A DNA stretch of 64,000 nucleotides from a bacterium SCSIO 12643 (GCA_024398135.1 CP073750.1:1178001-1242000), one strand, 5' to 3'; positions 1 to 64,000 are shown, counted from the stretch's first letter. The notes: a model not told the origin generated them from the sequence alone. Made by a program: numbers and translations.

Positions 1-1054
1 GGGCATCTGGAGTATGCGCATAATCCACAATACCATTTACACCATTATCACTATCCACCTGTTGGAATCTCCCAGGTGCAGGCGCGATTTGAGAAATGCT
101 GGTCAATACATCAATTTCATCCTGCCCACACGAAACAGCTACACCGTAAATGGCTAACAAATTGGATGCATTAAACTCTCCAATCAATCGGGTCCACACT
201 TCATGTCCGTTTACATTGAGCTGTAATCCATCAAATTGATTTTCGACAATCTTTGCTTTATAATCAGCCATGGACTTTAGCGAATAGGTCTGTATTTGAC
301 TTGCGGTTCCCTGAACCATCTGTGCCCAGTGCTTATCATCCTTATTCACTATTGAAACTGTATTTGGACCTAACATTCCAAATAACTTTCTCTTGGCTTC
401 TATATAATTATTGAATGTGCCGTGATAGTCTAAATGGTCATGTGTAATATTCGTAAAGACAGCTCTACTGAACACTACTCCGCTTACACGATGTTGTTCC
501 AACGCATGCGAGCTCACCTCCATAAAGCAATAGTCACATCCTTCGTCTACCATCTCAGCAATCAATTGATTCACCTTTACAGCATCCGAAGTAGTATGCG
601 TAGATTGAATCTCTCTTTCCCCAATTCGATTAACTACCGTTGAAAGCATTCCACAGTTGTATCCCAGCTTGGTAAACAAATCAAAAAGCATGGTTACAAT
701 ACTGGTTTTCCCATTGGTACCGGTTACTCCAATCACCTGTAGTTTTCGCGATGGCACATCGTAAAAGTTAGCCGCCATACATCCTAGAGACTCAGCACTA
801 TCACTTACTTTAACATAAGTCACATTTTCGTGCAATTGATCCGGAAGCGCTTCGCAAACCACTGCTACAGCTCCTTGCTCAATCGCTTTTTCGATGTAAT
901 GATGACCATTTACCACTGTACCGTTTACCGCAACAAAAACTGAAAACTTAGAGACCTCGCGTGAATCAAAACACACCTGCTCAATAGCCAAATTGGTAGT
1001 CCCAACGACCTCCTTAATTCTGGAGCGATATAATATGTCCTTTAATAATTTCAC
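1..1054 (-). CDS. murE: UDP-N-acetylmuramoyl-tripeptide ligase MurE, N-terminal part (runs off window)
   Basis: First 351 codons of the cytoplasmic ligase that adds the third stem-peptide residue (normally meso-diaminopimelate in Gram-negative bacteria) to UDP-MurNAc-L-Ala-D-Glu. Hand translation shows the Mur-ligase N-terminal domain, the ATP P-loop TGTNGKT at residues 111-117, the substrate loop STHTTSD at 151-157, EVSSHAL at 179-185 and NITHDHLDYHG at 202-212. The start is a GTG at 1054-1052 that overlaps the ftsI stop as GTGA, so the two are translationally coupled. The 3' end lies outside the window, so the DNPR-type motif that separates diaminopimelate from lysine ligases cannot be checked. 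It continues the mraZ-rsmH-ftsL-ftsI run. Confidence 0.95.
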   Translation of the reverse strand, partial: MKLLKDILYRSRIKEVVGTTNLAIEQVCFDSREVSKFSVFVAVNGTVVNGHHYIEKAIEQGAVAVVCEALPDQLHENVTYVKVSDSAESLGCMAANFYDVPSRKLQVIGVTGTNGKTSIVTMLFDLFTKLGYNCGMLSTVVNRIGEREIQSTHTTSDAVKVNQLIAEMVDEGCDYCFMEVSSHALEQHRVSGVVFSRAVFTNITHDHLDYHGTFNNYIEAKRKLFGMLGPNTVSIVNKDDKHWAQMVQGTASQIQTYSLKSMADYKAKIVENQFDGLQLNVNGHEVWTRLIGEFNASNLLAIYGVAVSCGQDEIDVLTSISQIAPAPGRFQQVDSDNGVNGIVDYAHTPDA

Positions 1055-3159
1055 GCTAAACTCAATTTTATTTTCATTCCCCTTTGGGTAATCACAAATC
1101 CCGGAGCAATGGACTGTGCTTTCACGACTCCACGACCTTCAATCTCCACTTTAATTCCTTTATTTTCTAATAGGTAAATTGCATCTTCTACATCCATCCC
1201 CACCACATTAGGCACCATCTGCCCTTCATATCTTTTTGTTTTCACCGCCACTGAATCTTTTCCAGTACTTACAGCAACCCACTGCGCATTTTCCATCTCC
1301 GTATATGGCACCTCTAATTCCTGATAGACATCAGATAAATCATCGTAATCACCATTTTTAGATATTGGAATTCTTGGTCGTTGGGTTTCTACATTCTGCG
1401 CCACCAATTCATCTTGCGCATCCAAACTAGTAGAGTACACTTTATTGGCAATTTCTTTAAAGATTGGCCCTGCTACCAGATTTCCATAATACACATTTTT
1501 ACTTGGCGCATTCACCACAACAATGCAACTATACAATGGCTTATCCGCTGGGAAATACCCGCAGAAAGAAGCTTGATATGACTTACGTCCTTTATATCCA
1601 CTACTCCCCTTTGATATTTGTGCAGTCCCGGTTTTACCTGCAATCGAGAAACTCGCATTTCGCAAATTTTTCGCAGTACCATCACGCACCACTTCTTCCA
1701 ACATCTCTTTTGCTTTAGCAATAGTCTCTTTACTCGCCACAGATTCTTTTAGGATTATTGGATGAAATGTCTTTACCTCATCACCATAATTGGTAATCGC
1801 TTTAGCGAACATCGGCTTCATCATTCTACCATCGTTTGCTACCGCATTATAAAAGGTCAACAACTGCAACGGAGTCAACTCCAACTCGTACCCATGAGAA
1901 ATCCACGGTAATGACAACCCTGACCAGGTAGAATCGTTCGCAGACTTTATATATGGCGTCCCCTCACCACTAATCTCCACACCCAACTTTTTGTTTAAGC
2001 GCATTTGATATAGATGATTGATAAATTTTTGAGGATCCTCTTTATAGTACTTCTCAACAGTCTTTGCTATAGCAATATTAGACGACTTCGCAAACGCTTC
2101 TTTTACTGTAATCTCTCCATACCCTCCTTCATGAGAATCATACATGGTTGTTTTATAAAACACATGTTTCCCATTTCCAGTTTGAATCTTATCATCCAGA
2201 TCTACATATCCATCCTCCAGCAAAGCCATCCAGGAAGCCAACTTGATCGTTGACCCAGGTTCGGTTGCTGCCCCAATCGCATAGTTATATCGTTCTCTAT
2301 AAGTACCATCCGAACCTTTTGACAGATTAGCAATAGCACGAATCTCCCCCGTTCTTACCTCCATTAAAACCACACATCCGTATGCCGCCTGATGCGCCTC
2401 CAACTGCCTCAACAATGCAGCTTCCGCTACATCCTGAATATTGATATCTATAGTTGTTACTAAATCATATCCGTCTTGCGGCTCGATATCATCAGAATCG
2501 CTAATCGGCATCCAGGTACCACCAGCAATCTTTTTCTCCAGACGTTTCCCGCTTACCCCACGTAGTTCTTTACGGTAAGCCGCTTCCAATCCTACACGCG
2601 CACCATTCTCACGATCATAACCAATGGTCCGTTCCGCCAGAATTCTAAATGGCTTTTGACGCTTATTCTGCTGCACATATATAAACCCGCCTTTATAACG
2701 ACCTTTATTAAAGATTGGAAATTCACGCATTGCTTTCAAATCCGTAAACTTCACATTTCTTCTAATTAAATAATATCGCTTTCCTTTTTGACGCGCATTA
2801 ACCAATTCCGACTTATATGATGCTGCAGAACGATCTTTAAACAAATCCGCCAGCTTCCACGATAAGCTATCAATATTATCTTCGAAAACAGCATCAGTAA
2901 TGGCATCTGCGTTTGGGTCAAAACGCACTTCATACTTCGGAACGGATGTCGCCAACAAGCTCCCATCTACTGCGTAGATATTTCCACGTACCGCATCAAT
3001 CGTACGATAGTCGATCGTAAGGTTCTCAGATTTTTGACGCCACTCCTCTCCTTCAATCAACTGAATTTGAAGCACACGCGCAAGCACCGCCACCATACCA
3101 AGTGCCACCAGAACAAACATGAAGAAACTTCTTCTTAATATGATTGTTTTATTTTCCAA
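1051..3159 (-). CDS. ftsI: Division-specific peptidoglycan transpeptidase (PBP3/FtsI) with PASTA domain
   Basis: Class B penicillin-binding protein of 702 residues that crosslinks septal peptidoglycan in the periplasm. One membrane segment (about 11-33) is followed by a PBP dimerisation domain (about 50-230) and a transpeptidase domain. The transpeptidase has the catalytic SxxK (STIK, Ser303 and Lys306), SxN (SSN, 359-361) and KTG (509-511). A single PASTA domain closes the protein (about 645-701, beginning with MVPNVVGM). A C-terminal PASTA is common in Bacteroidota and Gram-positive FtsI/SpoVD-like proteins and absent from E. coli FtsI. It overlaps ftsL by 11 bp and murE by 4 bp, as expected in a coupled dcw operon. 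Confidence 0.96.
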   Translation of the reverse strand: MENKTIILRRSFFMFVLVALGMVAVLARVLQIQLIEGEEWRQKSENLTIDYRTIDAVRGNIYAVDGSLLATSVPKYEVRFDPNADAITDAVFEDNIDSLSWKLADLFKDRSAASYKSELVNARQKGKRYYLIRRNVKFTDLKAMREFPIFNKGRYKGGFIYVQQNKRQKPFRILAERTIGYDRENGARVGLEAAYRKELRGVSGKRLEKKIAGGTWMPISDSDDIEPQDGYDLVTTIDINIQDVAEAALLRQLEAHQAAYGCVVLMEVRTGEIRAIANLSKGSDGTYRERYNYAIGAATEPGSTIKLASWMALLEDGYVDLDDKIQTGNGKHVFYKTTMYDSHEGGYGEITVKEAFAKSSNIAIAKTVEKYYKEDPQKFINHLYQMRLNKKLGVEISGEGTPYIKSANDSTWSGLSLPWISHGYELELTPLQLLTFYNAVANDGRMMKPMFAKAITNYGDEVKTFHPIILKESVASKETIAKAKEMLEEVVRDGTAKNLRNASFSIAGKTGTAQISKGSSGYKGRKSYQASFCGYFPADKPLYSCIVVVNAPSKNVYYGNLVAGPIFKEIANKVYSTSLDAQDELVAQNVETQRPRIPISKNGDYDDLSDVYQELEVPYTEMENAQWVAVSTGKDSVAVKTKRYEGQMVPNVVGMDVEDAIYLLENKGIKVEIEGRGVVKAQSIAPGFVITQRGMKIKLSLA

Positions 3160-3559
3160 CTAATGCGTCCTCTCTATATTTTTCTAATTCTGATTCGGTT
3201 ATCTCAATTTTTTTTGGTGGTTGAAAAGACTCCTCCAGAGCCAATCCTTTTTCGTGTAATATTTTTATCAATTCAGATTGCTTTGTTGCATACATCAAAT
3301 CCGACTTAATCGTGATGTACTCGGAACGCATTTCTTTCAACTCAGCCTTGTTTCGATTAATTTGACGCACAGAGTCTTCAGCAGAATATCCTATACCTAT
3401 ATATACCAAACCCAAAAACACCAAAAACCCCACATACGGCAAATGCTTAATCAGCATCTCACTTCCGAAGAACTCTCCGCTCATCACCCCAACAAATGCA
3501 CGACCCACTCCTGCAACCTTTGGCACTTCCACCTTGATATTTTCTACATCCTGCTCCAT
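3149..3559 (-). CDS. ftsL: FtsL-like cell division protein
   Basis: Small bitopic membrane protein of 136 residues. It has a cytoplasmic N-terminus of about 40 residues, one membrane segment at about 41-60, and a charged heptad-rich stretch (about 62-110) expected to form a coiled coil in the periplasm. FtsL is known to join FtsB and FtsQ and activate FtsW-FtsI. The sequence alone is weakly conserved. The call depends on topology and on the position between rsmH (1-bp overlap) and ftsI (11-bp overlap), which is the standard ftsL slot. The N-terminal cytoplasmic part is longer than in E. coli, as is usual in Bacteroidota. Confidence 0.85.
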   Translation of the reverse strand: MEQDVENIKVEVPKVAGVGRAFVGVMSGEFFGSEMLIKHLPYVGFLVFLGLVYIGIGYSAEDSVRQINRNKAELKEMRSEYITIKSDLMYATKQSELIKILHEKGLALEESFQPPKKIEITESELEKYREDALVGK

Positions 3560-4455
3560 TACACTCTTACCGCAACTCGAAGCTTCGCACTTCGCGCACG
3601 TTGATTTTCTTCTATTTCTTTTTCTGTCGGCACAATCACCTTCCTATTTACCGGCTCAAATGGACGCACCAGATTCCCATAAAAATCTTTCTCCTGCTTC
3701 CCTTCAAAATTTCCGGTTCTCATATAGTTTTTTACCAACCGATCCTCCAATGAGTGATAGGTAATTACGGACAACCTTCCATTTGGTTTCAGCACTTTCT
3801 CAGTAGCTTTCAACATCTCCTTCAAAGCACCTATCTCATCATTCACCTCTATCCGAAGCGCCTGAAACACCTGCGCCATATAATTCTTTCCAATCTTCCC
3901 CACCTTAGCCGCATCAGCAACACGCAACAAATCGCTCACCCTATTAATAGGAGTCACAACCCGCTCACCCACAATCTCCGCAGCCAACCTTCTTGCATTT
4001 TTCAACTCTCCATACTCCCTAAACACACGAATCAAATCTGACTCTTCATATGTGTTCAACACCTTCTTCGCATCCAGATCCGCGTTTTGATTCATTCGCA
4101 TATCCAAATCCGCATCCCCTCTAAATGAAAAACCTCGTTCCACCTCATCAAACTGATGAGAAGAAACTCCCAGATCAGCCAGCACCCCATCCACTTGAGC
4201 CGCTTTATGCATTTTCAAAAAATTAGACAGATACCTAAAGTTTTGTGGAATCAGCGTAAAACGTTCATCTTCCAGTGCATTTGCATGCGCATCCGCATCC
4301 TGATCAAACCCAAACAATCTTCCATCACCCAAAAAATTCAATATCTCCCTGGAATGACCACCTCCACCAAAGGTGACATCAACATAATCTCCCGATGGGT
4401 TAATCGCTAACCCTTCAATCGATTCGCTTAACAGAACAGGTTTGTGATACATCAT
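3559..4455 (-). CDS. rsmH: 16S rRNA (cytosine1402-N4)-methyltransferase
   Basis: RsmH/MraW, 298 residues, methylates N4 of C1402 in the 16S rRNA decoding region using S-adenosylmethionine. Visible motifs are the N-terminal HKPVLL, the SAM-binding loop VDVTFGGGGHS (about 25-35), GFDQDADA, the DGVLADLGVSSHQ motif, RGFSFR with DLDMRM, and a C-terminal ITYHSLEDRLVK. Length matches the family. The first two codons are both Met; the first overlaps the mraZ stop by 4 bp (ATGA), so either may be used. Second gene of the dcw operon. Confidence 0.97.
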   Translation of the reverse strand: MMYHKPVLLSESIEGLAINPSGDYVDVTFGGGGHSREILNFLGDGRLFGFDQDADAHANALEDERFTLIPQNFRYLSNFLKMHKAAQVDGVLADLGVSSHQFDEVERGFSFRGDADLDMRMNQNADLDAKKVLNTYEESDLIRVFREYGELKNARRLAAEIVGERVVTPINRVSDLLRVADAAKVGKIGKNYMAQVFQALRIEVNDEIGALKEMLKATEKVLKPNGRLSVITYHSLEDRLVKNYMRTGNFEGKQEKDFYGNLVRPFEPVNRKVIVPTEKEIEENQRARSAKLRVAVRV

Positions 4456-4913
4456 TCTTCTGTATTATCAATTTCTCCCATGACATCTTCTGCCAACTGA
4501 GCAAAATCTTCTATATCTTCATTCATTACTTGTTCGTACTTCGCCTTATCCCACACCTCTATTCTATTCGCGTACGCAAAAAGGACAATCTCTTTTGCTA
4601 TACCCACACCAGCCATTAGCGGCTTTGGCAATAACAACCTTCCCGTTCCATCTAACCCCAACTGTGTTGCCCCATTATGAAACTGTCTATAAAACTTCCT
4701 GTTTTTGGTCACAAACAGATTTAGCTTCTCAAACTTTTTAGTCTCCAATTCCCACTCATTCATCGGATACAATACCAAACACCCTTCGAACCCGCGATTG
4801 ATCACAAATTGATCTTTAGCGGCAGGATCGAGCTGTCGTTTCAAACCAGCAGGCAGCATAAACCTCCCTTTGGCATCCACTTTACATTGATATTCACCTA
4901 ATAAGCTTGACAT
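4452..4913 (-). CDS. mraZ: Transcriptional regulator MraZ
   Basis: MraZ, 153 residues, a DNA-binding protein with two SpoVT-AbrB-type half-barrels. The paired signature DxxGR appears twice: DAKGRFMLP near residue 14 and DGTGRLLLPKPL near residue 89. MraZ forms ring oligomers and binds direct repeats upstream of its own gene to control the division cluster. It is the first gene of the operon, and three 10-bp direct repeats matching known MraZ boxes lie 38-70 bp upstream of its ATG (listed separately), so autoregulation is likely. Confidence 0.97.
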   Translation of the reverse strand: MSSLLGEYQCKVDAKGRFMLPAGLKRQLDPAAKDQFVINRGFEGCLVLYPMNEWELETKKFEKLNLFVTKNRKFYRQFHNGATQLGLDGTGRLLLPKPLMAGVGIAKEIVLFAYANRIEVWDKAKYEQVMNEDIEDFAQLAEDVMGEIDNTEE

Positions 4914-4950
4914 CAGTACACTTCAATTTCAAGTCGTAAAAATATCCAAA

Positions 4951-4983
4951 TTTTTACCACTTTTTACCACTTTTTACCACTTT
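4951..4983 (-). promoter_or_regulatory. Three tandem MraZ boxes upstream of mraZ
   Basis: On the minus strand the 10-mer AAAGTGGTAA occurs three times in immediate succession with identical sequence, so the boxes are one helical turn apart. A degenerate fourth unit (AAATTTGGAT) follows toward the gene. The pattern fits the AAAGTG(T/G)N3 MraZ box described in Mollicutes better than the TGGGN repeats of E. coli. Its place just ahead of mraZ makes it the operator through which MraZ would control the whole dcw operon. Confidence 0.85.
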
Positions 4984-5087
4984 GTTGAAAACTTTCTGAT
5001 TTCTAGCACTTTTCAACGCCATAGATGCACTGTTTTTTAACGGGTTATGTAGTGTCACAAAGAACAGATTTACGGAGATTCATTTTT

Positions 5088-5121
5088 TTTGGAAAGGCGC
5101 ATTATTCCTAACATACATTTG
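5088..5121 (+). promoter_or_regulatory. Candidate Bacteroidota promoter for the hydrolase-engB-tatD operon
   Basis: TTTG at 5088-5091 and TACATTTG at 5114-5121 match the Bacteroidota -33 (TTTG) and -7 (TAnnTTTG) elements with a 22-bp spacer. A second perfect -7 match, TAATTTTG at 5166-5173, lies closer to the start codon but has no -33 partner. A CGGCCA/TGGCCG inverted repeat (5129-5147) lies between them. Which is used cannot be decided from sequence. Confidence 0.45.
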
Positions 5122-5188
5122 TGAATAGCGGCCAGAATTAATGGCCGTTTATATTAAGAATTGGTTAATTTTGAGTTTCTAAAATCGT

Positions 5189-5956
5189 ATGCCTAGGATG
5201 GAAGAAATTATTAAAAAAGATGGGGATTTTGAATACGTTGAAGTTGGAGATGGCCCGGTTATCATTGTTCTTCACGGTCTATTTGGAGCACTAAGTAACT
5301 TTAAAGATGTGCTGGATCATTTTAAAAACGACTATAAGGTTGTCATCCCGATCATGCCTCTATACACATTGCCGGTTTTAAGCACAAATGTCAAAAGCTT
5401 AATGAAATACGTAAGTGAGTTTATCGAATTCAAATCTTACGATCGTGTTAATTTACTTGGAAACTCTCTGGGTGGGCATGTCGCATTAGTATATGCTTCT
5501 AAATACCCTGAAAAAGTAGATACATTAACACTTACCGGAAGTTCTGGTTTATATGAAAACTCTATGGGTCAATCTTATCCGAGAAAAGGGAATATTGACT
5601 ACGTAAGAGAACGTGTAGAGTATACCTTCTACGATCCGAAAACGGCAACTGACGAACTGGTAAACGAATGTTTCGCCATAGTCAATGATCGCAAGAAAAC
5701 ACTAAAGATTCTTTCTTTAGCCAAATCTGCTATTCGACATAATATGGCAGAGGAGCTACCTAATATGACAATGCCAACTTGTCTAATTTGGGGGAAGCAA
5801 GATACCATTACTCCTCCTGAAGTAGGAGAAGAATTTAACAAGCTGATGCCTAATTCTGAATTATTCTGGATGGATAAATGTGGACACGCACCAATGATGG
5901 AAAAACCAGAAGAATTCAATAGCATATATCGAAAGTGGCTTTCCAAGACATTATAA
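5189..5956 (+). CDS. Alpha/beta hydrolase
   Basis: Cytoplasmic alpha/beta-hydrolase of 255 residues; no signal peptide. The oxyanion-hole motif LHGLFG is near residue 28. The nucleophile elbow GNSLGG places Ser93, and the likely acid and base are Asp205 (in GKQDTITPP) and His233 (in GHAPMMEKP). The substrate cannot be deduced: the family includes esterases, C-C hydrolases and haloalkane dehalogenases. The first ATG is at 5189, but a second in-frame ATG at 5198 gives the more usual spacing from the TAATTTTG element. It is divergent from mraZ and 42 bp ahead of engB, probably in the same transcript. Confidence 0.9.
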   Translation: MPRMEEIIKKDGDFEYVEVGDGPVIIVLHGLFGALSNFKDVLDHFKNDYKVVIPIMPLYTLPVLSTNVKSLMKYVSEFIEFKSYDRVNLLGNSLGGHVALVYASKYPEKVDTLTLTGSSGLYENSMGQSYPRKGNIDYVRERVEYTFYDPKTATDELVNECFAIVNDRKKTLKILSLAKSAIRHNMAEELPNMTMPTCLIWGKQDTITPPEVGEEFNKLMPNSELFWMDKCGHAPMMEKPEEFNSIYRKWLSKTL

Positions 5957-5998
5957 ATTGGTCTAAGCTCTAATCTTATCATTTTAATTTGCGTCATT

Positions 5999-6601
5999 AT
6001 GAAAGTTAAAAACGCCAAATTCGTCATGAGCAACTCGGACTATAAAAAATGTCCAACTCCGGATTTGCCGGAATATGCTTTCATCGGTCGTTCTAATGTG
6101 GGTAAATCTTCTTTGATTAACGCGCTGACCAATCGCAAAAGCCTCGCTAAAACTTCTGGCAAACCAGGAAAAACGCAATTAATCAATCACTTTATGATTA
6201 ATGATGATTGGTATCTGGTGGATTTACCTGGATATGGGTATGCTTCGGTATCAAAAACCAAGCGGGCTGAATTTCAAGTTTTTCTAAGAGCTTATTTGAA
6301 AAACAGAGAAAACCTCATGTGCACATTTGTGCTTTTAGACTCCCGATTAGAACCTCAGAAAATTGATATGGAGTTTATGCAATGGATGGGTGAGCAACAA
6401 ATTCCTTTCGTGATGGTTTTTACAAAAATCGACAAACTGAATAGCTCTCAGCTAAGTAAAAACATGAGAAAGTATCAGTCGAAGATGTTGAACTCCTGGG
6501 AGGCATTACCAAAAATATTTCACACTTCTTCGGTCACTAAATTCGGTTCTGATGACATCCTCAAATTTGTGGAACAAACCAACACACTTTTTAAAGACTA
6601 A
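5999..6601 (+). CDS. engB: Ribosome biogenesis GTPase EngB (YsxC/YihA)
   Basis: Small TRAFAC-class GTPase of 200 residues, needed for late assembly of the 50S subunit. G1 is GRSNVGKS (30-37), G2 the Thr in GKPGKTQ (about 55-59), G3 DLPG (75-78) followed by the family-typical YGYA, and G4 TKID (142-145). A TSS motif near the C-terminus serves as G5. Length and motif spacing are normal. It follows the hydrolase by 42 bp and precedes tatD by 2 bp. Confidence 0.97.
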   Translation: MKVKNAKFVMSNSDYKKCPTPDLPEYAFIGRSNVGKSSLINALTNRKSLAKTSGKPGKTQLINHFMINDDWYLVDLPGYGYASVSKTKRAEFQVFLRAYLKNRENLMCTFVLLDSRLEPQKIDMEFMQWMGEQQIPFVMVFTKIDKLNSSQLSKNMRKYQSKMLNSWEALPKIFHTSSVTKFGSDDILKFVEQTNTLFKD

Positions 6602-6603
6602 TT

Positions 6604-7380
6604 GTGGAGTTTATAGATACACATGCTCATCTATATTTAGATAGATTTGAATCAGACATTGATGAAGTCATAAAAAATGCCATTGATAGCGGGGTTTCTA
6701 AAATGTTACTACCGAATATTGATAGTTCTACAATTGACTCCATGAATCAATTGAGTCAAAAGTTTCCGAAAAATTGCTTCCCGATGATCGGTTTACATCC
6801 TTCTGATGTTAAGGCAAACTTTAAAGAAGAGTTAGATATCGTCAAAAAAGAAGCTCTTACCGGAAAATATATTGCAATTGGTGAAATAGGAATCGACCTG
6901 TATTGGGACAAAACTTTTATCAAAGAACAGCAAGAGGCTTTTGCTGTTCAAATTGAACTTGCCAAATCATTAAATCTTCCAATAGCTGTTCATGCACGTG
7001 ATTCATTTGATGAAATTTTCGAAGTTTTGGACCAACATAATGACGATCAACTCACAGGTGTTTTACACTGCTTTACCGGAAATCTTGAACAAGCTGAACG
7101 TATCATTAACTACGGAGGGTTCAAATTAGGTATTGGAGGTGTTGTGACTTTCAAAAATGGAGGACTTGACAAAGTTATCCCTCATGTGGACCCCAAACAT
7201 TTAATCTTAGAAACAGATGCTCCCTTTTTGGCACCCAAACCTTATAGAGGAAAAAGAAATGAAAGTCAGTACATACCAATTATTGCAGATAAAATCGCAT
7301 CATTAAAAGGAATGAAGATTGAGGAGATTGCTGAAATTACCACACAAAATGCTTTGGAGTTGTTTTCCAGGGTGAATTAA
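6604..7380 (+). CDS. tatD: TatD family metal-dependent hydrolase / DNase
   Basis: TIM-barrel metallohydrolase of 258 residues; TatD proteins are 3'-5' exonucleases and deoxyribonucleases in the cytoplasm. Metal-binding residues are His7 and His9 (DTHAH), Glu94 (GEIGID), His130 (AVHARD), His155 (HCFTG) and Asp205 (ETDAPFLAP). The start is a GTG two bases after the engB stop; the conserved IDTHAH begins four residues later and no upstream ATG is in frame, so the GTG is favoured. Its stop shares the 4-bp palindrome TTAA with the stop of the convergent lipoprotein gene. Confidence 0.95.
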   Translation: MEFIDTHAHLYLDRFESDIDEVIKNAIDSGVSKMLLPNIDSSTIDSMNQLSQKFPKNCFPMIGLHPSDVKANFKEELDIVKKEALTGKYIAIGEIGIDLYWDKTFIKEQQEAFAVQIELAKSLNLPIAVHARDSFDEIFEVLDQHNDDQLTGVLHCFTGNLEQAERIINYGGFKLGIGGVVTFKNGGLDKVIPHVDPKHLILETDAPFLAPKPYRGKRNESQYIPIIADKIASLKGMKIEEIAEITTQNALELFSRVN

Positions 7381-7811
7381 ATCTCAATTTCCTTACTAGA
7401 AGTCAACTCGCTGGATCCATTTTCATAATACTCTATACGATATTTTCCAGCTTCCATTTCTAATTTCAAATCACATTCTACATTACCTGATATAGCGGTA
7501 AAGGTCTGAGACTTTTCACTCCAATTGTAATCAGAGACACTCCAATTAGAGATCGAAGAAAAACCGACAAACCAGGCGCTATTTTGTAGACGTATCAATT
7601 TAATAACTAAATCTCCATTCTCTGGTATTTTAGCATACAAGCTAAACTCACTACCTGAATAGTCCAGAACATCTTCATCGAGAAGGTTAATTCCAAACGC
7701 GCCTGAGTCGGCATAGGTGATTTCAGTAGTTGTGGTGGTTGAACTTGAAGGAGTACATCTAATCAGATTTAATGAACAGCAGACTATTGTTCCTAATACC
7801 AAATATTTCAT
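7377..7811 (-). CDS. Putative secreted lipoprotein, function unknown
   Basis: Protein of 144 residues with a hydrophobic N-terminus (about 3-17) and Cys19 in LIRC. This is a poor but possible lipobox, and two earlier Cys (11, 12) lie inside the hydrophobic stretch. A Ser/Thr-rich linker (about 20-30) follows, then an all-beta domain rich in aromatic and acidic residues (motif NWSVSDYNWSEKSQTF). No family was recognised. It is probably exported and surface or periplasm associated. It is monocistronic and convergent with tatD. Confidence 0.7.
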   Translation of the reverse strand: MKYLVLGTIVCCSLNLIRCTPSSSTTTTTEITYADSGAFGINLLDEDVLDYSGSEFSLYAKIPENGDLVIKLIRLQNSAWFVGFSSISNWSVSDYNWSEKSQTFTAISGNVECDLKLEMEAGKYRIEYYENGSSELTSSKEIEI

Positions 7812-7973
7812 CGCGCAGAATTTTCCACAAACTTATCCGCGCAACACGCTCTAATCATAATCTAAAATAAAGTCTTAACACATATAAACTTAGAGTGTTA
7901 AAAAGGGTTGTTCATTCTGGTTTTCACGCCATATATACACTTGAATTAATTACAAAACAAAAAAATACCGTGA

Positions 7974-7997
7974 AATTATTTTACATGTAAAATAATT
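7974..7997. promoter_or_regulatory. 24-bp perfect palindrome, probable MarR operator O1
   Basis: Two 12-bp arms (AATTATTTTACA and its exact complement) meet at a central ACATGT. The palindrome ends 3 bp before a perfect -7 element, so it covers the -33 region of the marR promoter. A bound dimer would block RNA polymerase, which is the usual mode of MarR autorepression. Two further copies of the core flank the downstream nitroreductase gene. Confidence 0.75.
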
Positions 7998-8000
7998 ATT

Positions 8001-8008
8001 TACATTTG
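8001..8008 (+). promoter_or_regulatory. Promoter -7 element of marR
   Basis: TACATTTG is a perfect match to TAnnTTTG and lies 17 bp ahead of the ATG at 8026. The -33 position is occupied by the palindrome at 7974-7997 and has no TTG. Confidence 0.6.
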
Positions 8009-8025
8009 CGTATCATTTATTGGAA

Positions 8026-8475
8026 ATGGCTACAATTGACGAAGAATTAAAAACGAGATTTACGCACGATAAACATCGGTTTATTGCAAACTTGATCTTC
8101 ACATCAAATTCTTTTCAAAATGCATTTAACGCCTTCATAAAACCTTATGGACTCTCTTCTCAACAATACAATATACTTAGAATCTTAAGAGGTGCAGCTG
8201 ATTGGGTTTCCATGAATACCATTAAAGATTTAATGATTGATAAATCACCAAATACAACCAGACTGGCAGACAAACTTTTTAATAAAGGATATATAGAGAG
8301 ACAAAGAAGTGATCAGGATAGACGTGTAGTCTACCTATCTATCACACAGAAAGGTCTGGATTTATTAGAAGAAATTGACCTGGACGACTCAGGACATCAA
8401 AATGAATATCTGGCTCGTATTTCAGATGATGAAGCACGCCAATTTTGTGACATTTTAGATCGAATGAGAGGTTAA
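8026..8475 (+). CDS. MarR family transcriptional regulator
   Basis: Winged-helix regulator of 149 residues. The HTH region (GAADWVSMNTIKDLMIDKSPNTTRLADKL is its span, about 58-88) is followed by the basic wing RQRSDQDRRVVYLSITQKG with the conserved DRR. A dimerisation helix lies at each end. An upstream TTG at 8020 would add two residues, but the ATG is better placed behind the -7 element. It probably represses itself and the nitroreductase and DoxX genes through the ACATGT palindromes, as MarR proteins commonly do for adjacent redox genes. The ligand is unknown. Confidence 0.93.
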   Translation: MATIDEELKTRFTHDKHRFIANLIFTSNSFQNAFNAFIKPYGLSSQQYNILRILRGAADWVSMNTIKDLMIDKSPNTTRLADKLFNKGYIERQRSDQDRRVVYLSITQKGLDLLEEIDLDDSGHQNEYLARISDDEARQFCDILDRMRG

Positions 8476-8598
8476 AAAAATTTACTCAAATATTTTACAT
8501 GTAAAATATAAACACAACAATCAAATATATATATACAATATCAAAATCATTAAACGTAAGACGAAAAAAATTTAACTAAATACTCTACATGTAAAATA
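8474..8598 (+). repeat. Two 35-bp direct repeats, each carrying an ACATGT operator
   Basis: The segments 8474-8508 and 8564-8598 are 90 bp apart and agree at 30 of 35 positions. The first contains a 20-bp perfect palindrome (8490-8509, ATATTTTACA and its complement). The second keeps ACATGTAAAATA but has two changes in the left arm (CTCTACATGT). They are best read as duplicated MarR operators O2 and O3 in the leader of the nitroreductase gene. Confidence 0.7.
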
Positions 8599-8627
8599 AA
8601 TCCATGTAACATAATAAATATAAAACG

Positions 8628-9260
8628 ATGAAAACACTAGAATCATTAAAATGGAGAGCTGCAATTAAGAAATTTGATGGCTCCAAAAAAGTTAAAGAAG
8701 AAGACCTAAATATCCTTATCGAAGCTGCGAATTTAGCCGCTACATCCGGAGGACTCCAACCATTTAAAATGGTGGTCGTTGAGAACAAAGAACTACAATC
8801 TCAATTGGTGCCATATACCTATGGACAGGCTCAAGTTAAAGATGCCTCTCATGTTTTGGTATTTGCAATTGAGGCAGAATTTGACACCGATTTAGTTGAT
8901 AGATATATCGACAGGGCTGCTGAAGTTCGAAACATGGACAAACAGAATCTGGTGGGTTACGCTGACTCCATGAAAGCATACATTTCTTCAATGGATGAAA
9001 ACACGAAATACCACTGGGCTAAAAGTCAGGCATTTTTAAGTCTTGGCACTGTATTATCCGCTGCCGCTGATTTACGAATTGACTCTTGTCCAATGGAGGG
9101 TTTTGATGCCAGTCAATATCAAGAACTATTGGGCCTAAAAGCATATAATCTGATGCCTGTAGTGATTTTACCTATTGGCTATAGATCAGATGAGGATTTC
9201 CACTCGAAAGAAGCCAAAGTCAGAAAAACTTTAGAAAACTTCACAATCAAAATCAATTAA
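8628..9260 (+). CDS. Nitroreductase family NAD(P)H-dependent flavoprotein
   Basis: FMN-dependent oxidoreductase of 210 residues, NfsB-like. The N-terminal LKWRAAIKKFDGSKKV is the usual flavin-phosphate-binding start, ATSGGLQPFKMVVVEN is the second cofactor motif, and PMEGFDASQYQELLGL is the family C-terminal signature. Such enzymes reduce nitro compounds, quinones or enones at the expense of NAD(P)H in the cytoplasm. MarR-type operators upstream suggest induction by such electrophiles. The DoxX-like gene follows after 2 bp. Confidence 0.93.
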   Translation: MKTLESLKWRAAIKKFDGSKKVKEEDLNILIEAANLAATSGGLQPFKMVVVENKELQSQLVPYTYGQAQVKDASHVLVFAIEAEFDTDLVDRYIDRAAEVRNMDKQNLVGYADSMKAYISSMDENTKYHWAKSQAFLSLGTVLSAAADLRIDSCPMEGFDASQYQELLGLKAYNLMPVVILPIGYRSDEDFHSKEAKVRKTLENFTIKIN

Positions 9261-9262
9261 AA

Positions 9263-9628
9263 ATGGAAAAGAGAAACTTAATTATTTTCAGAATTATCAC
9301 CGGATTATTTTCACTAATGATTCTTGGTGGGGTCAGCCAATATTTTTTCAATCACGAAATGGTAGTTGGCATGTTTGAAAGCCTAAAATTCCCAACCTAT
9401 CTGATTTATCCAATGGGTATCGCAAAAACATTAGGAATTGCGGCCATTTGGTTCAGTAAATCAGAAACACTGAAAGAATGGGCTTATGCTGGTTTTACTT
9501 TCAATCTATTACTTGGAATTTCAGCTCATCTCAACGTTGCTGATAACGAATTTGCCGGAGCAACCATTTGCCTCATTTTACTTATTGGATCATATGTATT
9601 CAATCGTAAATTAAATCCAAAAAACTAA
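9263..9628 (+). CDS. DoxX-like small membrane protein
   Basis: 121 residues with four predicted membrane helices (about 8-28, 47-65, 71-88 and 93-113). The overall pattern (GGVSQYFF, PMGIAKTLGIAAI, AHLNVAD) fits the DoxX-like/DUF6326-type four-helix family often found beside nitroreductases and MarR regulators in Bacteroidota. The biochemical role is unknown. It is probably co-transcribed with the nitroreductase. A strong hairpin terminator follows 16 bp downstream. Confidence 0.8.
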   Translation: MEKRNLIIFRIITGLFSLMILGGVSQYFFNHEMVVGMFESLKFPTYLIYPMGIAKTLGIAAIWFSKSETLKEWAYAGFTFNLLLGISAHLNVADNEFAGATICLILLIGSYVFNRKLNPKN

Positions 9629-9643
9629 ACGAGAGATTCACAC

Positions 9644-9672
9644 AAAAAAAGGGAGCTAATGCTCCCTTTTTT
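9644..9672. terminator. Bidirectional intrinsic terminator
   Basis: Perfect GGGAGC/GCTCCC stem with a TAAT loop, A-run on the left and T-run on the right. It serves the DoxX-like gene on the plus strand and the convergent gene at 9671-10042 on the minus strand, whose stop codon lies within the T-run. Confidence 0.9.
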
Positions 9673-10042
9673 ACTCTATAATCATCAATTCCATATCCTG
9701 ATCCGGTTTTTGTTCATGCGAAATAGGTTCTATCACATACTGATAAATACCAGATTGTTCTTTTACTTGGATTTCACGAATTGATTCTTTCTTTTGATCA
9801 ATACTACCAAATCTTAAGATTGTTTTCTCTGTATTTTCCTTTGCAAAAATCTGATGCACCTCCATAGCATGCTCAAAAAGCATTCGTGAGCGTACGCTCC
9901 AGGACAACCCAGAATTCAGTGACTTTAAAAGTATTCCTTTTGGCAATCCATTTTCATGATGCTGCAATTCAGCAACTACTCCTAAATTTGAAATCTTAAA
10001 ACTGTTTTTTACTATGACCTTACCCTTCTCCAACTTTTTCAT
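9671..10042 (-). CDS. Conserved-looking hypothetical protein
   Basis: Soluble protein of 123 residues without signal peptide or membrane segment. The first half (VKNSFKISNLGVVAELQHHENGLPKGILLKS) is beta-rich and resembles the start of an EF-Tu-like domain 2 barrel; this is a weak visual impression only. The second half alternates charged and hydrophobic residues, with a Gln/Glu/Lys-rich stretch. No function can be named. It is monocistronic, flanked by the terminator on one side and the T9SS repeat gene on the other. Confidence 0.7.
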   Translation of the reverse strand: MKKLEKGKVIVKNSFKISNLGVVAELQHHENGLPKGILLKSLNSGLSWSVRSRMLFEHAMEVHQIFAKENTEKTILRFGSIDQKKESIREIQVKEQSGIYQYVIEPISHEQKPDQDMELMIIE

Positions 10043-10106
10043 ATACTTATCCTCTGAACTATATTACCTTCCTAAAATAAGTATTACTTCATCTAGCATA
10101 GTGATA

Positions 10107-12941
10107 CTACTCTAAGAGCAGTTGAATAGTCTTTTGACTTCTCAATGTTTTTATACTTAAGAAATAAACTCCTGGAGCCTCATTAAGCTCAATCTTAGCT
10201 TGCGAAGTATTCTGTATTTTCTTTCTATAAATAAGCTTCCCCTGGACATCTGTAACCTTTAGTTCTACATTTGAAACTTGCTTTTCAAACACCACATTAA
10301 AGATATCCGAAGATGGATTAGGATATACTACCAACTTTACATTGGGTTCCAATTCACCTATCCCAACTTTTGTTATCGAAACACATGCTGAAGTATCGAC
10401 ACATCCATTTTCCGTTAATTCCACAGCATAATTCCCATTTTTTGTTGCTGTAAAACTCATTAAAGTTTCATTCGAAATGGGACTATAATTATCATCACAA
10501 TCTAACCATTGATATGTCGCATTAACATTATTTGATGTAATCGTAACTTGATTCACAGAAACCGTCAAATCCGAGACTTTTGTTATTGTCAAGTTCAACG
10601 TAATAACACTATCGCATCCTTTTGAATTGATAAGTGTATGTGTAGCTGAGTTATTTGACATCGTATAAGTATTCCCATCTATCCAGGTATAACTATTACA
10701 AGCAGTTATGACATCTATTCCAGAATTCGGATAGTTTATTGTCAAATCCAATGTTACAACAGAATCACAGCCATTCATATTTGTAAGAGTATACGTAGCT
10801 GTATTATTTGATGAGGTATATGTATTTCCATCGAGCCAGGTATAACTATCGCATGCTGATATCACATCGACTCCTGTATTTGAATGATGTATTGTAAGAT
10901 CTAACGTCACTACAGAATCACAGCCATTCGTGTTTGTCAAGGTATATGTAGCTGTATTATTCGATGAACTATAGGTATTCCCATCGAGCCAGGTATAACT
11001 ATCACAGGCAGATATTATATCTACCCCTGTATTTGAATGATGTATTGTCAAATCAAGTATTATTACCGAATCACATCCATTTACATTCGTCAGTGTATGT
11101 GTAGCCGTATTATTCGATGTTGTATAAGTATTTCCATCGAGCCAGGTATAACTATTACATGCCACGATAACATCTGAGGTCAAAGAATTTAATATAGTTA
11201 AATCTAATGTCACCACAGAATCACAGCCTACTGAATTGGTTAATGTATATGTTGCCGTATTATTCGAATAGGTATATGTATTTCCATCTATCCACACGAT
11301 ACTATCACAGGCAAATAATGTATCCGTACTTGAATTCGAATTTATAATAGTTAAATCCAGGCTCACAATAGAATCACATCCTACCGAATTTACCAGCAAG
11401 AACTCGGCAGTATTATTCGATGAGGTGTACACATTTCCATCAATCCATGTATAAAAATCACATGCTGTTTGTACATCAGTAGCATAGGTAGGCATACATG
11501 GACTCAATTTTTGAACAAAAAAATCATAATCCCCATTCGACACGATGTTAGCTGTATCAGCTCCAGGTGCGAAGTCTACAACTCCACGGAAAACACCAGT
11601 TGAATATATATTCCCAATTCCATCTACAGTTATTGAATTTCCCTCATCATATTGCAATCCTCCCATATTCTTTGCCCATAAAAAACTTCCATTAGAATCT
11701 AATTTCTGAATAAATATGTCTCTAAGTCCGTTAGAAGTAAGAACTGTAGAATCCAAACCAGGATCAAAATCTACGGCCCCAGAAAAATAACCTAGTATAT
11801 ATGAACTTCCTAAGCTATCGACTTTTATAGAACGACCTACATCAAACCCTCCATCTCCCATGGATTTAGCCCAGACAAAATTTCCATTTAAATCCAGTTT
11901 TTGAACATAGACATCATCACTCCCTCCTGAAATAACATTAAAGACTCCAATTCCAGGATCCATATCTACAGTCCATTCAAAATACCCAGTTGAATATACG
12001 TTTCCATAAATATCTACAGCGATAGAATATGCCACATCATAACCAATCCCTCCCATTCTTTTGGCCCATAAAAAATCACCATTAGCATCCAGTTTTTGAA
12101 TAAAAATATCCGTATTTCCAATTGAGGTAAGATTGTAAGTACCGATACCCGGATCAAAATCTACAGTTCCATTAAATACTCCTGCAGAATAAACATTCCC
12201 TAAATCGTCAACAGTCATTGAGTACCCAAAATCACCGCTTGTTCCTCCAAATCTTTTAGCCCATAAAAAATCACCATTACTATCTAGCTTCTGTACAAAA
12301 ACATCGCTATAACCTGCCGAAACAAGATTAGATACTGCTACACCCGGATCAAAATCCACCGTCAATCTAAAATAACCCGAACAATAAATATTACTTTGAT
12401 TATCTATAATAATCGAAGTTGCTTTATCCAGATTAATTCCTCCTATTTGTTTTACCCAAATAAAATTACCATTGACATCTAGTTTGAGAATAAAACAATC
12501 AATATTTCCATTAGAAATAAGATCAAAAACACCTATACTAGGATCAAAATCCACTGTATCTTTAAAGTTCCCTATTACATAAACATTTCCTATACTATCT
12601 ACAGTAATTGAATTACCAATATCTGAAGAGTTTCCTCCAATACTTTTAGCCCAAATAAAGTTACCATTGCTGTCCAGTTTTTGAATAAAAACATCATCAC
12701 TCCCATTTGAAGTCATATTCACCACTCCCGTTCCTGGATCAAAATCTACCGTCCCCCTATAAGATCCTGTAGTATAAACATTTCCAAAGTCATCAACAAC
12801 AATAGAATTCCCTTCTTCCCAAGCACTACCTCCAACACCTATAGCCCATTCATAGGCTACACTTTGTGCAGTTAATTGAGATAAATTTAACATACTCATC
12901 AAGGGTAATAATAGCAGTATTAGTGTAATTTGTAATCGCAT
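10107..12941 (-). CDS. Large T9SS-secreted protein: SBBP-type propeller, 51-residue Cys repeats, sorting domain
   Basis: 944 residues. A signal peptide (about 1-25) is followed by seven units of about 65 residues, each with a GG..D.G.SI.VD..GNVY.TG.F.GTVDFDPG pattern ending in FIQKLDSNGNFLWAK, typical of SBBP/beta-propeller repeats. Six repeats of about 51 residues follow (consensus CDSYTWLDGNTYT, then GCDSVVTLDLTI), each with two Cys that could form a disulfide. A type A T9SS sorting domain (about 865-944) starts at VVYPNPSSD. It is probably exported through T9SS and displayed on the surface as an adhesin-like or structural protein. Monocistronic. Confidence 0.9.
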   Translation of the reverse strand: MRLQITLILLLLPLMSMLNLSQLTAQSVAYEWAIGVGGSAWEEGNSIVVDDFGNVYTTGSYRGTVDFDPGTGVVNMTSNGSDDVFIQKLDSNGNFIWAKSIGGNSSDIGNSITVDSIGNVYVIGNFKDTVDFDPSIGVFDLISNGNIDCFILKLDVNGNFIWVKQIGGINLDKATSIIIDNQSNIYCSGYFRLTVDFDPGVAVSNLVSAGYSDVFVQKLDSNGDFLWAKRFGGTSGDFGYSMTVDDLGNVYSAGVFNGTVDFDPGIGTYNLTSIGNTDIFIQKLDANGDFLWAKRMGGIGYDVAYSIAVDIYGNVYSTGYFEWTVDMDPGIGVFNVISGGSDDVYVQKLDLNGNFVWAKSMGDGGFDVGRSIKVDSLGSSYILGYFSGAVDFDPGLDSTVLTSNGLRDIFIQKLDSNGSFLWAKNMGGLQYDEGNSITVDGIGNIYSTGVFRGVVDFAPGADTANIVSNGDYDFFVQKLSPCMPTYATDVQTACDFYTWIDGNVYTSSNNTAEFLLVNSVGCDSIVSLDLTIINSNSSTDTLFACDSIVWIDGNTYTYSNNTATYTLTNSVGCDSVVTLDLTILNSLTSDVIVACNSYTWLDGNTYTTSNNTATHTLTNVNGCDSVIILDLTIHHSNTGVDIISACDSYTWLDGNTYSSSNNTATYTLTNTNGCDSVVTLDLTIHHSNTGVDVISACDSYTWLDGNTYTSSNNTATYTLTNMNGCDSVVTLDLTINYPNSGIDVITACNSYTWIDGNTYTMSNNSATHTLINSKGCDSVITLNLTITKVSDLTVSVNQVTITSNNVNATYQWLDCDDNYSPISNETLMSFTATKNGNYAVELTENGCVDTSACVSITKVGIGELEPNVKLVVYPNPSSDIFNVVFEKQVSNVELKVTDVQGKLIYRKKIQNTSQAKIELNEAPGVYFLSIKTLRSQKTIQLLLE
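10580..11505 (-). repeat. Tandem 153-bp coding repeats
   Basis: Six in-frame units inside the T9SS gene. The central ones are in exact 153-bp register: the string GAGCCAGGTATAACT (plus strand) starts at 10833, 10986 and 11139. Near identity of the middle copies at DNA level suggests recent expansion, so copy number may vary between strains or be mis-assembled. Confidence 0.9.
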
Positions 12942-13012
12942 TATTCTTAGGTATTAAATATCAGATTAAATTCATTAATATGTCAACGTTCACATATTAA
13001 AGTAATCGTTTC

Positions 13013-13020
13013 CAAATATA
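13013..13020 (-). promoter_or_regulatory. Candidate -7 element for the T9SS repeat gene
   Basis: Minus-strand TATATTTG is a perfect TAnnTTTG match 71 bp ahead of the ATG at 12941. A TTTTG at 13050-13046 is 25 bp away, longer than the usual -33 spacing. Confidence 0.35.
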
Positions 13021-13075
13021 ACATTTTCAACCAAGTAAACTAAATCAAAATCTATTAACAAGGTCACTTTCATAC

Positions 13076-13837
13076 CTATGGCTTACCAAACTCTTTCAAC
13101 TCCATTTTATTCCCATCAAAAACTGCATAGGTAAAATCTACTACCCAATCACCAAGATTGATATAATGTGAGTTTTCTTTTAACTCTAAATCCATAGCGT
13201 AATGACGATGACCGAAAACAAAATAGTCGTAATGCTTCTTTTTCAATTCATCTTTGACATAAAGCACTAACCATTCCTTGTCATCTCCATGATACTCTTT
13301 ATCCGCAGTCGCATTTGCAGCACGACTTCTACGTGAAAAATAATGCGCTAGCCCAATTCCAAAATTGGGATGCAAACGTGCAAAGCACCATTGCATTAAA
13401 GGGTTGGCAAAAAACTTCTTGATTCGTTTATACCAAAAATCACCTGGACCTAAACCATCTCCATGGCCAATCATGAATTTCTTACCGTTGATTTCTCGTT
13501 CAATTGGGTCTGTATACAAAACAACTCCTAATTCTTTCTCCAGATAATCAAAAGTCCACATATCGTGATTTCCTCTAAAGAAATACACCGGAATTCCACT
13601 ATCTGTAATTTCAGCTATTTTCCCTAGCACTCTGGTAAATCCACGTGGTACGGCAGTCTTATATTCAAACCAAAAATCAAATAAATCTCCAAGTAGATAA
13701 ATAGCTTCTGCATCTTTTTGAGCCATATTGAGCCATTTTACAAAATGCTGCTCACGTACTAAACTAGATTCAAAATCCGGTACTCCGAAATGTTGATCAG
13801 AAGCAAAATAGATTTTTTTCCCAGGAGAAATATCCAT
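13076..13837 (-). CDS. lpxH: UDP-2,3-diacylglucosamine diphosphatase (LpxH-like)
   Basis: Calcineurin-type metallophosphoesterase of 253 residues. The full metal set is visible: DQH (14-16), GDLFDFW (50-56), GNHD (89-92), GHGDG (124-128) and a C-terminal GHRH. The FDFWFEYK stretch and length match LpxH, which cleaves UDP-2,3-diacyl-GlcN to lipid X in lipid A synthesis at the inner face of the cytoplasmic membrane. Other calcineurin-like phosphatases share the core, but the GDLFDFWFEY signature favours LpxH. It lies 5 bp behind queD in a queD/map/lpxH run. Confidence 0.88.
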   Translation of the reverse strand: MDISPGKKIYFASDQHFGVPDFESSLVREQHFVKWLNMAQKDAEAIYLLGDLFDFWFEYKTAVPRGFTRVLGKIAEITDSGIPVYFFRGNHDMWTFDYLEKELGVVLYTDPIEREINGKKFMIGHGDGLGPGDFWYKRIKKFFANPLMQWCFARLHPNFGIGLAHYFSRRSRAANATADKEYHGDDKEWLVLYVKDELKKKHYDYFVFGHRHYAMDLELKENSHYINLGDWVVDFTYAVFDGNKMELKEFGKP

Positions 13838-13842
13838 TACAA

Positions 13843-14286
13843 TTATACGTTATCACTGGCAAACCACTCGGCATAACTAGTATTGGTTTCCCGCAATAAA
13901 ACTGAATATAAATTAATATGATCTGGTAGATTTTCTTTAATGATTTCTACCATATGCTCTAGTAACTTTTCCGCTGTAGGCTGGTAAGGAACCAACATCA
14001 AACGCGGATTTATTTTATGGTCAATACTCCCCAAGAAACGCGAGTTATCTCTCAATACTAATGCATGATCAAAAATGTCCACTACATTTTCTTTTACGAT
14101 CTTTTTTAAATCCGAAAAGTCAATCACCATTCCATCTTTTGGTGTTCCTGGTGCATCAATCGGCTCTCCAATAAAAGTCACCGACAACTCATAGGTATGT
14201 CCATGAATATTATGGCATTTTCCATCATGGCAATCTAAAGCATGTGCCATTTCAAAATCGAACTCCTTTGTAACTCTTATGATCAT
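13843..14286 (-). CDS. queD: 6-carboxytetrahydropterin synthase (QueD) / PTPS family
   Basis: T-fold enzyme of 147 residues. The zinc ligands are His15 (FEMAHAL), His28 and His30 (HNIHGH). The catalytic Cys24 precedes HNIHGH by the same spacing as in E. coli QueD. The C-terminal ETNTSYAEW supplies the pterin-binding Glu. QueD converts 7,8-dihydroneopterin triphosphate to 6-carboxytetrahydropterin in queuosine (7-deazaguanine) synthesis. A eukaryotic-type PTPS activity is less likely given the Cys spacing. It overlaps the upstream map gene by 4 bp. Confidence 0.88.
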   Translation of the reverse strand: MIIRVTKEFDFEMAHALDCHDGKCHNIHGHTYELSVTFIGEPIDAPGTPKDGMVIDFSDLKKIVKENVVDIFDHALVLRDNSRFLGSIDHKINPRLMLVPYQPTAEKLLEHMVEIIKENLPDHINLYSVLLRETNTSYAEWFASDNV

Positions 14287-15071
14287 GAAGCATTTCCGTT
14301 TTTAGCCAATGCGGCATCTACAAAATCAAAAGTAGATAAGATATCCGGTTTTCCGTTTACGATAGCGACATCATGCTCAAAATGCGCTGACGGTTTTCCA
14401 TCACGAGATACAATTGACCACCCATCGCTTAATTGTTTTACACGATAATCACCCATATTAATCATGGGCTCTATGGCCAACACTAAACCTTCTTTTAGTT
14501 TCTTCCCTCTTCCCTGTCTTCCATAATTCGGAACTTGAGGATCTTCATGCATCACACGCCCCAAACCATGACCAACTAAATCTCTCACTACTCCATATCC
14601 ATGACTCTCTGCATGATGTTGAATGGCATAGCCAATATCTCCTAAACGCTTACCCGCTTGCATTTGCTCAATACCTAAATACAAAGATTCTTTAGTCACT
14701 TTAAGCAATTGCTTTACATCTTCTGAAACCTCACCAATAGCAAATGAATAGGCATGGTCCCCATAAAACCCGTTCTTTATCGCTCCGCAATCAACTGACA
14801 ATACATCCCCTTCACGTAACTCCTGATTATTCGGAATTCCGTGTACCACATGTTCATTTAACGAAGTACAAAGTGTATTGGGAAAATCATATAATCCTAA
14901 GAAACCCGGTTCAGCACCTTGATCTTTTATGTATTCAAATGCTAGCTTATCCAACTCTAAGGGAGTCACTCCAGGGCCAATCTTCTCAGCGATTATACCT
15001 AAAGCTCGCGAAACAACTTGTGCGCTTTCACGCATCAATTCTATTTCTTCAGCAGATTTATAATGTATCAT
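14283..15071 (-). CDS. map: Type I methionine aminopeptidase
   Basis: Pita-bread fold enzyme of 262 residues that removes the initiator methionine. The dimetal ligands are Asp94 (SVDCG), Asp105 (YGDHA), His168 (VGHGLG), Glu201 (AIEPM) and Glu232 (FEHDVA), with substrate-binding His77 (VVHGIP) and His175 (MHEDP). Length is typical of type Ia. It overlaps queD by 4 bp (ATGA). The HAD gene ends 35 bp upstream of its start, so it may belong to the same transcript. Confidence 0.97.
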   Translation of the reverse strand: MIHYKSAEEIELMRESAQVVSRALGIIAEKIGPGVTPLELDKLAFEYIKDQGAEPGFLGLYDFPNTLCTSLNEHVVHGIPNNQELREGDVLSVDCGAIKNGFYGDHAYSFAIGEVSEDVKQLLKVTKESLYLGIEQMQAGKRLGDIGYAIQHHAESHGYGVVRDLVGHGLGRVMHEDPQVPNYGRQGRGKKLKEGLVLAIEPMINMGDYRVKQLSDGWSIVSRDGKPSAHFEHDVAIVNGKPDILSTFDFVDAALAKNGNAS

Positions 15072-15106
15072 TCTAGTCCTAAATATTTTTAGTTCAACGC
15101 GTACGC

Positions 15107-15520
15107 CTAGCGTTTTTTGAAAAATGAAAACAGAGATTTCTTTTTTGGCTTTTTTAATGGTGCTGCATTCTCACCTTCAATCAGATGATAAATTGCTCCC
15201 CAACCTAGAAAGCCTCCGATATTTCTATCATCAATAAAAATATCGGCATTTATTTTACGCGATGATTTTCCAGAATATTGCTCTTCAGCAAATTCATTAT
15301 TAACAGCATAAAACTCTATTCCATTCTTTTCACAAAACTCCACTGCCTCTCTTAAAGTCCTCCCTGAACGCACTGTCCAAAGAATTAACCGATGTCCTTT
15401 GGCTTCCAGCATCTTTAATGCTTCAAACGCAAATGGCATTGGTTTTCCAATTTTCGGATAAGCATCTTCAACGATGGTTCCGTCAAAGTCTACGGCTATG
15501 GTCAGCATTTTGTCAAACAT
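15107..15520 (-). CDS. HAD-superfamily hydrolase (BT0820-like)
   Basis: Small HAD protein of 137 residues. Motif I is DFDGT with nucleophile Asp11 and Asp13, motif II is the Thr/Ser region LWTVRSGR (about 47-54), and the acidic motif IV is FIDDRN (Asp97 and Asp98). No cap domain is present. The C-terminus is a Lys-rich tail (KKPKKKSLFSFFKKR). Such short HADs act on small phosphorylated metabolites; the substrate is unknown. An alternative in-frame start is the Met at residue 5, right before the core. Confidence 0.85.
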   Translation of the reverse strand: MFDKMLTIAVDFDGTIVEDAYPKIGKPMPFAFEALKMLEAKGHRLILWTVRSGRTLREAVEFCEKNGIEFYAVNNEFAEEQYSGKSSRKINADIFIDDRNIGGFLGWGAIYHLIEGENAAPLKKPKKKSLFSFFKKR

Positions 15521-15596
15521 CGCGCAAAACTATTGTTTATTAAGTGGGTATCCAAGCATTCCCGCTTGATACAAACCAAAAATATCCTTTAAAAAC

Positions 15597-15626
15597 AAAA
15601 GCTCCATCTTTCGATGGAGCTTTCTT
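15597..15626 (-). terminator. Intrinsic terminator after the surface-protein operon
   Basis: Perfect 8-bp stem GCTCCATC/GATGGAGC with a 4-nt loop at 15601-15620. Read on the minus strand it is followed by TTTTGTTTTT, so it ends the transcript of the NHL lipoprotein gene (stop at 15663). Confidence 0.85.
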
Positions 15627-15662
15627 TCACTTAATGCATTTAAGCCGTGGATATTTTGCTCA

Positions 15663-16859
15663 TTAATCAAAATCGGAGGTCAATTTGAACCTTAGTACAC
15701 GGCCGTTTCCAGAATCAGCTACGTATACAATTTTATCGAGATATGCGACCGCACGTGGCTCATTGAATTGCGTTAACTCAATTCCCGTACCTCCAAATGA
15801 AACCTTCACATATTTCTTTACTCCAGCTCCCGGTGGTGGCTTAATACCTTCCAATCCGTTTGAAGTAAATTGATATAACGAATCTTTCTCTTGATCTACC
15901 ACAAAGATAAAACCTGTTCCATCACCAGACATTGTAACATCCACAGGATGAGAAAATTTACCCGGTTCATCGATTGATCCATCTGCTAATGTGGTATCCA
16001 AAGGTATAATATCATTTGGATTATACTCTACTCCGAAATCAGTTTCGTTATAAGTAATTCCTCTTACACGATATAAATTATCTGCAGATTGATCCATCGA
16101 AGTAAATATAAAATGACGCGCAAAACTCGCACTAATCTGCGGTGGCTGCGCAAAAGAAGCCATTCCGAAAGGTCGTTTAAAGAAGTCTTTAAACACCCCT
16201 CCTCTGGTTGTCACACTAATCGGAGTAATATATTTATCGTCTGCTGAAAACAATAACACCGCATTATCAGGGCCTCCAAATTGATTTACATTATTACTAA
16301 ATCCAGTTCTGGATACATAATATTCGTTTAATGCAATGATCGCAATATCCTGAAATTCCACAGCCAAATCCGAAGATGAGAATGTGTTTTTATGATAAAA
16401 CGGATGTACAATTTCCTGAACTACTTTAGCATGATTCAAACCATATCCTAACGCACCTTGAAGGTCTAATCGGTAAATGCATGAAAAAGTATATGAACTC
16501 CCATTGATCACCGTGTCTTTCGTCCCAATGGCTAAAAGATTTAATCTACGGTCCTGAACAACTGTTTTGACGCCAGGAATACTAAAACTATATAACTCCC
16601 TACCACTTTGGTCTAATCCAACAATTTGTTCACGTCCCTGATCCGCTACATAAATCAAATCATCAAACCCAGCCAACACATCAGTTGGTTTTACAAATTG
16701 ATCCAACACTGGCTGAATCGGCACATAAGCAATTGGTTTATTTTGAAAATCCGGAACATCAATAAAACTCACATCAGTTTTATTTCCAAAGAAATCATCA
16801 CAACTGGTACTTACCACCATTAATGATAAAATCGCTCCTATTAAAAATACATTTCTCAT
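15663..16859 (-). CDS. NHL-repeat-like beta-propeller lipoprotein
   Basis: 398 residues from the ATG at 16859. A 37-codon longer frame exists but overlaps the upstream gene and lacks a signal. A lipoprotein signal peptide ends at Cys20 (VSTSC). Repeats of the form FSHPVDV..DG.GFIFVVDQ.KDSLYQF and FNEPRAVAY.DKIVYVADSGNGRVLRF identify an NHL-like propeller filling most of the protein. It is probably anchored in the outer membrane. It begins 1 bp after the PorV/PorQ-like gene, which argues for a shared complex or pathway. The ligand is unknown; NHL propellers bind proteins, RNA or polysaccharide. Confidence 0.85.
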   Translation of the reverse strand: MRNVFLIGAILSLMVVSTSCDDFFGNKTDVSFIDVPDFQNKPIAYVPIQPVLDQFVKPTDVLAGFDDLIYVADQGREQIVGLDQSGRELYSFSIPGVKTVVQDRRLNLLAIGTKDTVINGSSYTFSCIYRLDLQGALGYGLNHAKVVQEIVHPFYHKNTFSSSDLAVEFQDIAIIALNEYYVSRTGFSNNVNQFGGPDNAVLLFSADDKYITPISVTTRGGVFKDFFKRPFGMASFAQPPQISASFARHFIFTSMDQSADNLYRVRGITYNETDFGVEYNPNDIIPLDTTLADGSIDEPGKFSHPVDVTMSGDGTGFIFVVDQEKDSLYQFTSNGLEGIKPPPGAGVKKYVKVSFGGTGIELTQFNEPRAVAYLDKIVYVADSGNGRVLRFKLTSDFD

Positions 16860-16860
16860 A

Positions 16861-17862
16861 TTACTCACGTATATCATTATTAATTGTAAATGAAAGTCCG
16901 AGAGACTGCTGATATCCCAGGTGATTGGTTGGAACCGCAGCGTAATCGATATATAGATCATGTGCTCCAATATGGGTACGTACTCCTACACCAAATACCG
17001 GCCAGTTATGCCCTGCCACATTTAGCTTATACCCCGCTCTGAAGAACAATAAGTTTAGATACTCAAATTCAGCTCCAATTCTAAAATTTTCCGCATTGTC
17101 TGATGGATGTTGTAGTTCAAAGTCCAATGCCAATGATTGATTTTTTCTCTTATAAGGTACCATAGACGCTCCCAGTCTAAAAACAGAAGATGATACGTAG
17201 TTATCCAATAAAACACCATTTCTATTAAAATCAACTTCCAGGTAGTCCCCCTTCAATGTTGAGTTTCCTCCGAAATTCTGTAACATTACCGCAAATGATA
17301 AGTCTTTCCAATCTGTCTGATACGCAAAACCCAAATCAATTGTGAATGTATGATTTTTATATTCCGCTAAACTCTCATTGATATAACGAATGGTAGACCC
17401 GAAAGCAAACATATCTGAGAGTCTTTTGGAATAAGTAAATCCAATTCCAACGGTACTCGCGTATACCTTTTGTCCAGTTCCATTCGGTTGAAATTCCGTT
17501 CTCACATCCATCTCTCCAGATGTTAAGAAGTTTACCGAAACACCATATGCAGCGGTATTTTGATTTGGCATTACTGCTGAAAAATATCCCTGATGAATTC
17601 CTGCTCCAACCAGATAACTGGAGTATGTGGCATTTAATCCTTTTAAATCTGCCGCATAAGCAGGATTCGAAAAGGTTGAATATCCTTTGGTATCAACCGC
17701 TACACTAGCTCCACCGATTCCAGCTGAACGCGGATTCATGTCATTTTTCAAGAAACTAAATGTAGCTAACCCCGCACGTTGTCCTCCCAAATTTGGCAAA
17801 ATTTGCGCCTGTACTGAAATACTCAATACGGTCAGGACCCATATGTAAACTAACCTTTTCAT
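16861..17862 (-). CDS. PorV/PorQ-type outer-membrane beta-barrel protein
   Basis: 333 residues with signal peptide (about 1-19, ending VQAQ). The N-terminal ATFSFLKNDMNPRSAGIGGASVAV and FSNPAYAADLKG are the hallmark of PorV/PorQ and related FadL-like barrels of Bacteroidota, followed by alternating amphipathic strands ending in a C-terminal aromatic strand. PorV carries T9SS cargo to the sortase-like PorU. This paralogue sits next to three T9SS substrates and a TonB receptor, so it may be a dedicated shuttle or transport barrel. It overlaps the TonB receptor gene by 1 bp. Confidence 0.85.
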   Translation of the reverse strand: MKRLVYIWVLTVLSISVQAQILPNLGGQRAGLATFSFLKNDMNPRSAGIGGASVAVDTKGYSTFSNPAYAADLKGLNATYSSYLVGAGIHQGYFSAVMPNQNTAAYGVSVNFLTSGEMDVRTEFQPNGTGQKVYASTVGIGFTYSKRLSDMFAFGSTIRYINESLAEYKNHTFTIDLGFAYQTDWKDLSFAVMLQNFGGNSTLKGDYLEVDFNRNGVLLDNYVSSSVFRLGASMVPYKRKNQSLALDFELQHPSDNAENFRIGAEFEYLNLLFFRAGYKLNVAGHNWPVFGVGVRTHIGAHDLYIDYAAVPTNHLGYQQSLGLSFTINNDIRE

Positions 17863-20690
17863 TAAAATTTAAAACTAATTCCGTATAAAAATTGACGTGG
17901 CGCTAAGTATCTCGCAGGGTCATCCGGAAGTTCTCCATTTTCCTCTGGACCTAAATAACGCTCATCTCTATATTTACTGGTCACATCGTCACCAGGCTCA
18001 TATCCTCGTCCGGTAATTGGATTTACCGTTTGTGCATTCTTATTGTTAAACAGATTTCTGATTTCGAAACTGAAAATCAAACCTGATTTTTTTTCTTTAC
18101 CTGTAGTAATCTGATAAGACAATTTTAAATCTGCATTAAACCAGGCCTTTCCACTCTTTGCCAAATATTGATCTAAGTCCGGCTCGTACAATGGACGTCC
18201 TAATGCATTTGTTCCCACCTGAACTTGTGGAGTATATCTGTACCCCGAAGAATATCTCATTGTAGTAAATGCCGTAAAACCATGTAACACTTTCATACTG
18301 GTATCCGGCTTAAATACCAAATTCCATTTGATATCCCATGGTCTATCCCAAGCCAAATATTGCTCCTTGGTCAGTGCCACCTGTCCGTTTTGCTCAATTT
18401 GCAGGCCTGACTCACGTGCAGAATTTGACTTCCCACGCGCCACTTGATATGCTACGTTAAATGAGGTGCGGAAATGTTTCGCAGGTCTCCAGAATATGCT
18501 GAACTCAATTCCATAAATTCGTGCGTAATCCTGATTGATATACATTGATTTTGAAACCGGTCTTCCGGTTTGATCTTTTACAATCACACGTCTGGAAACG
18601 ATATAATCAAATCTGTTGTTATTAAACGCAGCAATCGACATCGCTAAGTCCTTCGTAATTTGAGATTTCATCCCCAATTCGTAATTCACACTCACCTCTG
18701 GATTCAAATTTGGATTTCCCAGACTGCTTAAGAATGAATTCTGCTGATAACGTAAATCCAATCCCTGATACACAAAACGCGGATGTGGTAATCTCATGAA
18801 GTGACCATAGTTAAAGTATAATACATTGTTATCCGTTACCGGGAATGACACATTAATTTTCGGAAGTAATCTCGCTTTGAATCGTTTTCCAAACATTCCG
18901 AAAGTTTCATTCATGTAATCCTCTCTAATCTGGTCCACTACCGGAGAATTCGGGTCATTTACTACATCATCAATATAGGTTCCCTGAGACCAGTAGTTCA
19001 ATCTTAAACCTATTGTGGCTACAATTCCTTTGTAAGTGATTACATCCTGCGCAAATAATGCCCCATTACTTGGTTTTACTTTCCAGATATCACTGGTCAC
19101 TCCAACACTGGTTGAAGGTGTTGTCAAAGTATCATTAATTACGATTGGTGCACCTACCCATGGCTTATCTACATCGGTCCATTGATATTCCAGGAAGTGA
19201 TGTTCGAAACCGAAACTATAACGGTGTGTTTTATTATCCGGATAGTATCCCACTTTTGCTTTAATAGTATAATCCTGTACGTAGTGATCGTGCCAGGTAC
19301 CAGAAATACCTCCATTGTTAATTAACCATGGCCCAGGTTGTGTAAATACAATTGGATCTCCAGGATTAAAAATCCCAACCGGATTGGTTACAATATCATC
19401 TTCATCTAAGATTTGATCAACTGTTTCGGTTCTAAAAGGACGACCATTTGCATCTGCTCTTAAATTGGTAAACAATCTACCTAAAGAAGCATTCACACTC
19501 CAATTGTTATTAAAGAAGTGATTGAAGTTTAAAACTGTTAAGTTCGATTGCTGTGTATAGGTAGTTGCATTATCCAGATTTAAACTTCTTCTATATTGAA
19601 ACCCTGGTGCCAACACCTGATCAAAACCTACGATCTGTAATGTTCTAGAATTTTGATTGATTTTTAAACTATGCTGATTCGTAATAAAAAATTTGGTTCC
19701 CGGTTTCACCTCATATACCAATTTGATGGTATTTGAATACGAGTTATTGTAACGTGGTGCCCAAATGGAATCATTTGAAGGTAGTAATGAACTGTGCAAT
19801 TGATTGGCCGTAGGACCAAAATAATCATCCGTTAAATTCGCATCAATTGAAAAGAAGTAACGCAGTTTCTTTTTTGTAAAAGGAAATGCACCACCAAAGT
19901 TTAGATTGAAAATATCTGTATTCCAGGAATGCGCGGCATCTCTGTCAAATCCAAGGTTATCACGTGTCCATGAACCTCCAATTTCAAATTTATCGCCACC
20001 TTCACGAATCTTGGTTGAAATTACACCAGCCATACCACCAGCCTGATCTGCACCAGAACCACCTGTGGTAATTTGAATATCCTGAATAGATGAAGATGCT
20101 ACACTTACTCCTGCTCCTGTTCCTGCCAATGGATCTTCTACTGATATTCCATCTACCACATATTGTGTTTCGTAAACTCTACCACCACGAATCGAAATAC
20201 CATCCGTAGTTTTATTTACTCCGGCTTGCATAGAAGCTACTTCTGTCACATCACGCGCATTCATTTCGGACAATGCTTCTTGCGAAATTTTAACTTCTGA
20301 AGATGCAGCTTCCAAATCAATAAGATTTTTCTCCCCTACAATCTCTACTGCTTTTAATGTTTGAGATCTTGGGCTCAATTCGGCATTTAGGGTAGTTGTT
20401 TCTCCATTCGCAATATGAATACCGTTAAACACTTTATCGGCATAACCAATAAAACTTACTTTAATCGAATAATCACCGGGTTTAATATCCGTAATGGTAT
20501 ATTTCCCATCAATATCTGTGGCAGTTCCTTTATAGGTTCCCACAATCATTACTGTTGCACCAATCAAGGTCTCCTTTGTTCCGGCATCTTTAATTACCCC
20601 AGATAAAGAACCTTGCGCTTTTGCCTGACCTGAAAAAATCAAGGTCAAAGCCATCATGCAGATCGTAAATATTTTACCAGTTAAAGTCAT
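17862..20690 (-). CDS. TonB-dependent receptor with N-terminal CarboxypepD-reg-like domain
   Basis: 942 residues. Signal peptide (about 1-25) ends at GQAKAQ. A carboxypeptidase-regulatory-like beta-sandwich follows (about 27-112: GSLSGVIKDAGTKETLIGATV ... DGKYTITDIKPGDY), then a plug domain (about 120-230, with GISIRGGRVYETQYVVDGISVEDP) and a 22-strand barrel to the C-terminal Phe. The domain order is that of SusC-like and peptide/oligosaccharide receptors, but no SusD partner is present. Instead it is fused by overlap to a lipoprotein gene upstream (17 bp) and a PorV/PorQ-like gene downstream (1 bp). The substrate is not deducible; the nuclease nearby makes nucleic-acid fragments a hypothesis. 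Confidence 0.92.
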   Translation of the reverse strand: MTLTGKIFTICMMALTLIFSGQAKAQGSLSGVIKDAGTKETLIGATVMIVGTYKGTATDIDGKYTITDIKPGDYSIKVSFIGYADKVFNGIHIANGETTTLNAELSPRSQTLKAVEIVGEKNLIDLEAASSEVKISQEALSEMNARDVTEVASMQAGVNKTTDGISIRGGRVYETQYVVDGISVEDPLAGTGAGVSVASSSIQDIQITTGGSGADQAGGMAGVISTKIREGGDKFEIGGSWTRDNLGFDRDAAHSWNTDIFNLNFGGAFPFTKKKLRYFFSIDANLTDDYFGPTANQLHSSLLPSNDSIWAPRYNNSYSNTIKLVYEVKPGTKFFITNQHSLKINQNSRTLQIVGFDQVLAPGFQYRRSLNLDNATTYTQQSNLTVLNFNHFFNNNWSVNASLGRLFTNLRADANGRPFRTETVDQILDEDDIVTNPVGIFNPGDPIVFTQPGPWLINNGGISGTWHDHYVQDYTIKAKVGYYPDNKTHRYSFGFEHHFLEYQWTDVDKPWVGAPIVINDTLTTPSTSVGVTSDIWKVKPSNGALFAQDVITYKGIVATIGLRLNYWSQGTYIDDVVNDPNSPVVDQIREDYMNETFGMFGKRFKARLLPKINVSFPVTDNNVLYFNYGHFMRLPHPRFVYQGLDLRYQQNSFLSSLGNPNLNPEVSVNYELGMKSQITKDLAMSIAAFNNNRFDYIVSRRVIVKDQTGRPVSKSMYINQDYARIYGIEFSIFWRPAKHFRTSFNVAYQVARGKSNSARESGLQIEQNGQVALTKEQYLAWDRPWDIKWNLVFKPDTSMKVLHGFTAFTTMRYSSGYRYTPQVQVGTNALGRPLYEPDLDQYLAKSGKAWFNADLKLSYQITTGKEKKSGLIFSFEIRNLFNNKNAQTVNPITGRGYEPGDDVTSKYRDERYLGPEENGELPDDPARYLAPRQFLYGISFKF

Positions 20691-22119
20691 TGTTTAATAT
20701 CTGATCAAATAATATTTCTAAATCACTGATTTGCTGATCCATCTTATACAGCTGAACTGAAAAGAAATATTGATAAATATTGTTATTTCCGTCTTTTCTT
20801 CTTGCACCTACAGTACTTGGTCCGGTCCATCCACCTTGTTTTACCAAATGGCCGATATATACTTCTTCGGCTCCAATAGACATATAGAATGGTGATACTC
20901 CAGATAGAATAAATGTCGGACTTAAATCCGGGTAATTGGGACCGAAAGTGGATGAAATGGTACTATCAGGCACCAATCTCGCCTGTCCATTTGAAGAGGA
21001 TAAACTATCAATAGGTAACGTACTTGAAATTCCGGAAATATCCTGCCCTTTGGTAAATGAAGTTACAATCAAAGATTTTCCTCCGTTGTTACTAAAAACC
21101 TGCAATGAAGGTGCTGCAAATTCCAATAAAACGTCTTTACGACCTGTTACTACATTAGTGAAGTTAGATTCATCCGATGTGAATACGATATCATCATAGT
21201 GTTCTAATAATAAATCAAATGTAGGCGACCAAAAGGCAGGCTGATATTTTCCTCCATCGGTAGCATAATCCAACGCATCATAACTAGTCATGTTATTATT
21301 CATCACCCCTTTATAAACATCAGTAGGTGGTGCCGACAACCCGGTTACATATAATAAATCTGAAGTTTTAGGTTTTATGTATAACACATCTGATGTATCA
21401 GGTTCACTTTCCGCATTGGCAAAATCAACTACTTTAATATAAAAGTGATTGGTATCTCCTACTACTAATCCGTTAAGCTTTTCAGTCAGTGGCAAATCAT
21501 TCGTTCCATAGTAAACATGAGCATCAACTGTTCCTGTTTGACTACTATTGACAGGAACTATAGATAGCATTTTTTCATTTACATCAATTTCCATCCAATC
21601 TCCTTGATTGGCCTTCAAATAAGCTTTTATTATAGTTTCATCACCGTCTACATCCACTGCGTTCCATCTAAATGTGGTCACAATATTTACGGTGTCAACC
21701 GGGAAGCCTTTTTCATTGAACAAAGCTACCGGTGGTGTATTCTTTAATGGGACTTTTAAGTATGCCGGGGTTGGGTCTATCAAACTATCATTATCGATAG
21801 CTCTGACGTAAAAATCAATATCGGTGGTATCCGATCCGGGTTCAAGGGTAAAGTTAAATGTACTGTCATTTTGGGTAGTAAATACCCAATTTTGGTTGTC
21901 TAAAGAGATTTCATATCCTTTTATATATCCATCTTTATCTGAACCAAACCAACTTAAAAATACCACACTATTCAAGCGGTCATCACCGGTTAGGTTGATG
22001 CTCTCCGGAGTCAATACTGTATCTGGAGCTAAATTGGCATTTTTCTCTAAAGTACGCTTACAACCGAAAGCCGTAACTAATAAAGAAATGAAAACGATGT
22101 ATTTAAAATTCAATTTCAT
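20674..22119 (-). CDS. Surface lipoprotein with fibronectin-like domains
   Basis: 481 residues. The lipoprotein signal ends at Cys20 (VTAFGC). Two Ig/fibronectin-like beta-sandwiches occupy about 45-240: the first contains LNSVVFLSWFGSDKDGYIKGYEISLDN with a repeated DKDG/DVDG acidic turn, the second VTTFRWNAVDVDGDET. The C-terminal half (about 255-475) is alpha/beta, containing LLYVTGLSAPPTDVYKGVMN, and is not recognised; it might be a degraded Rossmann-like or transglutaminase-like domain. It precedes and overlaps the TonB receptor gene by 17 bp, the place where SusD-like partners usually sit, but it has no SusD features. A terminator separates it from the next gene upstream. Confidence 0.75.
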   Translation of the reverse strand: MKLNFKYIVFISLLVTAFGCKRTLEKNANLAPDTVLTPESINLTGDDRLNSVVFLSWFGSDKDGYIKGYEISLDNQNWVFTTQNDSTFNFTLEPGSDTTDIDFYVRAIDNDSLIDPTPAYLKVPLKNTPPVALFNEKGFPVDTVNIVTTFRWNAVDVDGDETIIKAYLKANQGDWMEIDVNEKMLSIVPVNSSQTGTVDAHVYYGTNDLPLTEKLNGLVVGDTNHFYIKVVDFANAESEPDTSDVLYIKPKTSDLLYVTGLSAPPTDVYKGVMNNNMTSYDALDYATDGGKYQPAFWSPTFDLLLEHYDDIVFTSDESNFTNVVTGRKDVLLEFAAPSLQVFSNNGGKSLIVTSFTKGQDISGISSTLPIDSLSSSNGQARLVPDSTISSTFGPNYPDLSPTFILSGVSPFYMSIGAEEVYIGHLVKQGGWTGPSTVGARRKDGNNNIYQYFFSVQLYKMDQQISDLEILFDQILNNDFNW

Positions 22120-22151
22120 TTTGATCCGTTCTATTCAAAAAAGGAAATGAA

Positions 22152-22179
22152 AAACCGGGTGTAAGGTCTACACCCGGTT
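22152..22179 (-). terminator. Intrinsic terminator between the two halves of the surface cluster
   Basis: Near-perfect stem AACCGGGTGTA / TACACCCGGTT around a short AGGTC loop. On the minus strand it is followed by a T-rich stretch. It lies 10 bp after the stop of the 22189-24420 gene, so the downstream lipoprotein-TonB receptor unit must use read-through or its own promoter in the 69-bp gap. Confidence 0.8.
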
Positions 22180-22188
22180 ATTTATTTT

Positions 22189-24420
22189 TTAGTGTTTAAT
22201 CACGATTTTTTCAATGGCTAATTGATTTCCTTCCATGTCAGTTACTTTCATTAAGTAAATTCCATTTTGAAGCGCATCAACACCAATTTGTCCACCATTT
22301 GAGATTACTGAAGTTTGGTTTACCAAACGTCCAGATAAATCTAAAATAGATACCATGAAGTTTCCTTGTAATCCATTCACCGAAACAGTTACGTTGTTTG
22401 CTGCAGGATTTGGATATACAAATGTCTCAACAGTATTTCCATTGATTTCAACTACTGCCGTAGGCAATTGTAGATTAGTAGTATCTAAATCAATTGCAGT
22501 TCCATTTTCAGATAATCCAATGATATCATCATTGTTACGTGGCATTACTTTATAGTTACCGAATGTATAATACATCATACCCATTAAAGTATCCATTTGC
22601 ATATCTGTAGAAGTAATTACTGTATCAACTTCCATTTGACCATCAGTAGTATACCAGGTTCCGTCAGCAACCAAAGACACCCATAAAGAAGAGAATGCAT
22701 TGTTTGATTGACGACCAGTTGTTACTCTCGTATCAGTTGTAGCAGATGCTGAAGTACCAATTGCATAGTCACCGAAACCTAAGTTTGCATTGGTGATAAA
22801 CAATTTACCTCCGGTATTTACCATTCCTACAGCCATACCTTCATACTTCTCAATTTCGTTTGTTGAGTGTAAATTCGCATCAGATGGATCGAAATATACC
22901 ATTTCGTTAGGAACAATATTTCCAGTTTTCACCACATCGATTACTTGCATACGTGTCAAACCATAGTTTTCTTCAATAACACCTGTTACAGTTACTTCAT
23001 GCGTTCTTAATAACAATACCAGGTCAGAGTTTCCAACTAATGGAAGACCACCCCACTCAGTAGCACCTGGTTGTTGGATGTAAACATATCCTAAATCATA
23101 ATCTTTAGAAGAAGCACAAACCACTCCTGTTACTGTTACTGTATCACCCATGTAATAAGAAGCATCCTCATTGTAATCCAATACTTTTTGGATATCCACG
23201 ATTGTTAAACCGTTATCTCTAACCGTATAAATCTTCACATTTGGACTAGTAGCTCCTGAAGGAGTTGCAGGATACTGAGAAGTGTTTCCATCGTTATCAG
23301 TTGCTTTGATATAATATCCTACCATCTTTCCGTCTGCAAATGCAGGAATATTAGCGGTGTACTCATCAGTTGACCCACCTACTAAAGTAAAGTTAGCGCT
23401 TGTGAAAGAACCACCTGCGATATCATCAGTATAGAATAATTCAACAGAAGTAATTGTTCCGTCAAAATCAACTACTTTACATGTAACTTCTGGAGTTTCA
23501 GTACTTGTTGGTGCAATAGGATTTCTAGTTGCATCAGAAATTGCTGGAGGAGTTACTCCAACTACATAGTGAGACGGGCTGAAAGGATTCAACTCATATC
23601 CACGACCATTTGCTCCAGTACAACCGTTTTCTGAATGTAATACAATACCTATTAATGTATCATAAACCAAACCTACTGGTGGCGCTACAAAATTTCCTGT
23701 AGTAGATGGTGAACTTGGATTCACAGTTGTGTGTCCTGGTAATTTCTGAGCTAAAAATCTATCAGAAATGTTAATTGTGTTACCATTAGCATCTGTTACA
23801 TCAATACTTACACGGCTACCTCCAGAGAAGAAGTTTACTGCAGTTACTGTAACATTATTAATCATTACTAAAGACCCCTCAATTGGCTCTCCAGTTTCTA
23901 ATTGATTCACACGGTTTCCATCATTTAAATCACCTACACTCACTACTCTTGGTTCCGGAGCTGTAGTTGTACCAATTGCATTTACCGCCTGGTTGTTTAA
24001 TGGATAGATTTGAGTTTCACCCTGGTAACGACCAACAGTACCAGTTACTTCAACGATATCACCAGCTACTAATGAGTTCAAAGCCGTTACGGGTTGGTTA
24101 CCCGAACCATCGTTAAATACACCGTGAATCTGAATTCCTGCGAAGTCACCACCTTGTCCGGCATTTGCTGTATCTAAAAGGTGAATTGCTGCACGATATC
24201 CTCCTGCAGTTGAACTTGATGGAATCTCAGTTAAGTTTCCATCATGCATAACGATTCCTCTTACTTTTACAGTATCACCCATGTAAGCTGAAGAATCATT
24301 ACAGTTTGCCAAATCTGCTGCAGATACATATTGCACATCATAAATACTCACGTTATTTACTTGAGCAAATCCAAAAGCAGATGAAATAGCAAAACCTAAT
24401 AATAGTAAAGTTTGTTTCAT
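22189..24420 (-). CDS. T9SS-secreted protein with OB-fold-like repeats
   Basis: 743 residues with signal peptide (about 1-19). Two or three beta-barrel units contain the pattern GDTVKVRGIVMHDGNL..., GDIVEVTGTVGRYQGETQI and GDTVTVTGVVCAS.....LGYVYIQ. They resemble the OB-fold modules found in extracellular nucleases such as YhcR and in DUF5689-type surface proteins. An Ig-like segment follows the first module (about 300-400). The C-terminus is a type A T9SS sorting domain (about 668-743, starting FVYPNPAANN). No catalytic residues are recognised. It lies 8 bp behind the next T9SS gene and near a secreted nuclease gene, so nucleic-acid binding is plausible but unproven. Confidence 0.82.
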   Translation of the reverse strand: MKQTLLLLGFAISSAFGFAQVNNVSIYDVQYVSAADLANCNDSSAYMGDTVKVRGIVMHDGNLTEIPSSSTAGGYRAAIHLLDTANAGQGGDFAGIQIHGVFNDGSGNQPVTALNSLVAGDIVEVTGTVGRYQGETQIYPLNNQAVNAIGTTTAPEPRVVSVGDLNDGNRVNQLETGEPIEGSLVMINNVTVTAVNFFSGGSRVSIDVTDANGNTINISDRFLAQKLPGHTTVNPSSPSTTGNFVAPPVGLVYDTLIGIVLHSENGCTGANGRGYELNPFSPSHYVVGVTPPAISDATRNPIAPTSTETPEVTCKVVDFDGTITSVELFYTDDIAGGSFTSANFTLVGGSTDEYTANIPAFADGKMVGYYIKATDNDGNTSQYPATPSGATSPNVKIYTVRDNGLTIVDIQKVLDYNEDASYYMGDTVTVTGVVCASSKDYDLGYVYIQQPGATEWGGLPLVGNSDLVLLLRTHEVTVTGVIEENYGLTRMQVIDVVKTGNIVPNEMVYFDPSDANLHSTNEIEKYEGMAVGMVNTGGKLFITNANLGFGDYAIGTSASATTDTRVTTGRQSNNAFSSLWVSLVADGTWYTTDGQMEVDTVITSTDMQMDTLMGMMYYTFGNYKVMPRNNDDIIGLSENGTAIDLDTTNLQLPTAVVEINGNTVETFVYPNPAANNVTVSVNGLQGNFMVSILDLSGRLVNQTSVISNGGQIGVDALQNGIYLMKVTDMEGNQLAIEKIVIKH

Positions 24421-24428
24421 GTTCTTGC

Positions 24429-26573
24429 TTATTTAATTATTAAAAATTTAGATTTATAAATCTTTCCAGTTTCCAGATCTTCTACCGTAAAAATGTAAAG
24501 TCCTCTGGCCAATATCTGATTATCTTGTGTTAATAAGTCCCAAGCATGCTCTCCTCCAGAGAACACATTTTTGTTCGGATCTTCTGCTCCAAAGGTTTGG
24601 AACCAACGGATATCTGTACCGTTATAATCCTGATCGTGATAAATTTCATCTAATAAATCACCTGCGGTGGTATACACTCTAATTTTGCATCGCTCTGGTA
24701 AGTTCGCAAAAATTAATTTTCTACTTTCTTCCTGGAACGAGCTATTTCCTTCCCATGCGGCTCCGGCATAATATGGATTTGGATACGCAAACGGACCATT
24801 TTCTTTTAAATCTTCAACCGCATCTTTTCCTGCAAATACTCTGAAGTTATTAAAATTTGGACTCGACTCTAATGACTCTAAATTAGCTCCCGGATTTCCT
24901 CTATCAAAAGCAGTTACTGCAACCGCATATTGCCATCCATTTTGAATATTTTCAATACTATATTTATATACATAAACATTCGTATCCCCTTCAAAGGTTA
25001 CTGGTTTTTCCAAACGGATGGACTCAAACCCTATATCATAAAATAACCCGTTGTTTGGAATATCATTTTCTCCCACTTTCACGAATTCCAATTTCGGTGG
25101 AGTTTGCGCTACATCAAAACCTAGCTTGGATGTATATACTCTATATCCTTCAAAATCCATTTCTTGTGTAATCGGATCCACAGATGACTCGCTATTATCT
25201 GCCCAGTACACATCAATACGATTATCGGTAGCATCAATCCGTGTTCTAGGTGAATTTGGTGGAGCAGGCAAAATATAACGTGTAATACGTCCATTTCCAT
25301 CCACATCCTCTCCCGGATCCAGTTCTCCATTAAAGTTTACATCCTCACCATTGTACGCTGTTTGCGCCCAACCCGCATTCTGCATAAAATATTCTTTCTG
25401 TTCCAAAGTATTTATTGAAGGATCTTGTCCATCGTCCTTCTTTGGCCCAAGAATAAATGCGTATGTTACATTGATTGTATCACCTGGCGCAAAATCTCTA
25501 AATGGTCCTACGGATACCAAATCTGATCTATTTCCTAAATCATTGATTTGTTCTTGAATAGACTTTGCACTACAATTTCCGTTAGTTGACGAGTTTTGAT
25601 CCCAACATAAAGTATGGTTCAACCCTGCTGTCATCTTCTGATATCTTTGATTGTCCGACTGCGGCAAAAAATAAATTGGATCTGCAGTATTATTAAACTG
25701 CCAAACATTGTAATGAATATTCAATTCATTCAACAGATTCCCGTTATCATCAACCAATCCCGGATGATGGAATCCATGTTTATCTTCAGCTCCCAAAAAC
25801 TTTTGTCCAACATATGATTGGGTAAAACCTATATCACCTCCCTTATCATAACAATATGACATGTATAAAGAATCGAGATAGCCATTCCCCCCTTTGTTAT
25901 AAAATGCTGCACCTCCAGAACCCGCTGGAGTGATATTAATATTTCTTACAACGGTATTTGCCCAGAAAGAGAAATGTGCACTATCAATCGTTGAGTTACT
26001 TCTGTTAATGATATAGAAGTTGGTAATTACAAAGAAGTTACTGAAGGTATAATTCCAGTTATAGGTATGTCCGATAACTTCAACATTCAACGGATTATCA
26101 TGTCCTTGAATTGGAATTTGTGTACCTGGAATTAAAATATTGGAATCCGTAAATGTAGATACGAAATCTTCGTGAGACACAGCATCCGGAGAGAAAAACG
26201 GACTATCAAAATACGAAGATCTAATTTTTAGCGGGCCACTAACATTGGTAAACTCAAACCCTGCACGTCCGGTAGCATAACCTTGTGGTGCGTCATAAGC
26301 AGAAGTTGAAACTAAAACCTGACCGTTAACAATACCTCCGAACCAGAATCCGGATTCGAACATATGCTCTACACCTGATCCGGCAGGATATTCACAACTT
26401 TGAGAACCACTACCGTCACGATATCCTCTAAATGCGTTTCCAAATGTTCCAATGTTCGTTACGTTTAAACGTACATCGGAGACTTTTGTCGTTTGTTCAT
26501 CAAATTGCTGAGCCTGAACTGAAAACCCGATGAATATCCCTAAGGATAGTAGTAAATAAAGCCTCTTTCGCAT
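24429..26573 (-). CDS. Large T9SS-secreted protein with Ca-binding-like loop
   Basis: 714 residues with signal peptide (about 1-21, ending VQAQ). The body is an extracellular all-beta protein rich in Gly, Asn and aromatic residues. At about 400-425 an acidic loop (DVNFNGELDPGEDVDGNGRI) has the DxNxNG and DxDGNG spacing of dockerin/thrombospondin-3-type calcium loops. The C-terminus (about 610-714) has FAYPNPYYAG, a FlgD-like fold and RGLYIFTVED, typical of T9SS sorting. No enzyme motif was found. It is the first gene of a transcript with the OB-fold-like protein, preceded by a good -7 element. Confidence 0.82.
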   Translation of the reverse strand: MRKRLYLLLSLGIFIGFSVQAQQFDEQTTKVSDVRLNVTNIGTFGNAFRGYRDGSGSQSCEYPAGSGVEHMFESGFWFGGIVNGQVLVSTSAYDAPQGYATGRAGFEFTNVSGPLKIRSSYFDSPFFSPDAVSHEDFVSTFTDSNILIPGTQIPIQGHDNPLNVEVIGHTYNWNYTFSNFFVITNFYIINRSNSTIDSAHFSFWANTVVRNINITPAGSGGAAFYNKGGNGYLDSLYMSYCYDKGGDIGFTQSYVGQKFLGAEDKHGFHHPGLVDDNGNLLNELNIHYNVWQFNNTADPIYFLPQSDNQRYQKMTAGLNHTLCWDQNSSTNGNCSAKSIQEQINDLGNRSDLVSVGPFRDFAPGDTINVTYAFILGPKKDDGQDPSINTLEQKEYFMQNAGWAQTAYNGEDVNFNGELDPGEDVDGNGRITRYILPAPPNSPRTRIDATDNRIDVYWADNSESSVDPITQEMDFEGYRVYTSKLGFDVAQTPPKLEFVKVGENDIPNNGLFYDIGFESIRLEKPVTFEGDTNVYVYKYSIENIQNGWQYAVAVTAFDRGNPGANLESLESSPNFNNFRVFAGKDAVEDLKENGPFAYPNPYYAGAAWEGNSSFQEESRKLIFANLPERCKIRVYTTAGDLLDEIYHDQDYNGTDIRWFQTFGAEDPNKNVFSGGEHAWDLLTQDNQILARGLYIFTVEDLETGKIYKSKFLIIK

Positions 26574-26629
26574 ATCAAATTTTGTTTGTTAGCTGCTTAT
26601 TTATCCGTCCCTTTTTTAAAACGGGGCGA

Positions 26630-26637
26630 CAAATGTA
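26630..26637 (-). promoter_or_regulatory. Candidate -7 promoter element of the 26573-22189 operon
   Basis: Minus-strand TACATTTG is a perfect TAnnTTTG match 56 bp ahead of the ATG. No TTG at the expected -33 distance; a TACG/CGTA inverted repeat (26648-26660) lies there instead. Confidence 0.5.
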
Positions 26638-26680
26638 ATGCGTTTTTTACGTTCAGCGTATTTTATAGATAATTAAATTG

Positions 26681-27973
26681 TTAATTCTGAATTACTCTAA
26701 CTACTTTTTTATTCCCAGAATTGTCCTCTACTTTCACCAATAGCACTCCCTTCGGCATATCAGAATACTCAAAAGTAGTTTCTCCTTGATGAACAATATC
26801 TTGATGTTTTAATAACGCTCCGGTGATACTGTAAATCTTAATCGTATAATTTCCTGATGGTCCAACCAATTTCCCGGAAACTCGATCACCTGGAGAGATC
26901 ATTTGAATGGCCCAATCGGATTGTACACTTTCTGCTACCGAGTTGGGTTGAGCTTCTGTAATAATCATATCCATAACTACTGGAAGATGATCACTTCCAT
27001 TATAGATGGCATCTAACACATTCGCTGGGACCGAATTATTTGACGGATTATTAATCGCGCTATTAAAATGGTTTCCATCATTCGCTAATGCCTTATAACT
27101 ATTACTCACATACTCTATACGATTTCCATTATCCTTAATATCCTGAGAAATCAACACAAAGTCAAAACGATCATCCAAACCTCCTCCACTTGCACATCCG
27201 TTTCCAACGCTACGGGTAGATTGAGTGTGTACATCTGCATATGCTCCGTTATTATTCCAACTGCCCATGCGATTTACAGGATCAATGAATTTCACCTGAG
27301 GGTTTGATGGGTTTACCAAATTCTGGAATGCAGCTTCAGATGCCGCATACACGTTAAAATCACCTGAAAAAATATAGTTCCCATTGATATTCTCATCTGT
27401 GATATATTTCATCACAGCCTGAGTCGCTTCATCTCTTTGATTTTCATTTGAACTTCCGCTTCCCGCTTTTAAATGTGCTACAAAAACGGTCAAAAAAGTC
27501 GTATCCGCACCTAAACTTAGATTGGCATCTTTATAATACAATTCAAATACATCAATCAATCGAATAATATTATCCCCCCCTACCTCTTTCCGAATTTGGT
27601 CGTTGCTTTTTAAAGCAAACATTTCACCGTTATAGAAAAATGCATTGGCTATACTTGATCCGGAAGAATAATTAAACGGAGCCATTTCATATTTGGTCTC
27701 TCCGTTCACATTTAAACATCGATCTAAAATCTTAGACGCATTGGATGGGTTAGAACCGACTTCATTACACGCTATCAAATCCGGTTGTACATGAGCAAAA
27801 ATAGTTTTCATGTATCCTTCCTTTGCCAAAGGAGAATTATTGGTATTGGTACAAAAACTTGTTTCGTTACGGTAATTCAATGTGTTGTAAGAAACAAAAG
27901 TAGCTACTTCCTGGTTTTGTGCCCAACCAAAGAATGGCACTAACACCATTAAAATCAATAACTTTCTCACCAT
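26681..27973 (-). CDS. T9SS-secreted endonuclease/exonuclease/phosphatase-family enzyme
   Basis: 430 residues. Signal peptide about 1-19. The EEP (DNase I-like) fold spans about 24-345 with the family motifs: VSYNTLN (Asn30), DLIACNEVG (metal-binding Glu71), FVAHLKAGS (catalytic His), FSGDFNVY (Asp-x-Asn), and the terminal SDHLPVVMDM (Asp-His pair). A short, degenerate T9SS-like sorting region follows (about 350-430, ending NKKVVRVIQN). This makes it an exported nuclease or phosphodiesterase; a lipid or sugar phosphatase role is possible for the fold. It is monocistronic with its own promoter and a palindrome at -33. Confidence 0.88.
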   Translation of the reverse strand: MVRKLLILMVLVPFFGWAQNQEVATFVSYNTLNYRNETSFCTNTNNSPLAKEGYMKTIFAHVQPDLIACNEVGSNPSNASKILDRCLNVNGETKYEMAPFNYSSGSSIANAFFYNGEMFALKSNDQIRKEVGGDNIIRLIDVFELYYKDANLSLGADTTFLTVFVAHLKAGSGSSNENQRDEATQAVMKYITDENINGNYIFSGDFNVYAASEAAFQNLVNPSNPQVKFIDPVNRMGSWNNNGAYADVHTQSTRSVGNGCASGGGLDDRFDFVLISQDIKDNGNRIEYVSNSYKALANDGNHFNSAINNPSNNSVPANVLDAIYNGSDHLPVVMDMIITEAQPNSVAESVQSDWAIQMISPGDRVSGKLVGPSGNYTIKIYSITGALLKHQDIVHQGETTFEYSDMPKGVLLVKVEDNSGNKKVVRVIQN

Positions 27974-27993
27974 ATTTACAATTTTGGGGATTG

Positions 27994-28001
27994 CAAATGT
28001 A
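27994..28001 (-). promoter_or_regulatory. -7 promoter element of the secreted nuclease gene
   Basis: Minus-strand TACATTTG, perfect TAnnTTTG match, 20 bp ahead of the ATG at 27973. Confidence 0.6.
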
Positions 28002-28013
28002 GAACGGATTTAA

Positions 28014-28025
28014 TATGCGCGCATA
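28014..28025. promoter_or_regulatory. 12-bp perfect palindrome at the -33 position of the nuclease promoter
   Basis: TATGCGCGCATA, GC-rich in an AT-rich gap, begins 12 bp upstream of the -7 element and covers the -33 region. It fits an operator for an unknown dimeric regulator. Confidence 0.4.
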
Positions 28026-28130
28026 ATTTTTTTGTTAACAGTACATTATCTGTCACTCATAACACATAAGTAATTGGGCTGAATCACTTATTCACAAAGG
28101 GCTTAAGCTATTTTGTTAATGGTCAAAAAA

Positions 28131-28195
28131 AATAAAGCGAAAAACCTTTGGTCATGATTTAATCATTCACCTGAGTTTTTCGCTTTATTTTTAAT
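28131..28195 (-). terminator. Long-stem terminator of yqeY
   Basis: A 15-bp stem (AATAAAGCGAAAAAC and its complement) encloses about 33 nt that themselves hold an ATGAT/ATCAT mini-hairpin. Read on the minus strand it begins about 6 bp after the yqeY stop and ends in a run of eight T. Confidence 0.75.
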
Positions 28196-28200
28196 AGATT

Positions 28201-28653
28201 TTACTTGTTCAGTTCTTCTTTAACTAAAGTTGAAATCAGCTTACCATCAGCTTTACCTTTTAGTTGTCCCATCACCGGCCCCATTACTTTTCCCATATCA
28301 GATGGACCTGAAGCACCTACTTTGGCAATCGCTGCCTGCACTACTTCTCTTACTTCATCTTCACTCATTTGAGCTGGTAAATATGCCGCAATAATTTCCG
28401 CCTGGAACAATTCTGGTTCTGCCAGATCCATTCTATCCTGACCTTTATATAATTCTCCTGAATCTTTTCTTTGCTTTACCAATTTTGAAAGAATCGCTAC
28501 CTCCTCATCTTCTGATAAAGTTCCTGAACTTCCTTCCGCAGTCTCAGCTACGATAATTGCCGCTTTTACAGCTCTCAAAGCAGTTAACTTATCTGCTTCT
28601 TTCGCACGCATAGCGTTTTTTATATCTGTATTTATTTGGTCTTTTAAACTCAT
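28201..28653 (-). CDS. yqeY: GatB/YqeY domain protein
   Basis: 150 residues, entirely a YqeY domain: N-terminal MSLKDQINTDIKNAMRAKEADKLTALR is the standard start, followed by ELYKGQDRMDLAEPELFQAEIIAAYLPAQMSEDEV and the glycine-rich KVGASGPSDMGKVMGPVMGQLKGKADG. The domain is homologous to the tail of GatB, which contacts tRNA in the amidotransferase. YqeY itself is a small cytoplasmic protein, often next to rpsU or dnaG in other phyla, and its precise role is unclear. Here it is monocistronic between a terminator and the signalling operon. Confidence 0.95.
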   Translation of the reverse strand: MSLKDQINTDIKNAMRAKEADKLTALRAVKAAIIVAETAEGSSGTLSEDEEVAILSKLVKQRKDSGELYKGQDRMDLAEPELFQAEIIAAYLPAQMSEDEVREVVQAAIAKVGASGPSDMGKVMGPVMGQLKGKADGKLISTLVKEELNK

Positions 28654-28718
28654 AATTTAATTTTTAACAAAGAAACATTTTGTTCGTTTAGGTTAAAAGA
28701 ATTTGAACAGTTTCCTAA

Positions 28719-29381
28719 TTAAATTTTCAACTTATATAATCCGTGTTTCAGAGCGTATTTGATAATTCCCATACTATTTTTTGCTCCAATTTTTTCTGAT
28801 ATCTGCTTTCTGTGTGTTTCCACTGTTCGAATGCTTATACATAGTATGTCTGAAATTTCCTGATTCTTTTTTTCCTCGCAAATCAGCTCAATAATTTTTA
28901 ATTCTCTAGGAGTAATCACCGGATGTCCTGGTATAATCGGACGTCCTTCTACGCCATTTCGAATGGTTGTTACCAAAGCTCTGGATATGCGTTCATCAAA
29001 ATAAAAATCATTATTATGGACGGCATAAATAGCATCCACAACTTTTTCAAAGTCACAATTTTTGGCTAAAAAACCATTTGCGCCCAATTCAATAGATTCC
29101 CAAATAAATTCATCATCATACAGCATACTGATAATAATAACTTTAACTTTTGGGTATTTTTCTTTTATCACCTTTAATGCCTGTGTTCCATTTATGATAG
29201 GCATATCTAAATCCAGCAGAATGACATCAACCATTTTTTCTCTCAAGGTATCGAGTAATAGAGAGCCGTTTCCTACATCGAAAACAACACGCAAACCCTT
29301 TTCTCTCTGCAACAAGGCCACCATACCTTGTCGAACGAGTTCATGATCTTCAGCTAGACCTAATCTAATTTTCTTTCTCAT
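28719..29381 (-). CDS. NarL/LuxR-family response regulator
   Basis: 220 residues. The receiver domain (about 4-120) has the acidic pair ED (11-12), the phosphoacceptor Asp57 in LLDLDMP, and the conserved Lys in GFLAKN. The LuxR-type HTH (about 150-215) has ITPRELKIIELICEEKKNQEIS and SIRTVETHRKQI. It is a DNA-binding regulator. Its start overlaps the histidine kinase gene by 17 bp, so the two are almost certainly cognate partners. Confidence 0.95.
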   Translation of the reverse strand: MRKKIRLGLAEDHELVRQGMVALLQREKGLRVVFDVGNGSLLLDTLREKMVDVILLDLDMPIINGTQALKVIKEKYPKVKVIIISMLYDDEFIWESIELGANGFLAKNCDFEKVVDAIYAVHNNDFYFDERISRALVTTIRNGVEGRPIIPGHPVITPRELKIIELICEEKKNQEISDILCISIRTVETHRKQISEKIGAKNSMGIIKYALKHGLYKLKI

Positions 29382-30171
29382 TTTTAACTAGTGGGACAGT
29401 TAATGTAATAGTAGATTCTGTAGTTCCTTTTTGGAAGAGTAGTTCTCCACTCAGCACCACCACACGTGCCTGAATGGAATTCAATCCTAATCCCTTGGAT
29501 TGAATGGCTAATGTTTCAAATTCTTCTTGAGTTAAACCTTTTCCATGATGGGTAATTTTTAAATTTAGATCGTTATTAAGTTTATACAAATTTACATTTA
29601 TCAGGTTCACCTTTTCGTGTTTAACAATATTATTAATCAACTCCAAAACCAAGCGATACATGTTTATAGCGACTTGCTTACTCAATTCTTCGGAATCGAA
29701 ATCCGGTTTAAAAACAAACTCCACACCTGTGATCTTATTAAAGAAATTTCTCAATGCTTTCTCTAATCCAAATTTCAATAAAAAGTGCGGGGTTAAATCA
29801 TAACTTGCCGTACGGATATTTTCAATAATACGGTCAACAAACTTTTGTTCGGCTTTAAGTTGGTCAACTGTCAATACACCATCTTCCAGATCAAATATAA
29901 TATTATTAATGTTTAATTTATGCGTTGTTAATAACGGACCTATTTCATCATGTAGATTTCTGGCAATCGTTTCTCGTTCATCTTCTTGCACTGTAATTGA
30001 GTTTCTTAGCAATTCTAACTCCTGATTTTTTATCGTCATTCGGAGCGAATTATCTTTTTCCATCATCTTACGATTGTAGGTTAAAGTAAAAACAATAATC
30101 ATCATCACCAGAATAAATATCACTAAGCTTCCGGCTATAACGATTAAGATAATTTCTACTTTACTGTCCAT
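29365..30171 (-). CDS. Membrane-anchored sensor histidine kinase (HisKA_3/DesK-type)
   Basis: 268 residues. One membrane helix (about 8-30), a coiled-coil linker, and the dimerisation-phosphoacceptor motif EDERETIARNLHDEIG with His74. The ATPase domain has the N box LELINNIVKH and the G2 box GLGLNSIQ. The G1 box reads THHGKG where most kinases have a DNG-type sequence, so the adenine-contacting Asp is not obvious. There is no sensor domain of its own, which suggests that it is controlled by the membrane protein encoded just upstream (16-bp overlap). Confidence 0.92.
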   Translation of the reverse strand: MDSKVEIILIVIAGSLVIFILVMMIIVFTLTYNRKMMEKDNSLRMTIKNQELELLRNSITVQEDERETIARNLHDEIGPLLTTHKLNINNIIFDLEDGVLTVDQLKAEQKFVDRIIENIRTASYDLTPHFLLKFGLEKALRNFFNKITGVEFVFKPDFDSEELSKQVAINMYRLVLELINNIVKHEKVNLINVNLYKLNNDLNLKITHHGKGLTQEEFETLAIQSKGLGLNSIQARVVVLSGELLFQKGTTESTITLTVPLVKNEKEN

Positions 30172-30800
30172 ATCGCGCGTGCAACAAAAAGATTAAATAT
30201 TATGGTACTTATGAGCTGAATGGGCCATAAATACTTATGGTAAAAAATTTCCTGAGATAAGACGCTCATCTCAAAAAAGGTCAAAATTATTGTTGACCCA
30301 AAATACACCATTATTCCACTATTTAACCAATAAAAGTAATATCTATATAAGTTTAATATCTCTAAATCCCGATATATTTTAACAAAGTACAGCATGGACC
30401 CTATTAAAGTCACAGTACTCAGCACAATATAAATCTCAGGTCTATACTCACCCAATCCGTTAAATTCATATACAACTATCCCTGTGAAAGCCAAAAACAT
30501 CAATAACACCAGGGTCATGATCCTTTTGATTTCAATTTCAGAGATTTCGAGCCAGTATACCCAGTAAAGTGCGAGGCTTAAACCGATACAATACCCTACA
30601 TAAATTTGATGATTTCCATTACCATGATGGGCCATATATAAACTCACCAAATCCGTCAGAAAATTCCACATTAATAAAACCAAAAGAGCTCCCAGAGATA
30701 ATCTGGGAGCTCTAATTAGTTTAAATGGTATTAAGACCAACGGTAATACGGGGCTGAAAACTGATAATTTCAATAAAAAATCAAATTGCCCGCCTATCAT
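30156..30800 (-). CDS. Multi-pass membrane protein linked to the kinase
   Basis: 214 residues with six to seven predicted membrane helices (about 8-25, 34-54, 66-85, 94-112, 122-140, 155-175, 190-210) and no recognised domain. It overlaps the kinase gene by 16 bp and follows the small CPPNCG protein gene by 6 bp. The kinase lacks a sensor domain, so this protein is the natural candidate for signal input (inference). It could equally be a transport or scaffold protein. Confidence 0.75.
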   Translation of the reverse strand: MIGGQFDFLLKLSVFSPVLPLVLIPFKLIRAPRLSLGALLVLLMWNFLTDLVSLYMAHHGNGNHQIYVGYCIGLSLALYWVYWLEISEIEIKRIMTLVLLMFLAFTGIVVYEFNGLGEYRPEIYIVLSTVTLIGSMLYFVKIYRDLEILNLYRYYFYWLNSGIMVYFGSTIILTFFEMSVLSQEIFYHKYLWPIQLISTIIFNLFVARAIWTVK

Positions 30801-30806
30801 TATTTT

Positions 30807-31121
30807 TTAACTATTTAGTTGGTTCGACTGCCCACAATTTGGCGGGCACTTTACAGATCGTTCCAAAATTACACCATCTTCCATATCGTCTTCATCAGCC
30901 TTAGCTCCGACCAACACCAAATTCTTGGTTCCGTCATCTTCTAATCCATAATAAATACGGATTCCCATACATTCTGATTGGTCTAAGATTTCGTTTAGTA
31001 GGTCTTTCCCAAAAAAATGTCCTTTTATTCCTCCTGCAGGAATAGTTTCTCTGTAGTTTGCGGTCCATTCCGCTGCTTCTGACAAGGTTACGATTTCACC
31101 TTCTGTTCCATTAAAAGCCAT
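30807..31121 (-). CDS. Small conserved protein with C-terminal CPPNCG motif
   Basis: 104 residues, soluble, no signal peptide. Segments: LSEAAEWTANYRETIP, GHFFGKDLLNEILDQSECMGIRIYYGLEDDG, LVLVGAKADEDD, and a C-terminal CPPNCG near residue 92. I recall similar short proteins in other Flavobacteriia with the same CMGIRxYYG and CPP.CG elements; their function is not known. The paired Cys could bind metal or form a redox disulfide. It is the first gene of a four-gene signalling operon and may modulate or be sensed by the membrane protein and kinase. Confidence 0.75.
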   Translation of the reverse strand: MAFNGTEGEIVTLSEAAEWTANYRETIPAGGIKGHFFGKDLLNEILDQSECMGIRIYYGLEDDGTKNLVLVGAKADEDDMEDGVILERSVKCPPNCGQSNQLNS

Positions 31122-31181
31122 ATTATTTTGTTTTTAGTTAGTATATGTGTACTAAGCTATCGTAACAGAATAATATATTCT

Positions 31182-31189
31182 CAAATGTA
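31182..31189 (-). promoter_or_regulatory. Candidate promoter of the signalling operon
   Basis: Minus-strand TACATTTG (perfect -7 match) lies 60 bp ahead of the ATG at 31121. A TTG at 31215-31213 is 23 bp upstream, at the far end of the accepted -33 spacing. Confidence 0.5.
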
Positions 31190-31252
31190 AAAATTTGAAT
31201 TGAAAACCCACTCAAGTTTAACCCCCAGATTGACTTGGTTTTATTCATGTTT

Positions 31253-31318
31253 TATACGTATAAACCACATTTTATAAATACGTATAAACACGTATAAGAA
31301 ATGTGGTTTATACGTATA
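31253..31318. repeat. Inverted repeat with 20-bp perfect arms around a 26-bp spacer
   Basis: Arm 31253-31272 (TATACGTATAAACCACATTT) is the exact complement of arm 31299-31318. The spacer itself contains two more CGTATAA units. The core TGTGGTTTATAC recurs at 31326-31337 and, as AAATGTGGTTTATACG, at 58688-58703. It may be a regulator-binding array, a structured RNA or a remnant of a mobile element. Confidence 0.85.
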
Positions 31319-31870
31319 TAAAATTTGTGGTTTATACTGTTGCAGGAATCTACCAGTGTTATGACATTTGAGAGTTTTAGAATCGAAAAGTGATTTTAGT
31401 CTCTCCACATCCTTTTATCCGATTGTAATAACGGATATCTATTTAATGTATCTTAAGAATTTCATGTAATGAGATTCTTTCCGGATGTTGATTAGTTTAT
31501 TACCGAAGCATCAAATTTCGATGCTCAGTGATTTTCAGCAGGAGAGTCAGATGAGCGAAAAAGATTGCAATTATAAACTAATGAACACATTATAGAATAT
31601 ATTTACACTTATTTTTTGTAAACAACACTAATGATCCAACCGCTATGAGATATTTTCACCAAACCAAACCTTACAAATACTATCGCCTAATAGAACAATA
31701 TTGTCCCTCTTAATTCAAGATCTATTACTAATACTATACTATTTATGACTTACTATCTAATTGGAGACTTTTTTAAACCTTCCATGAGTTCATTTTGGGT
31801 TCATGCTGACCAGAACAATAATGTCTCCCTTCACTAACACTACTTTTAGCAAATTTTTAAACTGTTTAAC

Positions 31871-32245
31871 ATGAATGATTTTCCCACTCAATTAGACCAG
31901 CAAGAGATGCTGTCTGAAATTCGAAACATAATGATTAAAGATGTTGGACAATTATGGATACATATTGAACATCATATTGACATCTATTTAGAAAATCAAA
32001 AAAACCATCTCGAACAACTCATTAACGAGAGAATCGAAGGCACTATTTCTTATGAGCTTTTTGAGACCAAGCTGGAAGATGTCCAAATGGCTACCGCGAT
32101 TTTTTTACATCAATTTGAGATTATTCCTTACGACATTGTAAAAAAGACCTCCGAAAATATGGCTCTTGTTGTTAAACAAAAAGTGGAATCCCATCTCATC
32201 GCATTGCTCATGCCTTTTACTTATGTAGAACCCGCAGCATGTTAA
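31871..32245 (+). CDS. Hypothetical protein, mostly helical
   Basis: 124 residues, soluble, no signal peptide. The sequence is mostly amphipathic helix (EMLSEIRNIMIKDVGQLWIHIEHHIDIYLENQK, then EQLINERIEGTISYELFETKL), which suggests a small helical bundle. No family recognised. A near -7 element (TACTTTTA, 31841-31848, one mismatch) precedes it. It ends 122 bp before the TetR gene and could be unrelated to that operon. Codon use resembles the neighbours, so it is probably real. Confidence 0.6.
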   Translation: MNDFPTQLDQQEMLSEIRNIMIKDVGQLWIHIEHHIDIYLENQKNHLEQLINERIEGTISYELFETKLEDVQMATAIFLHQFEIIPYDIVKKTSENMALVVKQKVESHLIALLMPFTYVEPAAC

Positions 32246-32313
32246 AGGCGCCATCAACTTAACCCTACAACCCCTTAAATAACAACCAGTAATATTTTTA
32301 TCTTTTTTTGACT

Positions 32314-32325
32314 GACCGCTTGGTC
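32314..32325. promoter_or_regulatory. Candidate TetR operator
   Basis: GACC-GCTT-GGTC, a GACCG...GGTC arrangement of the kind bound by many TetR-family proteins, lies 42 bp before the TetR start codon. Arms are only 4 bp, so this is tentative. Confidence 0.4.
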
Positions 32326-32367
32326 GACTTAAAACATTCCCATTATTTTGTTTTAAGATTTACTACT

Positions 32368-32952
32368 ATGTCTCCCAGAACTAGAGAACAAAACCTGGAA
32401 ATTCGGGCAAAAACCAAAAAGAATATCATTCTTTCATCTATGCGACTTTTTGGACAAAACGGATATGAAGGTACTTCTGTAAATGCAATAGCTAAAGAGG
32501 CCAATATATCCAAAGGACTGGTCTATTACCATTTTGAATCTAAAGAACATATTGTTCGGGGTATCGTAGAATTTCTTACCGAAATTGGGGACAATATTAT
32601 TTATCCAAAAATAGAATTTGAAACTCCTAAGCATCACCTGAAGTATATCATTGATGAATACTTCAACATCGCCAAAGAAGAAGCCGAACTCATGTCATGG
32701 ATGCTTCCTATGGCATTTCAAGTGGGAAGGTATCCGTTTGTAGCCCAATTGGTCACTAAAAAAACGAAGATGGCCATTAGCGCTGTTCGAAAAATATTCC
32801 AGGAACTTAACTACCCATATCCTGAACAAGAAGCCTGGGCTTTTGGAGCGCTATTCGATGGCATCAGTATGGATCAGATTCTCGTTCCCAATTACGATTC
32901 AAAAGGAATGCATCAATATCTATTAAACAAATACGAACTTAATAACATCTAA
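32368..32952 (+). CDS. TetR/AcrR family transcriptional regulator
   Basis: 194 residues from the ATG at 32368; an upstream in-frame TTG at 32308 would read through the candidate operator and is rejected. The N-terminal HTH has KNIILSSMRLFGQNGYEGTSVNAIAKEANISKGLVYYHFESKEHI (about 16-61), the classic TetR signature with ISKGLVYYHF. The ligand domain has no recognisable subfamily. It is followed after 1 bp by the LolA-like gene, so it is co-transcribed with, and probably represses, the export operon. Confidence 0.94.
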   Translation: MSPRTREQNLEIRAKTKKNIILSSMRLFGQNGYEGTSVNAIAKEANISKGLVYYHFESKEHIVRGIVEFLTEIGDNIIYPKIEFETPKHHLKYIIDEYFNIAKEEAELMSWMLPMAFQVGRYPFVAQLVTKKTKMAISAVRKIFQELNYPYPEQEAWAFGALFDGISMDQILVPNYDSKGMHQYLLNKYELNNI

Positions 32953-32953
32953 T

Positions 32954-33700
32954 ATGAAACGACTTATTTTAATCTTGTTCCTTTTACCTCTTATGTCATG
33001 GGGACAGAGCGCATTAGAAATTGTAACCAAATCGGATGATAAACTCAAAGGTAAAAGTGCCAGAGTAGAGACGACCATCACTATTGTACGCCCAAATTAT
33101 ACGCGTGAAATGACGATGGTTAGTTGGTCTTTAGGTAGAGATTATTCTATGACCTATTTGATCTCACCTAAAAGAGATGCCGGAAGTACTTTTCTTAACC
33201 GCCAGAAAGAAGTATGGTCTTATACTCCAAGTATTGAACGTATTATCAAGCTTCCACCGTCCATGATGACTCAAAACTGGATGGGAACTGATTTCACTAA
33301 TGATGATCTTGTCAAACAATCATCTATGATTACCGATTACAAACACCATCTGATAGGTAAGGAAACAATTGAAGGTTATTCATGTCATAAAATCGAAATG
33401 ATTCCTAAAGAAGATGCTGCCGTTGTTTGGGGTAAGGTTGTAGTTTGGATCGATGAAAAAGAATACATGCAAATGAAGGTAGAATATTATGATGAAGATG
33501 GATATCTCATCAATACATTACTGGGTAAAAATCCTAAAATGTTTGATGGCAAAATGCTCCCTTCAGTCATGGAAATGATCCCAGCGGACAAACCTGGAAA
33601 CAAAACAATCATGACTCAAAATAGCATGAAATTCGATATCGTAATCGATGAAAGCTTCTTTACAACCAGAAAGATGAAAACAGTGACTGCAAACGATTAA
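32954..33700 (+). CDS. Periplasmic LolA-like outer-membrane lipoprotein-sorting protein
   Basis: 248 residues. Signal peptide about 1-18 (ending SWGQ) without lipobox, so a soluble periplasmic protein. The body (ARVETTITIVRPNYTREMTMVSWSLGRDYSMTYLISPKRDAGSTFL ... WSYTPSIERIIKLPPSMMTQNWMGTDFTNDDLV) is typical of the COG2834/DUF1329-related half-barrel that binds acyl chains. It lies 10 bp ahead of the first permease gene. In its setting it would carry a lipid or lipoprotein from the ABC transporter to the outer membrane. It is not the housekeeping lolA, which is normally unlinked to such permeases. Confidence 0.85.
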   Translation: MKRLILILFLLPLMSWGQSALEIVTKSDDKLKGKSARVETTITIVRPNYTREMTMVSWSLGRDYSMTYLISPKRDAGSTFLNRQKEVWSYTPSIERIIKLPPSMMTQNWMGTDFTNDDLVKQSSMITDYKHHLIGKETIEGYSCHKIEMIPKEDAAVVWGKVVVWIDEKEYMQMKVEYYDEDGYLINTLLGKNPKMFDGKMLPSVMEMIPADKPGNKTIMTQNSMKFDIVIDESFFTTRKMKTVTAND

Positions 33701-33710
33701 ATCCTGAACT

Positions 33711-34931
33711 ATGATTTTTAAACTGGCATGGAGAAATATTTGGAGAAACAAACGGAGATCTTATCTCACAATTGCCTCCATTATGTTTGCTGTTATTCTG
33801 GCCATTTTCATGCGTTCCGTACAGCTGGGTTCTTACGAAAACATGATTGAGAACTCTGTTCGATTCTATACCGGCCATATTCAGATACATCAAAAAGGGT
33901 ATTGGGACGATAAAGTCATCGACAACAGTATGGCTTTAGACAGTCACCTATTGGGAACTCTTCATCAAATTGAAGGAGTTACAGATGTTGTACCTAGAGT
34001 AGAGTCTTTTATTCTTTCTGCTTACGGCACTAAAACTCGCGGTTCTTTGATCATGGGAATTGATCCTATTGCCGAAGACGGTCTAACAGGATTAAAAGAC
34101 AAACTGGTGGAAGGAGAATACCTGAACATCGATGATAAAGCGGTTCTTATATCAGAGGGATTAGCCAAATATCTCAGAATGGGAATTGGAGATACACTAG
34201 TCCTATTGGGACAAGGATATCATGGTTCATCAGCTGCTGCAATTTACCCCATTAAAGGAATCGTCAAATTCCCGGTAAAAGTTCAGAACGATCAATCGGT
34301 ATTCCTCCCTGTCGCAGAAGCACAATGGCTTTTTGATGCTGCTGATTTATTGACTAGTGTTTCTATTATGGTCGATCAGGTAGATCGGGTAGAGGGTGTC
34401 AATCAAACAATAAAATCACAGGTAGATTTAGAAACTCTGGAAGTTATGGATTGGCAGGAACTCACACCAGAATTGCTTCAGGCCATTGAAATAGATAATC
34501 TAAGCTCCAAGTTTATGTTGTACATCTTATATCTGGTTATTGGATTTGGAATGCTTGGAACCTTTATGATGATGACAGCCGAACGTCAATACGAATTTGG
34601 AGTCATGATTTCCATTGGTATGAGTCGACTCAAAATGCAGATTGTTATTGCTCTGGAAATGTTAATGATGACCTTTTTGGCTTTATTCATTGGGATTAGC
34701 ATTACACTCCCATTCCTCATTCACCTGCATAACAATCCTGTAAAACTGACCGGAGATATGGCTGTAGCGGCAGAAAACAAAGGTGTTGAAGCACTTCTAA
34801 GATTTTCATTAAATCCTGAGTTATTCCTAAATCAAGCCTGGGCTATATTTTTTATGGCATTCTTATTAGGTTTTTACCCCATCAGATCTATTCAAAAATT
34901 AAAGCCTGTAAAAGCCATGCGTGGTGAATAA
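33711..34931 (+). CDS. FtsX/LolE-type ABC transporter permease 1
   Basis: 406 residues. N-terminal helix (about 18-38) preceded by LAWRNIWRNKRRS, a large periplasmic MacB-like domain (about 40-260) and three C-terminal helices (about 268-290, 315-345, 375-395) that make an FtsX domain. The topology is that of LolC/LolE and MacB, which extract or push substrates from the periplasmic leaflet rather than move them through a channel. It is paralogous to the next gene. Confidence 0.92.
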   Translation: MIFKLAWRNIWRNKRRSYLTIASIMFAVILAIFMRSVQLGSYENMIENSVRFYTGHIQIHQKGYWDDKVIDNSMALDSHLLGTLHQIEGVTDVVPRVESFILSAYGTKTRGSLIMGIDPIAEDGLTGLKDKLVEGEYLNIDDKAVLISEGLAKYLRMGIGDTLVLLGQGYHGSSAAAIYPIKGIVKFPVKVQNDQSVFLPVAEAQWLFDAADLLTSVSIMVDQVDRVEGVNQTIKSQVDLETLEVMDWQELTPELLQAIEIDNLSSKFMLYILYLVIGFGMLGTFMMMTAERQYEFGVMISIGMSRLKMQIVIALEMLMMTFLALFIGISITLPFLIHLHNNPVKLTGDMAVAAENKGVEALLRFSLNPELFLNQAWAIFFMAFLLGFYPIRSIQKLKPVKAMRGE

Positions 34932-34955
34932 GTTGAACTTACTTAAACGACTGAT

Positions 34956-36170
34956 ATGTTAGTAAAAATTGCATGGAGAAACGTTTGGAGAAATAGATCA
35001 AGAAGCTTGATTGTGATCTCCTCAATTGCCGTAGGTGTATGGGCTTTGGTAGCTGGAACAGGTTTTATGAACGGGTTTATCGTAAGTTATATTTCTGACC
35101 AGATTAACTATAACACTTCGAATATTCAGATTCATCACCCGATATTTCATGAAGACCGAGATGTCAATTATTACATCCCAGATGCTATTGAAAAGTCGGA
35201 ATATCTACAGCAAATACCTGGAGTCATTGCAGTGACTCAAAGAGTTATTTTAAACGGGATGATCGCTTCGGCCAAAAAAGCAAGCGGTGTTGAGATCAGA
35301 GGGTTAAACATAGAAACCGAAAGACAGGTAACCCATTTAGATTCTATTCTTGTTGAAGGAAAATACTTTGAAGGAGTTAAAAGAAATCCGGTCATCATTG
35401 GTTCTAAATTAGCTGAAGAGCTTCATGTAAAAATTCGATCTAAAATTGTATTGACCTTCTCAGATAAAGATGGTGAAATGATTTCGGGAGCATTTAGAGT
35501 TGTTGGAATTATCAAAAGTTCAGCCGTCAATTTAAATGAAGGCACCGCATTTGTACGAGATTCAGACATTCAAACTTTGCTGGGAATTGATCAGAACTAC
35601 CACGAAATTGCTGCACTTACGCATACACAAAGTGAAGAACAAGATATCATTTCCGAATACAAAAAGACATACAAAGAAGACCTCATTCAAGATTGGAAAG
35701 AAATCTCTCCCGACCTGGCTTACATCTCCGAGACCTTTGGAAACATGCTATACATTTTGATGGCTATTATTTTAATCGCATTGGTTTTTGGCATCATCAA
35801 CACCATGCTGATGGCTGTATTGGAAAGAATAAAGGAACTTGGGATGCTTATGGCTGTGGGAATGAACAAGTCAAAAGTCTTCTTCATGATTGTTGTTGAA
35901 ACGGTATTCTTAGGTCTGGTTGGCACACCTTTCGGACTTATTCTGGGATACTTTAACGTGAGCTATTATCACGAGCGAGGAGTCGATCTTACCGAATATT
36001 CGGAAGGGCTTGAAGCCTTTGGATATTCAAGTGATTTGTATCCATATCTGGAACCTTCGGTTTACATCATTGTATCTGTAGGCGTATTTATTACCACAAT
36101 CGTTGGTGCTGCCTACCCGGCATATAAAGCAGTTAGTTTAAAACCTGTAGAAGCCCTACAAAAATTATAA
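34956..36170 (+). CDS. FtsX/LolE-type ABC transporter permease 2
   Basis: 404 residues with the same plan as permease 1: IAWRNVWRNRSRS, first helix about 18-38, periplasmic domain about 40-265, three C-terminal helices about 270-295, 315-340 and 370-392. NIQIHH near residue 60 parallels the HIQIHQ of permease 1. The pair probably forms a LolCE-like heterodimer with the following ATPase. It starts 24 bp after permease 1. Confidence 0.92.
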   Translation: MLVKIAWRNVWRNRSRSLIVISSIAVGVWALVAGTGFMNGFIVSYISDQINYNTSNIQIHHPIFHEDRDVNYYIPDAIEKSEYLQQIPGVIAVTQRVILNGMIASAKKASGVEIRGLNIETERQVTHLDSILVEGKYFEGVKRNPVIIGSKLAEELHVKIRSKIVLTFSDKDGEMISGAFRVVGIIKSSAVNLNEGTAFVRDSDIQTLLGIDQNYHEIAALTHTQSEEQDIISEYKKTYKEDLIQDWKEISPDLAYISETFGNMLYILMAIILIALVFGIINTMLMAVLERIKELGMLMAVGMNKSKVFFMIVVETVFLGLVGTPFGLILGYFNVSYYHERGVDLTEYSEGLEAFGYSSDLYPYLEPSVYIIVSVGVFITTIVGAAYPAYKAVSLKPVEALQKL

Positions 36171-36187
36171 TTTGAAATTCATTGATC

Positions 36188-36880
36188 ATGAGTATTATAC
36201 AAGCAAAAAACGTAAAGAAAACATACAACGCTGATACCATTCCGGTACATGCATTAAATGATGTTAATTTAAACGTAGAGGAAGGTGAATTTACAGCCAT
36301 TGTCGGACCTTCAGGTTGTGGAAAAACAACTTTATTAAATATTCTTGGAGGTTTAGATGATGCCACAAGTGGACATGTGGAAATTGATGGTACCGTAATT
36401 ACTCAAATGAGCGATGGTGATTTAATTGATTTTCGTTTAAATAATATTGGTTTCGTGTTTCAGGCGTATAACCTGATTCCGGTTTTAACAACTAAAGAAA
36501 ATGTAGAGTTTATTATGCTTTTGCAAAAAAAGGATGAAAAACTACGTTCGGAAAGGACTTTTGAACTATTGGAAGAAATGGGAATTGCAGATAAAGCAGA
36601 TAAACGACCATCTGAGCTATCTGGTGGACAGCAACAAAGAGTAGCGGTGGCCCGTGCGTTGGCATCTAAACCTAAATTTGTTCTTGCCGATGAACCAACT
36701 GCTAACCTGGATTCAAACTCTACCAAAGATCTTTTAGATATTATGGCCAAATTGAATAAGGAAGAAGGAATCACTTTTGTTTTTTCTACCCATGATCAAA
36801 GAGTAATCGATCGTGCGAGAAGAATTGTGCATTTAGATGATGGTAAAATTGTGGATGACGTTACCGTAAAGCAATCTTGA
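36188..36880 (+). CDS. LolD-like ABC transporter ATPase
   Basis: 230 residues. Walker A GPSGCGKTT (40-48), Q-loop in VFQAYNLIP, signature LSGGQQQRV, Walker B FVLADEPT with catalytic Glu, and H-loop STHDQR. It belongs to the MacB/LolD/FtsE group of lipoprotein- and peptide-export ATPases. The ATG at 36188 is chosen over an upstream TTG two codons before. It is 17 bp after permease 2, and the next gene starts at the base after its stop codon. Confidence 0.95.
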   Translation: MSIIQAKNVKKTYNADTIPVHALNDVNLNVEEGEFTAIVGPSGCGKTTLLNILGGLDDATSGHVEIDGTVITQMSDGDLIDFRLNNIGFVFQAYNLIPVLTTKENVEFIMLLQKKDEKLRSERTFELLEEMGIADKADKRPSELSGGQQQRVAVARALASKPKFVLADEPTANLDSNSTKDLLDIMAKLNKEEGITFVFSTHDQRVIDRARRIVHLDDGKIVDDVTVKQS

Positions 36881-38068
36881 ATGAAAAGAATTCTATTCAT
36901 ATTTCTAAGCTTTATTGCTTTATCTCAGATTCAGGCACAGAGCAATTATAAATTGAAAGATCACATTCAATTTGGTGGTTATTTGAAATACATGCAAACG
37001 AATGTGATTCAAAATACAGATACAATCCTGACCGACAACCTTATTCATAACCGGCTGAACCTTAAAATTCAACTACCTAAAAACTTCACTTTTGGAGCCG
37101 GAGCCAGAATTCGTGCTTTTTATGGCGAGGTGACTAAAGGAGGCGTTATTGCTGGAAATGCAACGGGTAATTCTTATTCTGATCAACTTAAAGGATATGA
37201 TGGAACTCTAAACCTGGAACGTACGTGGGTGAATGGTAATTCTCTAATCATCAACTCCATTATGGATCGTTTGTGGTTAGATTATGCGAAAGGAGACTGG
37301 GAAATTCGCGTAGGACGCCAAAGGGTAAATTGGGGCCTCAATACGGTATGGAATCCCAATGATCTTTTTAACGCACTCAACTATCTGGACTTCGATTACG
37401 AAGAACGTCCAGGGTCAGATGCGGTACGCGTACAATATTATGTTGGTGCAATGAGCTCTATTGACGTGGCTTATAAATGGGCTGAAGACCCTAAAAACAA
37501 TGTGGCAGCTGTTAAATATAAATTTAACACGCACACATACGATATTCAGGTTTTGACCGGTAAATATCAAGAAGACCTCGCTGTGGGATTAGGTTGGGCC
37601 GGTAATATCAAGCAAGCTGGATTCAAAGGCGAGGGCACTTATTTCATTCCCTACGATAGCATTTCTTCGGCAACCGGTATTTTGAGTTTCTCCACAACTT
37701 TAGAATATGGATTTAAAAGCGGCTGGACTGGTATGCTTTCATACTTATTAAATAGTGGTGGAACAGATCACCCTCAAAACGCACTTTCATTAAGTACATT
37801 TACTCCAAATGCTAAAACGATGATGCCCAATAAGCACACAGTATTTGTAAACTTCCTTAAACCAATTAATCCGGTATTATCTGTAAATGCGGGTGGGTTC
37901 TATGGTTTTGGGGTAAACTGGTTGATCTTTTTCCCTACGGTTACCTATAGCATCAAAACCAATTGGGATATTGATTTGGTAGGGCAACTTTTCTGGGGAG
38001 ATAATACACAAAGACAATTTACCAACCAGGGAAATGGCATATTTTTGAGGCTCAAATGGAGTTTCTAA
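36881..38068 (+). CDS. Outer-membrane beta-barrel protein (DUF1302-like)
   Basis: 395 residues. Signal peptide about 1-19 (ending IQAQ). The rest alternates aromatic and polar residues in a barrel pattern ending with RLKWSF, a terminal-Phe signature for BAM insertion. The stretch WEIRVGRQRVNWGLNTVWNPNDLFNALNYLDF resembles the GRQ.VNWG...NP.D motif of DUF1302 proteins. In Pseudomonas and relatives, DUF1302 barrels pair with DUF1329/LolA-like proteins and RND pumps. Here an ABC transporter replaces the RND pump. The stop-to-start spacing with the ATPase gene is zero. Confidence 0.78.
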   Translation: MKRILFIFLSFIALSQIQAQSNYKLKDHIQFGGYLKYMQTNVIQNTDTILTDNLIHNRLNLKIQLPKNFTFGAGARIRAFYGEVTKGGVIAGNATGNSYSDQLKGYDGTLNLERTWVNGNSLIINSIMDRLWLDYAKGDWEIRVGRQRVNWGLNTVWNPNDLFNALNYLDFDYEERPGSDAVRVQYYVGAMSSIDVAYKWAEDPKNNVAAVKYKFNTHTYDIQVLTGKYQEDLAVGLGWAGNIKQAGFKGEGTYFIPYDSISSATGILSFSTTLEYGFKSGWTGMLSYLLNSGGTDHPQNALSLSTFTPNAKTMMPNKHTVFVNFLKPINPVLSVNAGGFYGFGVNWLIFFPTVTYSIKTNWDIDLVGQLFWGDNTQRQFTNQGNGIFLRLKWSF

Positions 38069-38077
38069 ATTAGACTC

Positions 38078-38614
38078 ATGAATATTCAAAAATCACCGTT
38101 TCCAACGAACTCTTTACTATCTCATACCAAATACAACTACTTTGATAGCTATCTATCTGAATTTTCTGATCCAATCAAAAAGTTTGATATTCTATCGGTA
38201 GCAAAATCGTTTATGAGTGCTTCACCTAAATGGCTTGAAACTCTATTTTCATTGCGAAATAAAATAGTTGGTGTTTTCGGACTTAAAACTGCACCACACT
38301 TACAAGATCGTTCTGCTGTTATTAGAAATTTTAACGGACAACCTGGTGAAAAACTAGGATTCTTTAAAGTATACCAACGCTCAGAAAATGAAATCATTCT
38401 GGGTGAAGATGATACACATTTAGATTTCAGAGTTTCTTTATTACTGAAACCACAACAATCTGACTCTCAAATATTACAAATTACCACTACAGTTATTTTT
38501 CACAACTTCTGGGGCAAATTATACTTCTTTCCTGTCAAACCATTTCATCGACTCATTGTACCGGTAATGGTTAAAGGCATCATTAAAGAAATAAAAAATC
38601 AGCAATCGATCTAG
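38078..38614 (+). CDS. DUF2867-like protein at the end of the export operon
   Basis: 178 residues, cytoplasmic, no signal peptide. The C-terminal half (VIFHNFWGKLYFFPVKPFHRLIVPVMVKGI) matches the end of the DUF2867 domain of the SDR fusion encoded at 60531-61952 (GVWGRLYWYSVLPFHAIVFQGML). The middle contains GEDDTHLDFRVSLLL. DUF2867 is a SRPBCAR/START-like fold candidate, suggesting hydrophobic-ligand binding; the exact function is unknown. Starts 9 bp after the barrel gene, so it is the last gene of the TetR operon. The stop shares CTAG with the convergent dusB stop. Confidence 0.78.
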   Translation: MNIQKSPFPTNSLLSHTKYNYFDSYLSEFSDPIKKFDILSVAKSFMSASPKWLETLFSLRNKIVGVFGLKTAPHLQDRSAVIRNFNGQPGEKLGFFKVYQRSENEIILGEDDTHLDFRVSLLLKPQQSDSQILQITTTVIFHNFWGKLYFFPVKPFHRLIVPVMVKGIIKEIKNQQSI

Positions 38615-39609
38615 CGTCTCTCAAAATCTCCCCTTTCGTATCGCTCCACTATACTATCCAAAGTATCATACAATTCATTCAACTCCACAGAAGTTACCAA
38701 AACCTGACGCACCTCTTTGAAATTGTGAATTCCTTTAAAATAATTGGTATAGTGTCTACGCATTTCGACAATTCCTCTACGTTCTCCTTTCCAGCCTTCA
38801 GATAACTCCAAATGTTTACGAGCCACCCTTACACGTTCACGAATTGTTGGAGGAGCTAAATGCTCTCCTGTACGCATATAGTGTTTAATCTCATTGAAAA
38901 TCCAGGGGTAACCAATAGCAGCACGCCCTATCATAATCCCATCCACACCATACCTCTCTTTATACTCCACAGCTTTTTCGGGTGAATCAATATCACCATT
39001 ACCAAATACTGGTATGTGCATTCTCGGATTGTTTCTCACATCCGCAATCAAACTCCAATCAGCCTCACCTTTATACATCTGCTTACGCGTACGACCATGA
39101 ATAGATATCGCTTTAATTCCTACATCCTGTAGTTTTTCAGCAGTACTTACAATACTCTTGGTATCATCATCCCAACCCAATCTGGTTTTTACAGTTACCG
39201 GAAGTTTAGTCGCTTTCACCACGGCTTCAGTCAGTTCTTCCATCAAAGGGATGTTTCTTAAAATACCTGCACCAGCTCCTTTTGAAACCACTTTTTTCAC
39301 AGGACATCCAAAATTAATATCCAAAAGCTCAGGATTCGCTTCCTCCACAATCTCAGCCGAGCGCATCATGGAATCCTTATTATGACCAAAAATTTGGATT
39401 CCAACTGGACGTTCTTCCGGATAAATATCCAGTTTTTCACGACTTTTTACTGCATCACGAATGAGTCCCTCTGTTGAAATAAACTCCGAATACATTAAAT
39501 CAGCACCCAATTCCTTACATAATGCACGGAAAGGTGGGTCACTTACGTCCTCCATTGGAGCTAATAATAATGGAAATTCTCCCAGTTCAATTTGATCAAT
39601 CTTTACCAC
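38611..39609 (-). CDS. dusB: tRNA-dihydrouridine synthase (DusB)
   Basis: 332 residues. FMN-dependent TIM barrel with LLAPMEDVSDPPFR (substrate/FMN loop), the catalytic Cys102 in INFGCPVKKV, KTRLGWDD, SIHGRTR and NGDI plus GVDGIMIGRAAIGYPWIF. Dus enzymes reduce uridines in the tRNA D-loop. The start codon is GTG (39609-39607); the barrel starts ten residues later and no upstream ATG fits. Divergent from the CPBP gene. Confidence 0.95.
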   Translation of the reverse strand: MVKIDQIELGEFPLLLAPMEDVSDPPFRALCKELGADLMYSEFISTEGLIRDAVKSREKLDIYPEERPVGIQIFGHNKDSMMRSAEIVEEANPELLDINFGCPVKKVVSKGAGAGILRNIPLMEELTEAVVKATKLPVTVKTRLGWDDDTKSIVSTAEKLQDVGIKAISIHGRTRKQMYKGEADWSLIADVRNNPRMHIPVFGNGDIDSPEKAVEYKERYGVDGIMIGRAAIGYPWIFNEIKHYMRTGEHLAPPTIRERVRVARKHLELSEGWKGERRGIVEMRRHYTNYFKGIHNFKEVRQVLVTSVELNELYDTLDSIVERYERGDFERR

Positions 39610-39655
39610 TTTTTGATTTCTTTGCGATGCTGCAATATTACATAAAATACAATCT

Positions 39656-40567
39656 ATGCCTTTAAAAAATAGTTTTAGTCATTCCGGATCTTTTGGTAAG
39701 GTCTTATTACTTATTGCTTTAATGGCCATCTGCATGATTGTTTCTTTGCTCATATTAACCGGAATACTTCTGATTTTTGGATTATCCCCGGATTTTGGAG
39801 GTACACTTACCGCTACAAGTTCTCAGGAAAATATTCTCATTGCCAAACTGATGCAGATAACTTCTCAAATGGGTTTATTCATTCTCCCGGCTCTGATTTT
39901 TGGGTATCTCACTGCTCCTTCAATCGCAAACGGGCTGAACATAGGTAAATTCCCAATACCAAGATCTCTGGCACTGGTTGTTGTTAGCACTTTATTTGCT
40001 ATTCCTTTTATTAATTTACTGGCACAATGGAATACCCAATGGCATCTACCAGACTCTATGCAATCTATTGAGGACTGGATGCGTAATATGCAATATGCCA
40101 ATGATAAATTGATGGAAGTCATCCTAATAATGGATACTCCTTCGGATATTGCGATTAACGTTCTAATGATGGCCATACTTCCTGCCGTAGGAGAAGAACT
40201 ACTTTTTCGAGGAGTCCTACAAAAAGAATTTGAGAAATCCTTTAAAAACCCTCATTTGGCAATTTTTATAACCGCTGCTATATTCAGTGCTTTTCACCTA
40301 CAGTTTTTAGGGTTTCTATCCAGACTCATTCTTGGAATGTTGTTTGGTTACTTATTCTACTATTCCAAGAATATATGGACTGCAATTTTAGCACATTTTA
40401 CAAACAATTTTCTGGCTCTGATTTTTGCTATTATTTACGGATCAGAAATAGCTACACAAAGTTTTGAAAATAACATGGACCCCATGATTATTTTACCTTC
40501 AATTGTGGCAATAGGGTTATCCGGATATCTCATTTATAAAAACCGATCAGAACTCGCTCATGGTTAG
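39656..40567 (+). CDS. CPBP family intramembrane glutamic endopeptidase
   Basis: 303 residues with about eight membrane helices. Active-site motifs of the CPBP (Rce1-like) family: motif 1 GEELLFRG (Glu180-Glu181, Arg185), motif 2 AAIFSAFHLQF (His214), and motif 3 AILAHFTNN (His). Some family members cleave prenylated proteins, others process bacteriocins or act in membrane stress; the target here is unknown. Its stop overlaps the convergent exbD-like stop by 4 bp. Confidence 0.92.
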   Translation: MPLKNSFSHSGSFGKVLLLIALMAICMIVSLLILTGILLIFGLSPDFGGTLTATSSQENILIAKLMQITSQMGLFILPALIFGYLTAPSIANGLNIGKFPIPRSLALVVVSTLFAIPFINLLAQWNTQWHLPDSMQSIEDWMRNMQYANDKLMEVILIMDTPSDIAINVLMMAILPAVGEELLFRGVLQKEFEKSFKNPHLAIFITAAIFSAFHLQFLGFLSRLILGMLFGYLFYYSKNIWTAILAHFTNNFLALIFAIIYGSEIATQSFENNMDPMIILPSIVAIGLSGYLIYKNRSELAHG

Positions 40568-41127
40568 TTGGGTAAAGCCTCAGATATTCTTTGAGGATAA
40601 ATCATTTTAATTGCGTCACATTCGCTTTTGCGATTTGATTTCTTGAGTTCCTCATACGTGCGTCCGAACTTTTGATCAGACAAATCATTTCTTAATTCAG
40701 AGTATGCTCTTACCAATTCATTTTGCACCTGCAAATACATCCTATAAGATGTTTCTTTATCATTTTGCAGCGATATTACCTGCTTTGATACCATCATCTC
40801 CCCAAAGAAAGGAATGTCCTTTAATCTTTTCTCTGGGAAGTTGGCATTATCATTTACGTTTAAAATAAAATTTTTGGTAATCTGTGTCACCTGATCTAAA
40901 GATACCAGTTCTCCTTCGATCATGATTCGGTCATCAGCATTTACCCATACTTCTAAAACATTCCTTCTTAAAATTTCTGCTTCGCTTTTCTGATCCGGAT
41001 CAGGAAGGACTCTCATCATTCCGGCTTCATCATCCATAGTTGTGGTCATTAAAAAGAAAACAAGTAATAGAAATGCTATATCCGCCATAGAGCCAGCATT
41101 TAGTTCAGGGGTAATTCGCGTATTCAT
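40564..41127 (-). CDS. exbD: ExbD/TolR-family protein (paralogue 3)
   Basis: 187 residues. ELNAGSMADIAFLLLVFFLMTTTM gives the single ExbD membrane helix (about 15-33) with the conserved Asp of GSMADIAF. The periplasmic domain is unusually large and shares long stretches (VMVSKQVISLQND, SYRMYLQVQNELVRAYSELRNDL, YPQRISEA) with the protein at 41706-42293, showing duplication. It is separated from the other exb genes by a terminator (41183-41212), so it is probably transcribed on its own. Confidence 0.92.
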   Translation of the reverse strand: MNTRITPELNAGSMADIAFLLLVFFLMTTTMDDEAGMMRVLPDPDQKSEAEILRRNVLEVWVNADDRIMIEGELVSLDQVTQITKNFILNVNDNANFPEKRLKDIPFFGEMMVSKQVISLQNDKETSYRMYLQVQNELVRAYSELRNDLSDQKFGRTYEELKKSNRKSECDAIKMIYPQRISEALPN

Positions 41128-41182
41128 AATTTTACAATTTGGGTTACCTTGTAAAAATCAAATATCACACCAAAAACTCTGG

Positions 41183-41212
41183 CATAAAAAAAGGGGAGCT
41201 TTTGCTCCCCTT
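41183..41212 (-). terminator. Intrinsic terminator of the exb operon
   Basis: Stem AAGGGGAGC / GCTCCCCTT (41191-41212) with a TTTT loop. On the minus strand a run of eight T follows. It lies about 20 bp after the stop of the 41234-41704 gene and insulates the third exbD paralogue. Confidence 0.88.
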
Positions 41213-41233
41213 CTTCTTATAATAGAATATTAT

Positions 41234-41704
41234 TTATTTCACAACAGATCCTTCACGGCTGGAATAACTAATCTTTAATGCAGATACCTTTCTTAACTCT
41301 TGCTTTACTTCAGTCACAATACCCATTTTAGTATCGCTATCCACTTTTAAAGCAGTAATTAATAATGGCACCTCAGCCTCATCGTGTGTATTACGTTCAG
41401 TCTCAATATATGGTCCTACATCTGCAACTTCTGCAAACGCATCGCCCAATTGAATCCTGGAACTTGTTCCGTATACTTTAGCATCATTCGGTTCACCAAT
41501 GTAGATGTAAGTTACCAAAGACTTGTTCTTAAACTTGGAGATTTCAGTAGCTTCAGGTGTACTCACCTTCACTTTTAAATCTACCTCTCTCATCACAGTA
41601 GTTACCATGAAGAAGAATAAAAGCATAAATACAATATCCGGTAAAGATGCCGTAGAAATTGCTGGTTCGCCCTTTCCGTTATCTTTTTTAAACTTACCTG
41701 CCAT
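41234..41704 (-). CDS. exbD: ExbD/TolR-family protein (paralogue 2)
   Basis: 156 residues. Membrane helix in ISTASLPDIVFMLLFFFMVTTVM (about 18-40) carries the conserved proton-path Asp. The periplasmic part (about 45-156) is of classical size and unlike the other two paralogues. ExbD with ExbB uses proton motive force to energise TonB at the outer membrane. The start ATG has an uncommonly clear Shine-Dalgarno-like GGAGGAAA about 6 bp upstream. 1 bp separates it from paralogue 1. Confidence 0.93.
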   Translation of the reverse strand: MAGKFKKDNGKGEPAISTASLPDIVFMLLFFFMVTTVMREVDLKVKVSTPEATEISKFKNKSLVTYIYIGEPNDAKVYGTSSRIQLGDAFAEVADVGPYIETERNTHDEAEVPLLITALKVDSDTKMGIVTEVKQELRKVSALKISYSSREGSVVK

Positions 41705-41705
41705 A

Positions 41706-42293
41706 TTAGTTTCCTCCTACATTTTTTGGTTCAGCCTCAGAAATTCTTTGTGGATAAACTTTCTTAATAGCTTTTACTTTATCCTTTTCTTCGTCTTCAA
41801 CCAATGATTCATAAGACACTCCGAATTCTCTCATTGCTAAATCATCACGCAATTCATTATACGCTGCAGCTAACTCATTTTGCACCTGCAAGTACAATTT
41901 GTAAGATGTTCCATTATCATTCTGTAAAGAAATCACCTGCTTTGAAACCATCACATTTCCAAAGTATTTTACTTCCACTTGTTTCTTCTCTGGAAGTTCT
42001 TCTTTATTCAATGGATTTGCGATAAATTCTTTGGCAGCTTCCTTTAACTCAGAAATGTCCATCAACTCACCTTCCACCAAAAGTTGGTCGTTCGCATTTG
42101 CCAATACAACAAATACATTTCGATCCTTAATCGGTGGTGGCTTTGGCATATCTGGCGGTAGCGTTGGCGGCAACTTACGCATCATTCCCATATCAGAATC
42201 CATCGTAGTCGTAACTAAGAAGAATACTAACAGCAGGAAGGCGATGTCGGCCATCGAACCCGCGTTTATTTCTGGCGCTTCTCTTTTTGCCAT
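41706..42293 (-). CDS. exbD: ExbD/TolR-family protein (paralogue 1)
   Basis: 195 residues. EINAGSMADIAFLLLVFFLVTTTM gives the membrane helix (about 9-32) with the conserved Asp. A Pro-rich spacer follows (LPPTLPPDMPKPPP). The rest of the periplasmic domain is extended compared with E. coli ExbD and closely resembles paralogue 3. Third gene of an operon starting with the ExbB-like gene. Confidence 0.93.
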   Translation of the reverse strand: MAKREAPEINAGSMADIAFLLLVFFLVTTTMDSDMGMMRKLPPTLPPDMPKPPPIKDRNVFVVLANANDQLLVEGELMDISELKEAAKEFIANPLNKEELPEKKQVEVKYFGNVMVSKQVISLQNDNGTSYKLYLQVQNELAAAYNELRDDLAMREFGVSYESLVEDEEKDKVKAIKKVYPQRISEAEPKNVGGN

Positions 42294-42299
42294 AATCTA

Positions 42300-42695
42300 T
42301 TAACGCATTAAACTATATACTCTCGCAAATACCAATGTTACGATTGACGCTCCAAACAAAATGTAGATTGCGTATAATAACATTCCAGAAAAACGAGACA
42401 TTCCTTCAGTAATTCCAACAGGATAGCTTGAAGCATCTGATCCGTCAGCCATACCGTATGCTATACCTAGCACAACTAACATACCTACGATACCGATTGC
42501 CATTCCTTTAATACTACTCGGGTTCGCGATCAATCCGATAGCACCACCGATGATTGCCACAACTAACCCGATTCCAAAATACACGTACGAGCCGTATAAG
42601 ATTGGATCAACATTCCCAGTGATCGACATAATAAATAGGATAATTCCTAAGATTATGAGGACCAACATTGCTATAGATGAAATCTTATCTTTCAT
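42300..42695 (-). CDS. Hypothetical four-helix membrane protein of the exb operon
   Basis: 131 residues with four predicted membrane helices (about 8-27, 34-57, 65-85, 105-125), rich in Gly and Ile. No domain recognised. It sits between the exbB-like gene (11 bp away) and the first exbD gene (6 bp away). Such a gene occurs at this position in related Flavobacteriales as I recall, and may belong to the ExbBD motor complex; this is inference from context. Confidence 0.75.
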   Translation of the reverse strand: MKDKISSIAMLVLIILGIILFIMSITGNVDPILYGSYVYFGIGLVVAIIGGAIGLIANPSSIKGMAIGIVGMLVVLGIAYGMADGSDASSYPVGITEGMSRFSGMLLYAIYILFGASIVTLVFARVYSLMR

Positions 42696-42706
42696 ATCAG
42701 CAGGGA

Positions 42707-43549
42707 TTATTTATTGTTGTGTTGATATTTAACTAAGATATCGATCAATGAAATTGAAGCATCTTCCATGTCATTGGTGATAGAATCAATTTTAGATACG
42801 ATATAGTTATAAAATACTTGTAATACCATTGCTACCAAAAGACCAGAAACCGTAGTAATCAATGCCTGACCAATACCTACAGCCACAATCCCTGGAGAAA
42901 TGTTGTTTGCTTCTGCAATCGCATCGAACGCGCTAATCATACCAATTACAGTTCCGAAGAAACCTAACATCGGTGCTAGTGCGATAAACAATGAAATCCA
43001 AGAAACGTTTTTCTCTAATTGTCCTACTTGAACACCACCGTAAGCAATTACTGATTTTTCTACCATCTCGATACCTTCATCGTAACGATCTAATCCTTGA
43101 TAGAAAATACTTGCAACTGGTCCTGCAGTGTTTCTACAGATGTCTTTTGCTGCGTCAATACCACCAGTATTTAATGCAGTTTCTACATCATTCACTAATT
43201 TAGAAGTGTTTGATGAAGACATACTTAAATAAATAATTCTTTCAATAACAATAGCTAAACCTAAAATTAATGCCAACGCAACGAAAGACATGAATCCTGC
43301 ATCACCTTCGATGAATTTTTGTTTAACAGCTTGATGAAACGTTTTTTCAACTTCCGGTGCCTCTTCAACTTCAGCTGCAGCAGCAGGCTCTTCAGCTGGT
43401 TCTTCTACAACTTCCTCTTCAACAGCAGCAGCGTTAGCTGTGTCGTCTGCCATCACTTCAGTAGTTGAATCTTCTTGTGCATTTACAACATTTGTTACTC
43501 CAAATGTAAGTACTCCTGCAACAGCCAATACGGCTAGAAATTTTCTCAT
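42707..43549 (-). CDS. exbB: ExbB/TolQ/MotA-family proton channel subunit
   Basis: 280 residues. N-terminal signal-like helix (about 5-24) followed by an acidic Ala/Glu/Pro-rich stretch (about 25-70, many VEEEV/EEPAEE units) and then the TolQ core with three helices (about 82-110, 187-210, 220-250). The motif LGFFGTVIGMISAFDAIAEAN (about 195-215) is the channel signature. It forms the pentamer around ExbD and powers TonB. The long acidic insertion makes it larger than E. coli ExbB (244 residues). First gene of the operon. Confidence 0.95.
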   Translation of the reverse strand: MRKFLAVLAVAGVLTFGVTNVVNAQEDSTTEVMADDTANAAAVEEEVVEEPAEEPAAAAEVEEAPEVEKTFHQAVKQKFIEGDAGFMSFVALALILGLAIVIERIIYLSMSSSNTSKLVNDVETALNTGGIDAAKDICRNTAGPVASIFYQGLDRYDEGIEMVEKSVIAYGGVQVGQLEKNVSWISLFIALAPMLGFFGTVIGMISAFDAIAEANNISPGIVAVGIGQALITTVSGLLVAMVLQVFYNYIVSKIDSITNDMEDASISLIDILVKYQHNNK

Positions 43550-43606
43550 GATTTATCAGATTTAATTATTCTTATTTTCTATTTATTAATTGTTTACAAA
43601 TTCCAG

Positions 43607-43693
43607 CGGAGAGAGAGGGATTCGAACCCTCGGTACCCTTTCGAGTACACACGCTTTCCAAGCGTGCGCCTTAAGCCACTCGGCCACCTCTCC
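43607..43693 (-). tRNA. tRNA-Ser (anticodon GGA)
   Basis: 87-nt cloverleaf. Acceptor GGAGAGG pairs with TCTCTCC and has discriminator G. The D-arm has GCCGAGTGGCTTAAGGC, the anticodon stem-loop CGCTTGGAAAGCG gives GGA, a long variable arm is of class II type, and the T-loop contains GGTTCGAATCC. No CCA is encoded (the following bases are CTG). It lies 57 bp downstream of nothing on the same strand and 57 bp before the exbB start, so it may have its own promoter. Confidence 0.95.
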
Positions 43694-43872
43694 TGTTATG
43701 ACCAAGTTCGTTTTTAAACGGCCACTAAACTACAAAAAAATTAATTTTTTCCAATGGAATCAAAATCTCATTTTCATAGCGGGACGCAATTATACATCAT
43801 TCCTATAAATTATGTAAGCCTAAAATGTTTGTTTTCTATTTTGTTAACGTTAATTTTATGAACACGGTTAGT

Positions 43873-45951
43873 TTACTTTGGTTGATTTAAGGTTTGACTT
43901 TTCTCTACCAAAATCGTACCACGCTCAATTTGCCCGGATTGGTAATACGCAATCCCCAGGTTTTTCATAATACTCGCATTATTCGGGTTGGCTTGATACA
44001 ATGGCTCAAGTATCTGAATAGCATCAGGATACCTATTCAACATTGCATAGGTAATTGCTAATTTCTCAGCAACATCGGCATCATTAGGATAAAACTGATA
44101 TGCCTTTTCCATGTAAGGTAAAGCACGTGAAGGATTTTTTAAATCTCTTGCAAAAACTTGTGCGGCAGCCAATAAATATCGCTTATCATTTGGTGAATAA
44201 GTCAATGCTTTATCATATGCCTGTACGGCTTCTTCATATCTTAATTCCTGCGCTAATTTATTACCGATGTAGAAAATATTATCTTTAAAACTCTGCTTTG
44301 TAGGCTTTCTTTCGACACAGTAACCATAAAACTTGATAGATTCAGCGTAATTTCCTGATTCAAAGTATAGCTTACCTAATAAATCCAATGGAGGGAAATA
44401 TTCCGGATAAATATCCAATGAAGTCTTTAAATACCCATATGCTTCATTGATCATTTCAGTTTTCACATCGGGATTTTTCTCCTCACTAATTTCTTTGATC
44501 AAGGCATCTCCCGCAGCCATATTGGCTTTGGCACTTCCCGTAGAAGTTGCCACGTCAGTTAGCGCTAATGTTGCGTCATTTTTCCACGCTTGAGATCTGG
44601 ATAAAGTCATTCCGGAAAATACAATTGTGACTACTCCCATTAAACCAATGGCAGTCACAGGCTTAAAGCTTTTGGCTTTTGCGGGTAATTCTTCCAGTAA
44701 AAAATATGTGAGTGCCATTAACATTCCAATACTTGGCGCATACATAAAACGCTCATTCATAAAAACACCAATAGGGAAGAATAAATTCGAAATCAGAATC
44801 GCTGTCCCCAGAAAAAACAAAGCCGCAAAGGCATAAATACTTTTGCGTTTAAACCCTTTTATGATTACCCACAAAAGCCCCAACATTATCAGTACTCCGG
44901 CAATCACCCCTAAGTCGGACCAAATTGCATATTGTTGCCCATCTTCTAGAAATGGCAGGTGATACGGATAATAATCATGTGTTAAAGGGAAAGGCATAAA
45001 CAACAACTTGATATAAGCTGCAAAAACCAGAAAGATGGTGGCTAATCGCTCACTACCATTTGCATACAGAAATGGATCATTCATTAGCTCTGTGACTTCA
45101 GTATCCGCTCCTCCACCAATTACCATATAACGAATTAGAGTATACAAAACACCAGCCCCAAGTAAAACCACAAAAGACTTATTCCAGTCCTTCATTTTAC
45201 CTATATCAAAGAAATACATCATTAACGGTCCTAAGGCTACAAACGCAATTGTGGTTTCTTTAGACATCAGACTTAAAAACAAAAGTCCAAATGCCCAGAT
45301 CAAATTTTGATTATTCCTGGAATCTACATATTTCAAAGTTTGAATTAATGCCATTAACCCAAACAATAAACTCAAAATCTCATCACGGCCTTTTATGTTC
45401 GCGACCACCTCAACATGTAATGGATGGGCTAAAAACAAAAGTGTCGTCCAAAAAGGAATGGTTTTCCAAATATCTTTTTTCAAAGATGAGGGAAACAACC
45501 GCATCATTAAATGAAACAACACCAGCCCTGTTGCTCCATACAATAAAGCATTGATCAAATGGCTCCACCATGGATTTTCTCCAAATAGCTCATATTCTAT
45601 AGCATATGACACTAAAGATAACGGACGATAACGACCTCCAGCCACCAAGGCATCCTTGTCCAAATCAGCCACATCAATCCCATATTGCTCTGCCCAAAAC
45701 CCATCCATAGAATCATAAAAGAAATGATCCATTACGCCATCAAAACCTCTGGTGGTAATTTGATTAGAGATAATTACAATTTTATCATCCAGTGCATATT
45801 CGAAGTTTACAGTTTGCGCATATAACAGGAATCCAAATACAAATAGAATCACCTTCCATTTCATATCTACCTGAGGAGCTTTCGAAATATTCTGTGCCTT
45901 ATCTTCTGAAGGAGGAGTTACTTTTTTCTTATCTGCTTTGGATTTACGCAT
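43873..45951 (-). CDS. TMTC-like membrane protein with C-terminal TPR repeats
   Basis: 692 residues. About eleven membrane helices in the first 460 residues; the luminal-side start FEYALDDKIVI, followed by RYRPLSLVSYAIEYELFGENPWWSHLINALLYG and FLAHPLHVEVVANIKGRDEIL, is the signature of TMTC/GT-C-type O-mannosyltransferases with the acidic pair Asp-Asp in the first loop. TPR repeats fill about 470-690 (five to six, e.g. EEAVQAYDKALTYSPNDKRYLLAAAQVF). Bacterial members have unclear substrates; glycosylation of exported proteins is a reasonable guess. It starts 3 bp after the ansA stop. Confidence 0.85.
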   Translation of the reverse strand: MRKSKADKKKVTPPSEDKAQNISKAPQVDMKWKVILFVFGFLLYAQTVNFEYALDDKIVIISNQITTRGFDGVMDHFFYDSMDGFWAEQYGIDVADLDKDALVAGGRYRPLSLVSYAIEYELFGENPWWSHLINALLYGATGLVLFHLMMRLFPSSLKKDIWKTIPFWTTLLFLAHPLHVEVVANIKGRDEILSLLFGLMALIQTLKYVDSRNNQNLIWAFGLLFLSLMSKETTIAFVALGPLMMYFFDIGKMKDWNKSFVVLLGAGVLYTLIRYMVIGGGADTEVTELMNDPFLYANGSERLATIFLVFAAYIKLLFMPFPLTHDYYPYHLPFLEDGQQYAIWSDLGVIAGVLIMLGLLWVIIKGFKRKSIYAFAALFFLGTAILISNLFFPIGVFMNERFMYAPSIGMLMALTYFLLEELPAKAKSFKPVTAIGLMGVVTIVFSGMTLSRSQAWKNDATLALTDVATSTGSAKANMAAGDALIKEISEEKNPDVKTEMINEAYGYLKTSLDIYPEYFPPLDLLGKLYFESGNYAESIKFYGYCVERKPTKQSFKDNIFYIGNKLAQELRYEEAVQAYDKALTYSPNDKRYLLAAAQVFARDLKNPSRALPYMEKAYQFYPNDADVAEKLAITYAMLNRYPDAIQILEPLYQANPNNASIMKNLGIAYYQSGQIERGTILVEKSQTLNQPK

Positions 45952-45954
45952 AGT

Positions 45955-46986
45955 TTAAACTGTTATCTCTCCTCTCAAAGGAGTTTCAAATTGTTGTTTT
46001 AATTCTTCTAAGGTTAAATTCTTTTCTTTCAAATACATCAACTTGGTCAACGCAGCTTCAGAAGTAATATCTACCCCACTGATCACTCCCAGATCTTGTA
46101 ACTTACGTCCATTCGCATATAACTCCATGTTGACTCTACCCTTTATGCATTGTGTGACATTCACAATGACTTTTTCATTGGTCACGGCTTCTTCAATGGC
46201 ATTCAAAAACCAGGGTAACATCGGCACATTTCCTGCCCCAAAGGTGATCAAAAGAATCGCCCAATTATCCGGACTTCTTAATACCGATTCCACCTGACTT
46301 TGAGGCATTCCAGGAAAGACAGGCAAGATAAATATATCCTGACTTTTTAATTCTACCACGTTGATATTCCCATCACCAAATGGCTTCAAATGATGATTCT
46401 TGTATTCTATTGTTACACCAGCTTCTGCTAAATCTCTAAAATTTGGAGAATGAAAAGCATCAAAGTGCATGGTACTACTCTTATGTGCACGATTACCTCG
46501 AATCAACTTATACTCAAAATAGATGGCTACTTCACCTACCATTGATTTTCCGTTCGCATCTTTATCTCCGGCAATCTCTATGGCAGTCAACAAATTCTCC
46601 TTCCCATCCGTTCTTAATACTCCAATAGGCAATTGAGATCCTGTAAGAATCACCGGTTTATTTAAACCTTCCAACATATAACTCAATGCTGAAGCGGTAT
46701 ATGCCATGGTATCTGTTCCATGTAAAATCAGAAAACCATCGTATTGTGTATAGTTTTCAGCTATTAAATTAGCCAGTTTATTCCAATGTTTGGGCGAGAT
46801 ATCCGAAGAATCTATCGGAACATCAAAAGCAATCGTATTAATCTCACAATTCAACTTTTTTAATTCCGGAATTTCTTCTGTAATCTGACTAAAATCAAAT
46901 GGGTGTAATGCCTTTGAATGAATATCTTCGACCATACCTATCGTACCGCCTGTATATATCATTAATATTTTAGAAGGTTGTTGCAT
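45955..46986 (-). CDS. ansA: Type I L-asparaginase
   Basis: 343 residues from the ATG at 46986; the 19-codon longer frame begins in unconserved sequence. Motif 1 YTGGTIGM (about 11-18) holds the nucleophilic Thr, motif 2 LHGTDTMAYTASALSYML (about 83-100) the second catalytic Thr-Asp pair, and LTGSQLP follows. Absence of a signal peptide and the AnsA-like length indicate the cytoplasmic low-affinity enzyme that hydrolyses asparagine to aspartate. Upstream, a terminator separates it from frr. Confidence 0.94.
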   Translation of the reverse strand: MQQPSKILMIYTGGTIGMVEDIHSKALHPFDFSQITEEIPELKKLNCEINTIAFDVPIDSSDISPKHWNKLANLIAENYTQYDGFLILHGTDTMAYTASALSYMLEGLNKPVILTGSQLPIGVLRTDGKENLLTAIEIAGDKDANGKSMVGEVAIYFEYKLIRGNRAHKSSTMHFDAFHSPNFRDLAEAGVTIEYKNHHLKPFGDGNINVVELKSQDIFILPVFPGMPQSQVESVLRSPDNWAILLITFGAGNVPMLPWFLNAIEEAVTNEKVIVNVTQCIKGRVNMELYANGRKLQDLGVISGVDITSEAALTKLMYLKEKNLTLEELKQQFETPLRGEITV

Positions 46987-47052
46987 TATCCACTTATTTG
47001 ATGCCCAAATATACCTTTTGGATTTTAGAAATCGTAAAATCAAATCATAAAA

Positions 47053-47077
47053 AAAGGCCGCATAAAATGCGACCTTT
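47053..47077 (-). terminator. Intrinsic terminator of frr
   Basis: Stem AAAGGTCGCAT / ATGCGGCCTTT (one mismatch) with a 3-nt loop on the minus strand, followed by a run of seven T. It lies 31 bp after the frr stop. Confidence 0.85.
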
Positions 47078-47107
47078 CCTAATTCTATTTTATAAAATCT
47101 AAAATAA

Positions 47108-47671
47108 CTAGACTTTCATGATTTCTGCTTCTTTCTCAGCTACCAAATCATCCACCTTTTTAGAATAACTATTCGTATCTTTTTGGATCTCATCTTCCGC
47201 ATCTCTTGCGGCATCTTCAGATAGGTGATTGTCTTTTAACTTCTTCACCTCATGCATGGCATCATGTCGCGCATTACGTACACTTACCTTTGCATGCTCC
47301 CCTTCCGCTTTAGCTTGCTTTGCTAAATCTCTACGTCTATCCTCAGTCAACATTGGCACATTGATAATGACCATCTCGCCATTGTTTTGCGGATTTAATC
47401 CTAAATTAGAATTGATTATTGATTTCTCTATTTCTTGTAACAAAGATTTTTCGAATGGCTGAATCATTAAAGTATGTGCATCTGGAGTGGTCACATTTGA
47501 AACCTGACTCAAAGGTGTTTTTGAGCCGTAATATTCAACCATCACACTACTTAACATTACAGGATTTGCTCTTCCTGTTCTAATCTTTAATAATTCTCTT
47601 TTTAAATGGTCCATAGAAGCTTCCATTTGCTCTTTGGCCATATCAAAAATCATTTCTAATTCTTCTTCCAT
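47108..47671 (-). CDS. frr: Ribosome recycling factor
   Basis: 187 residues, the normal length. The N-terminal MDHLKRELLKIRTGRANP and central GLNPQNNGEMVIINVPMLTEDRRRDLAKQAK are the diagnostic RRF sequences, followed by a helical C-terminal bundle. With EF-G it splits post-termination ribosomes. The gene is separated by 46 bp from thiL upstream and ends before a terminator. In many Bacteroidota pyrH precedes frr; here it does not. Confidence 0.98.
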   Translation of the reverse strand: MEEELEMIFDMAKEQMEASMDHLKRELLKIRTGRANPVMLSSVMVEYYGSKTPLSQVSNVTTPDAHTLMIQPFEKSLLQEIEKSIINSNLGLNPQNNGEMVIINVPMLTEDRRRDLAKQAKAEGEHAKVSVRNARHDAMHEVKKLKDNHLSEDAARDAEDEIQKDTNSYSKKVDDLVAEKEAEIMKV

Positions 47672-47717
47672 GTTTTTTTCTTGGTGCTACAAATAAACAA
47701 TTTTGAACGGCTTTAGC

Positions 47718-48779
47718 CTAATCGTTTTGCGATTTATTCTTAAACGCATTCCATCCCTGCGCTTGCAATTCAACTACCTGTTCTCCACGAGCCACCATTG
47801 ATACTCCTGATTCTTTATCTGCGATATGCCCGATCACCGAAATCCCGGGAATTCCCTTCACAACATCATAATCTTTCTGAGAAATGGTAAACAAAAGTTC
47901 ATAATCTTCACCTCCATTTAAAGCCGCTGTAGTGGCATTAAAATTAAACTCCTCAGCAGTTTTATAGGTTTGATAGTCAATTGGAATTTTCTCTTCGTAA
48001 ATCTGCGCACCTACTTCGCTTTGCTTACATATATGCATAATCTCAGAGGCTAACCCGTCAGAAACATCTATCATTGAAGTGGGTATCACATGCATCTCTC
48101 CCAAAATCTTAATCACATCTCTACGCGCCTCAGGCTTTAATTGTCTTTCCAATACATATTCACTTCCAGACATATCCGGTTGCATTTGTGGATTTTCTCT
48201 GAAAACAGCTTTTTCGCGTTCCAAAACCTGTAACCCCATATAAGCGCCTCCTAAATCTCCGGATACACAAATCAAATCGTGTTCTTTTGCACCACTTCTA
48301 TAAGCCAACTTCTCTTCAGGTGCCGAACCAATTGCGGTCACACTAATCACCAAACCTTTTAAAGATGAAGTAGTGTCTCCTCCAATTAAATCTACATTAT
48401 AGAATTCACAGGCTTGTTTGATTCCCGCATAAATCTCTTCCAAAGCCTCCACTGAGTAACGACTAGAAACTGCTATAGATACTGTCACTTGTTTAGGTGT
48501 CGCATTCATCGCATAGATATCTGACAAATTCACCACCACTGATTTATATCCCAAATGCTTTAACGGTACATAAGTCACATCAAAATGCACTCCTTCCACT
48601 AACATATCAGTAGAAACCACTGTTTTTTCATTTCCGTGATCTAATACTGCCGCGTCATCACCAATTCCTTTTAGTGTAGATTTCTCTTTATTCTCGAATC
48701 CATTTGTTAAATGGTCGATTAATCCAAACTCTCCTAATTGTTCTAAATTAGAGGTACTTTGATTCTTATCTTCTAACAT
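47718..48779 (-). CDS. thiL: Thiamine-monophosphate kinase
   Basis: 353 residues. AIR-synthase-like fold with GIGDDAAVL (about 38-46), the catalytic STDMLVEGVHFD (about 56-67), NLSDIYAMNATP, and GGDTTSS in the second half. ThiL makes thiamine diphosphate from thiamine monophosphate and ATP in the cytoplasm. Length is slightly above E. coli ThiL (325). A perfect -7 element lies only 5 bp before its ATG, implying a leaderless or nearly leaderless transcript. Confidence 0.95.
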   Translation of the reverse strand: MLEDKNQSTSNLEQLGEFGLIDHLTNGFENKEKSTLKGIGDDAAVLDHGNEKTVVSTDMLVEGVHFDVTYVPLKHLGYKSVVVNLSDIYAMNATPKQVTVSIAVSSRYSVEALEEIYAGIKQACEFYNVDLIGGDTTSSLKGLVISVTAIGSAPEEKLAYRSGAKEHDLICVSGDLGGAYMGLQVLEREKAVFRENPQMQPDMSGSEYVLERQLKPEARRDVIKILGEMHVIPTSMIDVSDGLASEIMHICKQSEVGAQIYEEKIPIDYQTYKTAEEFNFNATTAALNGGEDYELLFTISQKDYDVVKGIPGISVIGHIADKESGVSMVARGEQVVELQAQGWNAFKNKSQND

Positions 48780-48783
48780 GCTG

Positions 48784-48791
48784 CAAAATTA
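48784..48791 (-). promoter_or_regulatory. Candidate -7 element of thiL
   Basis: Minus-strand TAATTTTG, a perfect TAnnTTTG match, ends 4 bp before the ATG. If used, the transcript would have almost no 5' leader. Confidence 0.4.
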
Positions 48792-48908
48792 GAATAACCC
48801 TAATTTTAATCATCAAAAAACAACCAAGTATTTACGGAATAGCTATTTACTGATATCTCATTATTAATTATATTTAAACTTATTCACTAATCTCAAATTT
48901 CAATCCCC

Positions 48909-49133
48909 ATGAACCTACCTTTAATTCAATTATGGTCAACGATAACCTGTCCGGTATGTGGTTTTCAAAAAGAGGAAAAAATGCCTCAGGATTCTTGTCA
49001 GTATTTTTACGAATGCACCCATTGTATTTCGCTTATTAAACCGCAAAAAGACGATTGCTGCGTGTATTGCTCTTATGGTTCCATTCCTTGTCCACCAATT
49101 CAGAAAAGCACGGATTCTTCATGCTGTCACTAA
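48909..49133 (+). CDS. Cys-rich GDCCVxC-type small protein
   Basis: 74 residues with ten Cys. It has an N-terminal TCPVCGF zinc-finger-like pair, CTHC in the middle (two CxxC pairs could form a zinc ribbon), and the conserved DDCCVYCSYGSIPCPP element. The family is described as GDCCVxC domain (seleno)proteins and occurs near metal or mercury resistance genes; here all positions are Cys and no in-frame TGA is present. The function is unknown; a metal or thiol role is likely. It lies 80 bp ahead of the AraC gene and may be cotranscribed. Confidence 0.85.
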   Translation: MNLPLIQLWSTITCPVCGFQKEEKMPQDSCQYFYECTHCISLIKPQKDDCCVYCSYGSIPCPPIQKSTDSSCCH

Positions 49134-49161
49134 ATAGTGTTTTTAGTGAACCGGATCGCCA

Positions 49162-49189
49162 TTGGTTTTATCCAATTCTTTTACATTTG
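49162..49189 (+). promoter_or_regulatory. Promoter of the AraC-family gene
   Basis: TTG at 49162-49164 and TACATTTG at 49182-49189 match -33 and -7 with a 17-bp spacer. The ATG is at 49213, 23 bp after the -7 element. Confidence 0.6.
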
Positions 49190-49212
49190 AGAAACACTCT
49201 CTTGAATCAATT

Positions 49213-50070
49213 ATGATCATCAAAAAAGAAACATTTGATTTATCAGATAAAACGGTATTGGGCAGGTTAATCTTCAGGCCGCCATTTAAAGCCAGTTCGG
49301 CATTAAAAAATGAAGCTCGTTTTGTTCATGTATTGAACGGCACCTCAAAATTGCATTCGCCAAACTCAAGGATGGATTTAAATCCTGGAGATAGTGTTAT
49401 GATGAAATGCGAAAACTTTGTGAACAATTGGATTCCCAATGATAGCTCTGAACCCAATGAAGCCATCATCATCCAGATTTATCCCGATATTTTAAAACTG
49501 GCCTACAATGATCAAATTCCGGAGGTATTTAATTCCTCAACCCCTATTTCAGCAAATCCGGTTGAAAAAATCCCTCCACATTTAAACATGAATCATTTTA
49601 TTACCGGATTAAAGCACTATTTAAATCATCCTTCCGTAATATCAGAGGAATTACTAAAACTTAAAATCAGAGAATTGATTCATTTGCTTTTGCACACTCC
49701 GAATTCGGGTCCAATTAAATCCATGTTAGGTGATCTTTTTAAAACAAAGGACTACGCCTTTAAAGAGATCATCCAATCTAATATTTACGAAGATTTGAAT
49801 CTTTCGGATTTGGCCTTTTTTGCAGGACTCAGTTTATCCTCATTTAAACGTAAGTTCAACGAGCTTTATGGGATGAGTCCAACTAAATACATTATTGGCA
49901 AACGGCTTGAAAAAGCAAAAAAACTACTGGCAGAATCAGATACCCGAATTTCGGAAATTGCTTATTCCTGTGGATTTAATGATACCGGATATTTCTCCAA
50001 ATCATTTATTCGTGCTTTTCAATATTCGCCTTCAAATTATCGAAAAACATTTCAACAAAATGACCTATAG
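49213..50070 (+). CDS. AraC-family transcriptional regulator
   Basis: 285 residues from the ATG at 49213; an upstream in-frame TTG at 49162 lies inside the promoter and is rejected. The N-terminal half (about 1-150) is a cupin-like ligand domain (SSALKNEARFVHVLNGTSKLHSPN ... LNPGDSVMMKC). The C-terminal AraC/XylS domain (about 185-280) has two HTH motifs: LNLSDLAFFAGLSLSSFKRKFNELYGMSPTKYI and ISEIAYSCGFNDTGYFSKSFIRAFQYSPSNYRK. The effector is unknown. It overlaps the next gene by 11 bp. Confidence 0.92.
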   Translation: MIIKKETFDLSDKTVLGRLIFRPPFKASSALKNEARFVHVLNGTSKLHSPNSRMDLNPGDSVMMKCENFVNNWIPNDSSEPNEAIIIQIYPDILKLAYNDQIPEVFNSSTPISANPVEKIPPHLNMNHFITGLKHYLNHPSVISEELLKLKIRELIHLLLHTPNSGPIKSMLGDLFKTKDYAFKEIIQSNIYEDLNLSDLAFFAGLSLSSFKRKFNELYGMSPTKYIIGKRLEKAKKLLAESDTRISEIAYSCGFNDTGYFSKSFIRAFQYSPSNYRKTFQQNDL

Positions 50071-50557
50071 ATCTGCTCAACCTTCTGACTTAGACCAATT
50101 AATTCAACTGGGATTTCATACATGGAGTATATTTAAAAATGATCTCGCACCAGAATTCTGGAAACAACTTAAACATGGTTTATTGGATCGATCAACTTAC
50201 GAACCACTGGTAAACGCGTCTTATGGTGTTGTATGCGAAAACGAACAAAATGAAATTATTGGAATGGTGTTTTTAGTTCCAAGCGGAAACCCAACCGACA
50301 TTTTTCCCGCTGATTGGTGTTACATCAGATTTCTAACTGTTCATCCCGACTATGCCGGAGCAGGAATAGGGAAACAACTGACTAAAGAATGCATGGATTA
50401 TGCAGTTCAAAATAAAGAACACACCATCGCATTACATACTTCGGAAATGATGCAAAATGCCATTCGTTTATATACCAACCTTGGATTTAAACGCCTCAAA
50501 GAAATCCCTTCCAGACTTGGAAAGAAATACTGGATTTACACCTATTCAATATCATAA
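50060..50557 (+). CDS. GNAT family N-acetyltransferase
   Basis: 165 residues from the ATG at 50060, inside the AraC stop region. The GNAT fold is shown by MTYRSAQPSDLDQLIQL, by IIGMVFLVPSG, and by the acetyl-CoA loop VHPDYAGAGIGKQLTKECMDYA (Q/RxxGxG/A). A longer frame from 49895 exists but is a shadow of the AraC gene. The substrate amine is unknown. Overlap with the AraC gene suggests coexpression. Confidence 0.88.
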   Translation: MTYRSAQPSDLDQLIQLGFHTWSIFKNDLAPEFWKQLKHGLLDRSTYEPLVNASYGVVCENEQNEIIGMVFLVPSGNPTDIFPADWCYIRFLTVHPDYAGAGIGKQLTKECMDYAVQNKEHTIALHTSEMMQNAIRLYTNLGFKRLKEIPSRLGKKYWIYTYSIS

Positions 50558-50587
50558 AAAATCAATTTTTTGAGTTTGAAAATCACC

Positions 50588-50595
50588 TACTTTTG
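50588..50595 (+). promoter_or_regulatory. -7 promoter element of the Crp/Fnr-family gene
   Basis: TACTTTTG, a perfect TAnnTTTG match, lies 20 bp before the ATG at 50616. A TTG at 50570-50572 is only 15 bp upstream, shorter than usual. Confidence 0.5.
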
Positions 50596-50615
50596 TATTG
50601 AAATCTCAAATCATT

Positions 50616-51239
50616 ATGTCTGAAAAAATTCCTACAACACTCGCTCATTTAGATCCCGAGCTCGCTCAACAGATCATTTCTCATTCAACGACATTAGATA
50701 TTTCGAAAAACACCGAAATATTAAGAGATGGACAATATGTTAAAGTGATTCCAATTGTGCTGGAGGGGCTCATCAAAGTTTTTACCAGACACGAGGACAA
50801 AGAACTATTACTGTATTACATTCAACCCAATGAAAGCTGTATTATGTCGTTTGCTGCCGGTTTAAAAAATCAACCCAGTCGCGTTTTTGCTATTACGGAA
50901 GAAGACACCCAAGCTTTATTATTACCTATCGATAAAGTCACTCAGTGGATCAAACAATTTCCGGATATCAACACCTTATTCTTCCAACAATACAATATTC
51001 GATACAGTGAACTTTTGGATACCATTAACCATGTGTTATTTCATAAAATGGATACCCGCCTGTTTAATTACTTAAAAGAAAAGTCGCGACTTACCGGGAA
51101 GAATCCTATCAAAATCTCACATCGCCAGATCGCGAACGAATTAGGTACAGCACGCGAGGTGATCAGTCGTGTGATGAAAAAACTAGAAGTAGAAGGTAAA
51201 GTCAAACAGCACCCCAACCAGATTGAAATTTTGGATTAG
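50616..51239 (+). CDS. Crp/Fnr-family transcriptional regulator
   Basis: 207 residues from the ATG at 50616 (an in-frame TTG at 50598 would add six residues). N-terminal cyclic-nucleotide-binding-type beta-roll (about 15-125: NTEILRDGQYVKVIPIVLEGLIKVF, LLLYYIQPNESCIMSF). C-terminal winged helix (about 140-205) with KISHRQIANELGTAREVISRVMKKLEVEGKV, the Crp HTH. There are two Cys in total (SCIMSF and none clustered), so an FNR-type [4Fe-4S] cluster is unlikely. A GTGA-N6-TCAC site lies just after the gene, ahead of the DUF2892 gene. Confidence 0.92.
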   Translation: MSEKIPTTLAHLDPELAQQIISHSTTLDISKNTEILRDGQYVKVIPIVLEGLIKVFTRHEDKELLLYYIQPNESCIMSFAAGLKNQPSRVFAITEEDTQALLLPIDKVTQWIKQFPDINTLFFQQYNIRYSELLDTINHVLFHKMDTRLFNYLKEKSRLTGKNPIKISHRQIANELGTAREVISRVMKKLEVEGKVKQHPNQIEILD

Positions 51240-51248
51240 CCTACCGTG

Positions 51249-51262
51249 GTGACCCTGGTCAC
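51249..51262. promoter_or_regulatory. Candidate Crp/Fnr-family binding site
   Basis: GTGACCCTGGTCAC contains GTGA-N6-TCAC, the core of the Crp consensus TGTGA-N6-TCACA. A second inverted repeat, TTTGA-TGCG-TCAAA (51290-51303), has FNR-like half-sites but a spacer 2 bp too short. Both lie between the regulator gene and the DUF2892 gene. Confidence 0.5.
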
Positions 51263-51318
51263 TGCTTCGTAGTTCCTACCCGTCCTAGCTTTGATGCGTC
51301 AAATTTAAATTACACATC

Positions 51319-51531
51319 ATGAAAAAGAACATGGGCAACATAGATCGCGGAATCCGTATCGTTATCGCCTTATTACTAGGCACACTTTATTTTACAAATA
51401 CCATAACCGGTACATTGGGCCTCGTTTTACTTATAGTTTCAGTCGTATTCGTATTGACGAGCTTAATCAGCTTTTGTCCGCTATACACGCTATTGGGAAT
51501 CAAAACATGTCCGGTCAACAAAGCTGAATAA
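51319..51531 (+). CDS. DUF2892 (YgaP-type) membrane protein
   Basis: 70 residues with two membrane helices (about 14-31 and 35-56). MGNIDRGIRIVIALLLGTL and SFCPLYTLLGIKTCPVNK are the DUF2892 signature; E. coli YgaP has the same helical domain fused to a rhodanese. Two Cys are conserved (in SFCPLY and KTCPV). It probably affects sulfur, redox or nitrosative chemistry, but this is inference. It lies 79 bp downstream of the Crp/Fnr gene and is the likely target of its regulator. A terminator follows. Confidence 0.92.
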   Translation: MKKNMGNIDRGIRIVIALLLGTLYFTNTITGTLGLVLLIVSVVFVLTSLISFCPLYTLLGIKTCPVNKAE

Positions 51532-51553
51532 AATCTATTTCATCCCCCGTTTA

Positions 51554-51585
51554 AAATTGCGTTGATCTGGTCAACGCAATTTTTC
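51554..51585 (+). terminator. Intrinsic terminator after DUF2892
   Basis: Perfect 12-bp stem AAATTGCGTTGA / TCAACGCAATTT with a TCTGG loop, followed by a short T-run. Confidence 0.85.
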
Positions 51586-51638
51586 ACCACCTACTTTTAA
51601 CTCCTAAACTTTATCTTATTTTCGTGGAAACCGCGCAA

Positions 51639-52883
51639 ATGAAATATTTAATCTGTATTGTAATCAGCACGCTTACCTTTTCCCTATGGGGACAGAATTC
51701 CTATCGACAATATCTTCAGAAAAACAGTTCAGACCTCAGAAAGTCATTCCCTCAACTCGATTTAAAAAATCAAAAAATAATTGGATTTGCAGCTATTCAT
51801 GGGAGTGCAAAAACTGAAGAGGCGGAACACATCCTTTTAACAGAACTCATCAAAAATCATCAACTCAAATATTATTTCCCAGAAACTGATTATGCCACTG
51901 CCTTATATTTCCAAAAATTCATTGACACTGGAGATACTATACTCTTAAAGAAGCTCATTTATGAATATGGAAGTCGTGTTCCACAAGAAGGTACGGTTGA
52001 AACATATCAGAAATGGCTAAAAATTCAACCTATTTTTAAACAACATAACGTACAGGTATTAGGTATTGATAAAGTGATCTCGTATAAATACTCGGTGATT
52101 GCATTACACGATGAAATAAAGCATATCTCGGGAACATCTTATTCAGACTCACTACAATCATTGATTCAAAACCCAAACACCAATTGGATGACTTATTTTG
52201 ATTCCAGAACTAAAAAGATATTAAAATCATTTGTGGCTGATTATGAACAAAATCAAATTGTATATCAAAATCAAATTTCCGATACTTCTAAATTCAACTT
52301 CATTATTAAAAACTTAAAAGCCACCTGGACAAAAGGTGGTCGAGAACAACGTATTTATGATAACTACCTGCACCTTCTACCACAATTGGAATTAGAAAAT
52401 CAAATGGCCTTCGTCCGGTTTGGTGTCTTCCATATCATGAAAAGCAGAATAAATAATTATGCTTCCTTTTTTACCCGACTCATTGAAAACAAAGTTTACA
52501 CATCCAGTCAAATGGTAAGCATTCAATGCTTTTTAACTAAAAGCAAGGTCTTATGGGACGCACAGTTTGATACAGAAGGGAATTATAAAGGCTATTCTAA
52601 GCGTGCCGGAATTGGCACTTCAGATCATATTTTCGAACACTACAAAGGAATCAAGAATTTAAAACACACCCGAATATCAGATCTTACATTCTTCAATCTA
52701 GACCACGACCATTCTCCTTATTCTATTCCATCTGAATTAGATCTGGTTAAATCTAAAAAACTTCTATATCGTAAGCGTTGGATGCCAGATGCCAGTAAAT
52801 CTACACTAGATTATTTGGATTACGCCATTTTAATCTCAAAATCCAAGGCAAACACTCCAATAGAAGAAATCCACACTCCATAA
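51639..52883 (+). CDS. Secreted erythromycin-esterase-like protein
   Basis: 414 residues from the ATG at 51639 (an in-frame GTG at 51624 would add five residues to the signal peptide). Signal peptide about 1-19. The pattern IIGFAAIHGSAKTEEAEHILLTELI ... YYFPETDYATALYFQKFIDTGD resembles the EreA/EreB-type fold, with His54, Glu60 and Glu82 in place. The usual GEATHG motif is altered to GFAAIHG, so the first catalytic Glu is missing. A late RFGVFHIMK could be the second His site. Esterase activity is therefore uncertain. Secreted location argues against intracellular macrolide hydrolysis. Confidence 0.55.
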   Translation: MKYLICIVISTLTFSLWGQNSYRQYLQKNSSDLRKSFPQLDLKNQKIIGFAAIHGSAKTEEAEHILLTELIKNHQLKYYFPETDYATALYFQKFIDTGDTILLKKLIYEYGSRVPQEGTVETYQKWLKIQPIFKQHNVQVLGIDKVISYKYSVIALHDEIKHISGTSYSDSLQSLIQNPNTNWMTYFDSRTKKILKSFVADYEQNQIVYQNQISDTSKFNFIIKNLKATWTKGGREQRIYDNYLHLLPQLELENQMAFVRFGVFHIMKSRINNYASFFTRLIENKVYTSSQMVSIQCFLTKSKVLWDAQFDTEGNYKGYSKRAGIGTSDHIFEHYKGIKNLKHTRISDLTFFNLDHDHSPYSIPSELDLVKSKKLLYRKRWMPDASKSTLDYLDYAILISKSKANTPIEEIHTP

Positions 52884-53081
52884 CACAAACCACCTCAAAA
52901 ACAACCACTTAAAACCCTATCACATCTGAATTGCAGCATATTACATGTGAAATGCACCCATTCACCTATGCTCAAAACCATTGCTGTATTATTTATTGTA
53001 ACAGCCTCTTACCCATCCTAATTTAGATTTCAAATCTCCCCATAACATCATGTTTTACAAACAAATAAACCGTAATACTTT

Positions 53082-54323
53082 ATGGATAAACGTATACATA
53101 ATGCCAAAAAATCTTACAAAAAGTACTTTTTCATTGGAGGCGCAATAAGTGCTTTATTACTGATCACCTACCTTGTTATAAATACATCTAGTTCCGCATT
53201 GTATTTTCCAAAAGATCAAATCTTAATGGGTACGGTCATTCAGGGGAATTTCACAGAAATCCTCACCACAAATGGAACGGTAATCCCAAGTAAAACAGTT
53301 CAAATTGATGCTTTTGAAGGTGGAGTCATAGATGAGATTTATGTTGAAAATGGACAATGGGTTAAACAAGGAACTCCTCTATTACAATTGAGTAATACTG
53401 CCCTGTCTCTGGATTTCATGAACCGTGAAACTCAGATCATAGAACAAATCAATAATCTACGAAATACACGAATTAATCTGGATCAAAATAAACGCAATAT
53501 CCAGGAACAGCTGGTAGACATTAACTATGAGCTACAACAACAAAAGGAACAATTTTTAAGAGATAGTTTATTGTTTCGCGACAGTGTAATTACCCTATCA
53601 GATTATCAGGCCAGTGCACGATACTACCACTATCTGGAAAATAAACAAAACCTTTTAGACCAGCGGACACAGACGGATGAAAAATACCGAATCAGCCAAC
53701 TTCATCGTATTGATGCTTCGATCCAATTGATGGAACGTAATCTGGAAGCTGTACGAAAAAGCTTAAATCAAATGACCGTTACTGCTCCCATGAATGGTCA
53801 ACTCAATTCTTTCCAACACGAAATGGGTGCGACTATTAGTAAAGGAGCCAATATTGGTAGAATAGATATCATGGATACTTTTCATATCACTGCCTTTATA
53901 GATCAATATTATCTCTCACAAATTAAACAAAATCAAAAAGCTACTATCAAGTTGGGAGGCACTCCATCTACGTTACAGGTTGCTAAAATATTCCCTACGG
54001 TAAACAACAATCAATTTGAAGTTCACTTTTCATTTCACGATCCACAACCTGAATCTCTAAGACGTGGTCAGAGTGCTCCTATGAAAATTCATTTAAGTAA
54101 TTCCAATCAGGCCCTTTTAGTTCCCAAAGGAAGCTTCTATGCTACTGGAGGAGGAAAATATGCTTACGTCATCAAAGGAAATGAAGCCCATAAAACCCCC
54201 ATTCAACTTGGAAGGCAAAACGATACACATATCGAAGTTCTTGCCGGTTTAAATCCGGGAGATCAAATTATCATTTCCCCTTATACGAGTTTTAACGATA
54301 ACGAATTAATAATCATTCAATAA
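53082..54323 (+). CDS. MacA/HlyD-type periplasmic adaptor protein
   Basis: 413 residues. One N-terminal membrane anchor (about 15-35), first lipoyl half at about 68-100 (VQIDAFEGGVIDEIYVENGQWVKQGTPLLQLSN), a coiled-coil hairpin at about 110-228, second lipoyl half at about 232-262 (VTAPMNGQLNSFQHEMGATISKG), and beta-barrel domains after that. It bridges an inner-membrane ABC exporter and an outer-membrane channel. It is 12 bp ahead of the ATPase gene. No TolC-like gene lies in the window, so the channel must come from elsewhere. Confidence 0.93.
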   Translation: MDKRIHNAKKSYKKYFFIGGAISALLLITYLVINTSSSALYFPKDQILMGTVIQGNFTEILTTNGTVIPSKTVQIDAFEGGVIDEIYVENGQWVKQGTPLLQLSNTALSLDFMNRETQIIEQINNLRNTRINLDQNKRNIQEQLVDINYELQQQKEQFLRDSLLFRDSVITLSDYQASARYYHYLENKQNLLDQRTQTDEKYRISQLHRIDASIQLMERNLEAVRKSLNQMTVTAPMNGQLNSFQHEMGATISKGANIGRIDIMDTFHITAFIDQYYLSQIKQNQKATIKLGGTPSTLQVAKIFPTVNNNQFEVHFSFHDPQPESLRRGQSAPMKIHLSNSNQALLVPKGSFYATGGGKYAYVIKGNEAHKTPIQLGRQNDTHIEVLAGLNPGDQIIISPYTSFNDNELIIIQ

Positions 54324-54335
54324 AATGTCCTAATT

Positions 54336-55019
54336 ATGATTAAAACAATCAACCTTTCCAAAGTCTTCAGAACTGAAGAAATTGAAACCACTGCATTAAA
54401 CCAAATCAATCTCGAAATCCAAAATGGTGAATTTGTCGCTATCATGGGCGAGTCAGGTTGTGGTAAATCCACATTTCTAAATACCGTTGGTTTATTAGAT
54501 TCCGTTTCATCCGGCCAATTGATCTTCAACGGTACCGATGTAAGCCAGTTTTCCGAATCGCAACGTGCTGTTTTAAGAAAAAAAGAAATCGGATTTATCT
54601 TCCAAAGCTTCAACCTTATTGATGAACTTACTGTTTTTGAAAACGTAGAACTACCCCTCACTTACCAAAACATCCATAAATCAGAACGTAAAAAAATGGT
54701 CACTCAAACATTGGAACGTGTCAATATGTTACACCGTGAGAACCATTTTCCTCTACAACTCTCCGGAGGTCAACAACAAAGGGTAGCCATTGCACGCGCA
54801 ATTGTCCACAAACCACATCTCTTATTGGCAGATGAACCCACCGGAAATCTGGATTCTAAAAATGGTACTGAAGTCATGGAATTATTGACCGAACTCAATC
54901 AGGATGGCTCTACTATTATTATGGTAACACACTCGGAAAAAGACGCGGATCATGCTTCACGCAAAATTCATCTTCATGATGGTGCTTTAATTGAATCACC
55001 TTTAAATATCATGGCATGA
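54336..55019 (+). CDS. MacB/LolD-type ABC transporter ATPase
   Basis: 227 residues. Walker A GESGCGKST (about 38-46), Q-loop FIFQSFNLID, signature LSGGQQQRVAIARAI, Walker B LLLADEPTGNLDS, H-loop VTHSEKDADHA. It overlaps the permease gene by 4 bp (ATGA), so the two are translationally coupled. It belongs to the group exporting peptides, lipoproteins or macrolides. Confidence 0.95.
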   Translation: MIKTINLSKVFRTEEIETTALNQINLEIQNGEFVAIMGESGCGKSTFLNTVGLLDSVSSGQLIFNGTDVSQFSESQRAVLRKKEIGFIFQSFNLIDELTVFENVELPLTYQNIHKSERKKMVTQTLERVNMLHRENHFPLQLSGGQQQRVAIARAIVHKPHLLLADEPTGNLDSKNGTEVMELLTELNQDGSTIIMVTHSEKDADHASRKIHLHDGALIESPLNIMA

Positions 55020-57427
55020 AAACAGGTCAAATAAAATCATACTTACGTTTCTTATCCAAAAACAAACTTTTCACTACGATAAGTGTCATCGGATTGGGAG
55101 TTGGAATTGCATCGTGTCTACTGATCAGTTTATATATCCATTACGAAACTTCATTTGATCATTACCACGAGAAAAAAGATCGCATCTACCGTTTGACTTC
55201 TCAATTAGACTTTAATGGTGTCATCGATGCTGCGGTTACAAATCTACCCAGTGGACCAACACTATTACAAGATTATCCGGAGGTTGAATCTTATGTTAGA
55301 TTTAGAAGATTTGGGCGGGAAGCGCAAATCAAAGTAGATCAAAAAATGTATCCTACCAGTAACGTATGGATTGTTGATAGTACCATCTTTGATGTTTTCT
55401 CATATCCGATGATTCAGGGAGACCCCAAACGGGCATTGGTTCAACCCAACAGTATTGTTCTGACTAAAACTACGGCTGATCGACTATTTGAAAATGGTGA
55501 AGCATATAATCAAACATTATTCATCAATAATACGCTGTATCAGGTCACCGGAATTATTGAGGATATTCGCCCTCAAAGTGAAATGCAAATTAATGCGCTG
55601 GTAAGCCTTTCTTCCTTACCTCAACCATTTATGGATGCGCATAATCAGGATTGGTTCCGAATAGGATTCTATACCTACTTACTATTCCACCAACCGGTAG
55701 ATAAAGTTGAATTTGAACAAAAGCTAGTTGAATTTGAAAAGAAATATGTCCAACCATGGAGTGCAGAAAATCAAATCGTAGCTTCGCTTAAATATGAAAT
55801 TACGCCTCTCAAAAATCTTCATTTTGACAATACCAAAACCTATGATCAACCCAAGGGAAACAAAACTTATCTGATCATATTTGCTTCTTTGGCTGTTTTC
55901 CTTTTGCTTATTGCGGTTATTAACTATATCAACCTCAATTTGGCACAAGGCGGAAAACGATCAAAAGAAGTAGGTGTAAGAAAAGCTACCGGAGCACAAC
56001 AAAAAGAAATCTTTACACAATTCATTTCCGAATCGGTCATTCTTTCATTTTTAGCATTGCTATTCGGTCTCATCGTATTGGTCATTTCATTGCCATATTT
56101 CAACAGAATTATTCAAGCGGAAATATCCTTTGGTTCTTTATGGAACCTTACATTCCTCATTCCAATGATTGGTATTTTTGCAATGATCACGCTTGCTGCA
56201 AATAGTTATCCGGCCATGTTGTTGTCCCGACTGAATCCTATTCAGGTACTAAAAGGAAATACACAAAATGGTTCCAAACTAAGCAAACTCAATCAAACGT
56301 TAATCTTCATTCAGTTTCTGTTTTCTCTATTTATGATCACCGCAACGATCATGGTACAAGATCAAATGACGTTTATATCTGAATATGGTTTAGGGTTTGA
56401 AAAGGATAAGATTTTAACACTTAGAATTCCAGCTGATTCTACAGCGAGAAACCAACTGTCGCCATGGTTAGAAACCATCAACACAAACGCCAATGTTATT
56501 GCCTCTAGTCAAACCAGAATTCCGGATGGTAGTGGGACCGGACAACTTATGTTTAGAATTGAACAAGATGAAAAAATGATGGAGCAAACCATCAATTACC
56601 TTTTTGTAGATGAAGAGTTTCTTGATGTTATGGGACTCGATTTAATTCACGGTAGAAACTTCGATAAAAACATCGCTACAGACCAGCAACAAGCCTTTAT
56701 TGTAAATCAGAAAGCTGCTGAAGTTTTTGGCTGGTATACGGATGCCCTAAACAAAAGAGTTCAATGGGGATTAATGCCAAACGGACAAGCCACAAATGAC
56801 GGCAAAGTGATTGGAGTGGTCAATAACTTTAATTTCCAGACGCTTCATAATGATTTAGCTCCTTTGGTTCTTTGTTTTAATCCCAATGGAGGAAATTCGA
56901 TGTCAATCAGATATAATACTGCGGAATTGAATGGGCCAATTCAAAAACTTCAAACCAGATGGAATGAACTCGCACCTGGGTTTCCCATGCAATACGAAGT
57001 ATTATCTACATCAATCTCGGACAACTATCAAACCGAAAAGCGTATGCATGATGTTTTGAAATACTTTAGTTACATCGCTATCATACTGGCTTTAGTCGGG
57101 CTATTCGCTTTAGTGAGTTATACCCTCCAAAGTCGAATTAAAGAAATTGGCATTCGTAAAGTACTTGGCGCATCCACCTGGCAATTGATTTGGTTAATTA
57201 GCAAAAACTTCTGGATTTTACTTTCGATTGCTTTTGTGGTAAGTACCCCGGTGGTCTGGTGGTTTATTCAGGATTGGCTCAATGAATTTGCATTCAGAAC
57301 TGCCATTACCCCAATTCCATTTATCACTTCATATATGCTCATCGCAATCCTTTCCGGGTTGACCATTGGTTATCATATCTGGAGAGTGAGTCGTGTGGAC
57401 CCTGTAAAGGCGCTTCGCTACGAATAA
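55016..57427 (+). CDS. MacB-like ABC permease with two FtsX units
   Basis: 803 residues, twice the size of a single FtsX permease. Unit 1 has a first helix at about 19-41, a periplasmic domain to about 280 and three helices to about 405 (ending NPIQVLKG). Unit 2 has a helix at about 425-445, a periplasmic domain (to about 670) and three C-terminal helices ending DPVKALRYE. Both units carry the KEVGVRKATGA / KEIGIRKVLGA coupling motif, proof of internal duplication. Such 800-residue permeases are frequent in Bacteroidota and export peptides or antibiotics. Confidence 0.94.
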   Translation: MKTGQIKSYLRFLSKNKLFTTISVIGLGVGIASCLLISLYIHYETSFDHYHEKKDRIYRLTSQLDFNGVIDAAVTNLPSGPTLLQDYPEVESYVRFRRFGREAQIKVDQKMYPTSNVWIVDSTIFDVFSYPMIQGDPKRALVQPNSIVLTKTTADRLFENGEAYNQTLFINNTLYQVTGIIEDIRPQSEMQINALVSLSSLPQPFMDAHNQDWFRIGFYTYLLFHQPVDKVEFEQKLVEFEKKYVQPWSAENQIVASLKYEITPLKNLHFDNTKTYDQPKGNKTYLIIFASLAVFLLLIAVINYINLNLAQGGKRSKEVGVRKATGAQQKEIFTQFISESVILSFLALLFGLIVLVISLPYFNRIIQAEISFGSLWNLTFLIPMIGIFAMITLAANSYPAMLLSRLNPIQVLKGNTQNGSKLSKLNQTLIFIQFLFSLFMITATIMVQDQMTFISEYGLGFEKDKILTLRIPADSTARNQLSPWLETINTNANVIASSQTRIPDGSGTGQLMFRIEQDEKMMEQTINYLFVDEEFLDVMGLDLIHGRNFDKNIATDQQQAFIVNQKAAEVFGWYTDALNKRVQWGLMPNGQATNDGKVIGVVNNFNFQTLHNDLAPLVLCFNPNGGNSMSIRYNTAELNGPIQKLQTRWNELAPGFPMQYEVLSTSISDNYQTEKRMHDVLKYFSYIAIILALVGLFALVSYTLQSRIKEIGIRKVLGASTWQLIWLISKNFWILLSIAFVVSTPVVWWFIQDWLNEFAFRTAITPIPFITSYMLIAILSGLTIGYHIWRVSRVDPVKALRYE

Positions 57428-57434
57428 TATCAAT

Positions 57435-57470
57435 AAGCGGTATTCGTTAAATTACGAATACCGCTTGTTT
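57435..57470 (+). terminator. Intrinsic terminator after the permease gene
   Basis: Perfect 13-bp stem AAGCGGTATTCGT / ACGAATACCGCTT around a TAAATT loop, followed by GTTTAT. Confidence 0.85.
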
Positions 57471-57544
57471 ATAAATTGATATTCCCCAAAGCATTTGGAT
57501 TGGAAAATGTACCGATCTTGTGACTGCATATTAACGTCTATTCC

Positions 57545-58597
57545 ATGATCAAAAGAATCTTTAAATTCTTTATTGCTTTTCTGTCTTTGGGGCTCTTAGT
57601 TATGCTGGGATCTATCTTAATCCCGAGAAACTATAACATCCCCAAACCTGAAAAACGAGCGAATATTAAATATTGGACTTTAAATGATAATTCCAGAATT
57701 GCATACACCCATCTTATACCAGATTCAAATCTGAAATCATTTCCAATTATCTATCTTCATGGAGGACCTGGAGGACCTATTTCAAATCATCACATCAAAA
57801 GTCTCCAACCTCTAACAAATTCGGGATATGAAATCTATTTATACGATCAAATTGGCTGTGGATATTCCGATCGTTTAGATGACATCTCCCAATATACCAC
57901 CGACCGACATGTCAAAGATTTGGAAGAAATCATCGCCCAAATCGGAGCTTCAAAAGTGATACTGATTGGACATTCATGGGGCGGGATGCTTATTAATTTA
58001 TTTCTTGAAAAAAATGCATCAAAAGTAAGCCGGGCTATCTTTTCATCTCCCGGACCTGTTCTTCCAATAAACCACAAGTTAGCCGGCATTACCGCTCCTG
58101 ATAGTTTGAATATTCAATCGCCTTACTATACCAATCAAAGTGGCAGTGCACTGGCGTCAAATATAAGGTCAATGGCCATGCAAAAATGCGCACGATTGTG
58201 GAATTTTAAGTTAGCAGCGGATGAAGAAGCAGATGCATTTGCAACCTATCAAAATGGTTTTTTAAATCGCTCTACTGTAATGGATACTTCGCTTCAAGTC
58301 TCAGCTGTATTTGGCTCCGGGTTTTATACACAGGTGATGACGGTTAAGAGTTTCTATCATGTTCCGGATCATAGACATACCCTTGCCCAAATCAAGATCC
58401 CGGTTCTTATTTTAAAAGGGCAATACGACAATCAAAAATGGGGATTCACTAATGAGTACACTCAATTATACAGGAATCATCAATTCATCATAATTCCTAA
58501 AGCCGGGCACTCGATTTCTCGAGAACAACCGGATCTCTATACGCAATACATCATCAATTTTTTAGAACAGAAGACAAAAACAGACGTCAAAATCTAA
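57545..58597 (+). CDS. Proline-iminopeptidase-like alpha/beta hydrolase (S33 family)
   Basis: 350 residues. An N-terminal membrane anchor or uncleaved signal (about 6-27) is followed by the alpha/beta core. HGGPGGP (about 72-78), the oxyanion-hole motif typical of S33 prolyl aminopeptidases, and GHSWGG with nucleophile Ser144 are clear. The acid is in GQYDNQKWG and the base in AGHSISREQP. Unlike cytoplasmic prolyl aminopeptidase it is membrane anchored. The substrate (proline peptides or an ester) is unknown. Confidence 0.88.
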   Translation: MIKRIFKFFIAFLSLGLLVMLGSILIPRNYNIPKPEKRANIKYWTLNDNSRIAYTHLIPDSNLKSFPIIYLHGGPGGPISNHHIKSLQPLTNSGYEIYLYDQIGCGYSDRLDDISQYTTDRHVKDLEEIIAQIGASKVILIGHSWGGMLINLFLEKNASKVSRAIFSSPGPVLPINHKLAGITAPDSLNIQSPYYTNQSGSALASNIRSMAMQKCARLWNFKLAADEEADAFATYQNGFLNRSTVMDTSLQVSAVFGSGFYTQVMTVKSFYHVPDHRHTLAQIKIPVLILKGQYDNQKWGFTNEYTQLYRNHQFIIIPKAGHSISREQPDLYTQYIINFLEQKTKTDVKI

Positions 58598-58903
58598 TCT
58601 TCGTTTTTTTAACATATTCCCCCAGAAAACACAAACAACTACAAAACAACAATTTAAGCCAAATTCAAACCCTAAAATAAAATGAAAAAATGTGGTTTAT
58701 ACGGATACCAAAAATGATCTGCGTAGTCTAAATTCGATCAGTAATTTCCTACGCAGTAGATACTCCGGTACCGTAGGCCTCACTTATGTCGGTATCGGGT
58801 ATTTACTGTTTTTTAACGCAACTTATCCTAATTAAGATAATTAAGTTACTTTTGGATTAGCCTAATTCTAATAAATTTAATCTAACACTTAACAGATATA
58901 ATA
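58598..58903. other. 306-bp non-coding leader with inverted repeats
   Basis: Contains AAATGTGGTTTATACG (58688-58703), identical over 16 bp to the inverted-repeat arm at 31299-31314. Also present are an 8-bp inverted repeat CTGCGTAG/CTACGCAG (58719-58726 and 58749-58756), GGATACC (58703-58709) with a partial complement GGTATC further on, and a perfect -7 element TACTTTTG (58847-58854). It is the leader of the beta-helix lipoprotein gene and could fold in RNA. No known riboswitch was recognised. Confidence 0.6.
58847..58854 (+). promoter_or_regulatory. -7 promoter element of the beta-helix lipoprotein gene
   Basis: TACTTTTG, a perfect match, lies 49 bp ahead of the ATG at 58904. No TTG was found at -33. 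Confidence 0.5.
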
Positions 58904-60448
58904 ATGTCAAAATTTTCACTATTAACAGCCCTTGTTCTAATCTTCATCTCGTTGTCTTGCTCAAAAAAAGAACCTAAAATAAAAGAAGTTGAAAATAACT
59001 CTAACACAATCTATGCTGCAGAAGCTCCGTATTATTTTACAGCAACTTCCAATTGCTCAAATAACCGTATTGATTTACAATCACTAATTGATATTGCAGC
59101 AGCTAATAATAAAAGGTTAGTCATTGAAAAAGATGTCTACTGCATTGATGGATCATTGAACATCCCTTCCAATATTGAAATTGACTTTAGCGGGTCTACC
59201 ATAGTTCGTGAAACAAATACTAATCCAATACTTGTATTTGATATGATCGTAAATAAAACACCTTCTATTGGAAATAAACATATTACATTAAAAAATCTAA
59301 TTATAGATGGCCAATATCAAATCGATAATCTTAGTAATAATACTGATGCTCAAGGTTCCGGTGGAGATTTGTTTTCGGGATTAAAATTGGAAAATTGCAC
59401 ACAATCCAAATTAGAAAACATCACCGTCAAAAATACTGTAAATGCGGAAGAAGATGTCGATACACCAGCTGCAGGAATCTTTATCACAGACTGTTCCTAT
59501 ATAGAATGCAATAAAATTAATGGATATTATAACTTAGGTACAGCAATTATTGTTTACGAATCCAATAACATCACCATACATGAAAGTAAAACTGAAAACA
59601 ACCTAGGTACTGGTCTTTCAACTATCTTATCTGATTTTTGTAGCTTATATAATCTCACATCCCATAATAACGGTCATTTCCAATACACAACAAGCCAGGG
59701 GCAAATTGAAGAACGTGTTTATTCAAATATTTCAATTAATGGAAAGTACTCCCAAATTAATGGGGTTATTACATCTAATGCTTCTGGTAGCGGCTTAAAT
59801 ATTGGACACCCAGCCAATCCGACCTATTTAAATGGAACTCCTGCAGATTTCACAATCATTGATAATGTTTTTTCATTTCATAATAGCATTGAAGGAATTA
59901 CTATTAGAAATACAAATGACCTTTTATTATCCAATATACATGTACAAGAAAACTTCAGAAATAATCTCTTAATTTCTAACAATAGTTCCAGAATTAAGAT
60001 CAATAATATTATATCAAACGGATATTATGTAGATAACGTTCTGAGTAAAGGGGTTCAACGAAATTCTAACCAATATGGCCATGGCATTAGTATTCTAGGT
60101 GGAGGTGGACACAGCATTAACAATGCCTCAATATATAACAATTACAAAAGTGGAATCTATATAGAAAATGTAAATGGTGGAGCGTCTATCAACGGGGGAA
60201 GCCAAATTTTCAACAACGGTAAATTGCTGGCAGATAATGTTAATGAAATAAAATCAGGCATACATATTGTCAACTCATATTTCTGTCGAATTAACGCAGC
60301 AAAAATTTATGACGACCAATCTACAAGTAATAAAACACAAGATTATGGCATATATGTTTCAGGGGGAGGTAATAACAAAACCATCTATTCTGACATTTTT
60401 TGGAATATTATTAATGACATCCAAGGGCCGATAGATATTATTAATTAA
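58904..60448 (+). CDS. Parallel beta-helix repeat lipoprotein
   Basis: 514 residues. The lipoprotein signal ends at Cys19 (SLSCS). From about 90 the sequence is built of short Asn/Gly/Ile-rich turns (ITLKNLIIDGQ, NCTQSKLENITVKNT, ESNNITIHESKTENNLGTGLSTIL, NTNDLLLSNIHVQENF, GGGHSINNASIYNNYKSGIYIENV), a right-handed parallel beta-helix of the pectate-lyase/GH28/NosD fold. There is no clear Asp-Asp or Arg catalytic set, so polysaccharide cleavage is possible but not shown. Surface location is likely. Confidence 0.85.
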   Translation: MSKFSLLTALVLIFISLSCSKKEPKIKEVENNSNTIYAAEAPYYFTATSNCSNNRIDLQSLIDIAAANNKRLVIEKDVYCIDGSLNIPSNIEIDFSGSTIVRETNTNPILVFDMIVNKTPSIGNKHITLKNLIIDGQYQIDNLSNNTDAQGSGGDLFSGLKLENCTQSKLENITVKNTVNAEEDVDTPAAGIFITDCSYIECNKINGYYNLGTAIIVYESNNITIHESKTENNLGTGLSTILSDFCSLYNLTSHNNGHFQYTTSQGQIEERVYSNISINGKYSQINGVITSNASGSGLNIGHPANPTYLNGTPADFTIIDNVFSFHNSIEGITIRNTNDLLLSNIHVQENFRNNLLISNNSSRIKINNIISNGYYVDNVLSKGVQRNSNQYGHGISILGGGGHSINNASIYNNYKSGIYIENVNGGASINGGSQIFNNGKLLADNVNEIKSGIHIVNSYFCRINAAKIYDDQSTSNKTQDYGIYVSGGGNNKTIYSDIFWNIINDIQGPIDIIN

Positions 60449-60530
60449 CCTTTTTCACGTATACATTCATTTTGAATCTATTTCATTCTATATCTTTATA
60501 GAATACTTTCTGATTTCAAGATATTTACGA

Positions 60531-61952
60531 ATGAAAATACTACTAACCGGAGCGACAGGATATATTGGCAAGCGACTACTTCCTGAATTAATTAAGAAAG
60601 GGCATGAAGTCATTTGTGCAGTTAGAGATTTAGATCGCTTTAACCCTCCGCAATCTTTACAGCCTCATATTAAAATCATTCAGATTGATTTACTGCAAAT
60701 TCATACCCTGCAAAGAATCCCAAAAGACATTGATGGCGCATATTATTTGGTACATTCTATGTCTACCTCAACGGATTACGAGGCTTTAGAAATGCAATCT
60801 GCAGAGAATTTCAGAACCTGCATTGAACAAACCTCGGCCCAACATGTCATTTATCTAAGTGGAATTACCAATGAGCAAACGCTATCCAAACATTTAAACT
60901 CGAGAAGAAATGTGGAAGAAGAATTGGCCAAAGGCAATTACCATTTCACAACCTTTCGAGCTGGAATTATCATTGGTTCGGGAAGTGCTTCATTCGAAAT
61001 TATTCGTGATCTGGTGGAAAAACTCCCGGTCATGATTACTCCAAAATGGCTCCGTACCAAATGCCAACCAATCGGCATTCGAGATGTGATCCAGATTCTG
61101 TCGGACAGTATTTTCCATGAAAATACGTACGATCAAAATTTTGATATTGGCGGACCAGATATTCTATCCTATAAAGAAATGCTTCTGGGATACGCGAAGT
61201 CCAGAAACTTACAACGTAAAATCTTTATTGTACCAGTTATGACTCCAAGACTTTCTTCCTACTGGTTATTCTTCGTGACATCGACTTCATACAAATTGGC
61301 TTTAGCTCTTGTGGATAGCATGAAAATTGAGGTCATCTGTAAAGACCAACGTATTTACGACATTCTAAATTTTGAACCCTTGTCATATGTGGAATCGCTA
61401 GAACGAACTTTATCCAGGATTCAAAGAAACAATGTCGTTTCCAGTTGGAAAGATTCTCAAATCAGCGGTCGACTCCGTTTTAATATTTCTGAGTTTATTC
61501 AGGTTCCTGAATTTGGTTGTTTCAAGGACCATCGTCAAAAAGAAACTCAAAACGTATCAAAAACCATTGATAAAATCTGGGCAATTGGAGGTGAAAACGG
61601 ATGGTATTACGTGAATTTCTTATGGAAACTAAGAGGTTTCTTTGATCGATTGGTTGGCGGTGTTGGACTTAGACGTGGTCGTACGCACTTAAACGACATT
61701 CAGCCAGGAGATGCGTTGGATTTTTGGCGTGTGCTTTATGCCGATAAAACTGAAGGACGACTACTCTTATTTGCGGAAATGAAACTACCGGGAGAAGCCT
61801 GGTTAGAATTTAGAATGCAAAACAACACCTTAATCCAAACTGCGACTTTTAGACCTAAGGGCGTCTGGGGTAGACTCTACTGGTACAGTGTACTCCCATT
61901 TCATGCCATTGTATTTCAAGGCATGCTCCATCAACTCACAGAAGCAAAATAA
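60531..61952 (+). CDS. SDR-type NAD(P)-binding protein fused to DUF2867
   Basis: 473 residues. The N-terminal extended/atypical SDR domain (about 1-300) starts with the dinucleotide loop GATGYIGKRLLP and has VHSMSTSTDYEALE. The C-terminal DUF2867 (about 325-470) has FVGGVGLRRGRTHLNDIQPGDALDFWRVLY and ends with GVWGRLYWYSVLPFHAIVFQGML. Members act on unknown, perhaps lipid-like, substrates; domain fusion suggests redox plus hydrophobic-ligand binding. The free-standing DUF2867-like protein at 38078-38614 is a relative. A terminator immediately follows. Confidence 0.88.
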   Translation: MKILLTGATGYIGKRLLPELIKKGHEVICAVRDLDRFNPPQSLQPHIKIIQIDLLQIHTLQRIPKDIDGAYYLVHSMSTSTDYEALEMQSAENFRTCIEQTSAQHVIYLSGITNEQTLSKHLNSRRNVEEELAKGNYHFTTFRAGIIIGSGSASFEIIRDLVEKLPVMITPKWLRTKCQPIGIRDVIQILSDSIFHENTYDQNFDIGGPDILSYKEMLLGYAKSRNLQRKIFIVPVMTPRLSSYWLFFVTSTSYKLALALVDSMKIEVICKDQRIYDILNFEPLSYVESLERTLSRIQRNNVVSSWKDSQISGRLRFNISEFIQVPEFGCFKDHRQKETQNVSKTIDKIWAIGGENGWYYVNFLWKLRGFFDRLVGGVGLRRGRTHLNDIQPGDALDFWRVLYADKTEGRLLLFAEMKLPGEAWLEFRMQNNTLIQTATFRPKGVWGRLYWYSVLPFHAIVFQGMLHQLTEAK

Positions 61953-61978
61953 AAATGGACGGCATTCACCGTCCATTT
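61953..61978. terminator. Bidirectional intrinsic terminator
   Basis: 10-bp stem AAATGGACGG / CCGTCCATTT with a CATTCA loop, between the convergent SDR-DUF2867 gene and the RND pump gene (stop at 61988). Confidence 0.85.
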
Positions 61979-61987
61979 AAACAAACT

Positions 61988-64000
61988 CTATTTTCTATCG
62001 GAAATCCATTGATACACACAAGGAATGACAAACAAATTCAAAATCGTGGCCGATACCAGACCTCCCAGTATCACAATCGCCATGGGGCTTTGAATCTCAT
62101 TTCCAGCCTCGCTTCCCTTTAAAGCTAAAGGAATCAGAGCCAGACCTGTGGTAAATGCAGTCATTAAAATTGGATTCAATCTATCCACTGCACCTTCCAA
62201 TAGTAATTTCACCCCTTGAAACCCTTCTTTGCGCAAATCTTCATATCTGGACACCAATAAGATTCCATTCCGGGTCGCTATTCCAAATAAACTTATAAAT
62301 CCAATAGTAGCAGCAATGCTGATAATTCCAGATGTAAAATACACCATCAGAATCCCTCCTATTAGCGCTAATGGTAGATTCAACAACACTACCAATGATA
62401 GCTTTACATCTTTGAATTCAAGATATAGCAATATAAAAATCACCAGAACTGCAAGAACTGCACTAATCATTAGTAATTGAGAAGCTTTCGTTTCACTTTC
62501 AAATTGACCTCCGTATTTAACACGATAACCCTCTGGCAAGTTGACCTCAGATTCTATGATCATTTGAATGTCATTCACAACACTTCTTAAATCTCTCCCA
62601 TGCACATTCGCAGCCACAACAATTTTTCGTTGCACTTCTTCCCTACTAATCGTATTCGGACTACTCAAAGAACGGATTTCTGCCAACTCTTGAAGCGGAA
62701 CAAAACCTCCATCGGGCAAATGAATCAATGCATTAGCCATTCGCTCCTTACTATTTCTAAACGCTGGTGCCAGACGCACCATCAAATCGAAATATCGCTG
62801 ACCTTCATAAATCTCTCCGGCTTTTTCTCCCGCAAAAGAAATATCTACTTGTTGCATCAATTCCGAAATAGTCATTCCATAAGCAGCAAGCATTTCACGT
62901 TTGGGAACAATGCGTAATTGCGGCACTTCAATTTGTTGATCCACCGCCACATCAGCAATCCCGCTCACATTTTTAATCTTTGATTCTACATCCTTTCCCA
63001 CTTCAAATAATCGCTGAAGGTCAGGACCAAAAATTTTAATTGCAATATTGGCTCTGGTACCGGAAAGCATATGGTCTATGCGATGCGCAATAGGTTGTCC
63101 CAAAGTAATATTCACTCCTGGAACAACACGCAACTTATGACGTACCTCTTCAAAAAATTCTTCTTTGCTTTTCCCGTTTAATACAAATGGCACATCTACT
63201 TCCGCAGCATTTACCCCTTGCGCATGTTCGTCCAGCTCAGCTCTTCCTGTTCTTCGTGTAACAACTTCCACTTCAGGCAACTCCAATAATAATTGTTCTA
63301 CGAGTCGGCCCGTCTTATTACTCTCTTCCAAAGACATTCCCGGAACGCCTACTACACTAATCACCAAAGAGCCTTCATTAAATTCCGGCAAGAAACTTCT
63401 ACCCAGCTGTGTGAATACAACTAAACTCAAAATAAAAGCTCCTAACGTCCCTCCGATCACCAGTTTTGGCATTTGCAATGCACCTTGTAGCGTTTTCCTA
63501 TAAATGCTCCGCAACCAGATTTCTACTCGCGTTCCCTGCGCCTGATTTGACAATACGCTTTCTTTTTGAAGCAAATAGGAACATAATACGGGTGTAACTG
63601 TAACCGCAACTATTAATGAGGTCAATACAGAAGTGATAAAAGCAATTCCGAGAGGTTGAAGCAATCGACCTTCCATACCTCCCAAAAAGAATAATGGAAT
63701 AAAGGAAACTATAATAATGAGCGTAGCGATAATGATAGAACTCCTGATTTCAATTGAAGCTTTTCGAACCACTTCAAGTATCGGAAGTCGCTCAGAAACA
63801 GGTTTACGAACATTCTCCCTCAGTCGTTTGAAAACATTCTCCACATCAATAATAGCATCATCTACCAAAGCTCCAACTGCAATCGCCATTCCTCCCAAAC
63901 TCATTGTATTCATTGTGTAACCCAACACATTCAAAACAATTATAGACACCATTAATGAGATCGGAATAGCCAATAATGAAATCACAGTCGTTCGCCAATT
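61988..64000 (-). CDS. CusA/CzcA-family RND heavy-metal efflux transporter, C-terminal part (runs off window)
   Basis: About 670 C-terminal residues of an RND pump normally about 1040 long. The frame is open to the window edge (N-W-R-T-T before the region shown), so the 5' end is missing. It has TM4 with GGMAIAVGALVDDAIIDVENVFKRL, the proton-relay AspAsp (GALVDD), the RND second repeat, the porter domain, and a second TM set ending VIPCVYQWISDRK. The GMAIAVGALVDDAIIDVENV signature is specific to CusA/CzcA (HME) pumps. Probable substrates are Cu, Ag, Zn, Co or Cd. Its adaptor and channel genes would lie beyond the window. Confidence 0.93.
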   Translation of the reverse strand, partial: NWRTTVISLLAIPISLMVSIIVLNVLGYTMNTMSLGGMAIAVGALVDDAIIDVENVFKRLRENVRKPVSERLPILEVVRKASIEIRSSIIIATLIIIVSFIPLFFLGGMEGRLLQPLGIAFITSVLTSLIVAVTVTPVLCSYLLQKESVLSNQAQGTRVEIWLRSIYRKTLQGALQMPKLVIGGTLGAFILSLVVFTQLGRSFLPEFNEGSLVISVVGVPGMSLEESNKTGRLVEQLLLELPEVEVVTRRTGRAELDEHAQGVNAAEVDVPFVLNGKSKEEFFEEVRHKLRVVPGVNITLGQPIAHRIDHMLSGTRANIAIKIFGPDLQRLFEVGKDVESKIKNVSGIADVAVDQQIEVPQLRIVPKREMLAAYGMTISELMQQVDISFAGEKAGEIYEGQRYFDLMVRLAPAFRNSKERMANALIHLPDGGFVPLQELAEIRSLSSPNTISREEVQRKIVVAANVHGRDLRSVVNDIQMIIESEVNLPEGYRVKYGGQFESETKASQLLMISAVLAVLVIFILLYLEFKDVKLSLVVLLNLPLALIGGILMVYFTSGIISIAATIGFISLFGIATRNGILLVSRYEDLRKEGFQGVKLLLEGAVDRLNPILMTAFTTGLALIPLALKGSEAGNEIQSPMAIVILGGLVSATILNLFVIPCVYQWISDRK

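Follow-up and report, generated by a model that had tools for sequence, protein, structure and literature searches.

The 64,000-nucleotide window analysed here carries on its minus strand a run of seven genes in the order EEP, T9b, OB, LP, TBDR, PorV-family barrel and NHL (Table 1). All seven had been recorded in an earlier note on this DNA, with coordinates that proved right except at the start of the NHL gene, whose presence was confirmed but whose proposed frame (15663-16970) begins too early, as an internal ATG together with the lipobox gives the length of its relatives. From T9b onward the intergenic gaps are 8, 69, −17 and −1 bp, an operon-like spacing, and the PorV-family barrel and NHL genes overlap by 2 bp if NHL begins at the internal ATG; 107 bp separate T9b from EEP, its upstream neighbour. 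The genome is a single contig of 4.1 Mb, and its closest named relatives are Salibacter and other Cryomorphaceae-, Schleiferiaceae- and Vicingaceae-like Flavobacteriales. As it encodes at least 150 type A tails of the type IX secretion system (T9SS), the presence of T9SS cargo is in itself unremarkable here.

Table 1. Genes of the locus, listed in transcriptional order, with positions counted from the first nucleotide of the window.
Gene	Position	Strand	Product and standing
EEP	26681..27973	-	430 aa; signal peptide; T9SS-type tail; endonuclease/exonuclease/phosphatase (EEP) fold; accessory to the core
T9b	24429..26573	-	714 aa; secreted; unnamed family; calcium-type loop; T9SS-like ending; core
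OB	22189..24420	-	743-aa T9SS cargo; OB-fold domains and an Ig-like domain; core
LP	20674..22119	-	481 aa; lipoprotein with lipobox; two Ig/FN3-like domains and a GATase1/ThuA-like domain; core
TBDR	17862..20690	-	942-aa TonB-dependent receptor; N-terminal CarboxypepD_reg domain; plug; core
PorV/PorQ-family outer-membrane barrel	16861..17862	-	333 aa; NF033709; core
NHL-repeat propeller lipoprotein	15663..16862	-	399 aa from the ATG at 16862; NHL PF01436; lipobox STSC; core

The EEP fold was not recognised by Pfam in the window protein itself, which scored below the cut-off, whereas ten of its 14 orthologues matched PF03372. Assignment to the EEP superfamily, defined by the Exo_endo_phos fold and catalytic residues, is thus reached through the orthologues and not through the window protein alone; the residues N30, E71, H167, D205, N207, D271, D328 and H329, all of catalytic type, are invariant. 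The earlier note had assigned three of the proteins to the T9SS, and their tails turned out to be of unequal clarity. Both OB and EEP qualify as T9SS cargo by a type A sorting domain under TIGR04183, the former clearly (43.6 bits vs. a cut-off of 23, and 53 bits vs. 27 in Pfam) and the latter marginally (25.7 bits vs. 23, with the Pfam cut-off not reached). No library domain scored above its cut-off in T9b, and its tail was recognised by eye, from the pattern YPNPY...KFLIIK only.

Resemblance to the OB region of the extracellular ExeM/NucH nucleases was found in 20 of the 21 members of the OB family, and PF01336 and PF12869 were each matched in 12 members. In a structure model of OB (pLDDT 85), one domain, at residues 158-288, matches the anticodon-binding OB domain of AspRS (Z 10.3, rmsd 1.8 over 83 residues; VIA-align), so that the lack of nucleic-acid-binding folds that would have refuted the earlier note was not seen. 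The same model also shows an Ig-like domain similar to the one in PPAD, and a C-terminal T9SS domain. Foldseek searches with the OB and LP models returned mostly generic Ig/FN3 matches; VIA-align supplied the domain matches that were informative. A complete ExeM/NucH nuclease encoded elsewhere in the genome was considered and rejected, as the family profile matched at only two places, both of them the OB repeats described here.

T9b has no Pfam match and belongs to no known family. Its calcium-type loop spans residues 409-423, in which G409, E410, D411, N413 and D423 are invariant, and mean column identity is 60% over 20 sequences. PDB sequence searches with T9b and LP gave nothing useful. The model of LP (pLDDT 86) is β-rich with an α/β C-terminal domain, for which the structural check suggested earlier revealed a GATase1/ThuA-like fold (Z up to 14.5, VIA-align on the model); this domain has no conserved catalytic Cys and is apparently inactive. 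The lipoprotein had been placed in the slot of a SusD, an assignment we reject because no SusD family match was obtained in 17 members and the model is β-rich rather than helical. TBDR is identified as a TonB-dependent receptor by PF00593 (100.7 bits vs. a cut-off of 27) and PF07715 (30 vs. 23.9), with a mean column identity of 67% in 16 sequences, and falls outside SusC/RagA by cut-off (TIGR04056, 67.1 vs. 368.25 bits). Likewise, the barrel encoded downstream of it is a member of the PorV/PorQ family (NF033709, 136.7 bits vs. a cut-off of 90) that stays below the equivalog cut-offs for both PorV (NF033710, 59.1 vs. 250 bits) and PorQ (83.4 vs. 220 bits).

Among 80 loci of this lineage from a genome collection, nearly all that were long enough contained T9b-OB-LP-TBDR in this order and strand. 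In most of them EEP precedes the core and the PorV-family barrel and NHL genes follow, and some are without EEP. Salibacter halophilus (locus L101) is among the bearers of the core. One lineage keeps T9b-OB-LP-TBDR only, in a different genomic setting, and some other Bacteroidia families retain just T9b-OB or T9b-OB-LP, T9b itself being present in 34 of the 148 genomes of a class-wide Bacteroidia sample. Outside the class, the T9b profile matched 131 further genomes in a phylum sample (n = 392), most of the relatives being near full length across the phylum. In 18 of 20 loci taken from 20 families outside Bacteroidia, the six core genes were all present with their order unchanged, the exceptions being one locus without a recognised OB (L180) and one with T9b-OB only (L179). 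The gene-neighbourhood search called for in the earlier note thus found the genes together in relatives. As the order is conserved in the lineage and in the outside families and EEP is sometimes absent, the six-gene core is ancient and EEP an addition; the nuclease, previously counted as part of the set, is accessory and not core. Conservation of gene order across the phylum also makes the grouping more than chance. An assembly by chance or of recent date in this genome, with no joint function, could appeal only to the abundance of T9SS proteins in the genome, is refuted by the order kept in the outside families and in the long lineage loci, and is accordingly a reading to which we attach next to no probability. 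The locus is therefore a larger finding than first described, namely a six-gene core that extends over much of Bacteroidota. This gene set appears to be undescribed in the literature searched, in agreement with the earlier statement that no such system was known; the search covered titles and abstracts, with subscription papers and preprints mostly outside it.

Phosphodiesterase genes recur beside the core in distant relatives. In four distant loci (L162, L169, L174 and L175) a gene just after NHL encodes an EEP protein with a T9SS tail; in L173 it encodes one in which no tail was recognised. PLD proteins with T9SS-type tails follow NHL in L168 and in L164, the latter also carrying DUF5689, and a nucleotide pyrophosphatase-type (NPP) phosphodiesterase lies just after NHL in L167. 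Profile searches with PF03372 and PF13091 over 60 genomes (one of them, G181, counted from its locus sequence) placed an EEP or PLD gene within 15 kb of T9b in at least 29, against 3.5 predicted by random placement, an approximately eightfold enrichment. Its nominal P of 1e-20 takes no account of relatedness, and some of the cases are on the opposite strand. About half of the cores are without EEP or PLD nearby, among the matches listed.

Two readings bear directly on these neighbours. The first is a nutritional locus, in which secreted phosphodiesterases would cut DNA or RNA, OB and T9b would hold it, and TBDR and LP would import oligonucleotides as a source of phosphorus, nitrogen and carbon. 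That nucleases of two or more folds recur, along with an NPP enzyme, fits such a role, as does the report that Bacteroidota are widespread DNA degraders in sediments (PMC8289736). However, the core lacks nucleotidase, nucleoside transporter and phosphate genes, and near many cores no nuclease is present among the matches listed. T9b, with its single copy and strong conservation, also differs from what is typical of nutrient loci; we regard this reading as unlikely, though worth keeping in view. The EEP and PLD folds are also found in phospholipases and phosphatases, an observation that counts against a nucleic-acid substrate in general. The second reading builds on the phospholipases within these folds and assumes another ligand, for instance phospholipids or phosphate esters, or else a general type IX surface module, with the nuclease-like genes being incidental or acting on lipids. 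This reading would suit an operon shared by a PorV-family barrel and T9SS cargo, the commonness of T9SS tails in this genome, and the cores that have no nuclease. Against it stand the roughly eightfold enrichment of EEP and PLD genes near the core, and the OB folds and the relationships of OB to DUF5689 and ExeM/NucH, which point to nucleic acid, and we judge it improbable to the same degree as the nutritional one.

A link to natural transformation came from the DUF5689 family. For natural transformation, Riemerella anatipestifer needs both members of a pair of neighbouring genes, RA0C_RS04920, encoding a protein with DUF5689 and DUF5017, and RA0C_RS04915, encoding a CarboxypepD_reg outer-membrane protein; neither protein has a relative in known transformation machinery (PMC8459023). 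TonB mutants also transform less, an effect attributed by the authors in part to iron (PMC8383284). In Bacteroidia without the core, we found a CarboxypepD-type barrel gene followed by one for a DUF5689 protein, the two being adjacent in 19 of 20 loci (all except L199); 15 of these 20 loci also have an EEP gene of 350 aa nearby. By published annotation, not by sequence, these loci correspond to the Riemerella transformation pair. The OB and DUF5689 proteins are homologous, as judged by profile comparison (96.9%, E 1.6e-10, vs. 26.6% for LP as a control), a DUF5689 match being absent in the window OB and present in three of the 21 OB family members. Furthermore, the EEP family of the window occurs at the barrel/DUF5689 locus in five cases (L202, L203, L204, L215 and L216). 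Orthology of the core TBDR with the DUF5689-linked barrel found no support, the similarity being at superfamily level only; in the window genome the barrel profile matched another gene best, and that match is partial.

The two systems show complementary distributions. In the 148 Bacteroidia genomes, T9b was present in 34 and a strong DUF5689 match (E < 1e-30) in 32, and none had both, against 7.4 expected (hypergeometric P 7e-5, a value that ignores relatedness in a pattern that follows clades). In the phylum sample, full-strength barrel matches were all in Bacteroidia and the T9b genomes all outside it, except for the present genome, and within one family (f86) different genera hold either the core or the DUF5689 system, each with an EEP gene beside it. 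Because of the clade structure, the argument from complementary distribution is weakened. ComEC was present in all 32 genomes tested and a secretin in 22 of the 32, this genome included. A missing secretin, considered as an argument for another route of DNA entry, therefore fails in general.

These results suggest, as a tentative reading that we hold to be possible without calling it probable, that in a large part of Bacteroidota the core serves specifically to bring DNA across the outer membrane for natural transformation, and that the DUF5689/barrel system has taken its place in many Bacteroidia. The mutual exclusion of T9b and strong DUF5689, the alternation of the two systems with an adjacent EEP gene among genera of one family, the relationship of OB to DUF5689, the presence of ComEC throughout the genomes tested, and a core that contains neither nucleotidase nor nucleoside transporter are all consistent with this role. 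On the other hand, ComEC is near universal and hence lends little weight, the secretins leave a pilus route possible in 22 of the 32 genomes including this one, the exclusion follows clades, and a secreted nuclease would also destroy DNA. In weighing DNA uptake of the transformation type against nutrition, we lean slightly to the former.

Common to the transformation and nutritional readings is an apparatus at the cell surface for capturing nucleic acid from outside and importing it through the outer membrane in a TonB-dependent manner, and this we consider rather probable. It is strengthened by the recurrence of EEP, PLD and NPP neighbours together with the link to the DUF5689/barrel locus. 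The original proposal of a system that cuts and imports nucleic acid therefore survives in its nucleic-acid part, to which these neighbours, the OB fold and the DUF5689 locus all speak, and not in its SusD-like lipoprotein or its core nuclease; its import of fragments, as against DNA uptake for transformation, and its T9SS shuttle stay tentative. In such an apparatus, T9b, OB and EEP would be exported via the type IX system, OB by virtue of its tail and the other two presumably likewise, and the PorV-family barrel probably aids this export, perhaps as a shuttle. OB may bind DNA or RNA via its OB folds, as its fold and family suggest, and EEP, or elsewhere a PLD or NPP enzyme, would trim or nick the nucleic acid. 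The LP and NHL lipoproteins could hold the complex at the receptor, and TBDR would then move nucleic acid or its fragments to the periplasm with energy from TonB. In the case of transformation, ComEC, which is present in most bacteria, would take over at the inner membrane. That the core is the ancestral DNA-uptake machine of Bacteroidota, TonB-driven, assembled by the type IX system, independent of pili, and later replaced by the two-gene DUF5689/barrel system in many Bacteroidia, is a more specific proposal that we put forward as doubtful.

The locus ties an apparently undescribed operon, present over much of the phylum, to the Riemerella pair through a domain family and a nuclease family common to both and through their complementary distributions. 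It bears on the passage of DNA across the outer membrane of Bacteroidota and supplies named candidate genes; if its role is nutritional, it would do for nucleic acids what polysaccharide utilisation loci do for polysaccharides, in a phylum to which an important part in the turnover of sediment DNA has been ascribed (PMC8289736).

Several known systems share parts of this arrangement. The extracellular DNA degradation loci of Ca. Izemoplasma similarly group a secreted nuclease with uptake genes, but they carry ABC and phosphate transporters (PMC8289736), of which the window core has none. As in SusC/SusD systems, a TonB receptor with a CarboxypepD-like domain is encoded right after a lipoprotein, whereas here the receptor is far below the SusC cut-off and the lipoprotein is β-rich with a GATase-like domain where SusD is helical. 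The barrel falls in the same family as PorV and PorQ of type IX secretion and differs in being neither equivalog and in being bound in an operon to a TonB receptor. ExeM/NucH (NF033681) likewise brings together an OB region and an EEP enzyme, fused there in one secreted nuclease, while in the window they are separate polypeptides and OB, at 42.1 bits vs. a cut-off of 300, is not a member of that family. The Riemerella pair resembles the window in its outer-membrane barrel with CarboxypepD_reg, in the homology of DUF5689 to OB and in the same EEP family found at such loci. Relative to that pair the window adds T9b, LP, the PorV-like barrel and NHL, its receptor is of a different subfamily, and OB is T9SS cargo whereas the Riemerella-type DUF5689 protein is a lipoprotein.

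Inspection of the window by eye revealed TACATTTG 5' of both the gene for the secreted endonuclease/exonuclease/phosphatase-fold protein (EEP; upstream of 27973) and T9b (upstream of 26573). The Bacteroidota −7 promoter consensus is TAnnTTTG, with which, compared by eye, TACATTTG agrees; as it precedes EEP as well as T9b, EEP may form its own transcription unit. Elsewhere in the window, a further T9SS-type protein combines a repeat region at its N terminus with several repeats of the ACDSYTWLDGNTYT type.

In a locus from a Bacteroidia family retaining T9b-OB only (L048), the genes directly 3' of this pair are two other TonB-receptor-like genes, suggesting receptor exchange. Partial tandem OB/T9b copies were observed in two loci, one of them (L032) from a congener of the window's bacterium.

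Coordinates of features in the window, the whole genome (G000) and loci of other Bacteroidota (L numbers)
Feature	Location	Strand
944-aa T9SS-type protein	window 10107-12941	minus
Two TonB-receptor-like genes	L048:6652-10814	
OB fragment and T9b-like tail, ahead of full OB gene	L032:6961-8115	
Second partial OB/T9b copy	L052, from 12143	
Secretin (639-aa frame)	G000:C1:1696520-1697020	
Barrel/DUF5689 pair with EEP gene	L205:5513-11242	
Barrel/DUF5689 pair with EEP gene	L211:1879-7269	

A single secretin is encoded in the genome, at a site beyond the window, and a pilus- or T2SS-like system may therefore exist.

Among the Bacteroidia loci L192-L211, a 350-aa EEP gene (PF19580 type) usually lies near the barrel/DUF5689 pair, often divergently oriented. 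The DUF5689 paper (PMC8459023) appears to make no mention of such a gene. The encoded EEP protein is a candidate for the nuclease of the transformation locus.
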